From: Chrysophaeum taylorii
Lineage: Eukaryota; Sar; Pelagophyceae; Pelagomonadales; Pelagomonadaceae
Direction: 5' to 3'
Length of the DNA stretch: 64,000 nt
NCBI GenBank assembly: GCA_029834535.1
Contig: JAQMWT010000024.1
Coordinates: 1 to 64,000, forward strand
The translations under genes and the position numbers were made by a program. Positions 1 to 64,000 of the stretch are shown piece by piece (positions within the stretch are counted from its first letter, which is position 1; every line of letters begins with the position of its first letter). The notes below the pieces were generated by a model, which saw only the letters and a program-made list of their open reading frames with translations, was not told where the DNA came from and ran no database searches.

Positions 1-280
1 GAAGTTTTCATGTGCAATTTCATATGGCGCATGTAACACAGGGTTAGAGGCGTTTGGCATGCGTCAGAGATGAAGTCAGCCGTTTCCATGGCCCACGCCA
101 AAAAATCAGGTGGACGGGGCGCATGCACCAAAAGAGTGCGAGTAAATCAGCAGTTGCGCGATGAGAGCGTTAATCTCCACAACACAGAGAAAGCGTGCGC
201 CTGTGAAGTTTTGGACTGAGCAGCAGGACGCCCGTTGAGGGCGATGTTGTTGCCCAGACAGAAGGTTTCGAATTGGCCCA

Positions 281-881
281 TCAGAGAGCGGTCACGATCG
301 GTGTAGATGAGGGCGATGCGATAACCAATGGGCGAACCACGGTAGACAGAAAAAGTTCGAGTTGACGAGCGTTCGTAAGTGCATCGTGTCGTGGAGCAAA
401 GTAACGTGTGCGGCGGCGCGTATGATCATCGACAAACGTAAAGGATGGCACGATCTGATATGAAAGAAGGACGCCGGTGAACATGAGATCGGCGTGGATA
501 ATAAGATAGGGCGCAACGGCACGTGGACGAGACAAAGGCTCGGAGGCAGGAAGCGAGGTGGAAGTGGATGGCATGTGCTTTACGTTGGCCAACATGCGCA
601 GCATGCATTTTACCTAGAGCACAAGCAGGACAAAAAGAAAGAGACGCGGAGCTCGGGAAAAGCGGTGCGCCAACAGCGAGAGAAGACAAACGTCGGATAT
701 AAGAGAGACTATAGTGACCAAGACGAGCGTGCCAAAGGTCGAAGGTAAGTTGAGTGCGTTGAGACACAACGGGAAACGCACAAGGGTCATGTACGCGAGG
801 GCAAGAAGAAAATGCCACTAAAGGTGAAACGAAGTCCGCGTAGGGCGCAGCGGTCGTATTGCCGATCCAACAGACGATCAA
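281..881 (-). pseudogene. copia GAG-pre-integrase and start of integrase (part of fossil element)
   Basis: The minus strand carries a GAG-pre-integrase signature with the HARLGH motif and a CPAC pair, which is the zinc-binding HHCC region of copia integrases. Further left is a segment resembling the beginning of the integrase catalytic core (HADLMF followed by FTFVDDHTR). The remainder of integrase and the reverse transcriptase lie outside the window. Confidence 0.7.
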
Positions 882-2632
882 AAGAAGACCACAGCGACAA
901 AGCAGGGGAATAACGTGATGCGTTTGACGGTGACGTAAAATTCGTTGCGGATGAGTAGGGCCAACATCCTGAATCGTATGACAATCGGAACCAACTTGCT
1001 CAAGGGCATGATCCGAAAGAATCCGTTTGTCACCAAGGCCAGGAGAAATGAGGGTATGCGGGAACGCGACATGGATACCATGAGGGGCGGGAACGCGACA
1101 TGGATACCATGAGGGGCGGAAAGAGTGGGTGCAGAAGAAGGAAGACCACGATTGTCAAGAGGACCAATGGAAGGGAACGTTAAGTGAGCAGTGCCAGAAC
1201 CAGAGCCAGTGCCGATAGCAGAAGTGATTGAGTGCTGTTGAGTGTTGTCAAGGTCAGTGAAACCAGCCGAAGAATTGAAGAGATTGACATTGGCCCCGGT
1301 ATCGTAGACAACGAGGCGAAGGTTGTTGCTGTGCAGGTAGTCGCGCTCACGAGCGGTGAGCAGAGCGGTAAGGGCATTGGTGGAGGAAAGGACTTGATAA
1401 ATGGATGGGGAGATAGAAAGAAGATGGAAATTGAAAGACGGGTAGGTTGGTGCAGAAAGAGATGGGTCAGGAGGGGAGATGGCGGTGGAAGGTGGAACAG
1501 AGGGTGTCGTGGAGGGTGGCAACGCAAGAAGCGGCGGAGAGGGTTGAGATGGGGGCAAGAGTGGGATGGGGGCGGAAAGATAGTTTTGGTAGAATGGTGG
1601 ATGGGGTCGAGGTGGGTATTGGGGATTGAAGCGAGGTGGGTAGTGGGGATTGGATCGAGGTGGGTATTGAGGACGAGGGCGAGGGCGGGCGGCGGCTTGT
1701 GAGAGCAAATAGCGCTGGCGCTTACGACAGTCCTTCTGGTGATGGCCAGGAATACCACAAAAGTCACAAAGGTCAGTAGGGCGAGGGCGCTTGCGATGGA
1801 AAGAACCACGGGAAAATTGAGGCGAAGGCCGGGAACGGAAAGATGGGCGAAAAGATGGGCGAGGGCTGGAACGTTGTTGGGAGCGCAAAGCATTGAGACG
1901 ATGAAGGCATTTATCAGAAGGATGGTTGGTACGACCGCAAAAGTTGCAACGTTCACGATGGCGGGGACTCTCACGGAGCGTAGCATGGACAAGCGCAGAC
2001 TTGGTCTGAAGATAATCGAAAACTTTACTGTTGAGGCGATCAACGAAACCATCATATGTGCGCAGTTTAGGGTCAAGTGCAATGAGATCCTTAGACAAGA
2101 TCGAGTCGGGGATTTTCGTCTGAAGCAATTGCAGTGCAAGAGTGTCAGGGAAATCTTGATGATGCCGAGCAACTTGAACACCAGCGACGAACTTGTTAAG
2201 AAAAGACTCAAGTTCATCAATATTGTTGCATACCAAGGAATGCAAGGAAGCAATTGCAGACTGAGCGACACGATCCCCATGGCCCATGTAAACATCGGTA
2301 ATGCGCTTGTAAAGCCGCGTGAAGTTCATATCGCGGTTTTCACGGATATCCGCACGATCAGTATCATGCATTGGAAGTGCCATGAACAGTGCAGAGTACC
2401 AACGTTGCTGCTTAACACCAAATTCTTCTTCAGAGCAGCCAGAGGCGGAAATGGTGGTCCAAGTTTCGTTGGTCAAGATAATGCGATCACCGGTGGAAAT
2501 GATCATGTTTTCCAGGCGACGGGTCCATTGGTAAAAAAGATGTCGCTCACCGCTGAAGGCATCAAGTTTTTGCGAAAGCTTGCTATCTTTAATTTCGATC
2601 GAGGACATGATAAACGAGAGCGAACCGAACAC
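878..2632 (-). pseudogene. copia gag with zinc knuckles and aspartic protease (part of fossil element)
   Basis: About 584 residues on the minus strand. The N-terminal half resembles copia gag (UBN2-like) proteins. Two CCHC knuckles follow, CNFCGRTNHPSDKC near residue 230 and CDFCGIPGHHQKDC near residue 290, separated by Arg/Ser/Pro-rich sequence. A long Pro-rich linker leads to a retropepsin-like motif, VYDTGANVNLF, near residue 445. Gag packages the element RNA and the protease cuts the polyprotein. The call rests on the knuckles, the DTGA motif and the downstream pre-integrase segment. Confidence 0.8.
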
Positions 2633-2701
2633 GTAGCAATGAACTGAAGCCGATGAAGAGTCGACGTGAAGTCAAGCACAGGTTCGATCGGAACGAACGA
2701 A

Positions 2702-2811
2702 CGCTGCACCTGCTACCATGTTACAACGATGGGGCGTTAGACTAGCGATAAGGGAATGACGTAGGGATACTAGATACGTGGTGCAGGGGTAAGTGTCATA
2801 GCTTCCTCACA
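2702..2811 (-). promoter_or_regulatory. probable copia 5' LTR end and primer-binding site
   Basis: On the minus strand an LTR-like end in ...TTGTAACA is followed at once by TGGTAGCAGGTGCAGCG. This resembles the primer-binding site complementary to a tRNA 3' end (initiator Met tRNA type) used by many copia elements. The inner LTR edge is therefore near 2719. The outer edge is unsure; a TG start near 2811 would give an LTR of only about 93 bp. Confidence 0.45.
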
Positions 2812-3064
2812 TGTTGGGTTGAAGCTTAAAATATCTTGCCGATCTTAGCATATCTTGCGTGCTTGCCCTGGAGAAACGATGGCGACGCCTCGTGGGACGA
2901 GCCACGGCGTCTCGTGCCTAAAGAGCGCCGCGACACCGAGGGACGCGCGCGGCTTGCGCGGCACCGCCCGAACGAAGCTGAGAAGCAGCAGAAGCAGCAG
3001 AAGCACCGCGACCTCGACGCGGACCAAGACCGACATCGCGTGGGAGCGTGCGGCAAGACTAGGA

Positions 3065-3290
3065 CAAGGAGCGCGACCGAGCGCGAGAGCGTCGTGCTAC
3101 CGCGCGGCCGCAACACGAGGAAGAGCAACGCGACCGAGCGCGAGAGCGTCGTGCTACCGGGCAGCCGCAACGGTAGGAAAAGGACCGCGAGCGCGCGCGA
3201 CAGCGTCGTGCTACCGCGCCGCCGCAACACTATTGAAAGCTACCGCGCGGCCGCAACACTATTGAAATGGAACGTTCCACCGTCCGTCTA
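3065..3290. repeat. 60-bp tandem minisatellite with NotI-like GC core
   Basis: Three units of about 60 bp share the core GTCGTGCTACCGCGCGGCCG and a GAGCGCGAGAGC lead-in, near 3075, 3135 and 3195. A shortened fourth core lies near 3240. The units then give way to a GAAATGGAACGTTCCA motif that contains a palindrome. No coding function is seen, although every frame stays open because the unit length is a multiple of three. Confidence 0.8.
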
Positions 3291-3754
3291 CTATTGTCGG
3301 AGTATGAAATGGAACGTTCCACATTCGTCTAGTATTCCTCCGTAGGAAGTAGAACCCATGGAACTAACTAACTAACTAACTTCAGACCTCTCCCGAGCAT
3401 GGGAGCCAGGCCGGACCGACAGGAGCCAGTCCGGAATCACGGGCCTGTAGACGAGGAGCGCCGAAAGGTCGGTCGGCGGAGAGTGACCATCAAGCTTGTC
3501 GCCATGCGACGATGAGACCGCGATGTGACTGACAACCAACTCGTCGATAACCTTCCGTCTGCGCCCCCCGGCCATACCCCGTCCCACTGCGAGCGTTCCG
3601 GCTGCCAACCGGCCCGCCCGGGAGGCGAATAGGTGCCAACCTACGCCGGGAGGGCGGATGCCCTCGCAAGGCTCAGGATTCATGAGGCACCGTCCTCCAT
3701 CGCAACCGCAGTCGGCGATCAGGGTAAGGGAAAGCGCCGAAGAAATGATGGCGA
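3291..3754. other. non-coding spacer, nothing recognised
   Basis: It includes a short AACT tetranucleotide run near 3361-3380 and otherwise unremarkable sequence. Open frames here overlap on both strands and show no recognisable domain. Confidence 0.5.
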
Positions 3755-3778
3755 CCCCCCCCCCCCCCCCCCCCCCCC
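3755..3778. repeat. 24-base homopolymer C run
   Basis: An uninterrupted run of 24 C on the plus strand lies between the two minisatellite blocks. The opposite strand is G24, which could form quadruplex structures. Its length may also be unstable or mis-assembled. Confidence 0.9.
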
Positions 3779-3879
3779 AGGCATATCGCACACGTTGGTG
3801 TGCGGCTACAATCCCGACAAGACGTACTGGGCCCTCAAAGCCGAAAAAGAGCCCACCATCCGCACCCTTCCCGCAACAC

Positions 3880-4062
3880 AGAAATGGAACGGCCGTCCGT
3901 CCGACCGACAGCGTCGTGCTACCGCGCGGCCGCAACACAGAAATGGAACGGCCGTCCGCGGCCGCAAAATTGCGAAATGGAACGGCCTTCCTTCCGACCG
4001 TTCCTCTGTCCGTCGTCCGTCTGTCTATAGTAGACAACGTGGTGCTACCACGCCGCCGCAAC
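3880..4062. repeat. second block of the same minisatellite family, next to the gypsy LTR
   Basis: GAAATGGAACGGCC occurs three times (near 3890, 3938 and 3974). The GTGCTACC...GCCGCAACAC core seen at 3065-3290 occurs again near 3917 and 4041. The last core stops about 5 bp before the left gypsy LTR, so the array abuts or was interrupted by this family. Confidence 0.75.
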
Positions 4063-4067
4063 ACGCG

Positions 4068-4402
4068 TGTGGCGTAAGGAGAATTTAGGCCTACCTGGCG
4101 TGCCTTCGAATCCTGGCTCGCCGCTCGCGTCCGTGCCCTTGATGGAGTCACTGGACGAGGATGGCCGTTCTCCCGCCACACAACCACAAACAACTTCCGT
4201 GCCTGGTCCTCACAACTTGAGGATCGGCTGTTGCTTTATGATTAAGATATTATCGAAACACAGAAATCAGGGTGACACATGTCACGGAAAAGGAAGATGA
4301 TGTCATAAAGAAAACTGACATCATCATGACGGAGTAGGGTGCCCCTGAAAGGGGGGGGGCTAGAAGAGGGGTAAGCCTTAGGAGGCGGGAGTTGCCGCCA
4401 CA
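4068..4402 (-). repeat. left LTR of the gypsy array (3' LTR of copy A)
   Basis: 335 bp starting TGTGGCG and ending GCCGCCACA, in the form TG...CA. It aligns along its whole length with 13989-14320 and 24127-24463 but is clearly more diverged, at roughly 5% plus small length differences. The adjoining inner sequence on the minus strand is a purine-rich AGGGGAG tract, as expected for a polypurine tract before a 3' LTR. Confidence 0.9.
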
Positions 4403-4442
4403 GGACTCCCCTGGTAAGAATTCGAGCTGCCCCAGCGAGCTG

Positions 4443-6335
4443 CTAGCGCGAGGAGCGCGGCTTCGCCTTACGAGCATCTCGTGAACGAATCTTCTTGTAA
4501 ACGCGGGTGATGATCGGTTCAGGAACTCGACCACTGCGAATAGTAAACTTGGGGATCAACACATCAATCTCGTGCGGAGCGAAATCCGTGACACAAGGAG
4601 TTGTGTTGGAGGAAATTCTGGACTGGTCGGTGAAACTGCGACCTTTAACGTCCTTGAACTCGGGCTTAAGTTTGCGGTGCGAAAGGTGAAAGGTCGGCTT
4701 GAAATAAGCGACATCATCGTTCGGACCCAAATCGGAATAGAAATGTAGAGCAACACGATCATTTTGGTAATCGTAAGGCTCGTAAACTTCGGCAACATAA
4801 ATCTTCTTGCGCCAATCAGAGCGCTTCCGGTCAGGAATCCGGAAAACAACAAACTTACCGTGCTGATAATCATCACGGAAGGTTTCTTCGGGTTTGCGGA
4901 TGGTTTGATCAACGATCGGAGGTACCATCACAGGCGTGATCTGACTAACATGAACACGTCGTTCTTCGGGCGGAGAGTCGAGAGACTCAATCCTATAGGT
5001 GACCGGGGAAAGGCGTTCCTTGATAATAAACGGTCCTCGCCATTCCGGTCGAAGTTTGTTCTGAAGGAAAGGAATGTAGAGCAAAACGTGCGATCCTTCC
5101 TTGTATTCAACATCAACATGATCGGCATTGTAAGCCAATCGTTGTTTCTTCAAAGCTTTATCACGAGCCTCGCGGACGATCTTCGTATAATACTTCAATC
5201 GTTCACGAGTTTCGGCGACTGCATCAGAGCGAGTCTTCGGCAACAATCGCGTATCAAAGTCCATAAGCGTGTAGTCAGTCGGCAGCATCGGCTGACGGTT
5301 CAGGCGCAGCATAAAGGGAGAAATCTGCGTGCCTGGAATAAACTTGCGGTTGTAACAAAACGCAATATAATGAGCAAAGTCGGGCCAATCCGTGATGTTC
5401 CGGCCCTGAAGGCAAGCACGGAGGAAGGCCTTGATAAATCGGTTGACACGCTCAGCCGGGTTCGACTGGGCATGATAAGGAATCGTAGTTTGGTATCGTG
5501 TGTTAAAGAGATGGCAAAACTCGCGCATAAACTTGTTCACGAACTCTTTACCGTTGTCGGTACGAATCATCTGGGGCAAGTAGCCCTTGAGGAGGATGTT
5601 AATGACAAAAGACTCGAGGACAGACTCAGCAGTCTTATCGTTCAAAACATCCAGAATCAAGAAATGCGAGAACGGATCAAAAAATACTAGAAGATACGTC
5701 TCGGGACCAGCGCTGGGCAAGGGTCCAAATAAATCCATGCAAAGAACAGCACCATCACCATCGTAGACGGGCTGCTGCAAGAGTCCAGCTCGTTTCGGCT
5801 CAGGCGTACCAGCTTTCTGGCAAACTAAACATTCAGCAATGAAGACTCGAACTTCGTTCGACATGTGGGGCCACCAAAATCGTTCTTGGATAGCCTGGAC
5901 GGTACTGTGACGTCCCATATGACCACCGTTAACCGGGGTGTCATGGTAGAGTCGAATAATGCGCTTGCGCAACGTAGCAGGTGCAACAATCATCGGGTGC
6001 GAATCAGCAGAAATGCGATAAAGAACATCTTTAACGACTTCGAATCGTTCGTTCGCTCGGGAACGTCGCGGCGTCTGACCTTGGGCCATTCGGTAGCGAA
6101 TATCCTCGCAAGTAGCATCAGATTCTTGCTCACGTGCGATCTCAGCGAGCGTCATATTATCGGGTATCTTATCGATATATTCTTTGTAAGCGGCTGCGTC
6201 CTTGAAGATCTGTGGCTCGTCGCGCGCACGGTTCTTCCGACGTTGTCTCGTAGCGTGAGACGTAGCCAATTTCATCGGATCCTTTTCAGGATCTTCTTCC
6301 TCCTCTTCTGGCAGTTCGGTCGTGACAAACGACAT
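4443..6335 (-). pseudogene. copy A integrase
   Basis: About 630 residues. It has an H2C2 zinc-binding region (GGHMGRHST ... CLVCQK) and a catalytic core with the first Asp in CMDLFGP, the second in IRTDNGKEF and the Glu in NPAERVNR. A GPFIIKERLSPVTYRIE segment typical of the gypsy integrase C-terminal fold follows. The last 150 or so residues are a basic extension I do not recognise. The family role is insertion of the DNA copy into the host chromosome. Confidence 0.85.
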
Positions 6336-8245
6336 TATGAAGTGGCAGCCGGAGACGGGACTCCTCGGTCATCAACAGGTCGGGGAAGCTCTTGGAACAC
6401 TAAATACGCGTGGTTCAAAGGTTCTCCAAACTCGTCAGTCTCGATGACATGATCTATCGGGTTGCGGGAGAGACAGTCAGGGATACTCATTCCCGGTGAC
6501 TTTCCCGGCTTGTAACCAAGTTCAGGGTCAAAATTGGCGAGGCGCATCGCCCAACGAGCAAGCTGCCCAGACGAGTGCGTCGCCTTACGTAAAAACGTCA
6601 AATTTCGGTGATCGGTCTCCAAAACAGTACGGTGTCCTTCGATGTAGGCTCGAAAGTGCTCTAGAGAAAGTATAACTGCCAGCAGCTCTAGCCGACGGGG
6701 CTCATAATTCCGCATCTCCTTCGGCACAGCTCGGCTCCAATATTCAATCACTCGATCTTCTCGAGTCACTCTTCCGGCATCGTCCTTGACTTCGACAATC
6801 TGGAAGAGATATGCTCCAAGTCCATCCTTGGAAGCATCGGATCGGATCTGAAAAGGCAGATCATAATCGGGATGGTAGACTCCACGGGAATCAACCAAAG
6901 CTTCAATAATCGTATCCCAAGCTTTCTGACACTCGTGCGTCCACTCGAACTTTACACCTTCGAGGCATAGTCGTCTCAACGGTTCCACAATCTTCGAGTA
7001 GCCCTTCACATATCGCCGGCAGTAATTACTCATGCCGATGAAAGAGCGTATCTGGGTCTTCGGGGAAGTATTCGGCAAAGTACCTGGAATCGGCATCTTC
7101 TGCAGTGCTTCCAGCGTCTTCGGATTCGGCTTCAAGCCTTCTGGGGTAGAAATGTGTCCCAGAAATTCTATATCATCCTTGAGAAGGTGGAACTTCGCGG
7201 TTCGACCGCTGTACCCTCTCTGTGCCAAATGACACATCACTTCGATCAAAACTTGTAAATGTCGATGAAGATCGTCGGATCCCATCATAATATCGTCAAC
7301 AAACGCAACCAAGTCTTGATACATCCATTTCGAAAGGTCGCTCGCCATTTGCTTGCAGAAAAGAGCTCCGGCCGTCTTCACACCTAGAGGTAATCGCAAG
7401 AAACTGTGAGCGCCAAGTGGGCTAACCATCGTGACAGCGTCCTGCGCTGCCGGATCCAGACGAAGGTTGTGGTATCCCCATCTAATATCAATGCATGTCC
7501 GCCATCGTCGCATAGCGAGAAAAGCTAAAGCATCATCTTGTCGAATGTTTGGCCAACTGTCATTGACCAATTGATCGTTGAGCTGACGTAAGTCAACTGC
7601 AGCACGGAACGCGTTTGACGTTCCAATCTCAGCTCCTTTCTTCGGAAGCATCAACACAGGAAAACCCCAAGGTGAGTTGGCCGGACGAATGACTCCATCC
7701 CGGCACCACTCGCTGATCTGCTTGCGGAGACAATCGAGCTTCGCAGGCGTCAATCGGTAGGGCGTCATCTTAATCGGTCGCGGATTCGCGTCTTTGAATC
7801 GTAGAGACACAGGAGGCGAGTCCACAGGTCTCATAATCGGGTCGAAAAAGGCCCAAGCATATTGCACACAGTGACGGAGCATCAGTTTCGCCTCGTCATC
7901 TAAGTGCGGATTGTCAGGAATTCCCAGCTCCTGAACAACCTTGTCAACTTCTTCCTTCGTAGGAATTTTGACTTTCATTGCTTCGTTGTCCTTGACATGC
8001 TCGGGAGTCTGCGGCAGTGGTGCACCCTCGGCATCGCGCGGCGCATCTTTCCATGGCACATCGAACTTTTTCTCATATTTTAGTTTCACTTCCGGGTGGC
8101 TTTTGTTGATCCTCTCGCCTTTGACACGAACACTCGGCTCGCTCTTAATCTTCTGTTCCCGACCTCGCTCAGGATCTGGTGGAACGTCTAAATTTGGTTG
8201 TCGGGGGGGGGGCAGCAGAAGAAGCATGAGACGTCCCCGGCTCAT
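6335..8245 (-). pseudogene. copy A reverse transcriptase and RNase H
   Basis: About 636 residues. The reverse transcriptase has the YxDD-type box as VAFVDDIMMGS and the gypsy-specific FIGMSNYCRRYVKGYSKIVE connection. It is followed by RNase H with RSDASKDGLGAY and TDHRNLTFL. The family role is copying element RNA into DNA. Close identity to copy B shows that both descend from one recent source. Confidence 0.85.
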
Positions 8246-8672
8246 CTGTTGCAGGCGGAATCAACGGTACCTCTGGAGGTTCCCATTTGGTGAGATCTTG
8301 AAGATCATCAGTCGACACCCATCTTATGACACGTGTGCGCGTGTTTAACAGCGGAACTTGTACGTGACGAAGGGTGGTTTCGTCAATTTGCAAATAATAA
8401 TAAAACGGTCGGTCTGCAGGACTCAACGCTGACGGCAAAGCTTCGCCGCTCAGGTGAAATTCCTTGGTCACAGAGTTGTGCAGATCGAGCACTAATAAGG
8501 CCATCGTGTCAGGTGGCACGACGGACGCCAAGTGTTTCAACGAGGTCGTCCTGGAGAAGCCGGCCCAATCAAAATCAAGGGGCATAGTCAGCAACTCCGA
8601 AGTCATTTTCAGATCCAGAGATCTGTAATCGGAACGGTGCGGTCCTACGCGAAGCGGGACACGCGTAACAGT

Positions 8673-9461
8673 CTAAGCTGCGTCTGTCGCGGCTCGTGAT
8701 GATCCTAAATTGTTCATCTGAAGTAAATGTCGTTCGTCGGCGTAGCCAAGTGCTGCGGCGAACTTTTGCTTCATATTCTTGCAAGTCTTTGGAACTGCGC
8801 GCAAATGGAGCGGATGGCTGGAAACCAACAATCGCACGCGACAGCTCATCAAACTGTGCGTTATGTCGTAAAAATTGACGACGTACACGTAAGGGTGCAA
8901 ACGTGCAACGTAAGAAATAATCGAAGCCTCCTGCTCTATCAACCACATGAAGAAACCAGCCATCTTGCATAATTTCATCGTCCAGTGGGTAGCGGTGACT
9001 CCTTTCCCAACATCTCTGGAGGTCAAGTTGCACAGAGCGGAGTGTACGCAGGGTGGCGACGCGACACACATCGACGACGACCATTCCGCGTAGGGTAAAT
9101 AAGATTCGATCAACCGTAAGGTTGTAACATAGCGACCACACAGTGTGTGCTGCACCACAGGAATATTCGGAAAGTTCTTGTGGTGGATCTGGTTGGCGGT
9201 GTCCGACGCATCGAGTGCTAGCACGACTCGAAACGACGTCCCACACGTTTCGTTGGCTCGTTGGAGACCTAAAGTACTGCCTCCGGCTCCACTGAACAGC
9301 ATCACCACCTTGCGATAAGTGATTGGAAGCCATTGAACCTTTTCATATCGGCGGCGGATCTCCGCTTCGGTGATCTCGCGGCATTTCTTTTCATCTTCTT
9401 CCGACCTTCGAGCGAAATCGTCGCTGCCTTCAGGTCGTTTGAGGGTGGACTTGTCCGTCAA
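8673..9461 (-). pseudogene. copy A C5-cytosine DNA methyltransferase-like part
   Basis: About 260 residues on the minus strand between protease and reverse transcriptase. The signature motifs of the DNA_methylase (C5) family appear in order: motif I VVMLFSGAGGSTLGLQRAN (SAM binding), a LALDASDTA stretch in the motif II position, the catalytic motif IV loop VASPPCVHSAL with its Pro-Pro-Cys, an E-containing MWLIEQE stretch in the motif VI position, and SCRVRLLVSSHP in the motif VIII position. I see no long target-recognition region. Only two residues differ from copy B over the shared stretch. Confidence 0.75.
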
Positions 9462-10600
9462 TAGCGGTCGTAGCGTCCTTCTGCACCGTGCTCAGCAGCA
9501 TCGGCGGGGGAGATTCGTCGCATCGCGTCAAATGACTAGCGACAGAAACGGTGAAAGAAAGGTTCCCCTTGTCGTATCCTTCTTCACATTCTTTCGTAAG
9601 TTCGTTGATCGTAGAGACGTTCAACTCATCTTCGTACCTAACGATATCACCAATCGCAAGGACTTCGCCTTGAGTGACGACCGTCGGCACTTCTTCCGTG
9701 GCAGTAACCGCCACCCGAGCAGCGGACCGGTCGCGCTCTTCGCAAGAAGAACACATTCCTTCGACAACTCCCAACTGCTCGTTCTCAGCAAACGTAGCGA
9801 CGAAAACCTGTCCCATTTCCATAGGTTTCGACAAAATAACCGGTAGATTGTAAGTTCGACCGGGCTCGATTTGAAGCGTGCGCGCAGCATAAGCTACTAC
9901 TTCTCGCGCGTCTTCTCCCGGAGCTGGGGAGAATTTGGTCGTAGCATGTCCCCGCGTAGCCAAGGCTACCTTTCGTTCCGGCGGCGGGCTTCGGAGATCT
10001 TTAATCGTGCTCAAACGAGCGTAAACTCGAGTCTTGACCAGGTCGAGACTCTTCCGGAAGGCATCGTGTTGATGATTGTAAATCGGTACGGTTATCGGAT
10101 CTCGATCGTAAATAGATCGAAAGGTCACGATGGGTGCATCGACTCGTTCATCCTTAACTTTAATCTTCTTGCGCCCGTAGACGACTTGGGTTCGATAAAA
10201 ACAGATCCGATCGTGGGGATAGTCCACGATGGCTCCTAAAACTCGTATATCGCGCCCTCCCAACAGGAACAGATAGTTCGTATCGGCTACAATAGCGACA
10301 ATGGGGGCAGCGAAGTCGTCGGCGAAAGCGACCCGAAGGGCGATCCAACGATGGATCGTCGTCGTATTCAACCCTGATCCGTACAGCTTGCGCTTAATCG
10401 GAAGTTCGCCTTCATCGAAAATCAACTGATCTTTGGTCAACTTTTGACCATTTCTCGGCAAATATAAGAAACATCTGCCATTCCATCGACACCGATGGTC
10501 GTCGAGAATTTCGGTCCGTCACGATTCCTGTAGATGTGACAGGCTATAAACGTAAGAGTACCCGTATCTAAACAACTGAGGGTAATCAAATCATCTTCGA
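9430..10600 (-). pseudogene. copy A protease region
   Basis: The minus strand carries an aspartic-protease segment: a CLDTGT catalytic motif near 10570, then a flap-like region and a retropepsin-like ending (FLLGGRDIRVLGA) near 10240. It matches copy B almost residue for residue. It sits directly before the methyltransferase-like part. Confidence 0.7.
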
Positions 10601-13523
10601 TCGTCTTGCCGTCTCGCGGCGTCAACGAAGTGTGAGCACATCGGGCTCTGACTCGCTCATCTCCGGGGTTGGGCATCGATACCGCGGCTTGAGCTTTCGT
10701 ATTATCTGTTGTTGGCGTCATCGACATAACGCTCGCGGCAGCCTCTTTATCTGGCGGCTTCCGCTCTTCCTCCAAGACAATCTCAGAGGGAATCAGTGCT
10801 GGTAGGGGATCCTGGTCTTCGTAGTTCACGGAAGCAAAGGACCCCTCCCATAAATCATTCATTTCGTCTTTCCAGAATGCATCTGTAAATTCATTCGTCG
10901 CCTGCTGATCCTCATCAGCATCGGCGATCGGTTCCGTGTCAGCTGCGGCTTTGAGTGTGTAGCTGCGCGGTTGTTCTGGTGGCTTCTTTAGCAAGAAATT
11001 CCGAGTTCTCGTCCACCAATCCTGCAGGTTCCACGTCTGGCTCGTCTTCGTCCACTTGAGAACGCTGCTAATCTTCTTCTTAAATCTATCCTTTTCTTCC
11101 GGCGGCGTATCCGTGTCTCGATCCGTAGTAACCGAAACCGTTTCGGGGGGGTCCGCAGGAAAAGATGGCGTCGTCCCCGACGTCAACTCTATCGTAAAAT
11201 CGTCGTCTGCAATACTCGCGCTGGTCATCGTCTCGTCAGTCGAATGCGCGCACGAGCTATCACTGCAGAAATCCATGTCTGGCTCACAGCCAGTTCGGTC
11301 GCCAGCGGTCGTCTCTGGAGGGTCCAAAGCTAAGCCGATGGCATCGAGGGCTTCCTCGTCAAAAATAAACGGTGGGTCGTCCGTGGACGACTCGTCAAAT
11401 AACGTTATCGCGGACACTGGTTCACGAGGTGTGGCTTCTTCATCTTCCAAATCTGAATCGCCTTCCCAGTATCGTGGAGCTTCGAGTTCCTCGCTCGAAT
11501 CTTCGAGCTCATCGCTCGACATCTGCTCATAAATCTGTGCCAAAGACCGACGATTGGTCAGCACGTCGTTGGGTGGCTCGTCCATCGGCGGGCGAGCAAG
11601 ATCTTCGAATGCGGCCGCGGCAAGGGCGTCGGCTGCGTCGTCGGTGCGGGTGTCCGTGTTCGGGTGCACCGTCACTCCTAATGGTAACTGTTGACCGCAG
11701 GGGGTCGTAAACGTGAGTGTTGCGCTCAAAAAACCCAAATTATATTGGTGTCGGCCTCCGTCGTATTCGTCGTCGCGCGATCGGCGTCGTCTGTGCCGGC
11801 GCGAACTTCGACTGGGGCTCTTGTTATCTTTGTCTCTCTCTGGCGTCAGTTCGGCAGGTCCTAGTACCTCTGGATCGTCCCTGTAGGCGACTGGTGCTCC
11901 CAAGTCTATCCGAACTGTCTCAATCGTCTCGTCTATCGAAACATCGACGCATTCGTCGTCTTCTTGCCAAAACTCCGACCAAACGTAAATTAAATCTCGG
12001 TTGGCGAATAAATCCGTGCCTCGGGGTCGGAATTGCACTTCTTTCCGCTCTGGCGGTTTCTTCCTCAGGAAACAGTGAGCTCGTATCCATATCGTCGGTA
12101 TGCTCATCTTCCTATTATCCATGCTGATCGTCCCATCCAAATTCGATTCCGGGCGGCAGCTATACTCGTCCCTTATAGTATGTTCGGGATCTTTCTTTAT
12201 CACGTAGCCATCATCATATGCAGGCTGAAAATCTTTGAACTCTTCGTTCGTGAGTAATACGCCAGGGCTTTCACTGAGCTCCAAAGGCAGTTCATGCGTT
12301 ATAAGATTCTTCATCTCTTCCGCTTTCGTATTCATTTTCTCGGCCGTTTCACTCGGCCTATCATCCACTCCATCGCTTCGAATATCGGCAATCGCCTCGT
12401 CACTAAAAATGTCGGCACACGAACTGTCTGCCATCGTCAAAGGGAATAAAACATCTGCAAAAACGTCTGCAGTCGGTTCGTCGGGGGGCCCTGCAAAAGA
12501 AGAAGGCGTCGTCCCCGACGTCATATCTGTCAAAGAATGGCCACCAAAGGGCACGTGACGTTCGATGGGTGTGTACTCAGGTGCGCGCTTATCATTCGAG
12601 GTAATCCTCTGCGACGCATCGTCGATCGATCGTGGAGACGAAGTGCCATCCACTTGAATGTCCGGAGGTAAACTCATAGCATCGAGCGTAGCAGCGGCAG
12701 GTCCCTTACTTTGGGCGTCATCGGCTGCACGGGGCTCGTAAATCGGATTCATACATAACTCCGGCGCGTCGTCAAGACCGAGGGTTGTGTCAGTTGACGA
12801 CAAATCATATCGTGCCACTAACGGTGACACCGGGTTAGAAGCGATTGTCGGCCCATAGTTTAACGACGTTTCGGTCATATTCTCCGATCCTGTGGGGATT
12901 TTGGTTTGGGTGAGCTCCTTCGACTTGGATTGCTCTTGATCGTAGTTTAACGACGTTTCGGTCATCTCGGACGACTCGTCGTCGTCGTCGCGCGGCTTCC
13001 TAACTTTCGCTCGCGTTCGCGTGGGCGGCGGTACCTCCGAGGGTCGGAATTCTCCCTCGAGACTGCTCGCTCGCCTCGGGCGACTCGGCATACGCAATTC
13101 ATCTCTTTCACGTGTCAACGAGCTTACTTGATCTTGGAAGGCGTCTGCTCGAGCGTTGGCCATACGCAGCTGCTCTCGCATTATTTTTATCTCAATCCGG
13201 TGTATCGATTCACGCCGTATCTCTTCTTCTATGAGCTGTGTGAGGATTTCTTGTGCGCGCTTATTTTCTCGGCGTATCTCGCGTAAATGGGCTTTGTAAA
13301 TCTTTGCAACATTCGGTGGTTCATCACCTCGCGCACGTTCTGGATGGGCTGCCGGTCGTCTCGCCGGCGGCGCCCTCGGCAGTTCATCGCCGTAGTAGTT
13401 CAGCTCTTCTTCCTCACTATCATAATCAGTATCATTGTCATCGGTCCTCTCGCTCGTCTCATCCTGACGGCTTGGCGGTTCGTCATATCGTAGCTGCTCG
13501 ACAGCAGCATCATCGTCTTCCAT
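10437..13523 (-). pseudogene. copy A gag-like region (acidic, repetitive)
   Basis: About 1028 residues. The N-terminal part is highly acidic with a coiled-coil-like stretch and resembles the start of copy B gag. The middle is a low-complexity Asp/Glu/Ser/Pro-rich region with internal repeats (MTETSLNY twice; TSGTTPS twice; a LRKKPPE / LLKKPPE pair). It contains no recognisable capsid-like region. The C-terminal end carries the protease motif LSCLDTGTL near 10570. The family role would be RNA packaging, but this copy may have depended on partner proteins from other copies (inference). Confidence 0.7.
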
Positions 13524-13988
13524 ATCGGCTCTGGCTCGTTCTAGTCGGCCGAGATCAGAGCGGGTCCAAAATGGTTGAATCGTCGTCGTTCTCGAGCTCC
13601 TTCGACTCTGGAACTTCTAATCGTCCACGACACGCGTAATATCGTCGTTGCGTGCGTCTTCCACCGACAAATCTATCCGTACGGTGGGCGGCAGAACTCG
13701 TCTCTGCCCGGCAAACAATGCCTTATCCGTGAGTTGCGATCTCACTCCGCTCGCCTGCGGCAGCGGTACCCGGGTTGCGCGTCGGTTAGCACCGAATCGC
13801 GCGTCGTCACTTCCGACGACTAACGTATCCGGCCGGGGAACTTTCCCACGGCAATGGTCCTTCTGGAATTCCTTGTCGGCGCGCTTGATCAGGGCGCGCA
13901 CGGCTTGTCCGGACCGTGTAGAGAATGCAAGATGCACTAGTTCGCTGCGACCGATATAGTCGCTCGAATCTCGTATTCCTCCACCACC
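13524..13988 (-). other. copy A 5' leader with primer-binding site at 13970-13986
   Basis: Leader between the 5' LTR and gag. Two bases after the LTR end the minus strand reads TGGTGGAGGAATACGAG, a plausible primer-binding site: TGG pairs with a tRNA CCA end and the rest with an acceptor stem. I did not identify the tRNA. The leader is almost identical to 23662-24126. Confidence 0.65.
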
Positions 13989-14320
13989 TGTGGCGTAAGG
14001 AGAATTTTAGGGGCTACCTGGCGTGCCTTCGAATCCTGGCTCGCCGATCGCGTCCGTGCCCTTGGTGGGATCACTGGACGAGGATGGCCGTTCTCCCGCC
14101 ACGCGACCACAAACAACTCCTGCGCCTGGTCCTCTCAACTTGAGGATCGGCTGTTGCTTTATGATCAAGGATAATCGAAATCAGAAATCAGGGTGACACA
14201 TGTCACGGAAAAGGAAGATGATGTCATAGAAAACTGACATCATCACAGCGGAGTAGGGTGCCCCTGATAAGGGGGCCCTAGAAGAGGGGTAAGCCTTAGG
14301 AGGCGGGAGTTGCCGCCACA
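13989..14320 (-). repeat. middle LTR shared by copies A and B
   Basis: 332 bp, TGTGGCG...GCCGCCACA. On its left side it has the same leader and primer-binding sequence that flanks the right LTR, so it is the 5' LTR of copy A. On its right side it has the polypurine-like tract and integrase end of copy B, so it is also the 3' LTR of B. It differs from the right LTR at only a few positions, about 1-2%. Confidence 0.92.
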
Positions 14321-14360
14321 GGACTCCCCTGGTAAGAATTCGAGCTGCCCCAGCGAGGTG

Positions 14361-16261
14361 CTAGCGCGAGGAGCGCGGCTTCGCCTTACGAGCATCTCGT
14401 GAACGAATCTTCTGGTAAACGCGGGTGATGATCGGTTCAGGAACTCGACCACTGCGTAAAGTAAACTTGGGGACCAACACGTCAATCTCGTGCGGAGCGA
14501 AATCCGTGACACAAGGAGTTGTGTTGGAGGAAATTCGGGACTTGTCGGTGAAACTTCGACCTTCAACGTCCTTGAATTCGGGCTTGAGCTTGCGGTGCGA
14601 AAGGTGAGAGGTCGGCTTGAAATAAGCGACATCATCGTTCGGACCCAAATCGGAATAGAAATGTAGAGCAACACGATCATTTTGGTAATCGTAAGGCTCG
14701 TAAACTTCGGCAACATAAATCTTCTTGCGCCAATCAGAGCGCTTCCGGTCAGGAATCCGGAAAACAACAAACTTACCGTGCTGATAATCATCACGGAAGG
14801 TTTCTTCGGGTTTGCGGATGGTTTGATCAACGATCGGAGGTACCATCACAGGCGTGATCTGACTTACATGAACACGTCGTTCTTCGGGCGGAGAGTCGAG
14901 AGACTCAATCCTATAGGTGACCGGGGAGAGGCGTTCCTTGATAATAAACGGCCCTCGCCATTCCGGTCGAAGTTTGTTCTGAAGGAAAGGGATGTAGAGC
15001 AAAACGTGCGATCCTTCCTTGTATTCAACATCAACATGATCAGCATTGTAAGCCAATCGCTGTTTCTTCAAAGCTTTATCACGAGCCTCGCGGACGATCT
15101 TTGTATAATATTTCAATCGTTCGCGAGTCTCGGCGACTGCATCAGAGCGAGTCTTCGGCAATAATCGTGTATCAAAATCCATGAGCGTGTAGTCAGTCGG
15201 TAGCATCGGCTGACGGTTCAGGCGCAGCATAAAGGGAGAAATCTGCGTGCCTGGAATAAACTTGCGGTTGTAGCAAAACGCAATATAATGAGCAAAGTCA
15301 GGCCAATCCGTGATGTTCCGGCCTTGAAGGCAAGCACGGAGGAAGGCCTTGATAAATCGGTTGACACGCTCAGCCGGGTTCGACTGGGCATGATAAGGAA
15401 TCGTAGTTTGGTATCGTGTGTTAAAGAGATGGCAAAACTCGCGCATCAACTTGTTCACGAACTCTTTACCGTTGTCGGTACGAATCATCTGGGGCAAGTA
15501 GCCCTTGAGGAGAATGTTAATGACAAAAGACTCGAGGACAGACTCAGCGGTCTTATCGTTCAAAACATCCAGAATCAAGAAATGCGAGAACGGATCAAAA
15601 AATACTAGAAGATACGTCTCGGGACCAGCGCTGGGCAAGGGTCCAAATAAATCCATGCAAAGAACAGCACCATCACCATCGTAGACGGGCTGCTGCAAGA
15701 GTCCAGCTCGTTTCGGCTCAGGCGTACGAGCTTTCTGACAAACTAAGCATTCAGCAATGAAGACTCCAACTTCGTTCGACATGTGAGGCCACCAAAATCG
15801 TTCTTGGATAGCCTGGACGGTACTGTGACGTCCCATATGACCACCGTTAACCGGAGTGTCATGATAGAGTCGAATAATGCGCTTGCGCAACGTAGCAGGT
15901 GCAACAATCATCGGGTGCGAATCAGCAGAAATGCGGTAAAGAACATCTTTAACGACTTCGAATCGTTCGTTCGCTCGGGAACGTCGCGGCGTCTGACCTT
16001 GGGCCATTCGGTAGCGAATATCCTCGCAAGTAGCATCAGATTCTTGCTCACGTGCGATCTCAGCGAGCGTCATATTATCGGGTATCTTATCGATATAATC
16101 TTTGTAAGCGGCTGCGTCCTTGAAGATCTGTGGCTCATCACGCGCACGGTTCTTCCGACGTTGTCTCGTAGCGTGAGACGTAGCCAATTTCATCGGATCC
16201 TTTTCAGGGTCTTCGTCTTCGTCTTCCGGCAGTTCGGTCGTAATAAACGACATTATGAAGT
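14361..16261 (-). CDS. copy B integrase (fossil element part)
   Basis: It continues the same pol frame. It has an HHCC zinc region (GGHMGRHST ... CLVCQK near 15750-15850), a D,D,E core (CMDLFGP, IRTDNGKEF, NPAERVNR) between about 15350 and 15670, and a GPFIIKERLSPVTYRIE fold near 14920. The unrecognised basic C-terminal extension ends 41 bp before the 3' LTR. No clear chromodomain is seen. Confidence 0.9.
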
Positions 16262-18130
16262 GGCAGCCGGAGACGGGAACTCCTCGGTCATCAACAGGTC
16301 GGGGAAGCTCTTGGAACACTAAATACGCGTGGTTCAAAGGTTCTCCAAACTCGTCAGTCTCGATGACATGATCTATCGGGTTGCGGGAGAGACAGTCAGG
16401 GATACTCATTCCCGGTGACTTTCCCGGCTTGTAACCAAGTTCAGGGTCAAAATTGGCGAGGCGCATCGCCCAACGAGCAAGCTGCCCAGACGAGTGCGTC
16501 GCCTTACGTAAAAACGTCAAATTTCGGTGATCGGTCTCCAAAACAGTACGGTGCCCTTCGATGTAGGCTCGAAAGTGCTCTAGAGAAAGTATAACTGCCA
16601 GCAGCTCTAGCCGACGGGGCTCATAATTCCGCATCTCCTTCGGCACAGCTCGGCTCCAGTATTCAATTACTCGTTCTTCTCGAGTCACTCTTCCGGCATC
16701 GTCCTTGACTTCGACAATCTGGAAGAGATATGCTCCAAGTCCATCCTTGGAAGCATCGGATCGGATCTGAAAAGGCAGATCATAATCGGCGTGGTAGACT
16801 CCACGGGAATCAACCAAAGCTTCAATAATCGTATCCCAAGCTTTCTGACACTCGGGCGTCCACTCGAACTTTACACCTTCGAGGCATAATCGTCTCAACG
16901 GTTCCACAATCTTCGAGTAGCCCTTCACATATCGCCGGCAGTAATTACTCATGCCGATGAAAGAGCGTATCTGGGTCTTCGGGGAAGTATTCGGTAAAGT
17001 ACCTGGAATCGGCATCTTCTGCAGTGCTTCCAGCGTCTTCGGATTCGGCTTCAAGCCTTCTGGGGTAGAAATGTGTCCCAGAAATTCTATATCATCCTTG
17101 AGAAGGTGGAACTTCGCGGTTCGACCGCTGTACCCTCTCTGTGCCAAATGACACATCACTTCGATCAAAACTTGTAAATGTCGATGAAGATCGTCGGATC
17201 CCATCATAATATCGTCAACAAACGCAACCAAGTCTTGATACATCCATTTCGAAAGGTCGCTCGCCATTTGCTTGCAGAAAAGAGCTCCGGCCGTCTTCAC
17301 ACCTAGAGGTAATCGCAAGAAACTGTGAGCGCCAAGTGGGCTAACCATCGTGACAGCGTCCTGCGCTGCCGGATCCAGACGAAGGTTGTGGTATCCCCAT
17401 CTAATATCAATGCATGTCCGCCATCGTCTCATCGCGAGAAAGGCTAAAGCATCATCTTGTCGAATGTTTGGCCAACTGTCATTGACCAATTGATCGTTGA
17501 GCTGACGTAAGTCAACTGCAGCACGGAACGCGTTTGACGTTCCAATCTCAGCTCCTTTCTTCGGAAGCATCAACACAGGAAAGCCCCAAGGTGAGTTGGC
17601 CGGACGAATGACTCCATCCCGGCACCACTCGCTGATCTGCTTGCGGAGACAATCGAGCTTCGCAGGCGTCAATCGGTAGGGCGTCATCTTAATCGGTCGC
17701 GGATTCGCGTCTTTGAATCGTAGAGACACAGGAGGCGAGTCCACAGGTCTCATAATCGGGTCGAAAAAGGCCCAAGAATATTGCACACAGTGACGGAGCA
17801 TCAGTTTCGCCTCGTCATCTAAGTGCGGATTGTCAGGAATTCCCAGCTCCTGCACAACCTTGTCAACTTCTTCCTTCGTAGGAATTTTAACTTTCATTGC
17901 TTCGTTGTCCTTGACATGCTCAGGAGTCTGCGGCAGTGGTGCACCCTCGGCATCGCGCGGCGCATCTTTCCATGGCACATCGAACTTTTTCTCGTATTTT
18001 AGTTTCACTTCCGGGTGGCTTTTGTTGATCCTCTCGCCTTTGACACGAACACTCGGCTCGCTCTTAATCTTCGGTTCCCGATCTCGCTCAGGATCTGGCG
18101 GAACGTCTAAATTTGGTTGTCGGGGGCCAG
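16262..18130 (-). CDS. copy B reverse transcriptase and RNase H (fossil element part)
   Basis: Part of a pol frame that stays open from 19247 to 14361. The reverse transcriptase spans about 16900-17800, with the VAFVDDIMMGS active-site box near 17225. RNase H spans about 16440-16800, with RSDASKDGLGAY and TDHRNLTFL. The connection FIGMSNYCRRYVKGYSK is typical of Ty3/gypsy. A basic, Lys/Glu-rich linker lies just before the reverse transcriptase. Confidence 0.9.
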
Positions 18131-18451
18131 CAGAAGAAGCATGAGACGTCCCCGGCTCATCTGTTGCAGGCGGAATCAACGGTACCTCTGGAGGTTTCCA
18201 TTTGGTGCGATCTTGAAGATCATCAGTCGACACCCATCTTATGACACGTGTGCGCGTGTTTAACAGCGGAACTTGTACGTGACGAAGGGTGGTTTCATCA
18301 ATTTGTAAATAATAATCAAACGGTCGGTCTGCAGGACTCAACGCTGACGGCAAAGCTTCGCCGCTCAGGTGAAATTCCTTGGTCACAGAGTTGTGCAGAT
18401 CGAGCATTAATAAGGCCATCGTGTCAGGTGGCACGACGGACGCCAAGTGTT

Positions 18452-19435
18452 TCAACGAGGTCGTCCTGGAGAAGCCGGCCCAATCAAAATCAGGGGCATC
18501 GTCAGCAACTCCGCAGTCATTTCCAGATTCAAAGATCTGTAATCGGAACGGTGCGGCCCTACGCGAAGCGGGACACGCGTAACAGTATAAGCTGCGTCTG
18601 TCGCGGCTCGTGATGATCCTAAATTGTTCATCTGAAGTAAATGTCGTTCGTCGGCGTAGCCAAGTGCTGCGGCGAACTTTTGCTGCATATTCTTGCAAGT
18701 CTTTGGAACTGCGCGCAAATGGAGCGGATGGCTGGAAACCAACAATCGCACGCGACAGCTCATCAAACTGGGAGTTATGTCGTAAAAATTGACGACGTAA
18801 ACGTAAGGGTGCAAACGTGCAACGTAAGAAATAATCGAAGCCTCCTGCTCTATCAACCACATGAAGAAACCAGCCATCTTGCATAATTTCATCGTCCAGT
18901 GGGTAGCGGTAACTCCTTTCCCAACATCTCTGGAGGTCAAGTTGCACAGAGCGGAGTGTACGCAGGGTGGCGACGCGACACACATCGACGACGACCATTC
19001 CGCGTAGGGTAAATAAGATTCGATCAACCGTAAGGTTGTAACATAGCGACCACACAATGTGTGCTGCACCACAGGAATATTCGGAAAGTTCTTGTGGTGG
19101 ATCTGGTTGGCGGTGTCCGACGCATCGAGTGCTAGCACGACTCGAAACGACGTCCCACACGTTTCGTTGGCTCGTTGGAGACCTAAAGTACTGCCTCCGG
19201 CTCCACTGAACAGCATCACCACCTTGCGATAAGTGATTGGAAGCCATTGAACCTTTTCATATCGGCGGCGGATCTCCGCTTCGGTGATCTCGCGGCATTT
19301 CTTTTCATCTTCTTCCGACCTTCGAGCGAAATCGTCGCTGCCTTCAGGTCGTTTGAGGGTGGACTTGTCCGTCATAGCGGTCGTAGCGTCCTTCTGCACC
19401 GTGCTCAGCAGCATCGGCGGGGAGATTCGTCGCAT
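18452..19435 (-). CDS. copy B C5-cytosine DNA methyltransferase-like part (fossil element part)
   Basis: About 327 residues. Motif I (VVMLFSGAGGSTLGLQRAN) binds S-adenosylmethionine in this family. The catalytic cysteine loop is VASPPCVHSAL. An Arg-x-Arg motif VIII candidate (SCRVRLLVSSHP) and an E-containing motif VI candidate follow in the right order and spacing. The usual ENV of motif VI is not exact and the target-recognition region is short or absent, so activity is uncertain. The location is constant in both copies, between protease and reverse transcriptase. LTR retroelements carrying such methyltransferases are known from dinoflagellates and the charophyte Klebsormidium. Alternative: a methyltransferase-derived domain used only for binding. 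Confidence 0.78.
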   Translation of the reverse strand: MRRISPPMLLSTVQKDATTAMTDKSTLKRPEGSDDFARRSEEDEKKCREITEAEIRRRYEKVQWLPITYRKVVMLFSGAGGSTLGLQRANETCGTSFRVVLALDASDTANQIHHKNFPNIPVVQHTLCGRYVTTLRLIESYLPYAEWSSSMCVASPPCVHSALCNLTSRDVGKGVTATHWTMKLCKMAGFFMWLIEQEASIISYVARLHPYVYVVNFYDITPSLMSCRVRLLVSSHPLHLRAVPKTCKNMQQKFAAALGYADERHLLQMNNLGSSRAATDAAYTVTRVPLRVGPHRSDYRSLNLEMTAELLTMPLILIGPASPGRPR

Positions 19436-20967
19436 CGCGTCAAGTGACTAGCGACAGAAACGGTGAAAGAAAGGTTCCCCTTGTCGTATCCTTCTTCACA
19501 TTCTTTCGTAAGTTCGTTGATCGTAGAGACGTTCAACTCATCTTCGTACCTAACGATATCACCAATCGCAAGGACTTCGCCTTGAGTGACGACCGTCGGC
19601 ACTTCTTCCGTGGCAGTAACCGCCACCCGAGCAGCGGACCGGTCGCGCTCTTCGCAAGAAGAACACATTCCTTCGACAACTCCCAACTGCTCGTTCTCAG
19701 CAAACGTAGCGACGAAAACCTGTCCTCTTTCCATAGGTTTCGACAAAATAACCGGTAGATTGTACGTTCGACCGGGCTCGATTTGAAGCGTGCGCGCAGC
19801 ATAAGCGATTACTTCTCGCGCGTCTTCTCCCGGAGCTGGGGAGAATTTGGTCGTAGCATGTCCCCGCGTAGCCAAGGCTACCTTACGTTCCGGCGGCGGG
19901 CTTCGGAGATCTTTAATCGTGCTCAAACGAGCGTAAACTCGAGTCTTGACCAGGTCGAGACTCTGCCGAAAGGCATCGTGTTGATGATTGTAAATCGGTA
20001 CGGTTATCGGATTTCGATCGTAAATAGACCGAAAGGTCACGATTGGTGCATCGACTCGTTCATCCTTAACTTTAATCTTCTTGCGCCCGTAGACGACTTG
20101 GGTTCGACAAAAACAGATCCGATCATGGGGAAAATCCACGATGGCTCCTAAAACTCGTATATCGCGCCCTCCCAACAGGAACAGATAATTCGTATCGGCT
20201 ACAATAGCGACAATGGGGGCAGCGAAGTCGTCGGCGAAAGCGACCCGAAGGGCGATCCAACGATGGATCGTCGTCGTATTCAACCCTGATCCGTACAGCT
20301 TGCGCTTAATCGGAAGTTCGCCTTCATCGAAAATCAACTGATCTTTGGTCAACTTTTTGACCATTTCTCGGCAAATATAAGAAACATCTGCCATTCCATC
20401 GACACCGATGGTCGTCGAGAATTTCGGTCCGTCACGATTCCTGTAGATGTGACAGGCTATAAACGTTAGAGTACCCGTATCTAAACAACTGAGGGTAATC
20501 AAATCATCTTCGATCGTCTTGCCGTCTCGCGGCGTCAACGAAGTGTGAGCACATCGGGCTCTGAATCGCTCATCTCCGGGGTTGGGCATCGATACCGCGG
20601 CTTGAGCTTTCGTATTATCTGTTGTTGGCGTCTTCGCCATAACGCTCGCGGCAGCCTCTTTATCTGGCGGCTTCCGCTCTTCCTCCAAGACAATCTCAGA
20701 GGGAATAAGTGCTGGTAGGGGATCCTGGTCTTCGTAGTTCACGGAAGCAAAGGACCCCTCCCATAAATCATTCATTTCGTCTTTCCAGAATGCATCTGTA
20801 AATTCATTCGTCGCCTGCTGATCCTCATCAGCATCGGCGATCGGTTCCGTGTCAGCTGCGGCTTTGAGTCTGCAGCTGCGCGGTTGTTCTGGTGGCTTCT
20901 TTAGCAAGAAATTCCGAGCTTTCGTCCACCAATCCTGCAGGTTCCACGTCGGCTCGTCTTCGTCCAC
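19405..20967 (-). CDS. copy B protease region (fossil element part)
   Basis: About 520 residues. After an acidic linker shared with copy A comes LSCLDTGTLTF with the catalytic DTG near 20485, a hydrophobic flap-like stretch, and FLLGGRDIRVLGA toward the end of a retropepsin fold. A further 180 or so residues link it to the methyltransferase-like part. In the family it matures the polyprotein. Confidence 0.75.
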   Translation of the reverse strand: MDEDEPTWNLQDWWTKARNFLLKKPPEQPRSCRLKAAADTEPIADADEDQQATNEFTDAFWKDEMNDLWEGSFASVNYEDQDPLPALIPSEIVLEEERKPPDKEAAASVMAKTPTTDNTKAQAAVSMPNPGDERFRARCAHTSLTPRDGKTIEDDLITLSCLDTGTLTFIACHIYRNRDGPKFSTTIGVDGMADVSYICREMVKKLTKDQLIFDEGELPIKRKLYGSGLNTTTIHRWIALRVAFADDFAAPIVAIVADTNYLFLLGGRDIRVLGAIVDFPHDRICFCRTQVVYGRKKIKVKDERVDAPIVTFRSIYDRNPITVPIYNHQHDAFRQSLDLVKTRVYARLSTIKDLRSPPPERKVALATRGHATTKFSPAPGEDAREVIAYAARTLQIEPGRTYNLPVILSKPMERGQVFVATFAENEQLGVVEGMCSSCEERDRSAARVAVTATEEVPTVVTQGEVLAIGDIVRYEDELNVSTINELTKECEEGYDKGNLSFTVSVASHLTRCDESPRRCC

Positions 20968-20997
20968 TTGAGAACGCTGCTAATCTTCTTCATAAAT

Positions 20998-23661
20998 CTA
21001 TCCTTTTCTTCCGGCGGCGTATCCGTGTCTCGATCCGTAGTAATCGAAACCGTTTCGGGGGTCCGCAGGAAAAGATGGCGTCGTCCCCGACGTCAACTCT
21101 GTCGTAAAATCGTCGTCTGCAATACTCGCGCTGGTCATCGTCTCGTCAGTCGAATGCGCGCACGAGCTATCACTGCAGAAATTCATGTCTGGCTCACAGC
21201 CAGTTCGGTCGCCAGCGGTCGTCTCTGGAGGGTCCAAAGATAAGCCGATGGCATCGAGGGCTTCCTCATCAAAAATAAACGGTGGGTCGTCCGTGGACGA
21301 CTCGTCAAATAACGCTAACGCGGACACTGGTTCACAAAGTGTAGCTTCTTCATCTTCCGAATCTGAATCGCCTTCCCAGTATCGTGGAGCTTCAAGTTCC
21401 TCGCTCGAATCTTCGAGCTCATCGCTCGACATCTGCTCATAAATCTGTGCCAAAGACCGACGATTGGTCAGCACGTCGTTGGGTGGCTCGTCCATCGGTG
21501 GGCGAGCAAGATCGTCGAATGCGGCCTCGGCAAGGGCGTCGGCTGCGTCGTCGGTGCGGGTGTCCGTGTTCGGGTACACCGTCACTCCTAATGGTAACTG
21601 TTGACCGCAAGGGGTCGTAAATGCGAACGTTGCAGACGACTGTCCCGAGTCTTCTCGGTAACGACCATCGTCCGAATCTCGATCGCGAGATCTTCGTCGC
21701 CGGCGGCGGCGTGAATGTCTGCTAGAGCTCCTGCTATCTTTCCGTCGGCGCTGGCACGAGCTGCTACGGCTCTTGTCGTGGCGTCGGGGGCTCCGGCTAT
21801 CTCGACGGCCCGTTCGTGTCGAAGACGATCGGCCGTGTCCATCTGTTAAGTGCTGCACGGTACTCATAACCGTGGTTAGCTGCGTGCTCATATCATTGAG
21901 TCTGCTCTGAATATCGTGAGCAGCGCTCGAACCGAGGGTGGCATTAGAACTGCCGTCGTCACGCGAATGATTATCTTTCCTTTGTCGGCTCTCCCATCGT
22001 CCTCGCGAAATGGGCTTTCTGCCGTCTTTGATGTATTTGCACATCGCTACATAATAGTCGTCGGGCTCGCGGTTGCAAATGACGCGGTTCCCGTGTTCGT
22101 CTTTGTCGTGGGTCGCTAAGAAAAACCCACAGTCCTGGCACGTCCTCTCGAACCACTTTTTCGGATTCTCTTCGAGGCGTAAGGCTTCATATTTCGTCGT
22201 CTTATCTTTCGTTCCCGAGACGAGAGCTCGTCCTCCGCGTCCAGGCGGCGGCTTCTGCGGCTTCCCGCTCGAGGGGTTCATCGAGTTTCGGCTGTTCTTC
22301 TCCGCCATGGCTGTTGCGAAGTCGTTTTCGAGCCGCGTAATCAGCGACAACGTAGACGTAAACGTCTTATACGTCGTCGGGTGTCCGCTGCGCATCGTTC
22401 GCACGCGGGATTTCAATTCGCTGGACTCCAGTCCACGTATCAAGTAAGAGATGATCTCCACGTCGTTGAGATCTCGGTTGGCCACGGAACAGTATGCCAT
22501 GGCTTCTTGCTGAAATTTAATGCAATATGTATGCACGTGACGTTCTCCAGAGCGTTTCGGAACGGTCGCTTGGGTCGTGCATTGTAACTTTCGTAATGAT
22601 TCCTCTGCCGTCACCGGCAGCGGACAACTCTCTCGGAAATATTTCAAAATCTTGAGGCAATACTTCTCGTTCAATCGTCGTATCCGTCGTACCACGGAAC
22701 CGTACTCCTCATCGTCGATATCCCGACATAAATAGAAAGACGCTGGGTGATCGAGGTCTTTACACAGGTCTTCATATTTCTTTAAGTGTTCTCGAAAAAT
22801 CGGTGCGACCGTGTCGCGCAGGGTAGCGGGAAGCAGATATCGGAGTTTCTCCAAGCTGAAATGGTCTTCGGCTAACGTACGCATCACCGCGCCAGCATCT
22901 AAATCGAACTGGTCCTGATCGCGTCCATCGAGAACCAGTTTAAAAGTTTCGGTTTTTAATCCAGAGGTTGATCGCCGCTCCTTGTTGCGATCGTGTTTAG
23001 CTAACGCGCTCGCGAGTCGATCCGTAAAACCCATCAAGAACTCCTGGGTGTCGATCTTTCCGGCGCCACGCGTCTCCTCCTTTTCTTCTTCATCATCGTC
23101 TTCATAGCGCGGCTTTCTAGCTTTCGCGCGTGATCGTGTAGTCGGCGGCTCTTCCTCAGCTCGGGACTCCGGGCTGCTCGCTCGCCTTGATCGACTCGGC
23201 GTACGTAACTCGTCTCTTTCACGTGTCAACGAGCTTACTTGATATTGGAAGGCGTCTGCTCGAGCGTTGGCCCGACGCAGTTGCTCTTTTAATTCTTCTT
23301 TCTCCTTCCGTTGTAGCCGTTCTTTTCGTTCGTTCTCTTCCCCTATTTGTTTTAAAAGTCGTTCTTGCGCGCGTTCGTTCTCTTCGCGTAATGCCCGCAA
23401 GTGAGCCTCGTAGAACTCATTCATTTTCGTTGCATCCGGGGGTTCTGCACGCGTTGACGGAGCTGTCGATCGTCCTCCCGTCGGTCTCTCCGTGGGCTTG
23501 CCGTCGTTGTAGTCTAGCTCTTCTTCCTCGTCAACTTCTGTATCGTGCTCTTCTTCATCGTCATCATTATCATCATCGTCATTCCGCTCGTTCGTCTCAT
23601 CCTGACGGCTTGGCGGTTCTTCATATCGTAGCTGCTCGACGGCAGCATCATCGTCTTCCAT
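20998..23661 (-). CDS. copy B gag with capsid-like region (fossil element part)
   Basis: About 887 residues. It has an acidic N-terminus with an Asp/Glu-rich run, a Glu/Lys/Arg-rich coiled coil, and then a helical region of about 250 residues (around residues 215-470) with the look of a Ty3-type capsid. An Arg/Ser-rich basic stretch follows, and then an acidic tail shared with copy A. A pair of Cys-containing motifs (CQDCGFF, VICNREPDD) stands where a zinc knuckle might be expected. In the family it forms the particle and packages RNA. Confidence 0.75.
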   Translation of the reverse strand: MEDDDAAVEQLRYEEPPSRQDETNERNDDDDNDDDEEEHDTEVDEEEELDYNDGKPTERPTGGRSTAPSTRAEPPDATKMNEFYEAHLRALREENERAQERLLKQIGEENERKERLQRKEKEELKEQLRRANARADAFQYQVSSLTRERDELRTPSRSRRASSPESRAEEEPPTTRSRAKARKPRYEDDDEEEKEETRGAGKIDTQEFLMGFTDRLASALAKHDRNKERRSTSGLKTETFKLVLDGRDQDQFDLDAGAVMRTLAEDHFSLEKLRYLLPATLRDTVAPIFREHLKKYEDLCKDLDHPASFYLCRDIDDEEYGSVVRRIRRLNEKYCLKILKYFRESCPLPVTAEESLRKLQCTTQATVPKRSGERHVHTYCIKFQQEAMAYCSVANRDLNDVEIISYLIRGLESSELKSRVRTMRSGHPTTYKTFTSTLSLITRLENDFATAMAEKNSRNSMNPSSGKPQKPPPGRGGRALVSGTKDKTTKYEALRLEENPKKWFERTCQDCGFFLATHDKDEHGNRVICNREPDDYYVAMCKYIKDGRKPISRGRWESRQRKDNHSRDDGSSNATLGSSAAHDIQSRLNDMSTQLTTVMSTVQHLTDGHGRSSSTRTGRRDSRSPRRHDKSRSSSCQRRRKDSRSSSRHSRRRRRRRSRDRDSDDGRYREDSGQSSATFAFTTPCGQQLPLGVTVYPNTDTRTDDAADALAEAAFDDLARPPMDEPPNDVLTNRRSLAQIYEQMSSDELEDSSEELEAPRYWEGDSDSEDEEATLCEPVSALALFDESSTDDPPFIFDEEALDAIGLSLDPPETTAGDRTGCEPDMNFCSDSSCAHSTDETMTSASIADDDFTTELTSGTTPSFPADPRNGFDYYGSRHGYAAGRKG

Positions 23662-24126
23662 ATCGGCTCTGGCTCGTTCTAGTCGGCCGAGATCAGAGCG
23701 GGTCCAAAATGGTTGAGTCGTCGTCGTTCTCGTGCTCCTTCGGCTCTGGAACTTCTAATCGTCCACGACACGCGTAATATCGTCGTTGCGTGCGTCTTCC
23801 ACCGACAAATCTATCCGTACGGTGGGCGGCAGAACTCGTCTCTGCCCGGCAAACAATGCCTTATCCGTGAGTTGCGATCTCACTCCGCTCGCCTGCGGCA
23901 GCGGTACCCGGGTTGCGCGTCGGTTAGCACCAAATCGCGCGTCGTCACTTCCGACGACTAACGTATCCGGCCGGGGAACTTTCCCACGGCAATGGTCCTT
24001 CTGGAATTCCTTGTCGGCGCGCTTGATCAGGGCGCGCACGGCTTGTCCGGACCGTGTAGAGAATGCAAGATGCACTAGTTCGCTGCGACCGATATAGTCG
24101 CTCGAATCTCGTATTCCTCCACCACC
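23662..24126 (-). other. copy B 5' leader with primer-binding site at 24108-24124
   Basis: Same leader as 13524-13988. The minus strand reads TGGTGGAGGAATACGAG two bases after the 5' LTR, a plausible tRNA primer-binding site of 17 bases. The duplicate leader on both elements is what shows that the middle LTR serves as 5' LTR for copy A. Confidence 0.65.
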
Positions 24127-24463
24127 TGTGGCGTAAGGAGAATTTTGGGGGCTACCTGGCGTGCCTTCGAATCCTGGCTCGCCGATCGCGTCCGTGCCCT
24201 TGGTGGGATCACTGGACGAGGATGGCCGTTCTCCCGCCACGCGACCACAAACAACTCCTGCGCCTGGTCCTCTCAACTTGAGGATCGGCTGTTGCTTTAT
24301 GATCAAGGATAATCGAAAATCAGAAATCAGGGTGACACATGTCACGGAAAAGGAAGATGATGTCATAGAAAACTCTGACATCATCGGAACGGAGTAGGGT
24401 GCCCCTGATAAGGGGGGGCCCTAGAAGAGGGGTAAGCCTTAGGAGGCGGGAGTTGCCGCCACA
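24127..24463 (-). repeat. right LTR of the gypsy array (5' LTR of copy B)
   Basis: 337 bp, TGTGGCG...GCCGCCACA, nearly identical to the middle LTR. The five bases outside it (GTCAC) do not match the five bases outside the left LTR (ACGCG), so the array as a whole shows no target-site duplication. Confidence 0.92.
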
Positions 24464-24870
24464 GTCACTTTTAATTAATTCCCCTCGGATCATCATCAGT
24501 CGTCGCGTCGGGTTCCGCCGTTGGTGCCGCCGCCGCCGTTAGGAGCAGATGGCGGTCCGGCGGCGGCTGTTGGCCGCCAGGCGTTGGAGCAGGCTGCGGC
24601 CGTCGATGACGACGAGGAGTCCGAGGTCGATGACGACGCGGACGACTCGGGGAACGAACGTGCGGGCGCGCGGTCCACGTGGACCGCGCAAGCGTCATGG
24701 AGTAGTAGGAGCTACGACGGCCAGCACCCGCGCGGAGAGCGTTGTTGTCCGTGGTGTTTTGATCGTCGGCGGGTCGAAGACGATCGGGATGGTGTCGGAT
24801 CCGGCGCAGCGTAGATTCTCGCTCGAGACTGGAACCGAACCTCCAGGGGCAGGAAGCGGAGCCTGAGCCC
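24464..24870. other. spacer between the gypsy array and the C-CAP/TPR gene, no confident gene
   Basis: GC-rich sequence with overlapping open frames on both strands. A minus-strand Ser/Ala/Pro-rich frame (24496-24678) looks low-complexity and I do not accept it as a gene. It could hold the end of an interrupted host gene. Confidence 0.4.
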
Positions 24871-24945
24871 GACGTCTTCGCTCGACGTCGAGCAAAGACG
24901 TCGAGCGAAGACGTCGAGCGAAGACGTCGAGCGAAGACGTCGAGC
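24871..24945. repeat. 32-bp near-perfect palindrome leading into a 13-bp tandem repeat
   Basis: 24871-24902 is an inverted repeat (GACGTCTTCGCTC / GAGCAAAGACGTC around GACGTC) with one mismatched pair. It runs directly into about four copies of GACGTCGAGCGAA. It lies 100-180 bp upstream of the C-CAP/TPR start codon and contains repeated GACGTC, which is the core of bZIP-type binding sites. A regulatory role is inference. Confidence 0.6.
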
Positions 24946-25047
24946 ATCATCTGCGTCTTCCGCCCCGCTCGGATCTCCGTAAAACCCTCAGCCGCAAAAT
25001 TCCCCACTCCCCCCCAAATCCAGGCGAAGACCTCTCCGCAGTCGGTC

Positions 25048-26205
25048 ATGGATGCGCGGTCGCAGTACTACGACGGGTGGGAGAAGGTTGCCCAAGAAGC
25101 CGTCGCTGCGGTGGAGGCATCCGAGGCGACAGAAAAGGCCGAAGCTGCCCGGGCTCTGGGCAGCGAGAAACACCCGCGAAGCGAGGCCGAAGCGAAGGAC
25201 AGCGAGGCGCGGGCAGCGATGAAGGAGGCGAAGAAGCGGTGGACAGAGCGCGAGCGCATCGAGCAGATGGCCAAGCTGGTGGTCGCCGACAAGAAGCACG
25301 AGACTCTGAGGCTTTCTGCATCCGATTTTGGCGAGAAACGGGTCGCGTGCGTCGCTCGGTGCGAGGCGTGCGTCGTATCGCTGCCTCCCGAGCTCGTCGG
25401 CGTGATCAAGCTGTTCGTCGAAGACTGCGAGGGGCTGGAGGTCGTGCTCGAGTGCCGTTTGGTGACGTCGTTCGTGGACATTTCGAGGTCGAAGGCCGTT
25501 ACGCTTCGCGTCGGAGCGCTCCTCCACACGGTACAAGTCGACTTGAGTCGCGACGTGACGCTCGAATGGGCGTCGCGCGAGCTCTGGGACGCCGGTGCTC
25601 CCGAGGGCCCGAAAATATACCACGCGGGCGTCACGAATCTCCGCATCGAGGGTGCCTACGCCGCGAAGGTCCCCGAGGACCCGTCGAGCGGCGCGGAACA
25701 GCAGTTCGTGACGTGCCTGGTGGACGGGAAACTCGCGACCGAACGGATTGTGACTCGCGACAATTCGCTCGTGGGGGCTACCGAGCGCGAGATGGATGCG
25801 AAAGCTGTCGAAGAGGCCGCGTTTAAGCGCGCCGAACAGCAAAAAACTCGAGGGAACGAGTGCTTCCAGAACGCCGAATACGGACAAGCCGCGGTTCACT
25901 ATACGCTCGCGCTCGAAACCCTCAAGGGCCAGCCGCGCGCGGTGACCCTTGCCAACCGCGCCGCCTGTTTCCTCAAGCTTGGCGAGCCACAGAAGGCGCT
26001 CGACGACGCCGGGGAGTCGGCTTGTTTGGACCCCTATTACGTCAAAGCCCACTTCCGCAAGGGCCTCGCGCTCCACGCTCTCCACCGCTACAAAGAGGCC
26101 CTCCCCGACCTCGGCAAGGCCAGGGACCTCGAACCAACAAACAAACAGATTTTAGACGCCATCCGCTTCGCCGAAATGCGCCTCGCCCGCGGCCCGGCTT
26201 CGTAG
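25048..26205 (+). CDS. C-CAP/cofactor-C-like and TPR domain protein
   Basis: 385 residues in one exon. Residues 1-80 are Ala/Glu/Lys-rich and probably helical. Residues about 84-185 show the repeated short beta-strand pattern of the C-CAP/tubulin-cofactor-C beta-helix (stretches such as [16 protein letters not shown] and [17 protein letters not shown]), a fold that binds actin or acts on tubulin and small GTPases in its known families. Residues about 257-375 hold three tetratricopeptide repeats ([60 protein letters not shown]) like those of Hsp90/Hsp70 co-chaperones. Inferred role: a cytoskeletal adaptor or co-chaperone. SSNA1 follows on the same strand after 83 bp. The TPR call is firm, the C-CAP call moderate. 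Confidence 0.85.
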
Positions 26206-26288
26206 TTCCTTCTCATAAGAGTAACCCTATTGATGATAACCCTATCAATTGTCGTCGTAACCGTGAAACCTATTCAATCAACGACGCG

Positions 26289-26624
26289 ATGGCGGGCCAA
26301 GGCGCGACCCTGCAGAACTTTAACAACGAGCTCGTAAAGTGCATCGAGGACCTCCGCGAGAAGCGCGAGGCCGTGAACACCTCGATACTCAAGGAGGAGG
26401 AAGAGAAAGCTAAGATTCAGAAAGATTTGAGCATTCTCACAGATCGACTCTCAAAAATCAACGAGTCGCTCGCGCGACGCGTGATGGCGCGAAACGAGTA
26501 CGACAAAACGATACAGGAGACCGAGGCGGCCTACATGAAAATTCTAGAGAGTTCGCAAACTCTACTGCACGTGCTCAAGCGCGAGACGGTCAACCTCACC
26601 AAAAAGAAGCAGTACTCCAGTTAA
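26289..26624 (+). CDS. SSNA1: SSNA1 / NA14 / DIP13 microtubule-binding protein
   Basis: 111 residues, the usual length of the family. The sequence is a continuous coiled coil and matches human SSNA1 closely: [20 protein letters not shown] near the start, [18 protein letters not shown] in the middle and [20 protein letters not shown] near the end. SSNA1 (DIP13 in Chlamydomonas) forms fibrils at centrioles, basal bodies and axonemes and binds microtubules. Its presence implies that the organism builds flagella in some stage. I chose the ATG at 26289 because it aligns with the family start; the longer frame upstream overlaps the previous gene and has no support. The protein is single-exon here. 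Confidence 0.95.
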
Positions 26625-27748
26625 TAGTAGCTAAGAACCGGAGCGATCGACGGTCGGGCCGACGACGACGCACCGTCCGCTTCCGTGCGTGCGCCCTAGG
26701 TTGGAGTCTGTGCCCGGGAGGGGAGGCCGTCTTTCCTTCTCACCGGCCCCCTGCCTTACCCTCATCAGTTTTGGTTGTTGAAAAGGAAACTAGCCCTCTC
26801 GAAGAGAAGAAGGTGTTGAGACCGCAAGGCGTTCGTTCGTTCGTTCGTTCGCGAAACCGTCGTGGCCAGCTCAGTATTACAGCATGTTGGATACTAAACG
26901 GATCACAAAAACGGGAAGTTCAATGTGCGCGTCTGCTTCGGACGTCTTTTTCTTTCTTCGGTTTTTTTTTTTCTCGCGATAAACCGCGCACGACATCATA
27001 GCTTGCGCCTTCTCGTGGCGAGCGACGGCGGACCGCCACGCGGCTCGGGATGACGAGACAAAAAAAAGTCCGGCGGTTTGTCTCGGCGGGAGACCACCCG
27101 CCGCCCATCGCCGACTTCCGAACCCGAAGAAGACGGGGAACGACCGGATGAAATACGGGACCGCCCGGATGATCGTCAAGGGCGAGCAGTTCGTCAAGGA
27201 GTTGCCGATCGTCGTGAAGAGGGGTCGAAAGGAGCATCGGCCGCAGAAGAAAGAAGCACCTGATTTTTTCGGAGATGCAGCAACGTGCCCCGATGCGATC
27301 GCCTTCGCGCAGACGAACTTGCTGTGTTTTACAGTTTCTTTATACGAAAATTGTATAGTTTAAACCAAAGGCCCTGCTGCGCGCCGGCTAATGCGTGTGG
27401 TTATCTCGTCTTCTCGCGACATAAATTTCGCCGCTTTGCCAAATTATGGAGGCCTGCTTGGGAAGTCTGGCATCATGCTGCTGCAACCGTCGCTTAGCGT
27501 CATCTCCTCGTGCCTATTTTATTCATTTTGTTTGTTGTTTAATTATTTTGATCACCACGCCTGCCGCTATTCTCTATTCTTCTTTCCCCTCGCCCTCTTT
27601 GAGCTCCTCGCGCCTCTCCTTCTTGCCTCTTGCTCCCTTCTTCCTACCTTCGCCTTTGATGAGGATTTGCGTTCTTGCTTCATCCGTGTTCCCCTCTGCG
27701 CGCATATCCTTTGTATTATTGGTGCTTCCTTGTTTCATTTTGCGCTCA
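26625..27748. other. intergenic region, no confident gene
   Basis: It holds a TTCG tetranucleotide run near 26828-26851 and a T-rich stretch near 26957. From 27500 on it is strongly pyrimidine-rich on the plus strand. Open frames are short, overlap each other and show no domain. Confidence 0.5.
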
Positions 27749-27830
27749 TCCATTCTGGCTCTTTGAGCCTGGGAGTTGCAAACCATAATAATAATTAATT
27801 AATTAATTAATTAATTATTATGGCAAAGAT
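27749..27830 (-). repeat. dispersed SQAQRARM-coding motif with ATTA tandem run
   Basis: The minus strand reads TTATGGTTTGCAACTCCCAG followed by GCTCAAAGAGCCAGAATGG. This can encode MVCNSQAQRARM followed by a Lys/Arg/Glu-rich stretch. Near-copies lie at 34951-34995 and 39411-39455. An ATTA microsatellite (about 27790-27820) adjoins it. Confidence 0.65.
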
Positions 27831-27905
27831 ATTATAATTATCGTTTTGTTTCGTTGTATATCGATATTATTATATCGTTGCCGCCCCCTTAAACAAAAAA
27901 TACGT

Positions 27906-28589
27906 CTAGGCTTTTGACACACTTAAAATCTTGGGGCTACACTCGTCGTCGACCACTGCGGCGACGAAGGAGCCGTCATCGGCGACTGCGGCCGGGTTTT
28001 CGTATTCTATGCGCCCGGCCTCGAGAGGCGGCTCATCGTCATCGTGGCAGTTGCTCAGCGTCTGCGTGAGGAAGTCGCCGAGCTCGTCAGTAAACTTGTT
28101 GAGGGGCGGAGGTTGGCGTAGGTAAAGAGAAGGCCGTGGAATGTGAGGGGTGTAAAGACGGTTGAGCGTCTTGGTGTGGATGGACTTCCGGGTCTTGCAG
28201 ACTCGCACGACGTCGGCACACTGGACAGCCATCTCGTCGACGCGGATGGCAATGGGGGTCGTCTATCTTTGGGAGCTGCTTGACGCCAGTGAGTCGCCAG
28301 TCGTCGGCGACGGACATCATCCGCGACTGCTTGGAGATCTCTCGCGCTCGGTGGACGTCTTGAGTTGCATGTTGGCGGGCGGCTTGATGAGGGACTGCTT
28401 GCGTTCGATGAGCCGTCCATTGTCAGAGTCCCCTTGGAGATTTGCAGCCCTGTGCCGCGCACGAATAGGTCGTTTGCTTCTCGGAGGAATCCGTGGAGGT
28501 CCCTTGACGACGTAGTCCGCGTCGATGCTCTCTTTGCGGCCAGCCAGCCTTCGGCGCCATCGTTGACGCGCGCGCCGCCTCTCGATCAA
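27906..28589 (-). CDS. hypothetical protein gene, possibly spliced
   Basis: Minus-strand frames 28317-28589 (basic, Arg-rich, about 90 residues) and 27906-28232 (about 108 residues, ending in a Val/Ala/Asp-rich tail) are arranged as if they could be two exons. The junction near 28232-28317 is unresolved. The second frame has a plausible globular segment (LNRLYTPHIPRPSLYLRQPP). I recognise no family. The boundaries and the reality of the gene are both uncertain. Confidence 0.3.
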
Positions 28590-28619
28590 AGAGTACTACT
28601 ACTGGACACAACCATGTAT

Positions 28620-29063
28620 TGACTGGCGCACCGAGAGGTTTTTTCTTTTCGAAATGAAATGAAACGAACAAAACAAAACGATTAAAAATTTTGGTCCGTA
28701 AAAAAAAAAAACGGTTTAAAGCTGAACATTAACCGTGTGTGAAGAACGATAGGCAAAACAACTACTATATAATACTTCGCCAACACGAACCTAAAGTACT
28801 ACTGACTCCCGAAAACGACTATATCACTGTATCGACCCGAAAACTTAATAAAGTAGAAAAACTCGCGTTTGAAACGAATCCGTAGTACATCCTGAAAAAC
28901 GACCTACTAGCACGTATTTACGTCGAGACAAACTATATAGTCGCCAAACGGCCTACAGTACTATAGCACTTAAGTATCTTTTGTATCCTTATAGCGTCTT
29001 GGAGGAAGTTCGTGCTCCACATTACGACGACGACGACGACGACGACGAGGACGATAAGAAGAA
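28620..29063. other. AT-richer intergenic region upstream of the Pmp-like gene
   Basis: It is clearly lower in GC than its surroundings, has an A12 run near 28700 and no sustained frame. A GAC trinucleotide run (about 29026-29050) ends just before the start codon at 29064. It probably holds the promoter of the following gene, but no element is identifiable. Confidence 0.45.
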
Positions 29064-32000
29064 ATGTTGTTGATGTTCCGGCGGTGGTGGTGGCGGGTTG
29101 CGCTTTTCGGCATGGTCGCGTGCCGCGCCCAGTGCCCCGCGTGCCGCGGAGAATTGTCGTGCGACGAGCTGCCGGCGACGTGCGCCGAACTGGAGGACGC
29201 CCTCGCCTGGGATGAGGATGCGTGCGATTGCTCGAGGTGCCTGTGTGCGAACGAGGAGGAGGAGGAGGAGGAGGAAGTAAACGAATGCCTTGGCGAACGC
29301 GAGGTGAGCACGACGGACGGGCTCGCGAGCGCTATCGAGGCCCGCGCGTGTTCTGTTCGGATAGTTGTTGACACCGCGCTCTCGGTGAGCGCGGAACTCG
29401 TCGTGGTTGCGTCGTCGGGCGTCGCGGGGCCTGGTGTCATCTCGGCGCTACGACGGTCCCGCATCTTCCGCATCGCGGCGGACGCGAGGGTAAACTTGAC
29501 CAATCTCGAGGTGAGGGACGGCGTCGGCCTCGGCCTCGGCGGCGGGTGCGTCTTCGTCGAGAGGCGAGGGACGCTGGTGGCGACGAACGTGACGTTCACG
29601 AACTGCACGACGCCCTACGCGGGTGGGGCGATCTTGGGATGGACCACGAGTAGGGTGATCTTGGCGGGTTTTTCGGCGATCCGCGGCTCGACGGCGGATT
29701 ACGGCGGTGGCGTGTTCGCGTTCGAGGGATCGACGCTCGCGCTCGCAGATCGGACGCGCATCGAAGGGTCGCACGCTGCGAACAAGGGCGGCGGCGTTTA
29801 CGTCGGGGAAAACGTGTCGTTGACGCTCGAGGGTGACGCGTCGGTGATAGGGTGTACGGCTTCTATCTTTGGCGGAGGCCTGGCGGCATGGTCGCGCAAG
29901 AGCGTGTCCAGCGTCTTGCTGAGGGACGCGAGCCGCATCGCCGACTGCAGCACCGGGTTCTACGGCGGCTCGATCTTCGCGTGGACTGCAGACGTGACGC
30001 TCGAGGGCCGCGCGACGATCTCCGGAGGGTCGGCGCTGTTCGGCGGGTGCGTTTTCGTGCACATGGATTCGACGTTCTGGGTCGGCGGGACCGTGACGCG
30101 GTGCACGGCGACGGGCGGCGCCGCCGCCTTGATGACGTGGACCGGGGCGCGCATTCTCGTGAGCGGCAACATCAGTCGAGGCGTCGCGTCGTACGGCAGC
30201 GGCGGGGGCGTGTTCGCGTACGACGGCGTCGACGTCGTTTTGACCGGGCTGCTGTCGGACTGCGCGGCGTTTCAGGGGGGGGGGTTGATGACGTCGTCCG
30301 GCGCGACGCTGTTCGTCGATGGAGGGACCATCGCGAGGTGCGACGGGACGCACGGCGGCGGGGCGTATGCGACGGCGGGGGCTCGCGTCGTCGTCGACGG
30401 CGGCGGCGTGATCGAAAAGTGCGTCAGCGACATCGACGGCGGCGGGCTCTACTTTACGGGGAGCTCGTCGCTCGAGATGAGAAACGCGGCGACAATCCGG
30501 TCGTGCGCCGCGATCACGGGGAACGGCGGCGGCGTCAGTCTGCCGCAGAGCTCGACGGCGCACCTGAGCTCGGGCGCGACGATCGAGAACAACCTCGCCG
30601 CCGAAGCCAAGGGCGGGGGGATATCGAGCGCGGGCCTCGTCGCGCTCGCGGGCGCGGTGCGGTTCGTCGCGAACGTCGCCCGCGACGGTGCAGGGATTTT
30701 TTCGCGCGGCGAAGATTCGATCGTCGTCGCGTCCCCGTCTTCGTGCGGGTTCGTACGCGTGACCATCGACTACAGCGACTCCGGCGCGAGCGAAGCTGGC
30801 GCGTTCGTCTACCACGCCGTCGAGAAGGAGCCGTTCGACGCGTGGGGGGCGTATACCGAGGTCGCGGCGGCGATCGAAGGCGGCATTTCGTCGAGCGTGG
30901 TGTGCGTGCCGCCGGGCCCCACGACGATCCTGGCGTACAGCACCTCGTCCGTCGGCTGGGGGTCGGGGACGCTCGAGTACGCGCTTCTCTCGCAGGCCGG
31001 AAGCCCAACGAGGACCGGGTTGACGGTGCCACGCGGAAGCCATGCGACCACCGAGACGTTCTCGCTCGACCCGCCGCCGGGCAGCGGCACGACTCCCGGC
31101 GCGGTCCTGTTCGAAGGAAACGTGGCTCGCCGCGACGGCGGCGCCGTCGCCGTCTCGGACCGCGCGACGCTGCGCTTGGCGGGCGTCGAGCTGCGTTTGA
31201 ACGTGGCTCAAGATTCTGGAGGTGCCGTATACGTCGACGCGCTGTCCGAGCTTCGCGCGGTCGGTTGCACGTTCCGCAACAATTCGGCCATCGACGGCGT
31301 TGGTGGCGGAATCCACGCCACGACCTTGAGTTCGACGGTCGTCGACGACGCACACGCCGTCGGCAACACCGCGTCTGCCGGCGGAGGTTTCGCGTCGTTG
31401 TACGCGGTCGCGGACGCGACGTTCGGAGGTCTCGTCGCTCGACGCAACGCCGCCACCGACGAGGAGGCTGCCGGCGGTGGCATTTTCGTGCGGGCCACAG
31501 ACTCGGAGACGGCATCGGTGCGCGTCGCGAGTTCGATTCTCGAGGCGAATCGCGTCGACGGGGCGGAAGCCGTCGGGGGTGCGATCGCCGTTCGAGAAGC
31601 GAGCCTGCGGATCGACAACGCGCGAGTTGCCTCGAACGTTGCCGTGGCCGGAAACGGCGGCGCGCTGGCGGCGGTCGACGACGCCCGCGTCACCTTCGGC
31701 GCCGCGACGACGACGCGCGTCGACGTCGTCACCGACATGACGGCGACGACCTTTGCCTGCGAACCCGTCAGCCTCGACGGGATAGACGACACGACGTGCG
31801 ACAGCTACGATTGGCAGGGATGCGCCTCGATTTCGTCCATGGCCGAGAATGGGACGTCCTGTCGAGGCTGCGCTTGCGTTGGCGATCGCTATTTCGCCGT
31901 ATCCTCCTCCTCCGCCTCCTCCTTTTACTACGAGGGGTCAGTTCGCGCCGCGAGCCTCAAAGTTGACACTCTCGAGCTCGAACCCGGCGACTACAGCCTC

Positions 32001-34537
32001 CGCGCGTACGACGCCTTTTCGGAGAGCTGGTGGGGGGGAACGGTCGCCGTCTACGTGCATCGGGCTCCCGGCGTGACGACGGGGCCCGAGATAGCGACGA
32101 AGTTCGGTCCGGCGTTGATCGCGGGAGACGAGTCCGAGCCCCTAGTCTTCAAGATCGGGTCGCCGAAGACAAACGTCGCTCGCGAGAACGCCGCTCCGCT
32201 CGGAGGGGGCGCTGCTGTCTACTGGGATACCTACGAACCCGTCGGCCTCTCGACAATCGTCGACGAAAACAACACCGGCAAGTACGGCGATTTCGTCGCG
32301 ACGCCCGCCGTCGAGTTTCGCGGCGGCGGATCATCCGACGATGATGACGACGATGATGTCGTCGTCGTCGTCGATAACAACAACAACAACAACAACACAT
32401 CGTCGAACATCGTGCGTGGTGCGAGCGGGATGGTCCTCCCAACGCTATCCTTCAACCTCTTCGACAACTACGACCAGCTCGTGACGTCGTCGCGGCGCGC
32501 GACGATTTTCGTGAGAGTAACGAGCGAGGGCGCGACCTCGATCAACGATATTGCCGAGTTTGTCGACGGTCGCGCCATATTCGACAACCTCGTCGTCACC
32601 CTCACCCCCTCTTCCACCGTCGACGCCGTCGTCGTGTCCGACATTCCATCGCTCCTCGCGGGATCGGTCCCGTTCTCGTTCGAGCTCCGATCGTGCGCGT
32701 CGAACGAGTTCGAGATGAACGGCCGGTGCTGGGAATGCGATGCGGGGACCTACCTCTGCACCCCGCTGACCTGCTGTGCGTGCGACAAGGGAATGGACTG
32801 CGGAGAACCCGGCAACTCTCTCCACGACCTCAAACTCAAGAAGGGATGGTACCGCGCGAGAAAAAGCAGCGACAAGGTCTACGAGTGCGAGGCAAAGGCG
32901 GCCTGTCCCGCGAGCGCGGACGTCGCAACGTGTGCCGAGGGTCACAAGGCCGTCCTCTGCTCGGCCTGCAAGGCAGGGTATTTCAAGAACTTCCACAAGA
33001 AGTGCCAACGCTGCACCGATCGCGAGCGCCGATTCGGCTACGCCGCGTACGGCGTTCTCGGGTTTGTCGTGCTCGTGATTGTCGCGTGGATCGTCTTTTG
33101 TAGCGACGCGGTCGTCCAATTGTGGTCGAGCTTTGGCCGAGCCTACTCGACTGGTCTGGGCGGAGCTATCGAAAAAATTGATTCGAGAATCGTCGACGAC
33201 GACCAAGACGACGACGACGACGACGACCAAGACGCGAACAAACACCGGGAGAGACCGAGCCTCGTCGCGAAGGGCAAGCTCATCCTGACGTTTTTGCAGA
33301 TTTTGTCCTCCTTTCCCTCGGTGCTCGCCGTTCCATTTCCCAATCCGTTTTCTACCTTTGTGCTTTTCGCGGGATTCACGAACCTCGACGTCATCGACCT
33401 TTTCGCGACTCGATGCCTCTTCTTGGAATCGAGTTCAAAAAACTATTTCGCACGAACGCTGGTGGCCGTGACAATGGCCCCCATCTTCGTAGGCCTCTTC
33501 CTCTTCGCCACCTACAGGGCTAAGAAGGCGACCGCGTCGCCCCAAATCGCGGCCAAGCTCCGCCGAAGCTACGCGGAGGGTTTTCTTCTGCTCCTTCACG
33601 TTGTCCTGCCCATCACCTCGGTCATGGCCTTCTTCGCGCTCGTCTGCGACGACTACGACTTTGGCAACGGCGGCACGCGGTCTTTCCTTCGGAAGTCGCC
33701 CACCATCAACTGTGCTCGGAATTACTGGCACCGCTTCTTGCGACCCTACGCGGTCGTCGTCATCGCCATCTACCCGATTGGCTGCCCGCTCATGTACTTT
33801 GCCATTCTCTTCAACCACCGCCATTTTCTCAATCCCACGACGAGTTTGCCCCCCATCGAACGTGCCGGCAACTTCAAAGCCTTCCGGAGCTCCTCCTTCC
33901 AGAGACTCTTTCGCAGAAGCCACGTCAACCAGCGCGAACTTCACGCCCTGCGCACGTCATTCAGCACCAGCGTTAACGACAAAAACGACCTCATCCTCGC
34001 CTGCAAATTCCTCTGGGGCGACTACCTCCCGAAGAACTGGTACTGGGAAGTTGTCGAGGCCATCCGTCGCATTCTCCTGACGGCCGTGCTCGCCGTCGTC
34101 GAGTCGGGCCATTCGGTTCAAATCGCCGTTGGCTTCATCACCAGCTCGGCATTCGCGTTGGCCGTCGTACGGACTCGCCCGTTTTTTTACAAAATCGACG
34201 ACGATCTCGCTATCACCACGCAGGCTTGCACCTCGCTCACGCTCTTCGTTACCCTTCTCCTCAAAGAGTCGATCGTAAACACCTTGTTCGGCAACATCAG
34301 CTACTTCGTATTGGCCTTCTTCCCACTCATCGTAGCCTTCAGCGCGCTCTTCTCTATCATGACTCCCTGGTGTTGCGCCAAGCGGCGAACCGCTCCGCAG
34401 CCAGACGATGATCATCCGAACAAAACGATCCTCGAAAATACCGACAAACCACCATCACTTCTGTCCAAGGAGGAGGACGACGACGAGGAGGAGGAAGAGT
34501 CTCACCATTGCACGTCGAGACAAGAAGATATCATTCC

Positions 34538-34568
<31 letters not shown>

Positions 34569-34667
34569 AAATTCACGAAGGACACCAAGCCTGATGTTGA
34601 CACGCAGCCGAGCGACGTCGACAAAGTCCAAGTCACGACTGCTGATGATGATGGTCCCGATTATTGA
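29064..34667 (+). CDS. giant Pmp-repeat surface protein with Cys-rich region and polytopic C-terminus
   Basis: 1867 residues in one exon. Residues 1-23 look like a signal peptide (WWWRVALFGMVACRAQC). Residues about 100-1000 consist of many short parallel-beta-helix repeats with GGG(V/I) and (F/V)xxN motifs, such as YGGGVFAFEGSTLAL and KGGGVYVGENVSLTLEG, like chlamydial polymorphic membrane proteins. Asp and Asn runs occur near 1092-1112. A Cys-rich, GCC2/TNFR-like region spans about 1209-1322 (CWECDAGTY, LCSACKAGYFKNFHKKCQRC). A membrane segment (about 1326-1349), an acidic loop, and about seven further hydrophobic segments (1406-1769) follow, then an acidic cytoplasmic tail. This architecture is known in stramenopile and other algal genomes. 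Function is unproven; surface adhesion or sensing is inference. Confidence 0.88.
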
Positions 34668-34787
34668 ATGACGCCGTTTCAGAAGTGTTTAGCGAAGAAG
34701 AAGGCGATGCTTTTTCCTCCTTGTTGGACTTGCTGCAAACTTGAGATCTCCACAATCCCCCCGACACAAGCAAAGATCCTCCGCTTA

Positions 34788-34922
<135 letters not shown>

Positions 34923-34950
34923 TGCTATGGTTTGGGAAGGTGTGTGGATA

Positions 34951-34995
34951 TTATGATTATGGTTAGCCAGACTCAAAGAGCCAGAAGCAGATGAT
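34951..34995 (+). repeat. dispersed SQAQRARM-coding motif, second copy
   Basis: ATTATGGTTAGCCAGACTCA followed by AAGAGCCAGAAG, encoding MVSQTQRARSR and then a Lys/Arg/Glu-rich stretch. It is similar to 27749-27790 (minus) and 39411-39455 (plus). As at the first locus it lies next to an AT-rich microsatellite. Confidence 0.6.
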
Positions 34996-35895
34996 CGCAG
35001 AGGGAGTAGTAGAAGTATGAAGAAAAGGCCAGCGACGAACGCAGAGGGCGGCGACGAAGAAAGCAACAAGGCGCAAAGGAGACGGCAGAAACAAGCAGGG
35101 AGACAAGGGAAACGCTAAGAGAAGTAGGGTGAGGACGACAAAGAAAAAGGCGGGTGTGGATCTCTACCAAATAATCAACTGGTTGCTTACAACTTCGTGC
35201 GTGGTCGTTTTTTTGCCTCATTGCCATCCTTTTTGCTTGTGCCGTTGACGCTGATGACATAACTGCCCTGTGTTCTCACGATATCTGGTCGCCTCGCCCT
35301 CCTGCCCGGAACAACGTGTGGCGGCGGCCTTTTCGGGATGTATGGCATCATCAGTTCTGTGACCGTAGCGTTCTCTACTCGCATTTTCCCTCGTGGCCTC
35401 GTCTTCTGCTCTCTCTTCTTTTCTTAGTCGGATTTCTTCTTTACTCCTTCGTCCTTCTGCTCCTTTGCTGCCCTCTGTGCTTTCTGCTTGCGTCGCCCTT
35501 TCTGCATCTTCTGCCTGTACAGATATATATCATCCCCTGTCTCGCGTTGCTCTTTTCTTCTTTACATTTTCCTGCTTTTTTAGTTGCCAATCCCACCTCT
35601 TCGCTCTTCAATCCCCTGGCTCCCTGCTTCTGCCGCCCCCCTTGCGCTCTCTTGCTTCTCTCTTCGCCAATCGTCTTTTCTTCTTTCCTATTTTCCACTG
35701 CGATGATCCATTCTCGCTCTTCTTCTTCTTCTTCTTCGAGCCTGTCATTGCTGGGAGGTGAATGCAATAATGGGCAGTCAGCAATTTAAATCCCCCCCGC
35801 GTAACCATCGCGGAGGATGAAGAAATACTCAGATTTGAAGGCAGCCATACTAATAAACGTCAACTTGCTGATTTCGCGATGTGTCTACACCTATT
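34996..35895. other. intergenic region, pyrimidine-rich, no confident gene
   Basis: From 35390 to 35750 the plus strand is strongly C/T-rich and ends in a CTT run near 35720. The minus-strand reading is Lys/Glu/Arg-rich and resembles the sequence that follows the SQAQRARM motif elsewhere, with a weak copy of the CTCCCAG and AGGCTC blocks near 35735-35765. It may be a fourth, decayed member of that repeat family. Confidence 0.4.
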
Positions 35896-36187
35896 CAGCG
35901 TTGGGAATGCACTGGGCTCACTTCACTAGGTTCACTGAATTTGGTTCACTTCACTTCACTTCGCCGAAAATTTTCGTCCGAAGTCCAATGTTCACTTCAC
36001 GTTCATTCACTTTGGCTGACGGCCTGACCGGGACCCCGTCTGATGAGCGAAGTCGAGCCGCGCTACCTGGAGGTGGAGGATAATGTTGATGATGAGGAGG
36101 AATTTATACGCGGAACAGAAGGAGGAAGTTCACAAGAACGAGCCGATTGCGACGTCGATGTTGTGACGTGGAACACACCCGGCAAAA

Positions 36188-37723
36188 GTGGACGATCAAC
36201 CAGGTTTTTCCAAGTTGTGGGACTGCGTGCGTCGACTGAAGGAAAATCATGCTGACCGCGTCAGTGGGAAGGCGACGCATGTGTGTATCCGGTGCTGGGG
36301 GCGCCTGAAGGTGACGAGAGACTTCAAGAAAGGCACGTGGCAGACGACCAAGCCCTCTTGGGGCCCACTTCAAGGCTGCGCATCCGGAGGAGGACGAGCT
36401 GGGACGTCAACAGCTCACCAAGAAACAGAAGACAGACCTAGAAAAGGAGGGCGTTATGATGGCTGTGGGCGGTTGTGGCAGCCTCGAAGGGTAAGTCGGA
36501 TATTACGAGATACTTCATGGCCATGCCCAGCCAGGCAAAGCACTCGTCCCTGATGGCGTTCTCGGCGCGGCACTACGTGTACACGTCGCAGCGGATTTTT
36601 TCCAAGCGCACCTTTGACGACGAAGATCATCGCATCCTAATTGAGGCGTAGTATTACCGCGGCGGTGGCGGGAAAGGCAATGCCCGTTCATGACTCCAAA
36701 AGCGCTGTTTGAATGGGTGGACGCTGAATATCGTTGCTTTGTTCGAATCTTGAAGCACGTCGTTACGGAGTGTTATGAAGCGGCTTTCGGCAGTCCATTC
36801 GCCCAGGTGCTGCATGACGGCGGGACACTCAAGGATAAGTTCAAGCGACAGGCCATTGGCCTATCCTTCATCTGGCCCGATTAGAGTGGCGTTGAGACGG
36901 TGTGCGTGGGCCTTGTTCCAGCTGACGACGGAACAGATCCCGGCACGGCTTCTCTGCTCCGTTCTGTGGTCGCGGAGCGTGCGAGAATCGATATCGATTT
37001 GGCGGCCGCAACCATTGTTCAAGACCGGGCTGCAATTGGCGTCGCCGAAGAATTTTTTGTTGAGGTCGAAGCATGTAACATGCATGATATCTCAAAAATC
37101 TCGGCAGCGGCATGTGGCGACTTGACACGATCCAGAGGCAAGCAGGTGATCACTCCATTCCCAGCAGGCCACGAGCTGCTGACAGTGCCCACGATGGAGC
37201 CAAGTACTTTTCTTACGGCACATGTTTGAAGGATCTGCATGCGCTTTTGCCATTACAGCTGGGGTAAATCGCCGAAGCTCAAGCTCGACCTCAATAAGAC
37301 GATGTTCCGGGCGCGATACCAACTTATTCGTTCCTTGCTGCGTATGCACCGCGTGTTGAAACTGTACGCGGCTACCAACATTGGACTACCCTGGACAATC
37401 AGTGATGAGCAATGGGTGGCGTTGGCTGAATTCGAGGCGATTTTTGCTATAACTGACGACGCCGTTGTTTTCGTGCAACATGAACACTTATATACGTGGG
37501 GGCGTGCGCCGCATTGATCAAGCACAACATGATCGAGTCTCTGCGAGCTGGGACGCTAGTAGTCATTGATCTCCCGAACATAACTGCGAAATCCATGCCA
37601 CGTAAGACTGTCGATGTTGACGACCTCAGCGAGACCGGCAAAATCTGTCTTGAACGGGCTATTCTCGAATGTGAGCGTCGGTTTTGCGGGAATAATGAAA
37701 ACTACGTGCGTCACTTCAACTAA
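36188..37723 (+). pseudogene. hAT transposase remnants: BED zinc finger and catalytic body
   Basis: Near 36270-36400 a Cys-x2-Cys pair (THVCIRCWGRLKVTRDFKKG) is followed, after a frame change, by HFKAAHPEED, which together form a BED-type zinc finger. At 36690-36884 lies the TLKDKFKRQAIGLSFI motif typical of the hAT core. At 36990-37180 lies FFVEVEACNMHDISKISA, another conserved hAT block. 37239-37517 and 37490-37723 hold further helical pieces (GLPWTISDEQWVALAEFE). Stops at about 36650, 36884 and 37228 separate the pieces. The family protein cuts and pastes the element. Confidence 0.75.
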
Positions 37724-37819
37724 GAATTCAACGATCGCGAGCTGATTACCTTCCTTCTTGACTTTCGGACTATCAGCTGCCGGCACCTGTCGTCCAATCA
37801 GAAAGCTCAGGCCTGGAAG

Positions 37820-38512
37820 TTGCTCAAGCAAGAATATGTGATTTACGCACGGACTGCATTCCATTCCACCACGAAAAGGCAAAGACTTCCTCCGAGCCTG
37901 CGCCGCCCTCCGAGCCTGCGCCTGCCCGCAGTCTCTTGGCGGCACTCGACGCACCCGACGCTTGGGACGACGACATTAGTGGCGACGTGCCTTCCTGAGA
38001 ACCAGATGCCCGATTTCAATGTGGAGTTTGAACAGGTCTTCACTCAATGGATCAGGCTGTCGAGATCGCTCAACTGGAAAGATCATTATCCTGAACTTGA
38101 GAACAAGGATGAAGTCGGCTTCACAACAGACCTGGCTGTGCTCGACGTTGGAAAGCTGTATCGACCGCTCACCAAGGTGCAGTATGGGTTCCTTCCGGAC
38201 ATGGAGAGAGCCTATAAGGGTTCAATTGGTACACATGGCGCGCAGAGCTACTGTGAACGCTGCCTGAGCATTGGAAATCATGTCCTGACCGAGGGAAACA
38301 CGTTGCTCGGCGCGGAAGAGACGGACATAGTTGCCCTACTGCGCATGAACAAGAATTTCATTGCGGCGGCCCGGATTAAGTACAGGGAACTCGGACACGA
38401 GACCGAGTTTTTCAAAAACGCCGGGATCTCCATCCGCGAAGACTCTTTAGAGATGGAGGCTGATGAGGAAGAACCAGACGAAGATACCGAGGTCGTCGTT
38501 CACATCGCCTAA
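37820..38512 (+). pseudogene. hAT transposase C-terminal dimerisation domain
   Basis: About 230 codons open to the stop at 38512. The segment AQSYCERCLSIGNHVLTEGN followed by a leucine-rich stretch ending ALLRMNKNFI matches the hATC dimerisation domain (the SERxFS-type block, then the conserved leucines and asparagine). It ends in an acidic tail (EADEEEPDEDTE). It lies at the right position, just inside the right TIR. Confidence 0.75.
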
Positions 38513-38797
38513 AGTAGTAAGAAAAACTGAACCCCATCCACGGCAACTCCTCCTTCGCCCCAAAACGCGAATGAATCTAAGAGCACCAGACCTAGGGGGC
38601 AATAGCGCGCGGGGGGCACGGAACTGACGGGGCGCGGCAGGGACCGACGCTGGCGTTAAAAAAAAAAAGTGGCGTTCACTTCACAAAGGTTCACGATGGC
38701 TACGTAGGGTGACGTGAACACTTCAAATCACTTCACCAATATAGCGTGGCTGGCGAAGTGGTTCACGTTCACTTGCTGAAGTGAATTCCCAACGCTG

Positions 38798-39956
38798 CAC
38801 CTGTTGCTTTCCAGTCAAACACCGATCTGGGACGGCAATCTCGATGCAATGCGAAGAATAGCCGATTCGAGCAAATGCTTGACGGGAACGAGCTGAGACG
38901 ACAAGCGCAATGAGTGGATAGCGATGCTTCCGTTTGTTATCTGTCATGCGTTTCGGCACGAGCTCTCGACGGCGTTTGCTGAGCACAACCATCGTCCAGC
39001 GACTGACTAGCCAAACCTACTGCCTAACTTTCTGCCATACCCGAACGTACTGAACGCGCCACCGAAGCGAAAGACGCCCAGGGCCAGACGGCAAGAAGTG
39101 AGTAGTGAGTGATGCTGACGGGTCCATCAGACAACACAACGGAGATATTGATCTCTGAGAAGAAGGCGACGACAATGAGCCAAGGCAACATTGAGCCGCT
39201 TGCCCGCGGAGAGAAAGCGTTTTCTGGTCGGGTTTAAACGCACGGCTCGGCGGACATAAATCGCGGCGGGGTGTCGTCTCCATAGTGATGCTATTTCAGG
39301 CGGGGAAAACGCAGCAAATTCAGCTCGGGCAGCTTCGACGTGCCCCAAAGTTCACCAACCTGCGCAGCGAAGTGGAAAAAAAGTGATTTTTATAACATTA
39401 GAAACGGCAATTATTATGGTTAGCACCTCCCAGGCTCAAAGAGCTAGAATGGTGGATCACTTGGAGAAGCACAAAGCACAACAGAGCACGACGAAAAAAG
39501 GTAGTAAAAAGAGGGGGGCGATGGGCGACGCGATTAATACTCTCATTTTTTTTTTGTCGAATCTTGTCCGATCACGCGGCACGCTATGGTAATTTTTTTG
39601 CACCGATTTTATATTGTGGAGAGTTTAGCAGGGCCAACAGCATATTCTACTCGGAGATTCTTAGACTTGAGCACGCGAGGCGCGGTGGTGGGTAGAGAAC
39701 GATCAAGACGGAGTCGAGAGCGCTAACGGCAGCAAACAAATGATGACAAAAAAAGGCGAATTTGGCGTCGATGACTTGGTGGTCTCAAATCGATGTCGCG
39801 AAGAATTGTGGAATGCCACTGGTAGCCTTGCGGGGGTGAAGGCGATAAGAAGAAGTTTCTCGACACGACGAGAATGTAGTAAGAGCACCAATAAAACGGC
39901 TGGCGTCGAGTCCAAGGATGACTCCTCGAATCGAAGAGATATCACTCTCCCAGATG
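38798..39956. other. intergenic region, no confident gene
   Basis: This is the right flank of the hAT insertion. A minus-strand frame (38810-38992, basic, no known domain) could be a piece of sequence that the transposon interrupted. 39411-39455 carries the third SQAQRARM motif. The rest is featureless. Confidence 0.4.
39411..39455 (+). repeat. dispersed SQAQRARM-coding motif, third copy
   Basis: TTATTATGGTTAGCACCTCC followed by CAGGCTCAAAGAGCTAGAATG, encoding MVSTSQAQRARMV and then Lys-rich sequence. It agrees with the 27749-27790 copy at nearly all positions over about 40 bases. Confidence 0.65.
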
Positions 39957-41572
39957 ATGATCAAGACCTGAATAGCCGTGGTCATCGCCGCTTAAGTGGC
40001 TTTTGTCATCGTCGACCTTGGCCATGATGACTCCGACGACGGCTGACACGAAGAGGTTAGTTTTTTTGCGGTTTAAACCGAAGACTGTGAAAGCAAAATA
40101 GCTCTGCTGTCGTAACGGTACACGCGCCACCTCGGAAGTGTCAGCCGGTTAGTGGTCTAGAGCGGAAGTCCCATTCAAGTGTTCGGCCAAGACGGCGAGT
40201 GCGAGCTTGACGTAACCAAAGACGCCATCGATCGTAAAGAGGTGTCTGGCCCAAGTCCCGATTCTCCGTCGTCGCGGAGCGTCGCCTTGCAATTCAAGGA
40301 GAAGTGGTAACTGGGAGAGGCTCGAGAAGTCGCAGAGGAAGCCAAGATCGGTGCTCCAGTTGAAGCCCAAATTGGTGTACGGGAGGTACGGTTGCGGGTC
40401 GCGCAGCATGCTTACGTATGCGGGCAACGAGCCAGCTTGGATTGCCTCGTAGATCATAAAGGTTGGTGGAAACGCGCCGCGGGGAGTGATGACCCAGAGC
40501 GCCTCTTGGATCTCGCGCACAAACTCGTCGTAGGTAAACAAGGGCTCGTCGCGCTGATTCTCTGCGGTACCATATTGTGCTTTTTTTCCGCCCACGCACG
40601 GATGCACGCGCATGTCGTAGTCTCTAGACCCCGACAACTCGGTGAGGTTGAAGCGAATTTCGTGGGAACACTCACCCGCAAAAAACGCTCTTCGCTGTTT
40701 CTCGGCCTCAAAGGGCACCTCTGTTCGATGCAACAAGGGTATCGGGATCCAACGACGCGAGCGCTTTTTCTCGAGATACGTTCCCTTAGGGAGTTTTCTT
40801 GCAAACAGCTCCGTCGACGCGTGCTCGGCTAAAGAAAGAGCGTTAAGCCGCGAATCGAAGATGACGCCAAACTTTCGAGCTTCCCAAGCAAAGTCTGACT
40901 GCTTGCACTTGACGAAATCGGGTGTCGCTTGGCCGTACCTGCCCGCGTTGTCTCACTTCAAGGTGGAGGCAGAAAAACGCTACAGACGGTCTGAGAAGAC
41001 ATCTTGTCCACAAGAGGAGACACAGACAACTGTTCGCAATACAGGCAGCCAGCCGCAGACAGGTACACATGCACGCGCGTGGTCGCAGCCGACGTGGACT
41101 CGAACTCTGGTAATAAAATCTCTCTACGTGACAAAGTGTTCGAAGGACGCGTTCAAACCTCGGATGAAAACCATTGCGTCCGCTACGTAATTGCAATGAT
41201 GAAACCGGTCCCACTTTTCAACGAGAGTGTGCCACGGTAAAGGCACGTACACGAATCTTCCAAACATAGGCATTTCCCGTCGCCAGAGCAAATACAAGTC
41301 GTACGAGAACCTGAACCTCGAGGAGCTAGCCGCGACCCAGAATTTATCGCATTCGTCGAGGATTCGGGTTTGGTACGCTATCCACTCGGGATCCGCCGGC
41401 GCTCGTCGCCGCGCGGCGAGCTCCGAGGCTAGCCATTCGGCACTTGTAGGATGCGTCGTCTTTCCATCGACGACTGCTTGGGGCAGTTTAAGGTCAGATA
41501 ATAAAACCGCATCGAGCCGAGTTTTCGGATACTTCTTCGTCTTCGTCTGCCTACCGTCCGCGAGGGCCAACA
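39957..41572. repeat. segmental duplication, copy 1 (holds exostosin gene 1)
   Basis: This block aligns with about 45325-46957 over its whole length, including 3' flank, both exons and the intron. The two copies are in direct orientation about 5.4 kb apart. Coding differences are few and the introns are almost the same, so the duplication is recent. Confidence 0.85.
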
Positions 41573-41591
41573 GAACCAAAGCGCGGCGCAT
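40149..41591 (-). CDS. exostosin-like (GT47) glycosyltransferase, gene 1, two exons
   Basis: Exons 41128-41591 and 40149-40938 are joined across a 189-nt GT-AG intron and give 417 residues. The N-terminus (MRRALVLLALADG) is hydrophobic and may be a signal or anchor for the secretory pathway. The C-terminal half carries the exostosin signature: FFAGECSHEIRFNLTEL, then EALWVITPRGAFPP and the conserved YEAIQAGSLPAYVS before a PY motif. GT47 enzymes transfer sugars in the Golgi, for example in plant cell-wall or heparan-type glycans; the substrate here is unknown. The splice is supported because the tandem copy has both sites and the same exon lengths. I rejected the upstream GTG for the ATG at 41591. 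Confidence 0.85.
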
Positions 41592-41699
41592 TGCGTGTGG
41601 CAACTGGGTTAAGGAGTACACCACTCAAGGGTTTAGGAGTAAGGAGGACTCGAAGGTTAAAGGTAGTAGGATTTTTTAATCGTCCCAACTGCGAAAAAA

Positions 41700-44600
41700 A
41701 GGGGGGGGTGCCTGTGTTCTTACAAGAGAGGTTAAAACTACACCCTAGCGGCCTAGCGGAGGCCGTCGTCGTCGAAACGTGCCCGGAGGCGGTTTCGCAC
41801 CCAGCGGGAAAACAACCACACAGAGACCCATCCGACCGGGCAGACTCGGCGCCGAAAGCCCAACGCCCGAAGAAGCCTGTCGGTAGGCGCGAACGGCGCG
41901 ACGATTTGGTTGAGTGCGCATACTGCGTGAATATGGTTTTCGGATTAACGGGGTGCCCCCCTGGATCTCGAACGGATCTTGTGCATATCGGGCGACTTGC
42001 CCGTCCGGTTTTATGTCTGCTCGACGGAGTATCGCCGGGATCTGACGCCGAAGAATCTTAAAAAAGCACCGATTGGAGCAATCATCCGTCGGAAGCTCGC
42101 GCGCGGCACTTTTCAGTCGACGATTCGTCGTGGCGACTCGTTCGAGGTCGTCGTCCAGGACAGGAGGTGTTTGGACTGTCGAAAGCATGCACACTACGTT
42201 GTCGACGCCGGGATAATACTTTACGCTCGAAAGACAATCACCCAGACCATCACCGTCGGGCTCGAGGGCATCGCGGCGGTGCGACGCGGAGCATCGCGTC
42301 TCGCTTCCGTTGATCCGAGCGACGAGCCGACAGCCCCTTCGGCCGATTAGGGGTCGTGTGCTCAAAGAGAGTTGTCGTCGTCCGTCACCCTAGCTTCGGT
42401 GATCGCTCGCGCGACGAGACAACTAGATCCAGCAGCTCGAGGCAGCCGAGGCGGCGCGAGAAGGGCGCGCTATCGCAGCCGAGCGCGTACGGAACCAGGC
42501 CGAGGCTCTCGATGTCGAAATCGTAGTTGGCCATTTCCAAGGACGGGCGTCTTGAGAGCGGAAGTACGAGGACGAGGTCGCGCGTCGGGAGAAGCGACTC
42601 CTGGTCCAGAACGAGCGCCTAGTTTTTCCCGAGCAGTACGACCGCGATCCTGCGAAGGCGCAGCAATCCATCGACGCGACCAAGGCCGAGTCAAAGGAGG
42701 CGGCAAGACAGGCTGCGGTGGTGGTGGTGGCGACCAAGACAGAGACGATGAACCGACTCGAGAAATCTCGGGAGGTACGACAACTCCTCGAGGATAATAA
42801 TTACGCCGCCGTCAGTCAACCAGGAGGCGAAGCAAACGGAGATCGCGGCTGCCGATGGCCGCGTCCAGGCCAAGGAGGAGAAGTTCCAGCAGCAGCAGGA
42901 CTGAGTCACGGCGGGCGAGAGACACGGAGCTCCCGTCCGAACGCATCATTCGCGACGTGCGCTCCGATTAGGGCGTCCTTTACGAGAATACCGTCGCCCT
43001 CGCGCTGGGCTACGGTGACGTCGTCGACGCGGCGACGGGCGCGTCGCCGCTCGATGGCAATTTTTTTCGCTAGCGCCCATGTTCGCGCGTCAAACGAGAC
43101 GGAGAACTGGACGCGCAACGCGTACGAGATCTCCGACCAGAGCGCGGCTGGCGAGGCCAAGGCGATCGCCAATCGGTTCGGCGACCTAAGTCGAGCGCTC
43201 CACCTCGTTCGTCAAGTTCACCAGAAGCGCTACGGAGCCGACGGTTCTCGAGGTCGAGCCGTCCTCCTTCAGGCCAGGATAATCCACAACTCGTCGCGAC
43301 CGCCGAGTATGAGGCCTTCGAGACACCGAGATCGCTACGTACCCCCAGTTCCTCGAGATAGATCCGGGCTGGGTCGGCGAAGCTGTCCGTCGATGGCCTG
43401 TCAACGATCCGCGACGTCGCGGCCGTTCGTGCGAGGCTCTCGTCTCCGACTCACACCAATGATCCAGAGACCAAGACCATGCTCGACGCGCTCCGGTGCC
43501 GCGGCAGCACGTTGGAGGGAGGGGCAGTCTATGCGCTACGTTGGCGACGGGCGGCGGTCCCGACCAGACGTCGGAGCTCCAGAGGGCCTTCGATGGCGAA
43601 ACTCGAGTTAAAAACCTTGAAGTATTACAACGCCGCCTTCTTCTTCTTGATCATGAGCGTCGAAAGGTGCGCCGTCTCGTGCCAACGGGACCACATCTTC
43701 GACCGCGCCGCCACCAGTTTCGGGGCCAACAACGCCAGCGACGCGTTGCCGCGAACGACAACAACGAAGGCTAGAACGCGCGATCGAGTTGATGGATGAC
43801 GCCTCGCCACGCCCAGCGACGACGTTCAAGGAGCGTTGATGCAGGCGGCTCGTCGTGGTCGCAGAACCACAAGGCGGCGCAGGCTGCTGCCGCGCGCCGG
43901 GAGGCGGCGATGGAGCACCGTCGCCGTCGCGCGGCCGTCGAGATAGGAGAAGTCCCTCTTCCGAGTGCCAGGTGGACGATTACGCCAAGGCCCTGGAGGC
44001 AATGAAAGTCAAACCTGTCGTCGACGACGAGCGTGCCCTCTTCGGGAGGCAGGAAGGGAGGGAGGGAGTGAGGGAGGACCCAGCTCTCGACGATGGCGAC
44101 TTGACGACGCGGCACTTAAGCAGCTCCCGAGCGACGCCGCGCGGTCGAACGTCCTCGAGCCAAGAATCGAGAGGTACGACGTCGGCATGGGCTCCCTCAA
44201 ATCCAAGTCCTAAACCTCGGGCAAGGACCCGACGATCGTCTAGGCCGATTCCAAGGCCAACGTCGAATTCCTCACCGCGCACCTCGCGTACGTCTACACA
44301 TCAAGACCAACTCCCGCGAGTTGGTCAAAGAGGCAGCGGCGAGTGCCGACTGCAGCTGCCAGTGTTCGGGATCGCGACGACCCAGCGTGTCGAACTCGAC
44401 GCGAGGCGGGACTTGAGCGTTGACGATCGCAAGGCGAAGGTTGTGGAGCGCCTCTCGCCACCCTAGGAATAGGATGCGGACAACGAGTGGCAGCACCTCG
44501 AAGCTATCTGGGGTGAAGTCTGCAACGCCACAGCGCTATAATTTCGAGCTGGGGGGAGTGTCCTAGCCAAGCGCGCACACACGAGGAGACCGCAACTACG

Positions 44601-45300
44601 CCTACGTGCCTGTCTCAAGCCCTCGCTAGTCGCGAGGAGGTCATATGCGCTGGAGTTTACTTCCCAGGTGATCTTCAGAGCTACCATTCTACGGACCGCT
44701 TTTCTAACTGGGGCTCGGCGGCGGCTGCTCTGCGAGGGGGGAGCGCCTCTGAGAGCCTCGCGCTCTTCTCGGGCACGGGCGTTGAAGGCGCGGATCAGAG
44801 GGAGCGCCGCTGCAGAGAGATCACTGTGCCGTAGCCAAACGCGCGACTCAACAAACGCGCGACTCCGAGCCGTAGTACTTGACGAGAGGTACTAACTGCG
44901 ATCTTTTTTCGGCTCGGGCCGCCTACTTTCTTCAATTTCAGGGATGCGAAGATCTGCGGCGATGCATGGCAGTGTCCAAGCAGGTGAGCCCTGAGCACTC
45001 GAGGTGCAGGTGAGCCCTGAGCACTCGAGGTGCACTCGTGGGGCTTCTTCGTGGTTACGGCGGCACGCCACGAGTTGCACAATGCACCCTCCTGCATCAC
45101 CACCAAATGCCCTGCTGATTTGTAGCTTGACGAGTAGAGACTGTCTGCCGCAGCAATGCCAGTCGTTCCGGAGGGAGAGTGTCCGAGACACCTTGGGGCT
45201 ACTGACAAGCTCCGTCGAGGGGGTCAGCGTCAGCACCCCCCAGCGCTAAATTTTCCTGCTGGGGAGGGGGCGTTCGTCGCGCCCGCCCCCCCCGGAAGCG
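41700..45300 (+). pseudogene. spacer with decayed coding sequence between the exostosin genes
   Basis: From about 42400 to 44460 the plus strand shows protein-like stretches that jump between frames and are cut by stops. One is an Ala/Glu/Gln/Arg coiled coil (EALDVEIVVGHFQ, DPAKAQQSIDATKAE). Others look globular (NETENWTRNAYEISDQSAAG; NDPETKTMLDALR; KTLKYYNAAFFF). This looks like one or two host or element genes in advanced decay, family unknown. Before it, 41979-42350 is a plus-strand frame of about 120 codons with an RRKLARGTFQSTIRRGDSFE stretch, also unrecognised. 44979-45030 is a 26-bp direct duplication. The rest is non-coding. Confidence 0.4.
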
Positions 45301-45324
45301 GTCTTTACCCAGCCTTATTCAAGA

Positions 45325-46957
45325 TGATGATGATGATCAGGACTTGAACTTGTGCCTGTAACTGGGCGACACACAGGTCATCATCGCCGCTTATAATGGC
45401 CCGAGTGAGTCATCGTCGACCTTGGCCATGATGACTTTGACGGCAGTAACAACAAAGAGGTTTGCGGCGGTTTACAACGCAGACTGTGAAAGCAAAATAG
45501 CTCTGCTGTCGTAACGGTACTTCGGAAGTGTCATCCGGTTAGTGGTCTAGAGCGGAAGTGCCATTTAAGTCTTCGGCCAAGACGGCGAGTGCGAGCTTGA
45601 CGTAACCAAAGACGCCATCGATCGTAAAGAGGTGTCTGGCCCAAGTCCCGATTCTCCGTCGGCGCGGCGCATCGCCTTGCAATTCAAGGAGAAGTGGTAA
45701 CTGGGAGAGGCTCGAGAAGTCGCAGAGGAAGCCAAGATCGGTGCTCCAGTTGAAGCCCAAATTGATGTACGGGAGGTACGGTTGCGGGTCGCGCAGCATG
45801 CTTACGTATACGGGCAACGAACCAGCTTGAATTGCCTCGTAGATCACAAAGGCAGGTGGAAACGAGCCGCGGGGAGTGATGACCCAGAGCGCCTCTTGGA
45901 GCTCGCGCACAAACTCGTCGTAGGTAAACAAAGGCTCGTCGCGCTGATTCTCTGCGGTGCCATATTTTGCCTTTGGTCCGCCCACGCACGGATGCACGCG
46001 CATGTCGTAGTCTCTAGACCCCGACAACTCGGTGAGGTTGAAGCGAATTTGGTGGGAACACTCACCCGCAAAAAAAGCTCTTCGCTGTTTCTCGGCCTCG
46101 AAGGGCACCTCTGTTCGATGCAACAAGGGTATCGGGATCCAACGACGCGAGCGCTTTTTCTCGAGATACGTTCCCTTAGGGAGTTTTCTTGCAAACAGCT
46201 CCGTCGACGCGTGCTCGGCTAAAGAAAGAGCGTTAAGCCGCGAATCGAAGATGACGCCAAACTTTCGAGCTTCCCAAGCAAAGTCTGACTGCTTGCACTT
46301 GACGAAATCGGGTGTCGCTTGGCCGTACCTGCCCGCGTTGTCTCACTTCAAGGTGGAGGCAGAAAAACGCTACAGACGGTCTGAGAAGACATCTTGTCCA
46401 CAAGAGGAGACACAGACAACTGTTCGCAATACAGCCAGCCGCAGACAGGTACACATGCACGCGCGTGGTCGCAGCCGACGTGGACTCGAACTCTGGTAAT
46501 AAAATCTCTCTACGTGACAAAGTGGTCGAATGACTCGTTCAAACCTCGGATGAAAACCATTGCGTCCGCTACGTAATTGCAATGATGAAACCGGTCCCAC
46601 GTTTCAACGAGAGTGTGCCACGGTAAAGGCACGTACACGAATCTTCCAAACATAGGCATTTCCCGTCGCCAGAGCAAATACAAGTCGTACGTAAACTTTA
46701 GCTTCGCGGAGCTAGATGTGGCCCAGAATTTATCGCATTCGTCGAGGATTCGGGTTTGGTATGCGATCCACTCGGGATCCGCCGGCGCTCGTCGCCGCGC
46801 GGCGAGCTCCGAGGCTAGCCATTCGGCACTTGTAGGATGCGTCGTCTTTCCATCGACGACTGCTTGGGGCAGTTTAAGGTCAGATAATAAAACCGCATCG
46901 AGCCGAGTTTTCGGATACTTCTTCGTCTTCGTCTGCCTACCGTCCGCGAGCGCCAAC
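45325..46957. repeat. segmental duplication, copy 2 (holds exostosin gene 2)
   Basis: Partner of 39957-41572 in direct orientation. Differences are scattered single bases, a 4-base difference inside the intron and one short cluster in exon 1. Homology ends close to the start codons, so the two genes have different 5' flanks. Confidence 0.85.
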
Positions 46958-46977
46958 ACCACCCAAACACCGTGCAT
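45539..46977 (-). CDS. exostosin-like (GT47) glycosyltransferase, gene 2, two exons
   Basis: Exons 46514-46977 and 45539-46328 with a 185-nt GT-AG intron give 417 residues, the same as gene 1. The N-terminus differs (MHGVWVVLALADG) because the duplication ends near the start, yet it is again short and hydrophobic. The exostosin block is intact: EALWVITPRGSFPPAFVIYE and EAIQAGSLPVYVSMLRD. The clearest change from gene 1 is a run of substitutions in exon 1 (FWATSSSAKLKFTYD against FWVAASSSRFRFSYD). Different 5' flanks imply different promoters. Substrate unknown. Confidence 0.85.
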
Positions 46978-48593
46978 TCCGTCACCTCCTGTCCGCGTGC
47001 GCTCTCGCCTGTTGTGTGGCAACCTTGACAGCGGGTAAGCTTCAGTTGTCGAGGAGGGACATTGCCGTTGAATCGCACCCCGGGCTCTTACAGCGACTAC
47101 TTGCGGCGTAAAGTTGCACCCTCTCCCCCTCATGCTGCGCAATGCAAATATTACGAGAATACGACAGGCGAAGAATCTTCAAGCTTCTGCACGACACGCG
47201 CCGGGACGGCGCGCGATGGTCGCAGGTCGCAGCTTGTTTCGAGGACGTCGCACGCCTCAAGAAACTCAGGAATTTTCTCTTTTTGCCTGGCGGCCTTAAG
47301 TTTTAACCCTCTTGGGGTCCCCACTCAGGATGCCGCCCAGCTCCCCGCCACGTCAATTCCCACCCACTCTGAGCAGTCGACAAGTAAAAACCAGCACAAA
47401 TGGCAACTCGCCTCTCCTCGACGGGTCCTACCGCCCCATCAGATAAACTAAGGTTAGTTTTGTTGTTGATTTTTTTTCCGCCCAGGTGTGCAAGCTGTCC
47501 GAGACGAGAGTGTGTTCCGGGCTATCAGTCATTAGGACCCCAAGATCGACAGCGATGCGACGTTACCGAGCGATGTGCCTGATCAGCTCTCGCATATTCC
47601 TCGATGTTGACGCCATCCGCTGAATCGGGATTACGATCTCTAAGTTCTCTTTGTTGGCGCAATGATGTTGACACCGATCAATCTAGTGCTGTTGTTGAAG
47701 CATACTTTTTTTGACTGCACGCACGATTGATTTCCCACCAGAGAAATGAAGCATCCGTCGGTGCCCTCTCTCGATAAGCGTGGGGGTGTTCCCTTTCTCA
47801 TACGACGGCCATGCCAGACCGGCGATGGAGCGAGTCTCGCGGGGATGGATCGACGGGATGCGGCGTTTTCGTCCATTTGGCGTTGAGATTGTGCTCGCGA
47901 TGCTCAATATGGGCATTCCGAGACCTCGCCGAATCACACGCAGCGCCCGGCCAAAGATCTGGCGCCGCCGCTTGTTGGTGCTGTCCGCGGGCATGTCGTC
48001 GTGAATTCCCCATCACGGATCGCGTACTAGCCAAGGTCGACCTCGCCCATGGGGAACGCAGCGGCGCCTTCAGCAACTAGCGCGCGCTTTTGGTGAAATT
48101 GGGGGGGGTGGTTCGCACATTGGGTTGCTCGTTGGACTGATGGCAGATCGGTCATCATCTTCGTCGGCACGACGTGGTGTTTTGTTTGAGACATGGTGAC
48201 CAGCGAATTCTGGACCCGAATGAATTAAGTCGGCCAAGAGCAGCGCACACTTCGGTGCGGCGTTAATGTCACCACAAAAAAGTGCGTCGTGTTGGCATCA
48301 TCATCGAGGCGTAGACAGACATCATCCGCCGCGGCAATCAATCCGAACGATGCATGCCACCACCACGAATTTACCACTAGGCTTCCTTCCTTCCAGGACA
48401 AAATTACTGCAACAACTAAACGTACAACCAACAGAGGATTTATTGATATTCCGCGACTCCGCGGCCACCACCGATGGCCTGATTATTATTCAAACATCGC
48501 AGAAAAAGAAGAAGAAGAAGAAGAAGAAGAAGAAGAAGAAAGAGCGTTTCTCGTTGTCATTATTACTCAAAGAGATCAGATCTATATCTATAT
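46978..48593. other. intergenic region, no confident gene
   Basis: Short open frames on both strands (for example 47683-48080) overlap and show no domain. A GAA run lies at 48502-48541 and a TATCTA repeat near 48582-48598. Confidence 0.45.
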
Positions 48594-50195
48594 CTATCTG
48601 GGCCTAGACTTCGGGACGTGGGTGGCGGTGCCGGGTATCTCGAGGACGCTCGGTGCGTTTGGCGCACCAAAGTCATCATCATCGTCCGGTCCGAATTGGG
48701 CCGTCGTGGCGGGCGACCAGAAGGGGCGCGCCGCGTCCATCAAGGGGTCGTCGGGGGGCGTGTCGGTCAAGAGATAGTCCTTCGCCTCTTCCGGACAGAC
48801 GGTGGTGAGGAGGTCCTCGCGGAGCTGGACGAGCCTGGCAAGCCAGTACGTGTCTCTCACCGACTGGCGCTTGGCAACCAGCAAGTTGTCGAAGATGTTG
48901 CGGGCCGTCCGCAGGAATTTCGCTCTGGTGTTGGGTCCCATATTGTCCCAGTTCTGGGCGAGGACGAGGGTCCTGACCTCCTGGTCCTTGAGGTTCAAGA
49001 CGGTGTCAAAGACGTCGATTTCGTAGGAGTAGTCTTTGGCGAGTTCGGAATAGACGGTGTTCCGGACGCCCTCGAGGACCATGCGGAAGTCGGAGTGGGG
49101 AGATTCGTTTTGAATCGCGTGCGACAAATAGGCCACAAAGTCCGAGTCGAACCTAACCCTGAGGTCCTTGAGAGCGTCGCTCGCTCGGCCCTCTTTCGCA
49201 GCCTCGCAGACGAGCTGGATTGTCTCGAGATGTTGCTTCTCCGCCGTCGCCGCCATCTCTGCGAGCAAGGTCGCGAGCTCGATGGCGCGCTTGTTCATGA
49301 TCTCGAGGGTTTCGGCGAGGCTCGGGTCTCTGTCGAGCGTTTCCTTGATCAAGAATGCGAAGGAATCGTCGAGCAGGACGTCGCGGTACGCGTCTAGGAC
49401 GAGGTCGCGGTTCTCGCAATCGAGCTCGCGAACGAGGACGTTGAACTTGGCACGCATCTCGGGGCTGGGCGGCGACGCGGCGCGGTTATTGCCTCGAGCC
49501 CACGCGGGACTCTCGTCGACGGCCTCGCGCTGCTCTTCCGGACGCGGCGGCGGACCGGCGAAGATGTCGATGCCGCCCTCGAGGCCCCTCAAACTCACCG
49601 GAAAGGTGGGGGTCGGGGCGTCGAAGAGCTCGGTGCTCTCGCCGCGCTCCTCGGCTGCTCGTTTCGCCAGCTCCTCGCCCTTGGCGAACATCTGCCGAAC
49701 GTGGTCGTCGGGCTCTGGAATCTCAATCAGATCGAGGGCGCTCTTCGCGAACTCGGGGCCGTAGTCCCCTCGGTACAAGTTCGGGTCGAGCTCCTCTTTC
49801 ATCCGCGGCGCGCAGCAGAGGTGCTCGGCGTCTCGCCGGAGGTGGCCGACGACCTTGTCGGCCGCGTCTCGCGCCAGATGCGACGCCTGGTCCCCGCCGC
49901 CCGCCGATACCCTCGAGACTACCAGCCGTCCGAAGGGTGCCTCGCCCCCGGGACTCTCCACCACGCAATCCAGACCCTCCTCGGGCATGACCGTAAACCG
50001 GAGTTCGACACCCCTCAACCCCGCCCGCGCGCAGAGCGGCATTTGCGCGTTGTGAACGACCTCGCTCCGCGCGCACCACGCCTCGAGCCACCCCATCACC
50101 TCCGGCTGCGGCGCGCGGAATGGCATCTCCAGCACCACCTCCGGCGCGAGCCCCCGCGAAGAAGAGATCAACAGCAGCAGCAACCAGATCATCAT
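48594..50195 (-). CDS. uncharacterised secreted or plastid-targeted protein with signal peptide
   Basis: 533 residues, single exon. MMIWLLLLLISSSRGLAPEV is a clear signal peptide. In algae with secondary plastids such a signal followed by a transit-like region can direct import into the plastid, but the usual Phe at the cleavage site is not present. The middle (about residues 230-450) is helix-rich and acidic (LLDDSFAFLIKETLDRDPSL, NKRAIELATLLAEMAATAEK). The tail is Asp/Pro-rich. I recognise no family. The start lies 124 bp from the start of the divergent gene at 50320, so they may share a promoter. Confidence 0.7.
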   Translation of the reverse strand: MMIWLLLLLISSSRGLAPEVVLEMPFRAPQPEVMGWLEAWCARSEVVHNAQMPLCARAGLRGVELRFTVMPEEGLDCVVESPGGEAPFGRLVVSRVSAGGGDQASHLARDAADKVVGHLRRDAEHLCCAPRMKEELDPNLYRGDYGPEFAKSALDLIEIPEPDDHVRQMFAKGEELAKRAAEERGESTELFDAPTPTFPVSLRGLEGGIDIFAGPPPRPEEQREAVDESPAWARGNNRAASPPSPEMRAKFNVLVRELDCENRDLVLDAYRDVLLDDSFAFLIKETLDRDPSLAETLEIMNKRAIELATLLAEMAATAEKQHLETIQLVCEAAKEGRASDALKDLRVRFDSDFVAYLSHAIQNESPHSDFRMVLEGVRNTVYSELAKDYSYEIDVFDTVLNLKDQEVRTLVLAQNWDNMGPNTRAKFLRTARNIFDNLLVAKRQSVRDTYWLARLVQLREDLLTTVCPEEAKDYLLTDTPPDDPLMDAARPFWSPATTAQFGPDDDDDFGAPNAPSVLEIPGTATHVPKSRPR

Positions 50196-50319
50196 CGATC
50201 GATCGCTTGAGGGTTAGGGACCGTCGCCGAACCGAAACTCGCCACGTGGTCGTGGCGTGGAATGTGGTATCCTGCTTTGGGCAACAAGGCTCCTATCTTT
50301 ACTACTAAACCGTCAGAAC

Positions 50320-50967
50320 ATGAAGCGGTACGAGAGAATGGCGGACTTGACTCGGGTCATCGCCGAGTTCGCCGACGGACGCATCGTCACGCCCAAGGAG
50401 GGCGCGATCGAAGTCCGCGTCAGGCTCGAATACGTGCGCCTCCTCTGTCTACTACTACGGACGTTTGACCTTTGGAAACATCCAGGTCTACGCTTTGGGG
50501 GTGGGGACGCCCACCCACCTCGAGCTCCGGGAAGCAGACTCCGACAAGTTCTTCGCGACGATGAGCGGTGGCGACACGATCCTCATCAACAAAAGGGACC
50601 TCGACATCGCGGCCCACATACTCGGACCCGACGCGAGAGAGGTCGTCGTGCAGTTCCGCTGCCTCCTCACCATCGGCTGCGAGTGCATCGACCTCGCGCG
50701 CTGCTCGACGTGAGAACACCCTTTCTTATCAAATGACGGGATTGTCGCAGGTCGCGGACCCTCGCGCCGCTCGCGCGCAAGTGTCGCGGCGATGGCGAAA
50801 GTCTCGTTCGCGTCGACAGACCTTTCTACCACGTCCGCGCCTCCCGCGTCGCGGACCTCTTCGACGAGATCAAGGCCGAAGCGGCCACCTTTTGCCACCT
50901 CTTCGCGGTCTTTCCGCCGGGCTGCGACCCGCTCCTTCGTACGCGGGATCATCAAGTGACGGACTGA
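50320..50967 (+). CDS. uncharacterised 184-residue protein, three exons with tiny introns
   Basis: Exons 50320-50433, 50486-50709 and 50751-50967 are separated by GT-AG introns of 52 and 41 nt. The joined frame is open for 184 codons and ends at TGA 50965-50967. Both introns end in a CAG acceptor, and the second has a GTGAGA donor. The protein has predicted strands in the middle (TPTHLELREADSDKFFATMS, GDTILINKRDLDIAAHILGP) and a helix near the end (SRVADLFDEIKAEAATFCHL). No family recognised. Without the introns the frame is broken twice, so the gene model rests on the splice sites and on the protein-like character of all three pieces. Confidence 0.6.
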
Positions 50968-51274
50968 AACAACAACAAACAAGCCTCTCCGACATATATA
51001 TTTTCCCTCCACAATCAATCTACGACGAAGAGGACACATCTGGTGATCTCGAGGAGAACACACACACTCCATTCTTCTTCTTCTTCTTCTTCTTCTTCTT
51101 CTCTCGGCAGTGACGTCAATTGGGGCGGGCGCGACGACGAGGAGAAAAAAAAATGTCCCATTTCACCAAGGAGTCCGTCCGATTTCACGAGACTATATAC
51201 TGTACACAGTAAGAGTAGTACGTGGTGTTGTAGGAAACAACAAATATTTCAGGGCTTCCTTCACACACAGGGTT

Positions 51275-51310
<36 letters not shown>

Positions 51311-51355
51311 TCAGTGTGGGCTTGAAAGAGTTCGGTTCGCGGCAGGTTCCAGGAA
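50968..51355. other. spacer with CTT and CTTT microsatellites
   Basis: A CTT run lies at about 51074-51105. A TTTC run of about ten units lies at 51273-51313 and ends in TTTCAG, which looks like a splice acceptor with an unusually regular pyrimidine tract. No gene is seen in it. Confidence 0.55.
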
Positions 51356-51679
51356 TTGATCGCATGGTGGGTCTGGGTGGGCGGCGGCGACCGAAAAGAT
51401 GACAACGATGTCTCGCAGCATTCGCCGGCGACGGTCCCCAAGACGCGGACCTTGTCGACCGTGCCTCCAATCCCCACAGATCCGTCGTCGGGGAAGAGGT
51501 CGTCGTCGAGCAACGACGCGATCATCATGACGACCGTCGCCGTTGGTGTCGCGGCCGCGTGCGCCGTGGTCATCGTATTGTGCTACTTTCGGCTCCGACG
51601 ATCGAGGTTACCTCCCGAACCCAACGGAACATTGTTCGAAATGGTCGCGTCCCGGCAGAACCCGAAAAAACTGTCCTGA
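51356..51679 (+). CDS. possible 3' exon of a small single-pass membrane protein
   Basis: An open frame of about 107 codons ending at 51679. It has one strong membrane segment (TTVAVGVAAACAVVIVLCYF) followed by a basic flank (RLRRSRLP) and a short tail. The first ATG in frame is at 51527, just before the membrane segment, but a splice acceptor upstream (TTTCAG near 51315 or CCAG near 51350) would let the Ser/Pro/Thr-rich part be coding too. No family recognised. Confidence 0.35.
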   Translation: MIAWWVWVGGGDRKDDNDVSQHSPATVPKTRTLSTVPPIPTDPSSGKRSSSSNDAIIMTTVAVGVAAACAVVIVLCYFRLRRSRLPPEPNGTLFEMVASRQNPKKLS

Positions 51680-51876
51680 TGGGCGACTTGCTGTGCCGCC
51701 GCCGCACCCCTCGTGACGCCCTCCTTCGACCATAGTAGCTCCGTGCCATCGGTCCCCTGGCACCGCCCGGAGGACTCGCCCAACGTTTTCTCCGCCGCGG
51801 GGTCTCTATCACCCCCCCATCGTATCTGGTGAGAACAACAACTCCTACTTGTTATTATTACTACAGCCGGTCTTCG

Positions 51877-52164
51877 TCACTCGTCGGCGGCCCTCCTACC
51901 CTCCTGCTGCTGCTGGGGAGCCTTGAGCTTGACTTCGTAGTTGCCGCGCTCGTTGAGCCTGCCCTGCACAACGTTGTTCCGCAAAAAATCCTCCAAGTCG
52001 TTCACGTCAGACAAAAGTTTCGCGAGTGCTTCGCCCGACGCTTCGCGGTTCGCGAAAAATTCGCTCCGAAGCTTATCGCGGCCCGCGACCAGCGCCTCGG
52101 AGTCGCCGGCGAACAGACGCCGCGCGGCGCGGAGCAATCGCCGGTACGCGACCGTCCCCGACAT
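51877..52164 (-). CDS. LYRM7: LYR-motif mitochondrial assembly factor, LYRM7/MZM1-like
   Basis: 95 residues, typical for the Complex1_LYR family. The N-terminal AYRRLLRAARRLF is the LYR-type motif followed by the conserved Phe. KLRSEFFANREA matches the second helix, and DLEDFLRNNVVQGRLNERGN matches the L..NVVQG block that marks LYRM7/MZM1 rather than other LYR proteins. In yeast and mammals this factor holds the Rieske iron-sulfur protein in the mitochondrial matrix before its insertion into complex III. Start ATG is at 52164. Alternative: another small LYR protein of the same fold. Confidence 0.82.
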   Translation of the reverse strand: MSGTVAYRRLLRAARRLFAGDSEALVAGRDKLRSEFFANREASGEALAKLLSDVNDLEDFLRNNVVQGRLNERGNYEVKLKAPQQQQEGRRAADE

Positions 52165-52248
52165 ATAACCTTTCCCTCACTGTATTATGAAAGGGAGGGT
52201 AAGCGCAGCATATCCTTACTACTCATCGACAGATGTTTGTCTGTCTGT

Positions 52249-52447
52249 CTTTAAATGTCGACTGCTAAGAGGGGGTGTGTGTGGGGCATGAAGGATGTGG
52301 GTGGGTTTGTGGGGTATGAGGGATGTGCCTGACGGGCGGAGATAAGTCTTTAAATGTCGACTGCTAAGAGGGGGGTGTGTGTGGGGAGCATGAAGGATGT
52401 GGGTGGGTTTGTGGGGTACGAGGGATGTGCCTGACGGGCGGAGATAA
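52249..52447. repeat. 98-bp direct tandem duplication
   Basis: Two units, 52249-52346 and 52347-52447, each begin GTCTTTAAATGTCGACTGCTA or its near equal and end GGGCGGAGATAA. They differ only by a few added bases. The units are G/T-rich. No function seen. Confidence 0.85.
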
Positions 52448-52619
52448 GTACGCGGGACCTAGTCCGGGTCATCGCCGAGGCGTGGGGCAGGTGAAGAGAG
52501 GACGGGCCCCGCCCGTAGGTCGTACGCGTGCTGCCGCCGGACGTATGTACAGATATACACCAGAGATAAGTCCCTCGATTTAGGGTAAGGATCAGGTAGG
52601 CCCGCGAGCCAGGCAGCCA

Positions 52620-53215
52620 TTGATCCTCCAAGCCGTCTACGGCGACCTCGCAGACTGTTTCCACGACCCGCGGCGGCTCTTTCAGCGCGCCATTCTCACG
52701 CCCCGTCGAAACGATGTTGTCGATGCTGACAACGCGCGCATGACCGCGGCCTTTTTTTCCCGGAGACGAGGCGTCGGAGTTCTTTTCGGCCGACTAGGTT
52801 GGGTCGGAAGCCGACGCCGCGTTCTTTACAGTCGAGTTTTCGACTCCCTGACAACCAACGGCATGCTGACTTTGATCGCGAGCTTAAAGTCTTCGCAACC
52901 TCGACCCGTCGCACGGCCACTGCAACGGTACCAGATACATGATCGATCGTGTCGTGTCACCGAGGCTCCTCCAACCTGTATCCCTCAAGCCCCACCGACG
53001 CCAAACGATCAACAAGAGCCAGAGGCAGACGCCCCGCAAGGTCGGCGTCCTCTTGCCCAAGCCCGTCCTCTGTCACGTCCAGCGCTACGTGGCTCTCTGT
53101 CGATCGGCAACCCCGAGAATATGCTCTTCTGAGTCGACGACTCCACCCTACCCCACACGTGCTGCGCAATACCGACAAGCCCCCTCCCGGCGTCTACACG
53201 CGCACTGTAGGTGAA
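52620..53215 (+). pseudogene. Helitron PIF1-like helicase remnant
   Basis: The first piece (VYGDLADCFHDPRRLFQRAI then LTPRRNDVVDADN) matches the helicase region before ILTPTN...VD. After frame changes come LRNLDPSHGHCNGTRYMI, equal to the LLRNLDP..GLCNGTR motif, then INKSQRQTPRKVGVLLPKPV and YVALCRSATP, equal to the INKSQGQT...LYVALSR helicase motif VI region. These blocks in this order are typical of Helitron RepHel proteins. At least three frame changes or stops separate them, and the Rep half is absent, so this is a dead fragment of a rolling-circle transposon. Confidence 0.75.
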
Positions 53216-53555
53216 CTTATTGGGACAAGGTGAACTTACTGGGGTTAGAGATTGGGACTAGGTGAGCTGAGTGACCAGGTGAACTTACTGGGACCAGGTG
53301 AGCTTACTGGGGTTTTTAGAGTAAACTCAATGGTTGGCGGCGCGTGCGGATCAAAGCAGCTTGGGTTGGCGGGGGTGAGAGCGACGAGCTCAAAGGAGAG
53401 TGGGGTGAGTGGGTGTGAGCACGAATGGGTTTACGCCGAACTTACTGGGGTTAGAGATTTTGACTAGGTGAACTTACTGGGAGCAGGTGAACTTAACAGA
53501 AACAGGTGAACTTACTGGGGTTAGAGATAGTTGAACTTACTGGCCTACACTTGTA
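53205..53555. repeat. irregular array of GTGAACTTACTGGGG motifs
   Basis: About nine copies of (A/G)GTGAACTTACTGGG(G/A), some followed by TTAGAGATT, are spread unevenly from 53210 to 53550 and end 11-20 bp before the MBD-like start codon. Spacing varies from 16 bp to over 100 bp. It could be the decayed end of the Helitron or a promoter-proximal repeat. Confidence 0.75.
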
Positions 53556-53565
53556 CAATAATAAA

Positions 53566-53979
53566 ATGATGGTCACCGAAGCGGAACGGGACGATGCGCG
53601 GTTGATCATCTCGAGCGCGATCCAGACGCTCCTGAAACGCAGAAAGGACAAGCGCGAGCTGACGCCGACGGAGGTGCAGGCGTGTTCGGTGAAGAGGGAG
53701 CGGCTCGTAGAGTACATCGAGAAGCTCGGGGGACCTGTTTTGGGGGACGACTGGTGGTGCGAGTGCGAGATGCGGAGGGGGGGGTCGTCGCAGGGAAGTT
53801 ACGACTTTTACTTCTACCACCAGTCCGCCGCCAACAAGAACCACCGCTTCCGGAGCAACGCGGACGTGGCTCGGTTTCTCGGCCTGCACCCCCCGGAGAG
53901 ACCCAAGAAGGTGGCGAAAAAAGCCGCCCTGCAAGAACAACAACCCCCAGATTTCCCCGATGATCCCCTAGAAGAATAA
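53566..53979 (+). CDS. small methyl-CpG-binding-domain (MBD)-like protein
   Basis: 137 residues, one exon. Residues 1-60 are charged and helical. Residues about 65-106 read WWCECEMRRGGSSQGSYDFY, then FYHQSAANKNHRFRSNADVA and RFLGL. They match the MBD pattern: Trp, R-x-x-G-x-S-x-G-x-x-D-x-Y, a strand, then FRS and the following helix. In animals and plants this fold reads methylated CpG in DNA. The tail is Lys/Pro/Glu-rich. Whether the residues that contact 5-methylcytosine are conserved cannot be settled by eye. The gene follows a repeat array and the Helitron fragment and faces the kinase gene tail to tail (66 bp). Confidence 0.72.
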   Translation: MMVTEAERDDARLIISSAIQTLLKRRKDKRELTPTEVQACSVKRERLVEYIEKLGGPVLGDDWWCECEMRRGGSSQGSYDFYFYHQSAANKNHRFRSNADVARFLGLHPPERPKKVAKKAALQEQQPPDFPDDPLEE

Positions 53980-54045
53980 ATAATACTAGACGCACCGCGA
54001 ACGAGCAGCGACCAGTGTGGTGGTGGTGGTGGTGGTATAATTTTA

Positions 54046-56058
54046 TTAATCTGAAAAGGACAAGGAGGGCTGTTCTTGTTTGATGAGGCTGACGATGTCC
54101 GCGAAGGTGGGTCGGAGGTTGGGGTCGTGGTCCCAGGAGCGGTACATCAAGTCGAGGAGGTCGGGGGGTGCCGGGAGGTTCGAGGGCACGTTGGGCCTCT
54201 TCTTTTTCTCGACGACCTTGTTGATGATCTGGGGCATCGAGAGGCCGGCGAGCGGGTACTGGCGCGTGAGGATCTCGTACAAGACGATAGCAAAGGAGTA
54301 GACGTCACATTTTTCGGTGAAGACGTAGCGGTCGAGGAGTTCGGGCGCCATGTAGGGCGCGGTTCCGGGGGCGCCGTCCTTGAATCTGGTGGTCGCGTGC
54401 GTGCGGAGCTCCTCGGACCGCGAGAGGCCAAAGTCGGCGATCTTGGCGTTTCCGTTGAGCGTGAGGAGAACGTTGGAGCTTTTGAGATCCCGGTGTTCGA
54501 TGCCGTGGCTGTAGATGTACTGCATGCCGCGCGCGATCTGGCGCGTCCATATCCGCTGTCGCGACTCGGAAGGCGCTCCTTCGTCGAGCTTTACCCTCAA
54601 AGAGCCGCCGGCGACGTACTGAAGGACGAGGTCGAGGTAGTGGACGTCCGTGGTGACGACGCCGTAGAATCCTACGACGAGGGGCGAGCGGAGGCGGACC
54701 ATTATTGCAACTTCTCGCCTGAAATCCGAGAGCATCGTCTCCCGTCTCGCGGCCGTGAGACCGCCCAACGGAATCCGTTTCACCGCGACGTCGTGGTCTT
54801 CGAAAATGCCGCGGTGGACGCGGGCGGAGCCACCCGCCGCAAAGGGCGACTCCTCCATCCTGTCCACCTGGATCTCGTATCTCTCGAGCATCCGGTATTG
54901 GTCGTCGCGACGCCGAATCTTGTTTTGTCGTTCCAAAAGGTCGCCGCGCATGTCGCTTATCTTCTGCTCGACGCGGAGCACGTCTGCCCTGATCTCCCCA
55001 ACCTCTGCGGAGACCTGGGAGAAGCCGTCACGAACCGCGTTCTCGACGATCTCCTTCAGCTCGGCCGCCAACTCGTTCGCCGAGACGCCGTCCTTTGCGG
55101 CCACGCGCTGCGACGTCTCGGCGTGGTACGAGAGGTCCGAGGCGGCGTCGCGCGCCGTCGCCCCGGTACTTTCGACCAGCTTGCGTATTTCCTCGCGCAT
55201 CGCGTCTTCTAGTTTGTAAGTCTGCGCTTCCAAAAGCCGCGAGACGTGCCTGTCGCGCGCCAGTTCGTAAGCCCGCATCACCTCGTCGCACAATAAAGCG
55301 ATGTCCTTGTCGAGGCTCGAAAACGTCGATCCCCGCGCGAACAGGAACCACCGCTTTCGCAGCCACCCCCGCTCCCCGTACACCTTCAAGATATCCTCGA
55401 CCGCCTCGAGCTTGGCGACGAGCTCGCGCATCTTCGATTCCACGAGCCGCGCCGCACCGTCGCGCGCGAGGGGGGCTGCGTTCTCCTCGATGATCTTCAT
55501 GATTTCGAGGGTCGCCTCGACGCGCTGGCCCGCCGCGACGACGTCCCCGCCCTTCTCCCTCAAAGTAGTTATCTCGTTCAAGATCGCGAGGCTCACGCCG
55601 CACGCGTTCTCGACCAGCGGAATTCGCGACGACGCCCCGAGCTCGATAAAAAACCGCGCGATGGCGGCGGCCCCTCCCCTAGGACTAGCCATCTCCTCTG
55701 CGCCGGCCTCGACGTGTCGGAGCGCGGCGTCCGGTATTACCGCTGCTATTGCGACGTTCTCCGGCTTGACGGCGACCACGCGGGTTCGCCCGTCCTCCGA
55801 GAGCTCCACCTCAAACCGCTCGGCCCCGACATCGATCACGCGACCGACGCGACCGTTGAGATCCGGTCGCTTCTCAAGTCCAACGAGTTCGACCTCTCTT
55901 CCGACGCCCAAAGCTTCCTTCTTCTTCAGGATCGGCTCTTCCGCCACCACCTCCTCCTCCTCCAGGATCGCCTGATTCACAACCACCTGCACGGCATTAT
56001 TTTTGCTGCTCCTCTTCTTCTTCTTTTTCTTCCTAAGCTTGCAACAACACGATCCCAT
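54046..56058 (-). CDS. membrane-anchored MLKL-like helical-bundle / TKL protein kinase
   Basis: 670 residues, one exon. MGSCCCKLRKKKKKKRSSKN is a textbook N-myristoylation (Gly2) and palmitoylation (Cys4-6) signal with a polybasic patch, so the protein should sit on the plasma membrane. Residues about 60-110 form an SH3-like module (ELVGLEKRPDLNGRVGRVID). Residues about 130-290 are a helical bundle resembling the N-terminal domain of MLKL and its plant relatives. A coiled coil follows. The kinase (about 405-665) has G-loop FAAGGSARVHRG, VAVK lysine, HRDLKSSN, DFG and APE, all intact, and is tyrosine-kinase-like in type. In animals and plants helical bundle plus pseudokinase executes or regulates immune cell death; here the kinase looks active. 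Confidence 0.82.
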   Translation of the reverse strand: MGSCCCKLRKKKKKKRSSKNNAVQVVVNQAILEEEEVVAEEPILKKKEALGVGREVELVGLEKRPDLNGRVGRVIDVGAERFEVELSEDGRTRVVAVKPENVAIAAVIPDAALRHVEAGAEEMASPRGGAAAIARFFIELGASSRIPLVENACGVSLAILNEITTLREKGGDVVAAGQRVEATLEIMKIIEENAAPLARDGAARLVESKMRELVAKLEAVEDILKVYGERGWLRKRWFLFARGSTFSSLDKDIALLCDEVMRAYELARDRHVSRLLEAQTYKLEDAMREEIRKLVESTGATARDAASDLSYHAETSQRVAAKDGVSANELAAELKEIVENAVRDGFSQVSAEVGEIRADVLRVEQKISDMRGDLLERQNKIRRRDDQYRMLERYEIQVDRMEESPFAAGGSARVHRGIFEDHDVAVKRIPLGGLTAARRETMLSDFRREVAIMVRLRSPLVVGFYGVVTTDVHYLDLVLQYVAGGSLRVKLDEGAPSESRQRIWTRQIARGMQYIYSHGIEHRDLKSSNVLLTLNGNAKIADFGLSRSEELRTHATTRFKDGAPGTAPYMAPELLDRYVFTEKCDVYSFAIVLYEILTRQYPLAGLSMPQIINKVVEKKKRPNVPSNLPAPPDLLDLMYRSWDHDPNLRPTFADIVSLIKQEQPSLSFSD

Positions 56059-57770
56059 CGCTTCGCCGCGGCAAAACAGTCGTCACACCTACGAACGAAA
56101 CGCGAAACGCGAAACGAAACGGCCACAAAAAACGGGTCGGATACCTCAAGACGCAGATTTATTAATCGGCGGCCAGACACGCGATAATTAATAATAATAA
56201 TAATAATAAGGTGTGTGTCGCTCCTCAAGACACACAGTGTTCGAGCGCGGTCGAAGAGTGGAGGATGGGGGAGAAGATGAGTTCATAAGACCCCGGGGTA
56301 CGACGTTGTCGATAAGATGGTGGTGGTCAATGTTGTTGGCCTTGCCGCCGTTCGCAAGGGCGCAGAGAAGGAGAACAATGGTCGCGGCGCGTTGCCGCGG
56401 ATCGCGACGCCCGCTTCAACCTGGACCTACCAATGCGCCCATCACTTCGGAAGCAGTTGTAGCACAGAAAGACAAGATCATCAACAGGTGGTCACGCTGT
56501 CGTTGCCGAGCACGAGATGGAGATGTCCCACGCCGGCGCTACGTCGACGACGATTTCGACCTCGCCTCAGCCAACGAGACACGAGAGCCCGCGCCGCGTC
56601 ACGAACTGGGTAGACTGCACGTTGAGCTCCCTCCCTCAATTACTACGCCAGGATGTTCTCCAATATGCACGCACGAAGAAAGAAAGCGCGTCTCGCGTTA
56701 CGGCTCGGCAGCGTCTTCGGTCGAGGCGCCGATACTTATGCCGTGAAGTGTCAGAAGAAAGTCTCCAACGCCGAGGCCAGCGACGCGAAGGCAAAGAACC
56801 GAGCCCTTGACGTCTCGAAGATATCGGGCGTCGGGCTGGCCGTCATCGAGTCAGCTCGTTTCGGCCGTGCGGAATAAACGGTTGAGGCCGATGCGCGTCG
56901 GAAAGCCACCGTCGACCACTTCCAGGGACGCCAAGGCCGCCAGAAAGGTGCTGCTGTTCGAGTGGCTGACTCGAGCCGAACTTTGAATGGTACACTGTCG
57001 GAGGACCTTAAGCCCAAATACTACGCGACCATCGCCAAGGCCGGCACCACCGAGAAGGCGGACTTTTTGAACCTAAAGCACATTTACGAAGTCGTTAAGT
57101 ACTCGGAGCGCTGCGCCGAAAAGCGACGCGCGTCGAAGAAACGGATGGAGCGACGAAATCATCGCTCACAACTTCCGACGATCGATGTGTTGGTTGATAC
57201 GAGGTGCTCTGGGAGTTTGGCTGCCGAGCCAAGCAACGTCGTTGAGACGATCTCGACGGCGAATTGTTCCAAAGACTGTCGCCGGATTCAAGATGGGGCT
57301 GGTTTAAATATTATGTCAAGGACGATGACGGCTTCGCTGGACGGCGGATAATCCAATGTTCTTCCACGGTGGCCCTTCCGCAGCCGCCGTTGTCCCGCGA
57401 GGAGTGCTACTCCCACTATTTCCGCGCTTCGAACGCCGGAAAGCTTCGAGGAGCTCGTCCACCATCGCGATCTCGACAGGATTGTTGACGTCGGCGACAG
57501 GAAGCAGGTATTGTGGAGGAGTTTCGACTTAGAGCTGTTCTGGACGGGATCCAGTACGTCAGTTGTTCGGCGACCTGGGCTAACAACGACGTCCTCCAAA
57601 CTGCTTTCAACACAACGGCGTTTGTTTTCCCCACCGATGCTGAAACGCGGTTCAACTATCTCATGGCTCGGATCCGCGTCCCCGTGGAATGAATGGGTTT
57701 TCTTTCGGTGATGTGCTCCGCTACTTCGCCTTTGTCGACGACTTCAAAAAGAACATCACAAGATGGGCCT
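56059..57770 (+). pseudogene. decayed coding sequence of unknown family
   Basis: 56059-56640 shows nothing firm beyond a TAA run near 56187-56205. From 56653 to 57700 protein-like pieces shift between plus-strand frames: LRLGSVFGRGADTYAVKCQK, NGTLSEDLKPKYYATIAKAG (56962-57351), and a later piece with FPTDAETRFNYLMARIRVP near 57620-57690. Stops and frame changes separate them. The character is that of one former gene of 300 residues or more; I do not recognise the family. Confidence 0.35.
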
Positions 57771-59010
57771 TCAGCAATGCGGCGGCAAGTTCTTCTTCTT
57801 CCATGTCGCCACCTTCCTCCTCCATGAAAAAACTGCCATGTCTGCTTCTACGGCCATGAAACTGCCAGCCACTTCGGCTGCCCCGCCCCAGATCTCTCGG
57901 ATTACCCAGACCTCGTATAAATCTCTTAGGGTAGACTCTAAGTATCGTCGGCCGCGTCTCTTATGGAAAAGGGTTGGAGGGAAAGCGCCGAGGTGATGAG
58001 AAGGGAGGAGAAGGGAGGTCTTGTTTTCGGTCTTAGTAGAGACTAAGACTGGGTCTTCCTTCTGGTTAAACATTGCCATCATGAGTTCCATCTGCTTTGC
58101 CCGCACTGCGATTCTGGCAATTTCGTTCGCCGCATCTTTCTCGATCCTCCGCGGCATTATCCACGTCCATCCGCTCCTTCTCCATCTCCAACTTCTTTTC
58201 TTCGGCCTCTGCCTTCTTTTCCACGTACTTGGCTAAAGCCTTGTCGAAATCGCCGTCGTCGTCCCCACCCAGGTTCGACGAGTCGACCACGGGAGCCGCA
58301 CGCGACCGGGGGGAAACCTTCGCTCTCTTCTTCTTCGGCCGCCCACCCGACCCGCAATCCCGATCGAATTCGTAGTCGTCGTCGTCGTCGTCGTCGTTAT
58401 CCTCCTCGTCGCCAGCGACGTCCCAAACCTTTTTTCTTTGCGCCCTACATTCGTTGCACGGCGGTGTTCAACGTAGCGTTGCCGATAGACTCGATCTCCT
58501 CCTGCTCGGCGGCCCTCTCTTTCCGCTCTGCGCCCGAGCGGTCTTTATTCTCCTCAGCCTGCCGTTGCTGTTCGACCGCCTCTTGTCCAGCACGCGCTCG
58601 TACTCGCTCGCGTCTACCTCGTCATTCATTGTTGCCCGCGTCCTTCGCCTCCGCCTGCTTGGCGACAGCCTTGATCCGCTCCTTGATCAACCACTTTTTT
58701 TTTTCTCGTACGTCGGCTTGGTAACGCCAATGTTGGTGGCCTTGGTGAACTCCGCGCACAAGTCGTCCCCCCACATCACATCTTCGTCCCGTCCTTCCTC
58801 GCGTTGAACGGGTCGAAGGCCACCCAGTTTTGCGGACGAAGAAGGCCTCCTTGATCTTCGGGTCCGCCAGGCGCTGCTGCTGCTGCTGCTGCTGCTGCTG
58901 AACGACAACTTAGACGCGAAGAACATCTCGAACCGTATCACCGAAGCGCTGCTTTTGTTGAAGCATTTGGTTGAAGTTATCGAAAGGGTCCATACATAAA
59001 TTTTCTGTTC
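57771..59010 (-). pseudogene. decayed Myb/SANT-like (trihelix) protein, possibly from a PIF/Harbinger element
   Basis: Minus-strand pieces run right to left: a Gln run from a CTG microsatellite (58868-58898), RLADPKIKEAFFVRKTGW, WGDDLCAEFTKATNIGVTKP with TYEKKK and WLIKERIKAVAKQAEAKD, an acidic stretch, FDKALAKYVEKKAEAEEKKL, and NEIARIAVRAKQMELMMAMF. The Trp...Phe...Tyr...Lys-Lys-x-x-Leu pattern with a C-terminal Glu/Lys coiled coil ending in MELMMAM is typical of trihelix/Myb-like proteins, including the second gene of PIF/Harbinger transposons. Several frame changes and stops show that it is dead. No Harbinger transposase was seen nearby. Confidence 0.4.
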
Positions 59011-59138
59011 TGACATTTTCGATAAATTCGTAGAGCCGTTACGTAGCCTTTGTAGAGTCGTTGAATGACCGTTCGCTAATTTTTTTCAGGGCCCTGCGGA
59101 ACCTCACTATTATTACCCTTGTTGGGCTCAATCAAGAT

Positions 59139-59915
59139 ATGGTTGACATCGAAGAGACCCACGAGGCTGCGTGCCGCTCTGGGTTGTCGCACTACTTGGA
59201 GGGCGACCGGGTGGTGTTCACGCGCGTCGGGCTCCTCGCGCGCGGCAAGTGCTGCGGGGCTGGATGCCGGCACTGTCCCTACGAGTCTGTTCCGGCGGCT
59301 GATCCTTCTTTTCTCGTTGATACCTGCGTGTCGCCAGCGACTGTCCTGTTCTTTTCGGGCGGGAAAGACTCGTTCCTCGCGCTCCGCAAGCTCCAGCGCC
59401 AAGGGCGGAACGTCATACTTCTGACGACCTTCGATGGAAATTCGCGCACCATCGCTCACCAGGAGGTCGACGTCGAAAAAGTCGTTCGCCAGGCGACCGC
59501 GCTAGGGGTCGGTCTCGTCGGCGTGCCGTTGCAGAGGGCCGACGGAGAGGGCTACGTCTCGCGGATCAGACGTGGTCTCGAGTGCGTCAGGAGGCGAGGC
59601 GTTGACGTTATGGCGCTCGCGTTCGGCGACTTACACCTTGCGGACATCAAAGCTTGGCGCGACAAGGATCTCGCCGTGCTCGGGCTACCTCTCGAGTACC
59701 CCATCTTCCACGACACCCCTGGTGCGAACTACGACGACCTTTTCGACGACCTCGAGGCATCGGGGGCCCGCGTCGTCGTCTCGGCATCCACGACGGACAT
59801 CGTCCAGGTAGGTGACATATTCGACCGGACATTCTACGACCGCCTCCGCCGGATCGAGGGCATCGATTCCTTCGGCGAGAATGGCGAGTTTCACACGCTC
59901 GTCGTTTTGTGGTGA
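59139..59915 (+). CDS. DUF5522 zinc-motif plus Dph6-type ATP-pyrophosphatase protein
   Basis: 258 residues, one exon. The N-terminal 45 residues carry RGKCCGAGCRHCPY, the CCG-x-GCRHCPY signature of DUF5522. Residues about 65-258 are an adenine-nucleotide alpha-hydrolase (HUP) domain with the PP-loop FFSGGKDSFLALRKLQRQG, then FGDLHLADIKAWRDK and, at the end, SFGENGEFHTLVV, which together mark the ATP_bind_4/diphthine-ammonia ligase-like family (DPH6 relatives). DPH6 adenylates and amidates diphthine on elongation factor 2; fused or stand-alone relatives may act on other substrates, so the exact reaction is uncertain. I chose ATG 59139 because the longer frame upstream has only a TTG start. Confidence 0.85.
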   Translation: MVDIEETHEAACRSGLSHYLEGDRVVFTRVGLLARGKCCGAGCRHCPYESVPAADPSFLVDTCVSPATVLFFSGGKDSFLALRKLQRQGRNVILLTTFDGNSRTIAHQEVDVEKVVRQATALGVGLVGVPLQRADGEGYVSRIRRGLECVRRRGVDVMALAFGDLHLADIKAWRDKDLAVLGLPLEYPIFHDTPGANYDDLFDDLEASGARVVVSASTTDIVQVGDIFDRTFYDRLRRIEGIDSFGENGEFHTLVVLW

Positions 59916-60873
59916 TATACAAGCATATGCGACCATGAACCATAACAACACATAGTGCACGATTTTTTTTGTGAGGGCTTAGTCTCAAGTTCGCTGTTCG
60001 GCCGTGCAGGAGGAGGGCCAAAGAAGAATCGATCGGCATCCCGGCCTAAGCCGGGATGCGTCGATAGCACACATCTAGTCTAGGAGAAAAAAACTACTTT
60101 TGTTCTCTGTAGAATCTGCTCAGCGTCGCCAGTGCCATAGGCCAGGATGCCGATCGACGCGTCCTCGACCTCCCTTTGACATCCTTTTTCAATTTTAACC
60201 CAAAACCCTCCCAAATTCCTGCACGTGAGTGAGCTCGTGTGAGTACGCGCAGGGCGTTGGGTGGTAAGGAGTGAAATAAAGGGGTTAGGGATAGTATTTA
60301 AGTGGTAAGGGGGGACTTAAAGGGATAGGCAGTTCAATTCAGAGGTTCGAGTTTGCGGTGTTGTCTTGATTTTCGCGTGGCGCTGGTAGCGCCTCGCTGA
60401 GGACCGACGAGCGCGACAACATGTCGGCAGCGCATTTTTTCACTGGAAGTGCTGCTGGACACTCCTGCAACTGTTGATGGCCTCCAGGGACGAAACGCGC
60501 TTCACACCAACCCTGCTCCACTGGTTTTACAACTCAGGCGACAAGCAGCATGACAAGCTTCGTCAAGTAGCGACCAACGTGACAGATCCCGACGTTTACG
60601 ACGAAGAAGACGACGACAACGATGTCGACCTCACGATCGATCCGACCGACAATCAAGCCCCCTTATTAGAAAATGTCTTCCTATCTGAGCGCGGCGGCGG
60701 CGTCAAGTGGTTCTGGAGTCTGCGGCTCTCTTCTAGACGCTCAAGGTTGGCAAGCAGCACCAAGGCTTCTGGGACTCGGACAATTTTCTCCTTCAGGTCG
60801 AGGACGTCCTCGATGTCATGGAGATTTGGTACCTTCGTCACCAGTTCCTAATTGAGGTCGAATACCACTCGTT
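59916..60873. other. intergenic region with hairpin and a weak open frame
   Basis: It holds a perfect 10-bp hairpin (60036-60059). A plus-strand frame at 60474-60851 (acidic, no domain) and short protein-like pieces after it (SDNFLLQVEDVLDVMEIWYL near 60775-60835, in another frame) may belong to the decayed DDE element that follows. Confidence 0.4.
60036..60059. repeat. perfect inverted repeat: 10-bp stem, 4-base loop
   Basis: GCATCCCGGC - CTAA - GCCGGGATGC. Fifteen bases downstream is CTAGT. A GC hairpin 10-15 bases before CTRR-T is the form of a Helitron 3' end, and a Helitron helicase fragment exists at 52620-53215. It could also be a 3' processing or terminator-like structure after the Dph6-type gene. 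Confidence 0.35.
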
Positions 60874-61405
60874 GTGACACGTATCACTCGCTCCGTGGCC
60901 AGCTCGACAAGTTGGGCGATGTTGTTCCGGGGACCTCAACCAAGGAGATCCTCGGGATTCAATTGCCCGGACTTCAAGAACGAGCCCAACCTCCTCCAGC
61001 AGCTCGTTCTTAACCGTGGCCACATCCTACTCTCGTCGCCGAAATGCCACCCAGAGCTTGCCGGCGATGGCGTTGAGTACGGCTTGGGGCCAGTCAAAGC
61101 GGTACTACCGCAAACATAACACCGGAACAGAACGTGAGATGGCGTGCCGACAACGTGAGCGCGTCTTCGACAGCATTGGCCCCAAAAACCTTCCGCCTCT
61201 CCGGCTCGTGCTGTTCTCTCGCGTCGCCCGCGAGTACAAACTCGTCTACCGCTGCTGCGAGGACGGGGGCACCGCCGAGTTCGAACGCGCCAAAATCGAG
61301 CGACAAAGAGAGGCTGCGCGTCTGTCTCAAGCGCAAATACTCCCCCTTCCATCGCGCGATCGACGCGTCAATTCTATCCGCGTTTACTCTGGAGGAGGAG
61401 GATAA
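60874..61405 (+). pseudogene. DDE-superfamily transposase remnant
   Basis: Plus-strand pieces show NCPDFKNEPNLLQQLVLNRG then HILLSSPKCHPELAGDG and, in the next frame, WGQSKRYYRKHNTG. They correspond to the flPKfHpELNpIE..WG..K.Y.R block that holds the last catalytic acid of many eukaryotic DDE transposases. A further C-terminal piece (IGPKNLPPLRLVLFSRVARE) follows. The catalytic Glu is replaced in the visible frame and at least one frame change is present, so it is inactive. The rest of the transposase is missing or too decayed to read. Confidence 0.5.
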
Positions 61406-62398
61406 CGTCGCTGACGAGCTATATGCATGACTCTGGTGATGAAGTCGGCACGCGAAAAGCGTGGCGAGAGGACGAGGAACAGTCCCCTCGCGTATCGGGG
61501 CCGCTCTGCGGTCTGACTTGAGTCGCTTCCGACCGCTAGCGGCACGTAGGGCGCCGAAATTGGACTCGTAATGCGGACGCCATTATCACTTGTGCCTTCG
61601 CGGGCAGCCCAAGAGGACCTCCTCGGAGGCCCGAACGAAACTCCGGTGTCCACCGATTTCCACAAACCCCGCAGACTAATCAAGCGGGGGGGTTTATAGT
61701 CTTCGAATATGCTTGTATGACGACGCGACGGTTGTTCAATAATGGTGATGGAGAAAATGTAAAGGTCGGGCATATACAGAGTAGTAGTACGCGGAAGGAG
61801 GGGCTTTTTACCCCTCGCATAAAATTTTTCAGCCAAACTTGATAAAAATCCAGCCGTTGATAATATTAAATTTTCAGATTTTATTTTGTTAGATGTCCCC
61901 CCCCGGATTTACGAGTATTGTCCGCGAAAAGAACAAACGCCGACGTGGCTCCCATCTCGGTCAGTGCCGGGACACTCCAGCTCGCTCGCTCGCCCGATCG
62001 CCCTTTGTCCTTCTTCTCTTACATAATAAATAAAATATCCTGCGTCGGACGGACGGACGGACGGAGACCTGTCTCTCCTCCTCGGCAAGAAGAAGAAGAA
62101 GAAGAAGAAGGAGAAGAAGGCTGTTCTTTCTTCGCCTCCCAAAAAAGAAGAAAAAAGTGATGTTGTTGTATAAAGAAGAAACAGTTCTCCCAACGGCCAG
62201 ACGCCACTAAACGACGTAGACAATGCAATAATTCAGCGAAGGAATGAATATTTTAGGTGTTTCGAAGGATTCTCAACAATTCCGAGCAGAATATTGGGAT
62301 GATACATATTGGATGTTTGTATAGGGCTAGGCTTGGAAGCCTTTCCTGGGTGCAAGGACCCTGATTGATCAAAACAAAACCACAAAGCAAAAAACAAA
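61406..62398. other. intergenic region, no gene seen
   Basis: It contains a GGAC run (62045-62064), a GAA run (62088-62118) and an AT-rich stretch (61820-61900). It should include the promoter of the acyl-CoA synthetase; the 35 bases before its ATG are A-rich. No clear promoter motif. Confidence 0.5.
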
Positions 62399-64000
62399 AT
62401 GGCTGCCTACGCCCAAGCCGTGCGGTGGGGCGGCCAGCCGACGAGGAGGACGACGAGGACGGGGGACACGAGTTTCGCCGAGGCCGAGCTGTCGAAGGCG
62501 AAGGAGGCGCGCGATCTGTGGGCACCGCTGGAGCGCGGTATGGCGCTTCGCGGCGACGAGGCGACGCTCTACGACGAGGAGCTGGGCGCCATATCTTACG
62601 TGGAGCTCTCAGACCGCGCGACGCGTCTCGCGGCGTGGCTGAATGCGCGCGTGGCGGGCCCCGGGTCGACCGTGGGGGTGCTGTTGCACAACTCGACGAA
62701 GGTGATCGAATGTCACTACGCGATCGCGAGGATCGGGTGCGTCGTTCTCAACCTCAACACGCGGCTGAGCGCGAGCGAGCTCGCGTACGTCCTCGAGGCG
62801 GCCGAGTGCGAGGTAGTTATATGCAGCGAATCGGATCGTGTCGACGCCCGGGTCGTGGTGCGGTCCGACTTGGAGCCCGAGGAGTCCGAGTCGTCGTCGT
62901 CGTCGTCGTCGTCTTTCGTCGCGAAAAACGCCGGCGGCGCGGCCGAGATGTACTTCACGTCCGGCACGACGGGACGGCCGAAGGGCGTCGTCCTCGAGGC
63001 CGAGGTCGTGCTCCTCCACGCGCTCGGGTGCATGGTCGAGCACCGGCTCAAGGCTTCGGACGCGTGGCTCCACGCGGCGCCGATGTTTCATCTGGTCGAC
63101 GCCTACGCGATTTTTGCCATAACTTGGGTCGGGGGATCGCACGTTTCTATCCCCTTCAGCCTCGACGGGGTCATCGATGCCGTCCGAACTAAAGGCATCA
63201 CCGTCACGAATGTCGCGAGTACCATGATCACGATGCTGGTCTCGACGCCCGACGTCGCGGATTTGGGTAATTCGTTGGATTTGCTGTCGTGCGGAGGCGC
63301 GCCTCTCGCTCGGGCGACGGCGGCCAAGCTCCTGGCTGTTTATCGGAACGAATTTTTCCAGAGCTACGGCATGACCGAGTGCTGCGGGAAGATCGCGATG
63401 TCCCTGATAGCCCCCGAGCTCCGGGCCACGCTGACGCCCGCCCAGACGATGGATCTCGTCTGCACGTCGGGCCGGCCGTTCCGATTGATGAACGTCCGCG
63501 TCGTCGATCCCGAGAGTGGCGAGGACGTCGGAGCCGGCGAGGTCGGCGAGGTCTGGATTAAGGGCCCGACGGTCTTTGGTGGGTACCACAAGCTCGATCC
63601 CACTGTTGGGTTTCGCGGCGAATGGTTCCGCACGGGGGATCTCGCGTTTACGAGACCAGACGGCTACTTGACGATCACCGACCGCCTCAAGGACATGATA
63701 CTCGTCGGCTCGGAGAACGTATATTGCGTCGAAGTCGAGCGCGCGCTCCACGAGCACCCCGACGTCATCCAGGCCTGCGTCTTTGGGGTCCCCGACGCGG
63801 CCCTCGGGGAGCGCGTCAAGGCGGTGGTCCGCGCGCGCCGGCCTCTCGATCCCAAAAAACTGACGCTCTTCGCCTCCACCCTCCTCGCCGACTTCAAGGT
63901 CCCGCAGATCGTCGAGTTCGTGGACGAGTTCCCGCTCACGGGCAGCGGCAAGATCGCCAAGGGCGAGCTCAAGAAGAAAATGAAGACCAAGTCCGACGAC
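62399..64000 (+). CDS. AMP-forming acyl-CoA synthetase / acid-CoA ligase, runs to the window edge
   Basis: 534 codons open to the last base, with no stop in view. All core motifs of the ANL family are present in order: P-loop MYFTSGTTGRPKGV (about residue 185), QSYGMTECCGK (about 320), GEWFRTGDLA (about 403), DRLKDMILVGSENVYCVEVE hinge (about 424) and PLTGSGKIAKGEL with the catalytic Lys (about 515). The enzyme activates a carboxylic acid with ATP and joins it to coenzyme A. It resembles medium- or long-chain fatty acyl-CoA synthetases, but the substrate cannot be read from motifs. A run of Ser codons (62893-62915) forms a flexible insert before the P-loop. Only a short C-terminal end can be missing. 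Confidence 0.92.
   Translation, partial: MAAYAQAVRWGGQPTRRTTRTGDTSFAEAELSKAKEARDLWAPLERGMALRGDEATLYDEELGAISYVELSDRATRLAAWLNARVAGPGSTVGVLLHNSTKVIECHYAIARIGCVVLNLNTRLSASELAYVLEAAECEVVICSESDRVDARVVVRSDLEPEESESSSSSSSSFVAKNAGGAAEMYFTSGTTGRPKGVVLEAEVVLLHALGCMVEHRLKASDAWLHAAPMFHLVDAYAIFAITWVGGSHVSIPFSLDGVIDAVRTKGITVTNVASTMITMLVSTPDVADLGNSLDLLSCGGAPLARATAAKLLAVYRNEFFQSYGMTECCGKIAMSLIAPELRATLTPAQTMDLVCTSGRPFRLMNVRVVDPESGEDVGAGEVGEVWIKGPTVFGGYHKLDPTVGFRGEWFRTGDLAFTRPDGYLTITDRLKDMILVGSENVYCVEVERALHEHPDVIQACVFGVPDAALGERVKAVVRARRPLDPKKLTLFASTLLADFKVPQIVEFVDEFPLTGSGKIAKGELKKKMKTKSDD

Follow-up and report, generated by a model that had tools for sequence, protein, structure and literature searches.

The window, the whole 64,000-nucleotide stretch of DNA that was analysed, contains two Ty3/gypsy copies, A and B, on the minus strand, arranged in tandem with one common LTR (4068-24464; Table 1). 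The LTRs are 333-338 bp long, and all have TGTGGCG...CGCCACA ends. Self-comparison delimits these LTRs, and the Pfam search recognised reverse transcriptase (RT), RNase H and integrase in that order in the Pol frame, as in Ty3/gypsy elements. Comparing the outer ends of the array by eye revealed no target-site duplication, and together with the shared LTR this gives a pattern as after recombination between copies. The primer-binding-like stretch of copy B has 100 matches in the genome, all but one of them listed with identical sequence; no tRNA primer was identified among these 100 matches, which we take to be the elements' own sites.

Table 1. Features of the gypsy array in the window, and loci of the copia methyltransferase (MTase) family elsewhere in the genome.
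Feature	Position	Strand	Basis or remark
Ty3/gypsy copy B, LTR to LTR	13989-24464	-	Self-comparison and LTR ends
5' LTR of copy B	24127-24464	-	TGTGGCG...CGCCACA ends, then a TGG-type primer-binding-like stretch
Gag-side ORF of copy B	20998-23754	-	No Pfam family above cut-off
ORF with retropepsin-like stretch and linker	19405-20979	-	Protease by eye
Retropepsin-like GVDGMADVSYI	20374-20406	-	By eye
Retropepsin-like LFLLGGRDI	20158-20184	-	By eye
MTase ORF of copy B	18452-19447	-	331 aa, own frame, motifs I-IX; ORF list and Pfam
Motif I, FSGAGG (SAM binding)	19193-19210	-	Located in copy B translation
Motif IV, SPPC with catalytic Cys	18962-18973	-	Cys kept in 55/55 aligned copies
Motif VI, LIEQE (E-Q-E replacing E-N-V)	18842-18856	-	Copy B translation and alignment
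Motif VIII, CRVR (R-x-R; here R-V-R)	18746-18757	-	Copy B translation
Motif IX-like, YRSLNLEMTAELLTMP	18494-18541	-	Corresponding sister-family region matched by PF00145
Motif X-like, LASVVPPDTM	18417-18446	-	Pol frame, past the frame break; continuous with the domain in intact copies
Pol-frame stretch: MTase end, spacer, RT, RNase H, integrase	14361-18494	-	ORF list and Pfam
RT (RVT_1)	17070-17564	-	Pfam
RNase H	16449-16787	-	Pfam
Integrase zinc finger	15723-15899	-	Pfam
Integrase core	15390-15671	-	Pfam
Shared LTR (3' LTR of B = 5' LTR of A)	13989-14321	-	Self-comparison
MTase ORF of copy A	8673-9491	-	Stops before motif IX
3' LTR of copy A	4068-4403	-	Self-comparison
Copia MTase family	L053, 2500-4140; L054, 1-2169; L059-L062		PF00145 and dN/dS

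An earlier note on this DNA had proposed a C5-cytosine MTase domain here on the basis of FSGAGG, a PPC loop and an R-x-R motif, and all three are located in the copy B translation in the right order. Motifs I, IV (PC), VI, VIII, IX and X of the domain of this family (family 1) all follow the expected order, with motif names and their assignment to C5-MTase blocks as we take them to be. Two motifs depart from the canonical form, with E-Q-E at motif VI and no Gln in motif VIII, and the residue after the catalytic Cys is V or I, not Q, in the alignment of the gypsy MTases. The extent originally given to the domain leaves out motif X, which lies past its end in the Pol frame, and the earlier note did not mention the motif IX-like block at 18494-18541. 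At the intact locus L018, the 291-aa MTase domain adds a motif IX-like block, RSLNLEMTSELLTMP, and a motif X-like one, LASVVPPDTM. In this domain, motifs VIII and IX lie 70 residues apart (from R167 to R237), compared with 100 in the plasmid MTase L068, in line with the suggestion of a compact enzyme with a short target region. In copy B the frame also changes upstream of the MTase; these frame breaks, and the stop before motif IX in copy A, indicate that both window copies are damaged or misread. The proposed placement between protease and RT holds on the downstream side, where Pfam recognises RT, RNase H and integrase, but on the upstream side the protease is identified by eye, the Pfam search having recognised none in the window copies. 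Retropepsins usually carry D-[ST]-G-A at the active site. By eye, both this family (window 20374-20406) and the sister gypsy family described below (end of L073) read D-G-M-A-D at this site, which suggests that the active site of the protease is atypical or modified in both.

The window copies themselves fall just short of recognition as C5-MTases. Against PF00145, which has a curated Pfam cut-off of 22 bits, copy B scored 21.6 bits (E=1.6e-4), 0.4 under the cut-off and with a match limited to profile positions 2-52 of 324, and copy A scored 21.0 bits (E=2.5e-4), below the cut-off; the NCBIfam model dcm gave E=0.0012 and 0.001 for the two, far under its own cut-off. The MTase domain of the intact copy L018 reached 26.0 bits, above the PF00145 cut-off, and the MTases of the sister gypsy family reached 37.6 and 36.4 bits, clearly above it. 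When a sister-family MTase was cut in pieces, each piece matched PF00145, the N-terminal one with E=3.6e-5 and the C-terminal one with E=3.8e-4 (profile positions 261-321); the family-1 C-terminal piece alone, taken from L018, had no Pfam match. Alignment A2, comprising 11 rows from both gypsy families picked from 21 copies that fit the motif pattern, had 10 rows matching PF00145 at E<=1e-3 (best 2e-10). Comparison of A2 by hhalign with five C5-MTases (host DNMT2, one phage enzyme and three from plasmids, including a pair with 99% identity) gave a probability of 95.4 and E=1.7e-8 over a span from motif I to motif IV. Because intact and sister copies pass PF00145 and two sister pieces match it separately, membership of the family can be regarded as settled. 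These profile matches confirm the stretch 18452-19447 as a predicted divergent C5-MTase domain of a Ty3/gypsy Pol, directly upstream of RT, and so uphold the original assignment.

Searches beyond the genome and against solved structures returned little. The best solved-structure matches of copy B were DNMT2-type and not significant (E=0.038 and 0.043), the A2 profile had no significant match (best E=0.31), and the sister-family profile had no match up to E=10. An AlphaFold prediction made from the two window copies only had a mean pLDDT of 29. Protein searches with the 331-aa ORF (E limit 0.1) and with the MTase region of the polyprotein (E limit 0.01) found no relative outside the genome, and neither did a search with A2 (E limit 0.001) among the 8000 candidates that shared the largest number of words with it, in the collections covered. 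A scan of viral contigs gave 48 pattern matches, none of them a relative.

To place the window copies in the genome (70.8 Mb, 697 contigs), the copy B ORF was used as a query, and it matched at least 121 places with 78-100% identity (121 scored of 1010 candidates). By an eye count, the matched MTase stretch is free of stops at 94 of the 121 scored places. L018 has a single open frame of 1310 aa that runs from the protease-like region through the MTase to RT, placing the MTase inside the gypsy Pol ORF as in the Klebsormidium element discussed below, and six of 50 family-1 loci (L015, L017, L018, L025, L026 and L028) have no stop over the whole fetched frame. Reading frames were surveyed at 55 loci chosen non-randomly, by score or divergence, of which four did not have both junctions readable; protease-linker, MTase and spacer all lie in one frame in 28 of the remaining 51 copies. 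Programmed frameshifting as a rule, suggested by the separate MTase frame of copy B, was rejected on this count. In 13 of the 50 loci L001-L050 (L001, L003-L006, L008, L019, L024, L039-L042 and L044), the longest match to the protease-linker region is out of frame with the MTase, each time by the same shift; the break sites possibly differ, and the shift may be inherited, recurrent, an error of the assembly or something used in translation.

The sister gypsy family (L055-L058, L073 and L074) has, as far as fetched, the same succession of protease-like region (by eye), MTase, RT and RNase H. Its RNase H is above the cut-off, and its RVT_1 match of 24.9 bits is below the cut-off of 29.6. The identity of this family to family 1 is 61% for RT, over 69% of the query, and 41-43% for the MTase (38% in the broken copy L057). 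A genome search with this family scored 133 of 886 candidates and gave 141 matches, some of which are fragments belonging to a single copy.

The gypsy MTase is under purifying selection. We calculated NG86 dN/dS medians for family-1 sets 1a, 1b and 1c (8, 4 and 12 fetched loci), with within-set pairs counted in both orders. For the MTase, the median was 0.049 between 1a and 1c, at a saturated dS of ~2.3 (92 of 96 pairs, four being dropped as dS was incomputable), 0.251 between 1a and 1b, 0.218 within 1a and 0.105 within 1c (range up to 0.903). In the same order, the medians were 0.152, 0.304, 0.362 and 0.469 for the protease-linker region and 0.028, 0.135, 0.101 and 0.224 for RT. Among 55 aligned copies, the catalytic Cys and both SPPC prolines are present in all 55, and the first Glu of motif VI and each Arg of motif VIII in 54. 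Mean divergence over these copies was 0.006 at 12 motif positions and 0.115 over all positions, that is, about nineteen times less at the motifs.

A PF00145 search of the genome, which gave 121 matches (123 scored of 474 candidates), also revealed many places with a second, different MTase sequence. This family had been missed by the earlier note, as had the high copy number of the gypsy family and the broken or stopped frames of the window copies. At L053/L072, a Gag-side ORF is followed by a DGGAS stretch (protease by eye), the MTase, an integrase-like region (rve, E=0.0048, below the cut-off) and, downstream of it, a copia-type RT (RVT_2, E=9.7e-40 in L072). Integrase upstream of a copia-type RT is the Ty1/copia order, and the predicted domains place this family (family 3) there. 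Its MTase matches PF00145 with 32.4 bits, covering profile positions 39-174 at most, and carries LPCQ, kept in the six copies compared, and ENV; motif I is non-canonical, and motifs IX-X were assigned by eye. A genome search with it gave 79 matches (69 scored of 793 candidates). All 15 pairs of the six fetched copies, one of which contains a stop, had dN/dS values of 0.087-0.278. Comparison by hhalign with known MTases yielded a probability of 34.7 and E=4.1e-4 only, and the search against solved structures returned just two unrelated chance matches. The gypsy and copia MTases showed no detectable similarity to each other (hhalign probability 0.1, from shallow profiles). Judged by these profile matches and dN/dS values, the copia family carries a different C5-MTase upstream of integrase, under purifying selection. 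About 300 residues separate motifs VIII and IX in the copia enzyme (L053, about 3046-3930), with an H-x-D stretch seen by eye; this region had no Pfam match up to E=10.

The genome contains a 488-aa rbcL, and the light-harvesting family has 84 matches in it. The best solved relatives of the rbcL are, by their entry codes, presumably red-lineage Rubiscos, mostly from diatoms. On these grounds the host is apparently an alga with a red-lineage plastid and apparently neither a dinoflagellate nor a charophyte, which agrees with the earlier suggestion of another lineage. The two best PF00145 places in the genome are a DNMT2 (L051; E=3.9e-39 against the solved DNMT2 1g55) and an MTase with an SNF2 domain (L052), and other host DNMTs are possible among the 121 matches of that search. 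MTase with SNF2 domain is the DNMT5 architecture according to excerpts of PMC12344493, and by excerpts of PMC9998398 DNMT5a occurs in stramenopiles, pelagophytes among them. In a 12-row tree, which did not include DNMT3, five gypsy MTases formed one group (100/100) and two copia MTases another (100/100); the gypsy group was separate from the copia enzymes and from both DNMT2 and DNMT5 of the host, with weak deep forks and long branches. The host enzymes are likewise PF00145 C5-MTases, but they are far from the element enzymes and not an evident source. An independent acquisition of the gypsy MTase is likely, the Klebsormidium and Symbiodinium enzymes being compared by description only.

DNMT-bearing gypsy, DIRS and LINE elements are already known elsewhere: excerpts of PMC5890265 describe DNMTs in LINE and DIRS elements of Symbiodinium and in a gypsy Pol of Klebsormidium. 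The closest parallel is KnitGypsy-Dnmt3 of Klebsormidium nitens, which likewise has a C5-DNMT in its gypsy Pol ORF under purifying selection (reported Ka/Ks < 0.2); it is reported to be DNMT3-related with key residues conserved, again compared by description only (PMC5890265). Unlike that element, the present family has at least 121 scored places in what is apparently a red-lineage-plastid alga, has E-Q-E at motif VI, and had no relative in our searches. The elements of Symbiodinium (SymbioDIRS-Dnmt3 and SymbioLINE-Dnmt) share with ours the hundreds of retroelement DNMTs in one algal genome and the presence of different MTases in different retroelement classes (PMC5890265), but their carriers are DIRS (tyrosine recombinase) and LINE elements, compared with Ty3/gypsy and Ty1/copia here. 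A precedent for DNA methylation by such an enzyme is the DNMT3 carried by DIRS elements of Symbiodinium, which acts de novo on CG (PMC5890265). DIRS elements with a Dam-like MTase also carry a nucleic-acid methylase, in that case a structurally unrelated adenine enzyme (PMC5890265, PMC6338049). Excerpts of PMC6338049 include stramenopiles among the organisms whose Ty3/gypsy and DIRS elements encode DAM and DCM enzymes, with the enzyme per host unstated, and excerpts of PMC12344493, citing PMC5890265, mention some DNMT3 embedded in 'LTR Copia and DIRS' elements. By this wording a copia case may be on record, with gypsy possibly meant there. Among the literature matches listed (titles and abstract openings), there was no further report of a gypsy or copia element carrying a DNMT in an alga of this kind.

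We favour, with somewhat better than even confidence, a joint reading in which the C5-MTase domain of this high-copy Ty3/gypsy Pol is packaged and methylates element cDNA. The predicted order of the polyprotein is Gag side, protease-like region, linker, MTase, RT, RNase H and integrase. Most simply, one capture of the MTase would predate the split of the two sister gypsy families, and purifying selection would have retained the enzyme thereafter. The MTase would be produced together with RT and integrase, enter the virus-like particle with them and methylate double-stranded element cDNA after reverse transcription, before or at integration, so that a new copy might arrive marked as host-like or chromatin-ready. 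A lasting mark of this kind could leave a trace at CpG sites, and 28 other family-1 loci were compared with L018 over 29 aligned stretches. There was no CpG footprint, with transitions at 0.0142 at CpG sites versus 0.0150 at other C/G sites; the C-to-T rate was highest at CCT, and the observed/expected CpG ratio was 1.37 in element B and 1.32 in the whole window. The missing footprint counts against a lasting CpG mark, whereas transient, non-CpG or well-repaired methylation would be compatible with it.

The substrate could also be RNA. DNMT2 methylates tRNA, and motif IV of the gypsy enzyme shares its SPPC with DNMT2, which reads SPPCQP in the host DNMT2 alignment; an RNA m5C enzyme acting on the genomic RNA of the element or on its tRNA primer would fit this likeness and the DNMT2-type, non-significant structure matches of copy B. 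RNA methylation is also raised in excerpts of PMC5890265 for the LINE-borne enzyme, which was inactive on DNA in yeast. However, the tree, with its weak deep forks, shows no supported grouping with host DNMT2, and V or I instead of Q follows the catalytic Cys, which leaves an RNA substrate unlikely, if worth serious attention. The altered motif VI, the motif VIII without Gln and the lack of a CpG mutation footprint would suit an MTase fold kept as a non-catalytic module for SAM sensing, DNA binding or spacing of protease and RT. Such a loss of catalysis is hard to reconcile with the near-invariant catalytic Cys and motif VI Glu, and purifying selection also acts on the dissimilar copia MTase, which retains LPCQ; we therefore judge the non-catalytic reading distinctly unlikely.

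Host silencing, served or tolerated by the element, would have the MTase mark genomic copies and host DNMT5 maintain the mark, damping transposition. The host does have a DNMT5-like MTase with an SNF2 domain, and a damping role is discussed in excerpts of PMC5890265, but the high copy number, the many open copies and the absence of CpG decay make this account very improbable. That the motifs arose by chance in a coding stretch that encodes no methyltransferase deserves almost no credence: the marginal Pfam score of copy B, the protein searches without a relative and the low pLDDT would be as expected, yet intact and sister copies exceed the cut-off, sister pieces match separately, the hhalign comparison with known MTases is significant and the motif positions are far less variable than the rest, which refutes it at the level of the family.

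The proposed packaged, cDNA-methylating enzyme may have a counterpart in the copia family. With a gypsy MTase under selection and a dissimilar MTase in a copia element of the same genome, elements of this sort may place chemical marks on their own DNA. In a broader reading, which we put forward tentatively and at slightly less than even confidence, Ty3/gypsy and Ty1/copia elements would each have captured a different MTase on the protease side of Pol, and selection would have kept both active for a convergent self-methylation of cDNA, carried out by orphan enzymes, in a host where DNMT5-based methylation is possible. Two mutually unlike MTases, each under purifying selection in one alga, suggest that carriage of a DNMT is a repeated solution. 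Retroelement-borne cytosine MTases described earlier come from dinoflagellates and one charophyte (excerpts of PMC5890265), and the present ones from what is apparently a red-lineage-plastid alga. The hundreds of natural copies provide a system for asking whether a genomic parasite marks its own DNA as host-like or steers chromatin.

Elsewhere in the window, 39982-41596 and 45381-46982 form a direct duplication of 1.6 kb with 94% identity, and each duplicate contains a minus-strand ORF of 267 aa that appears exostosin-like by eye.
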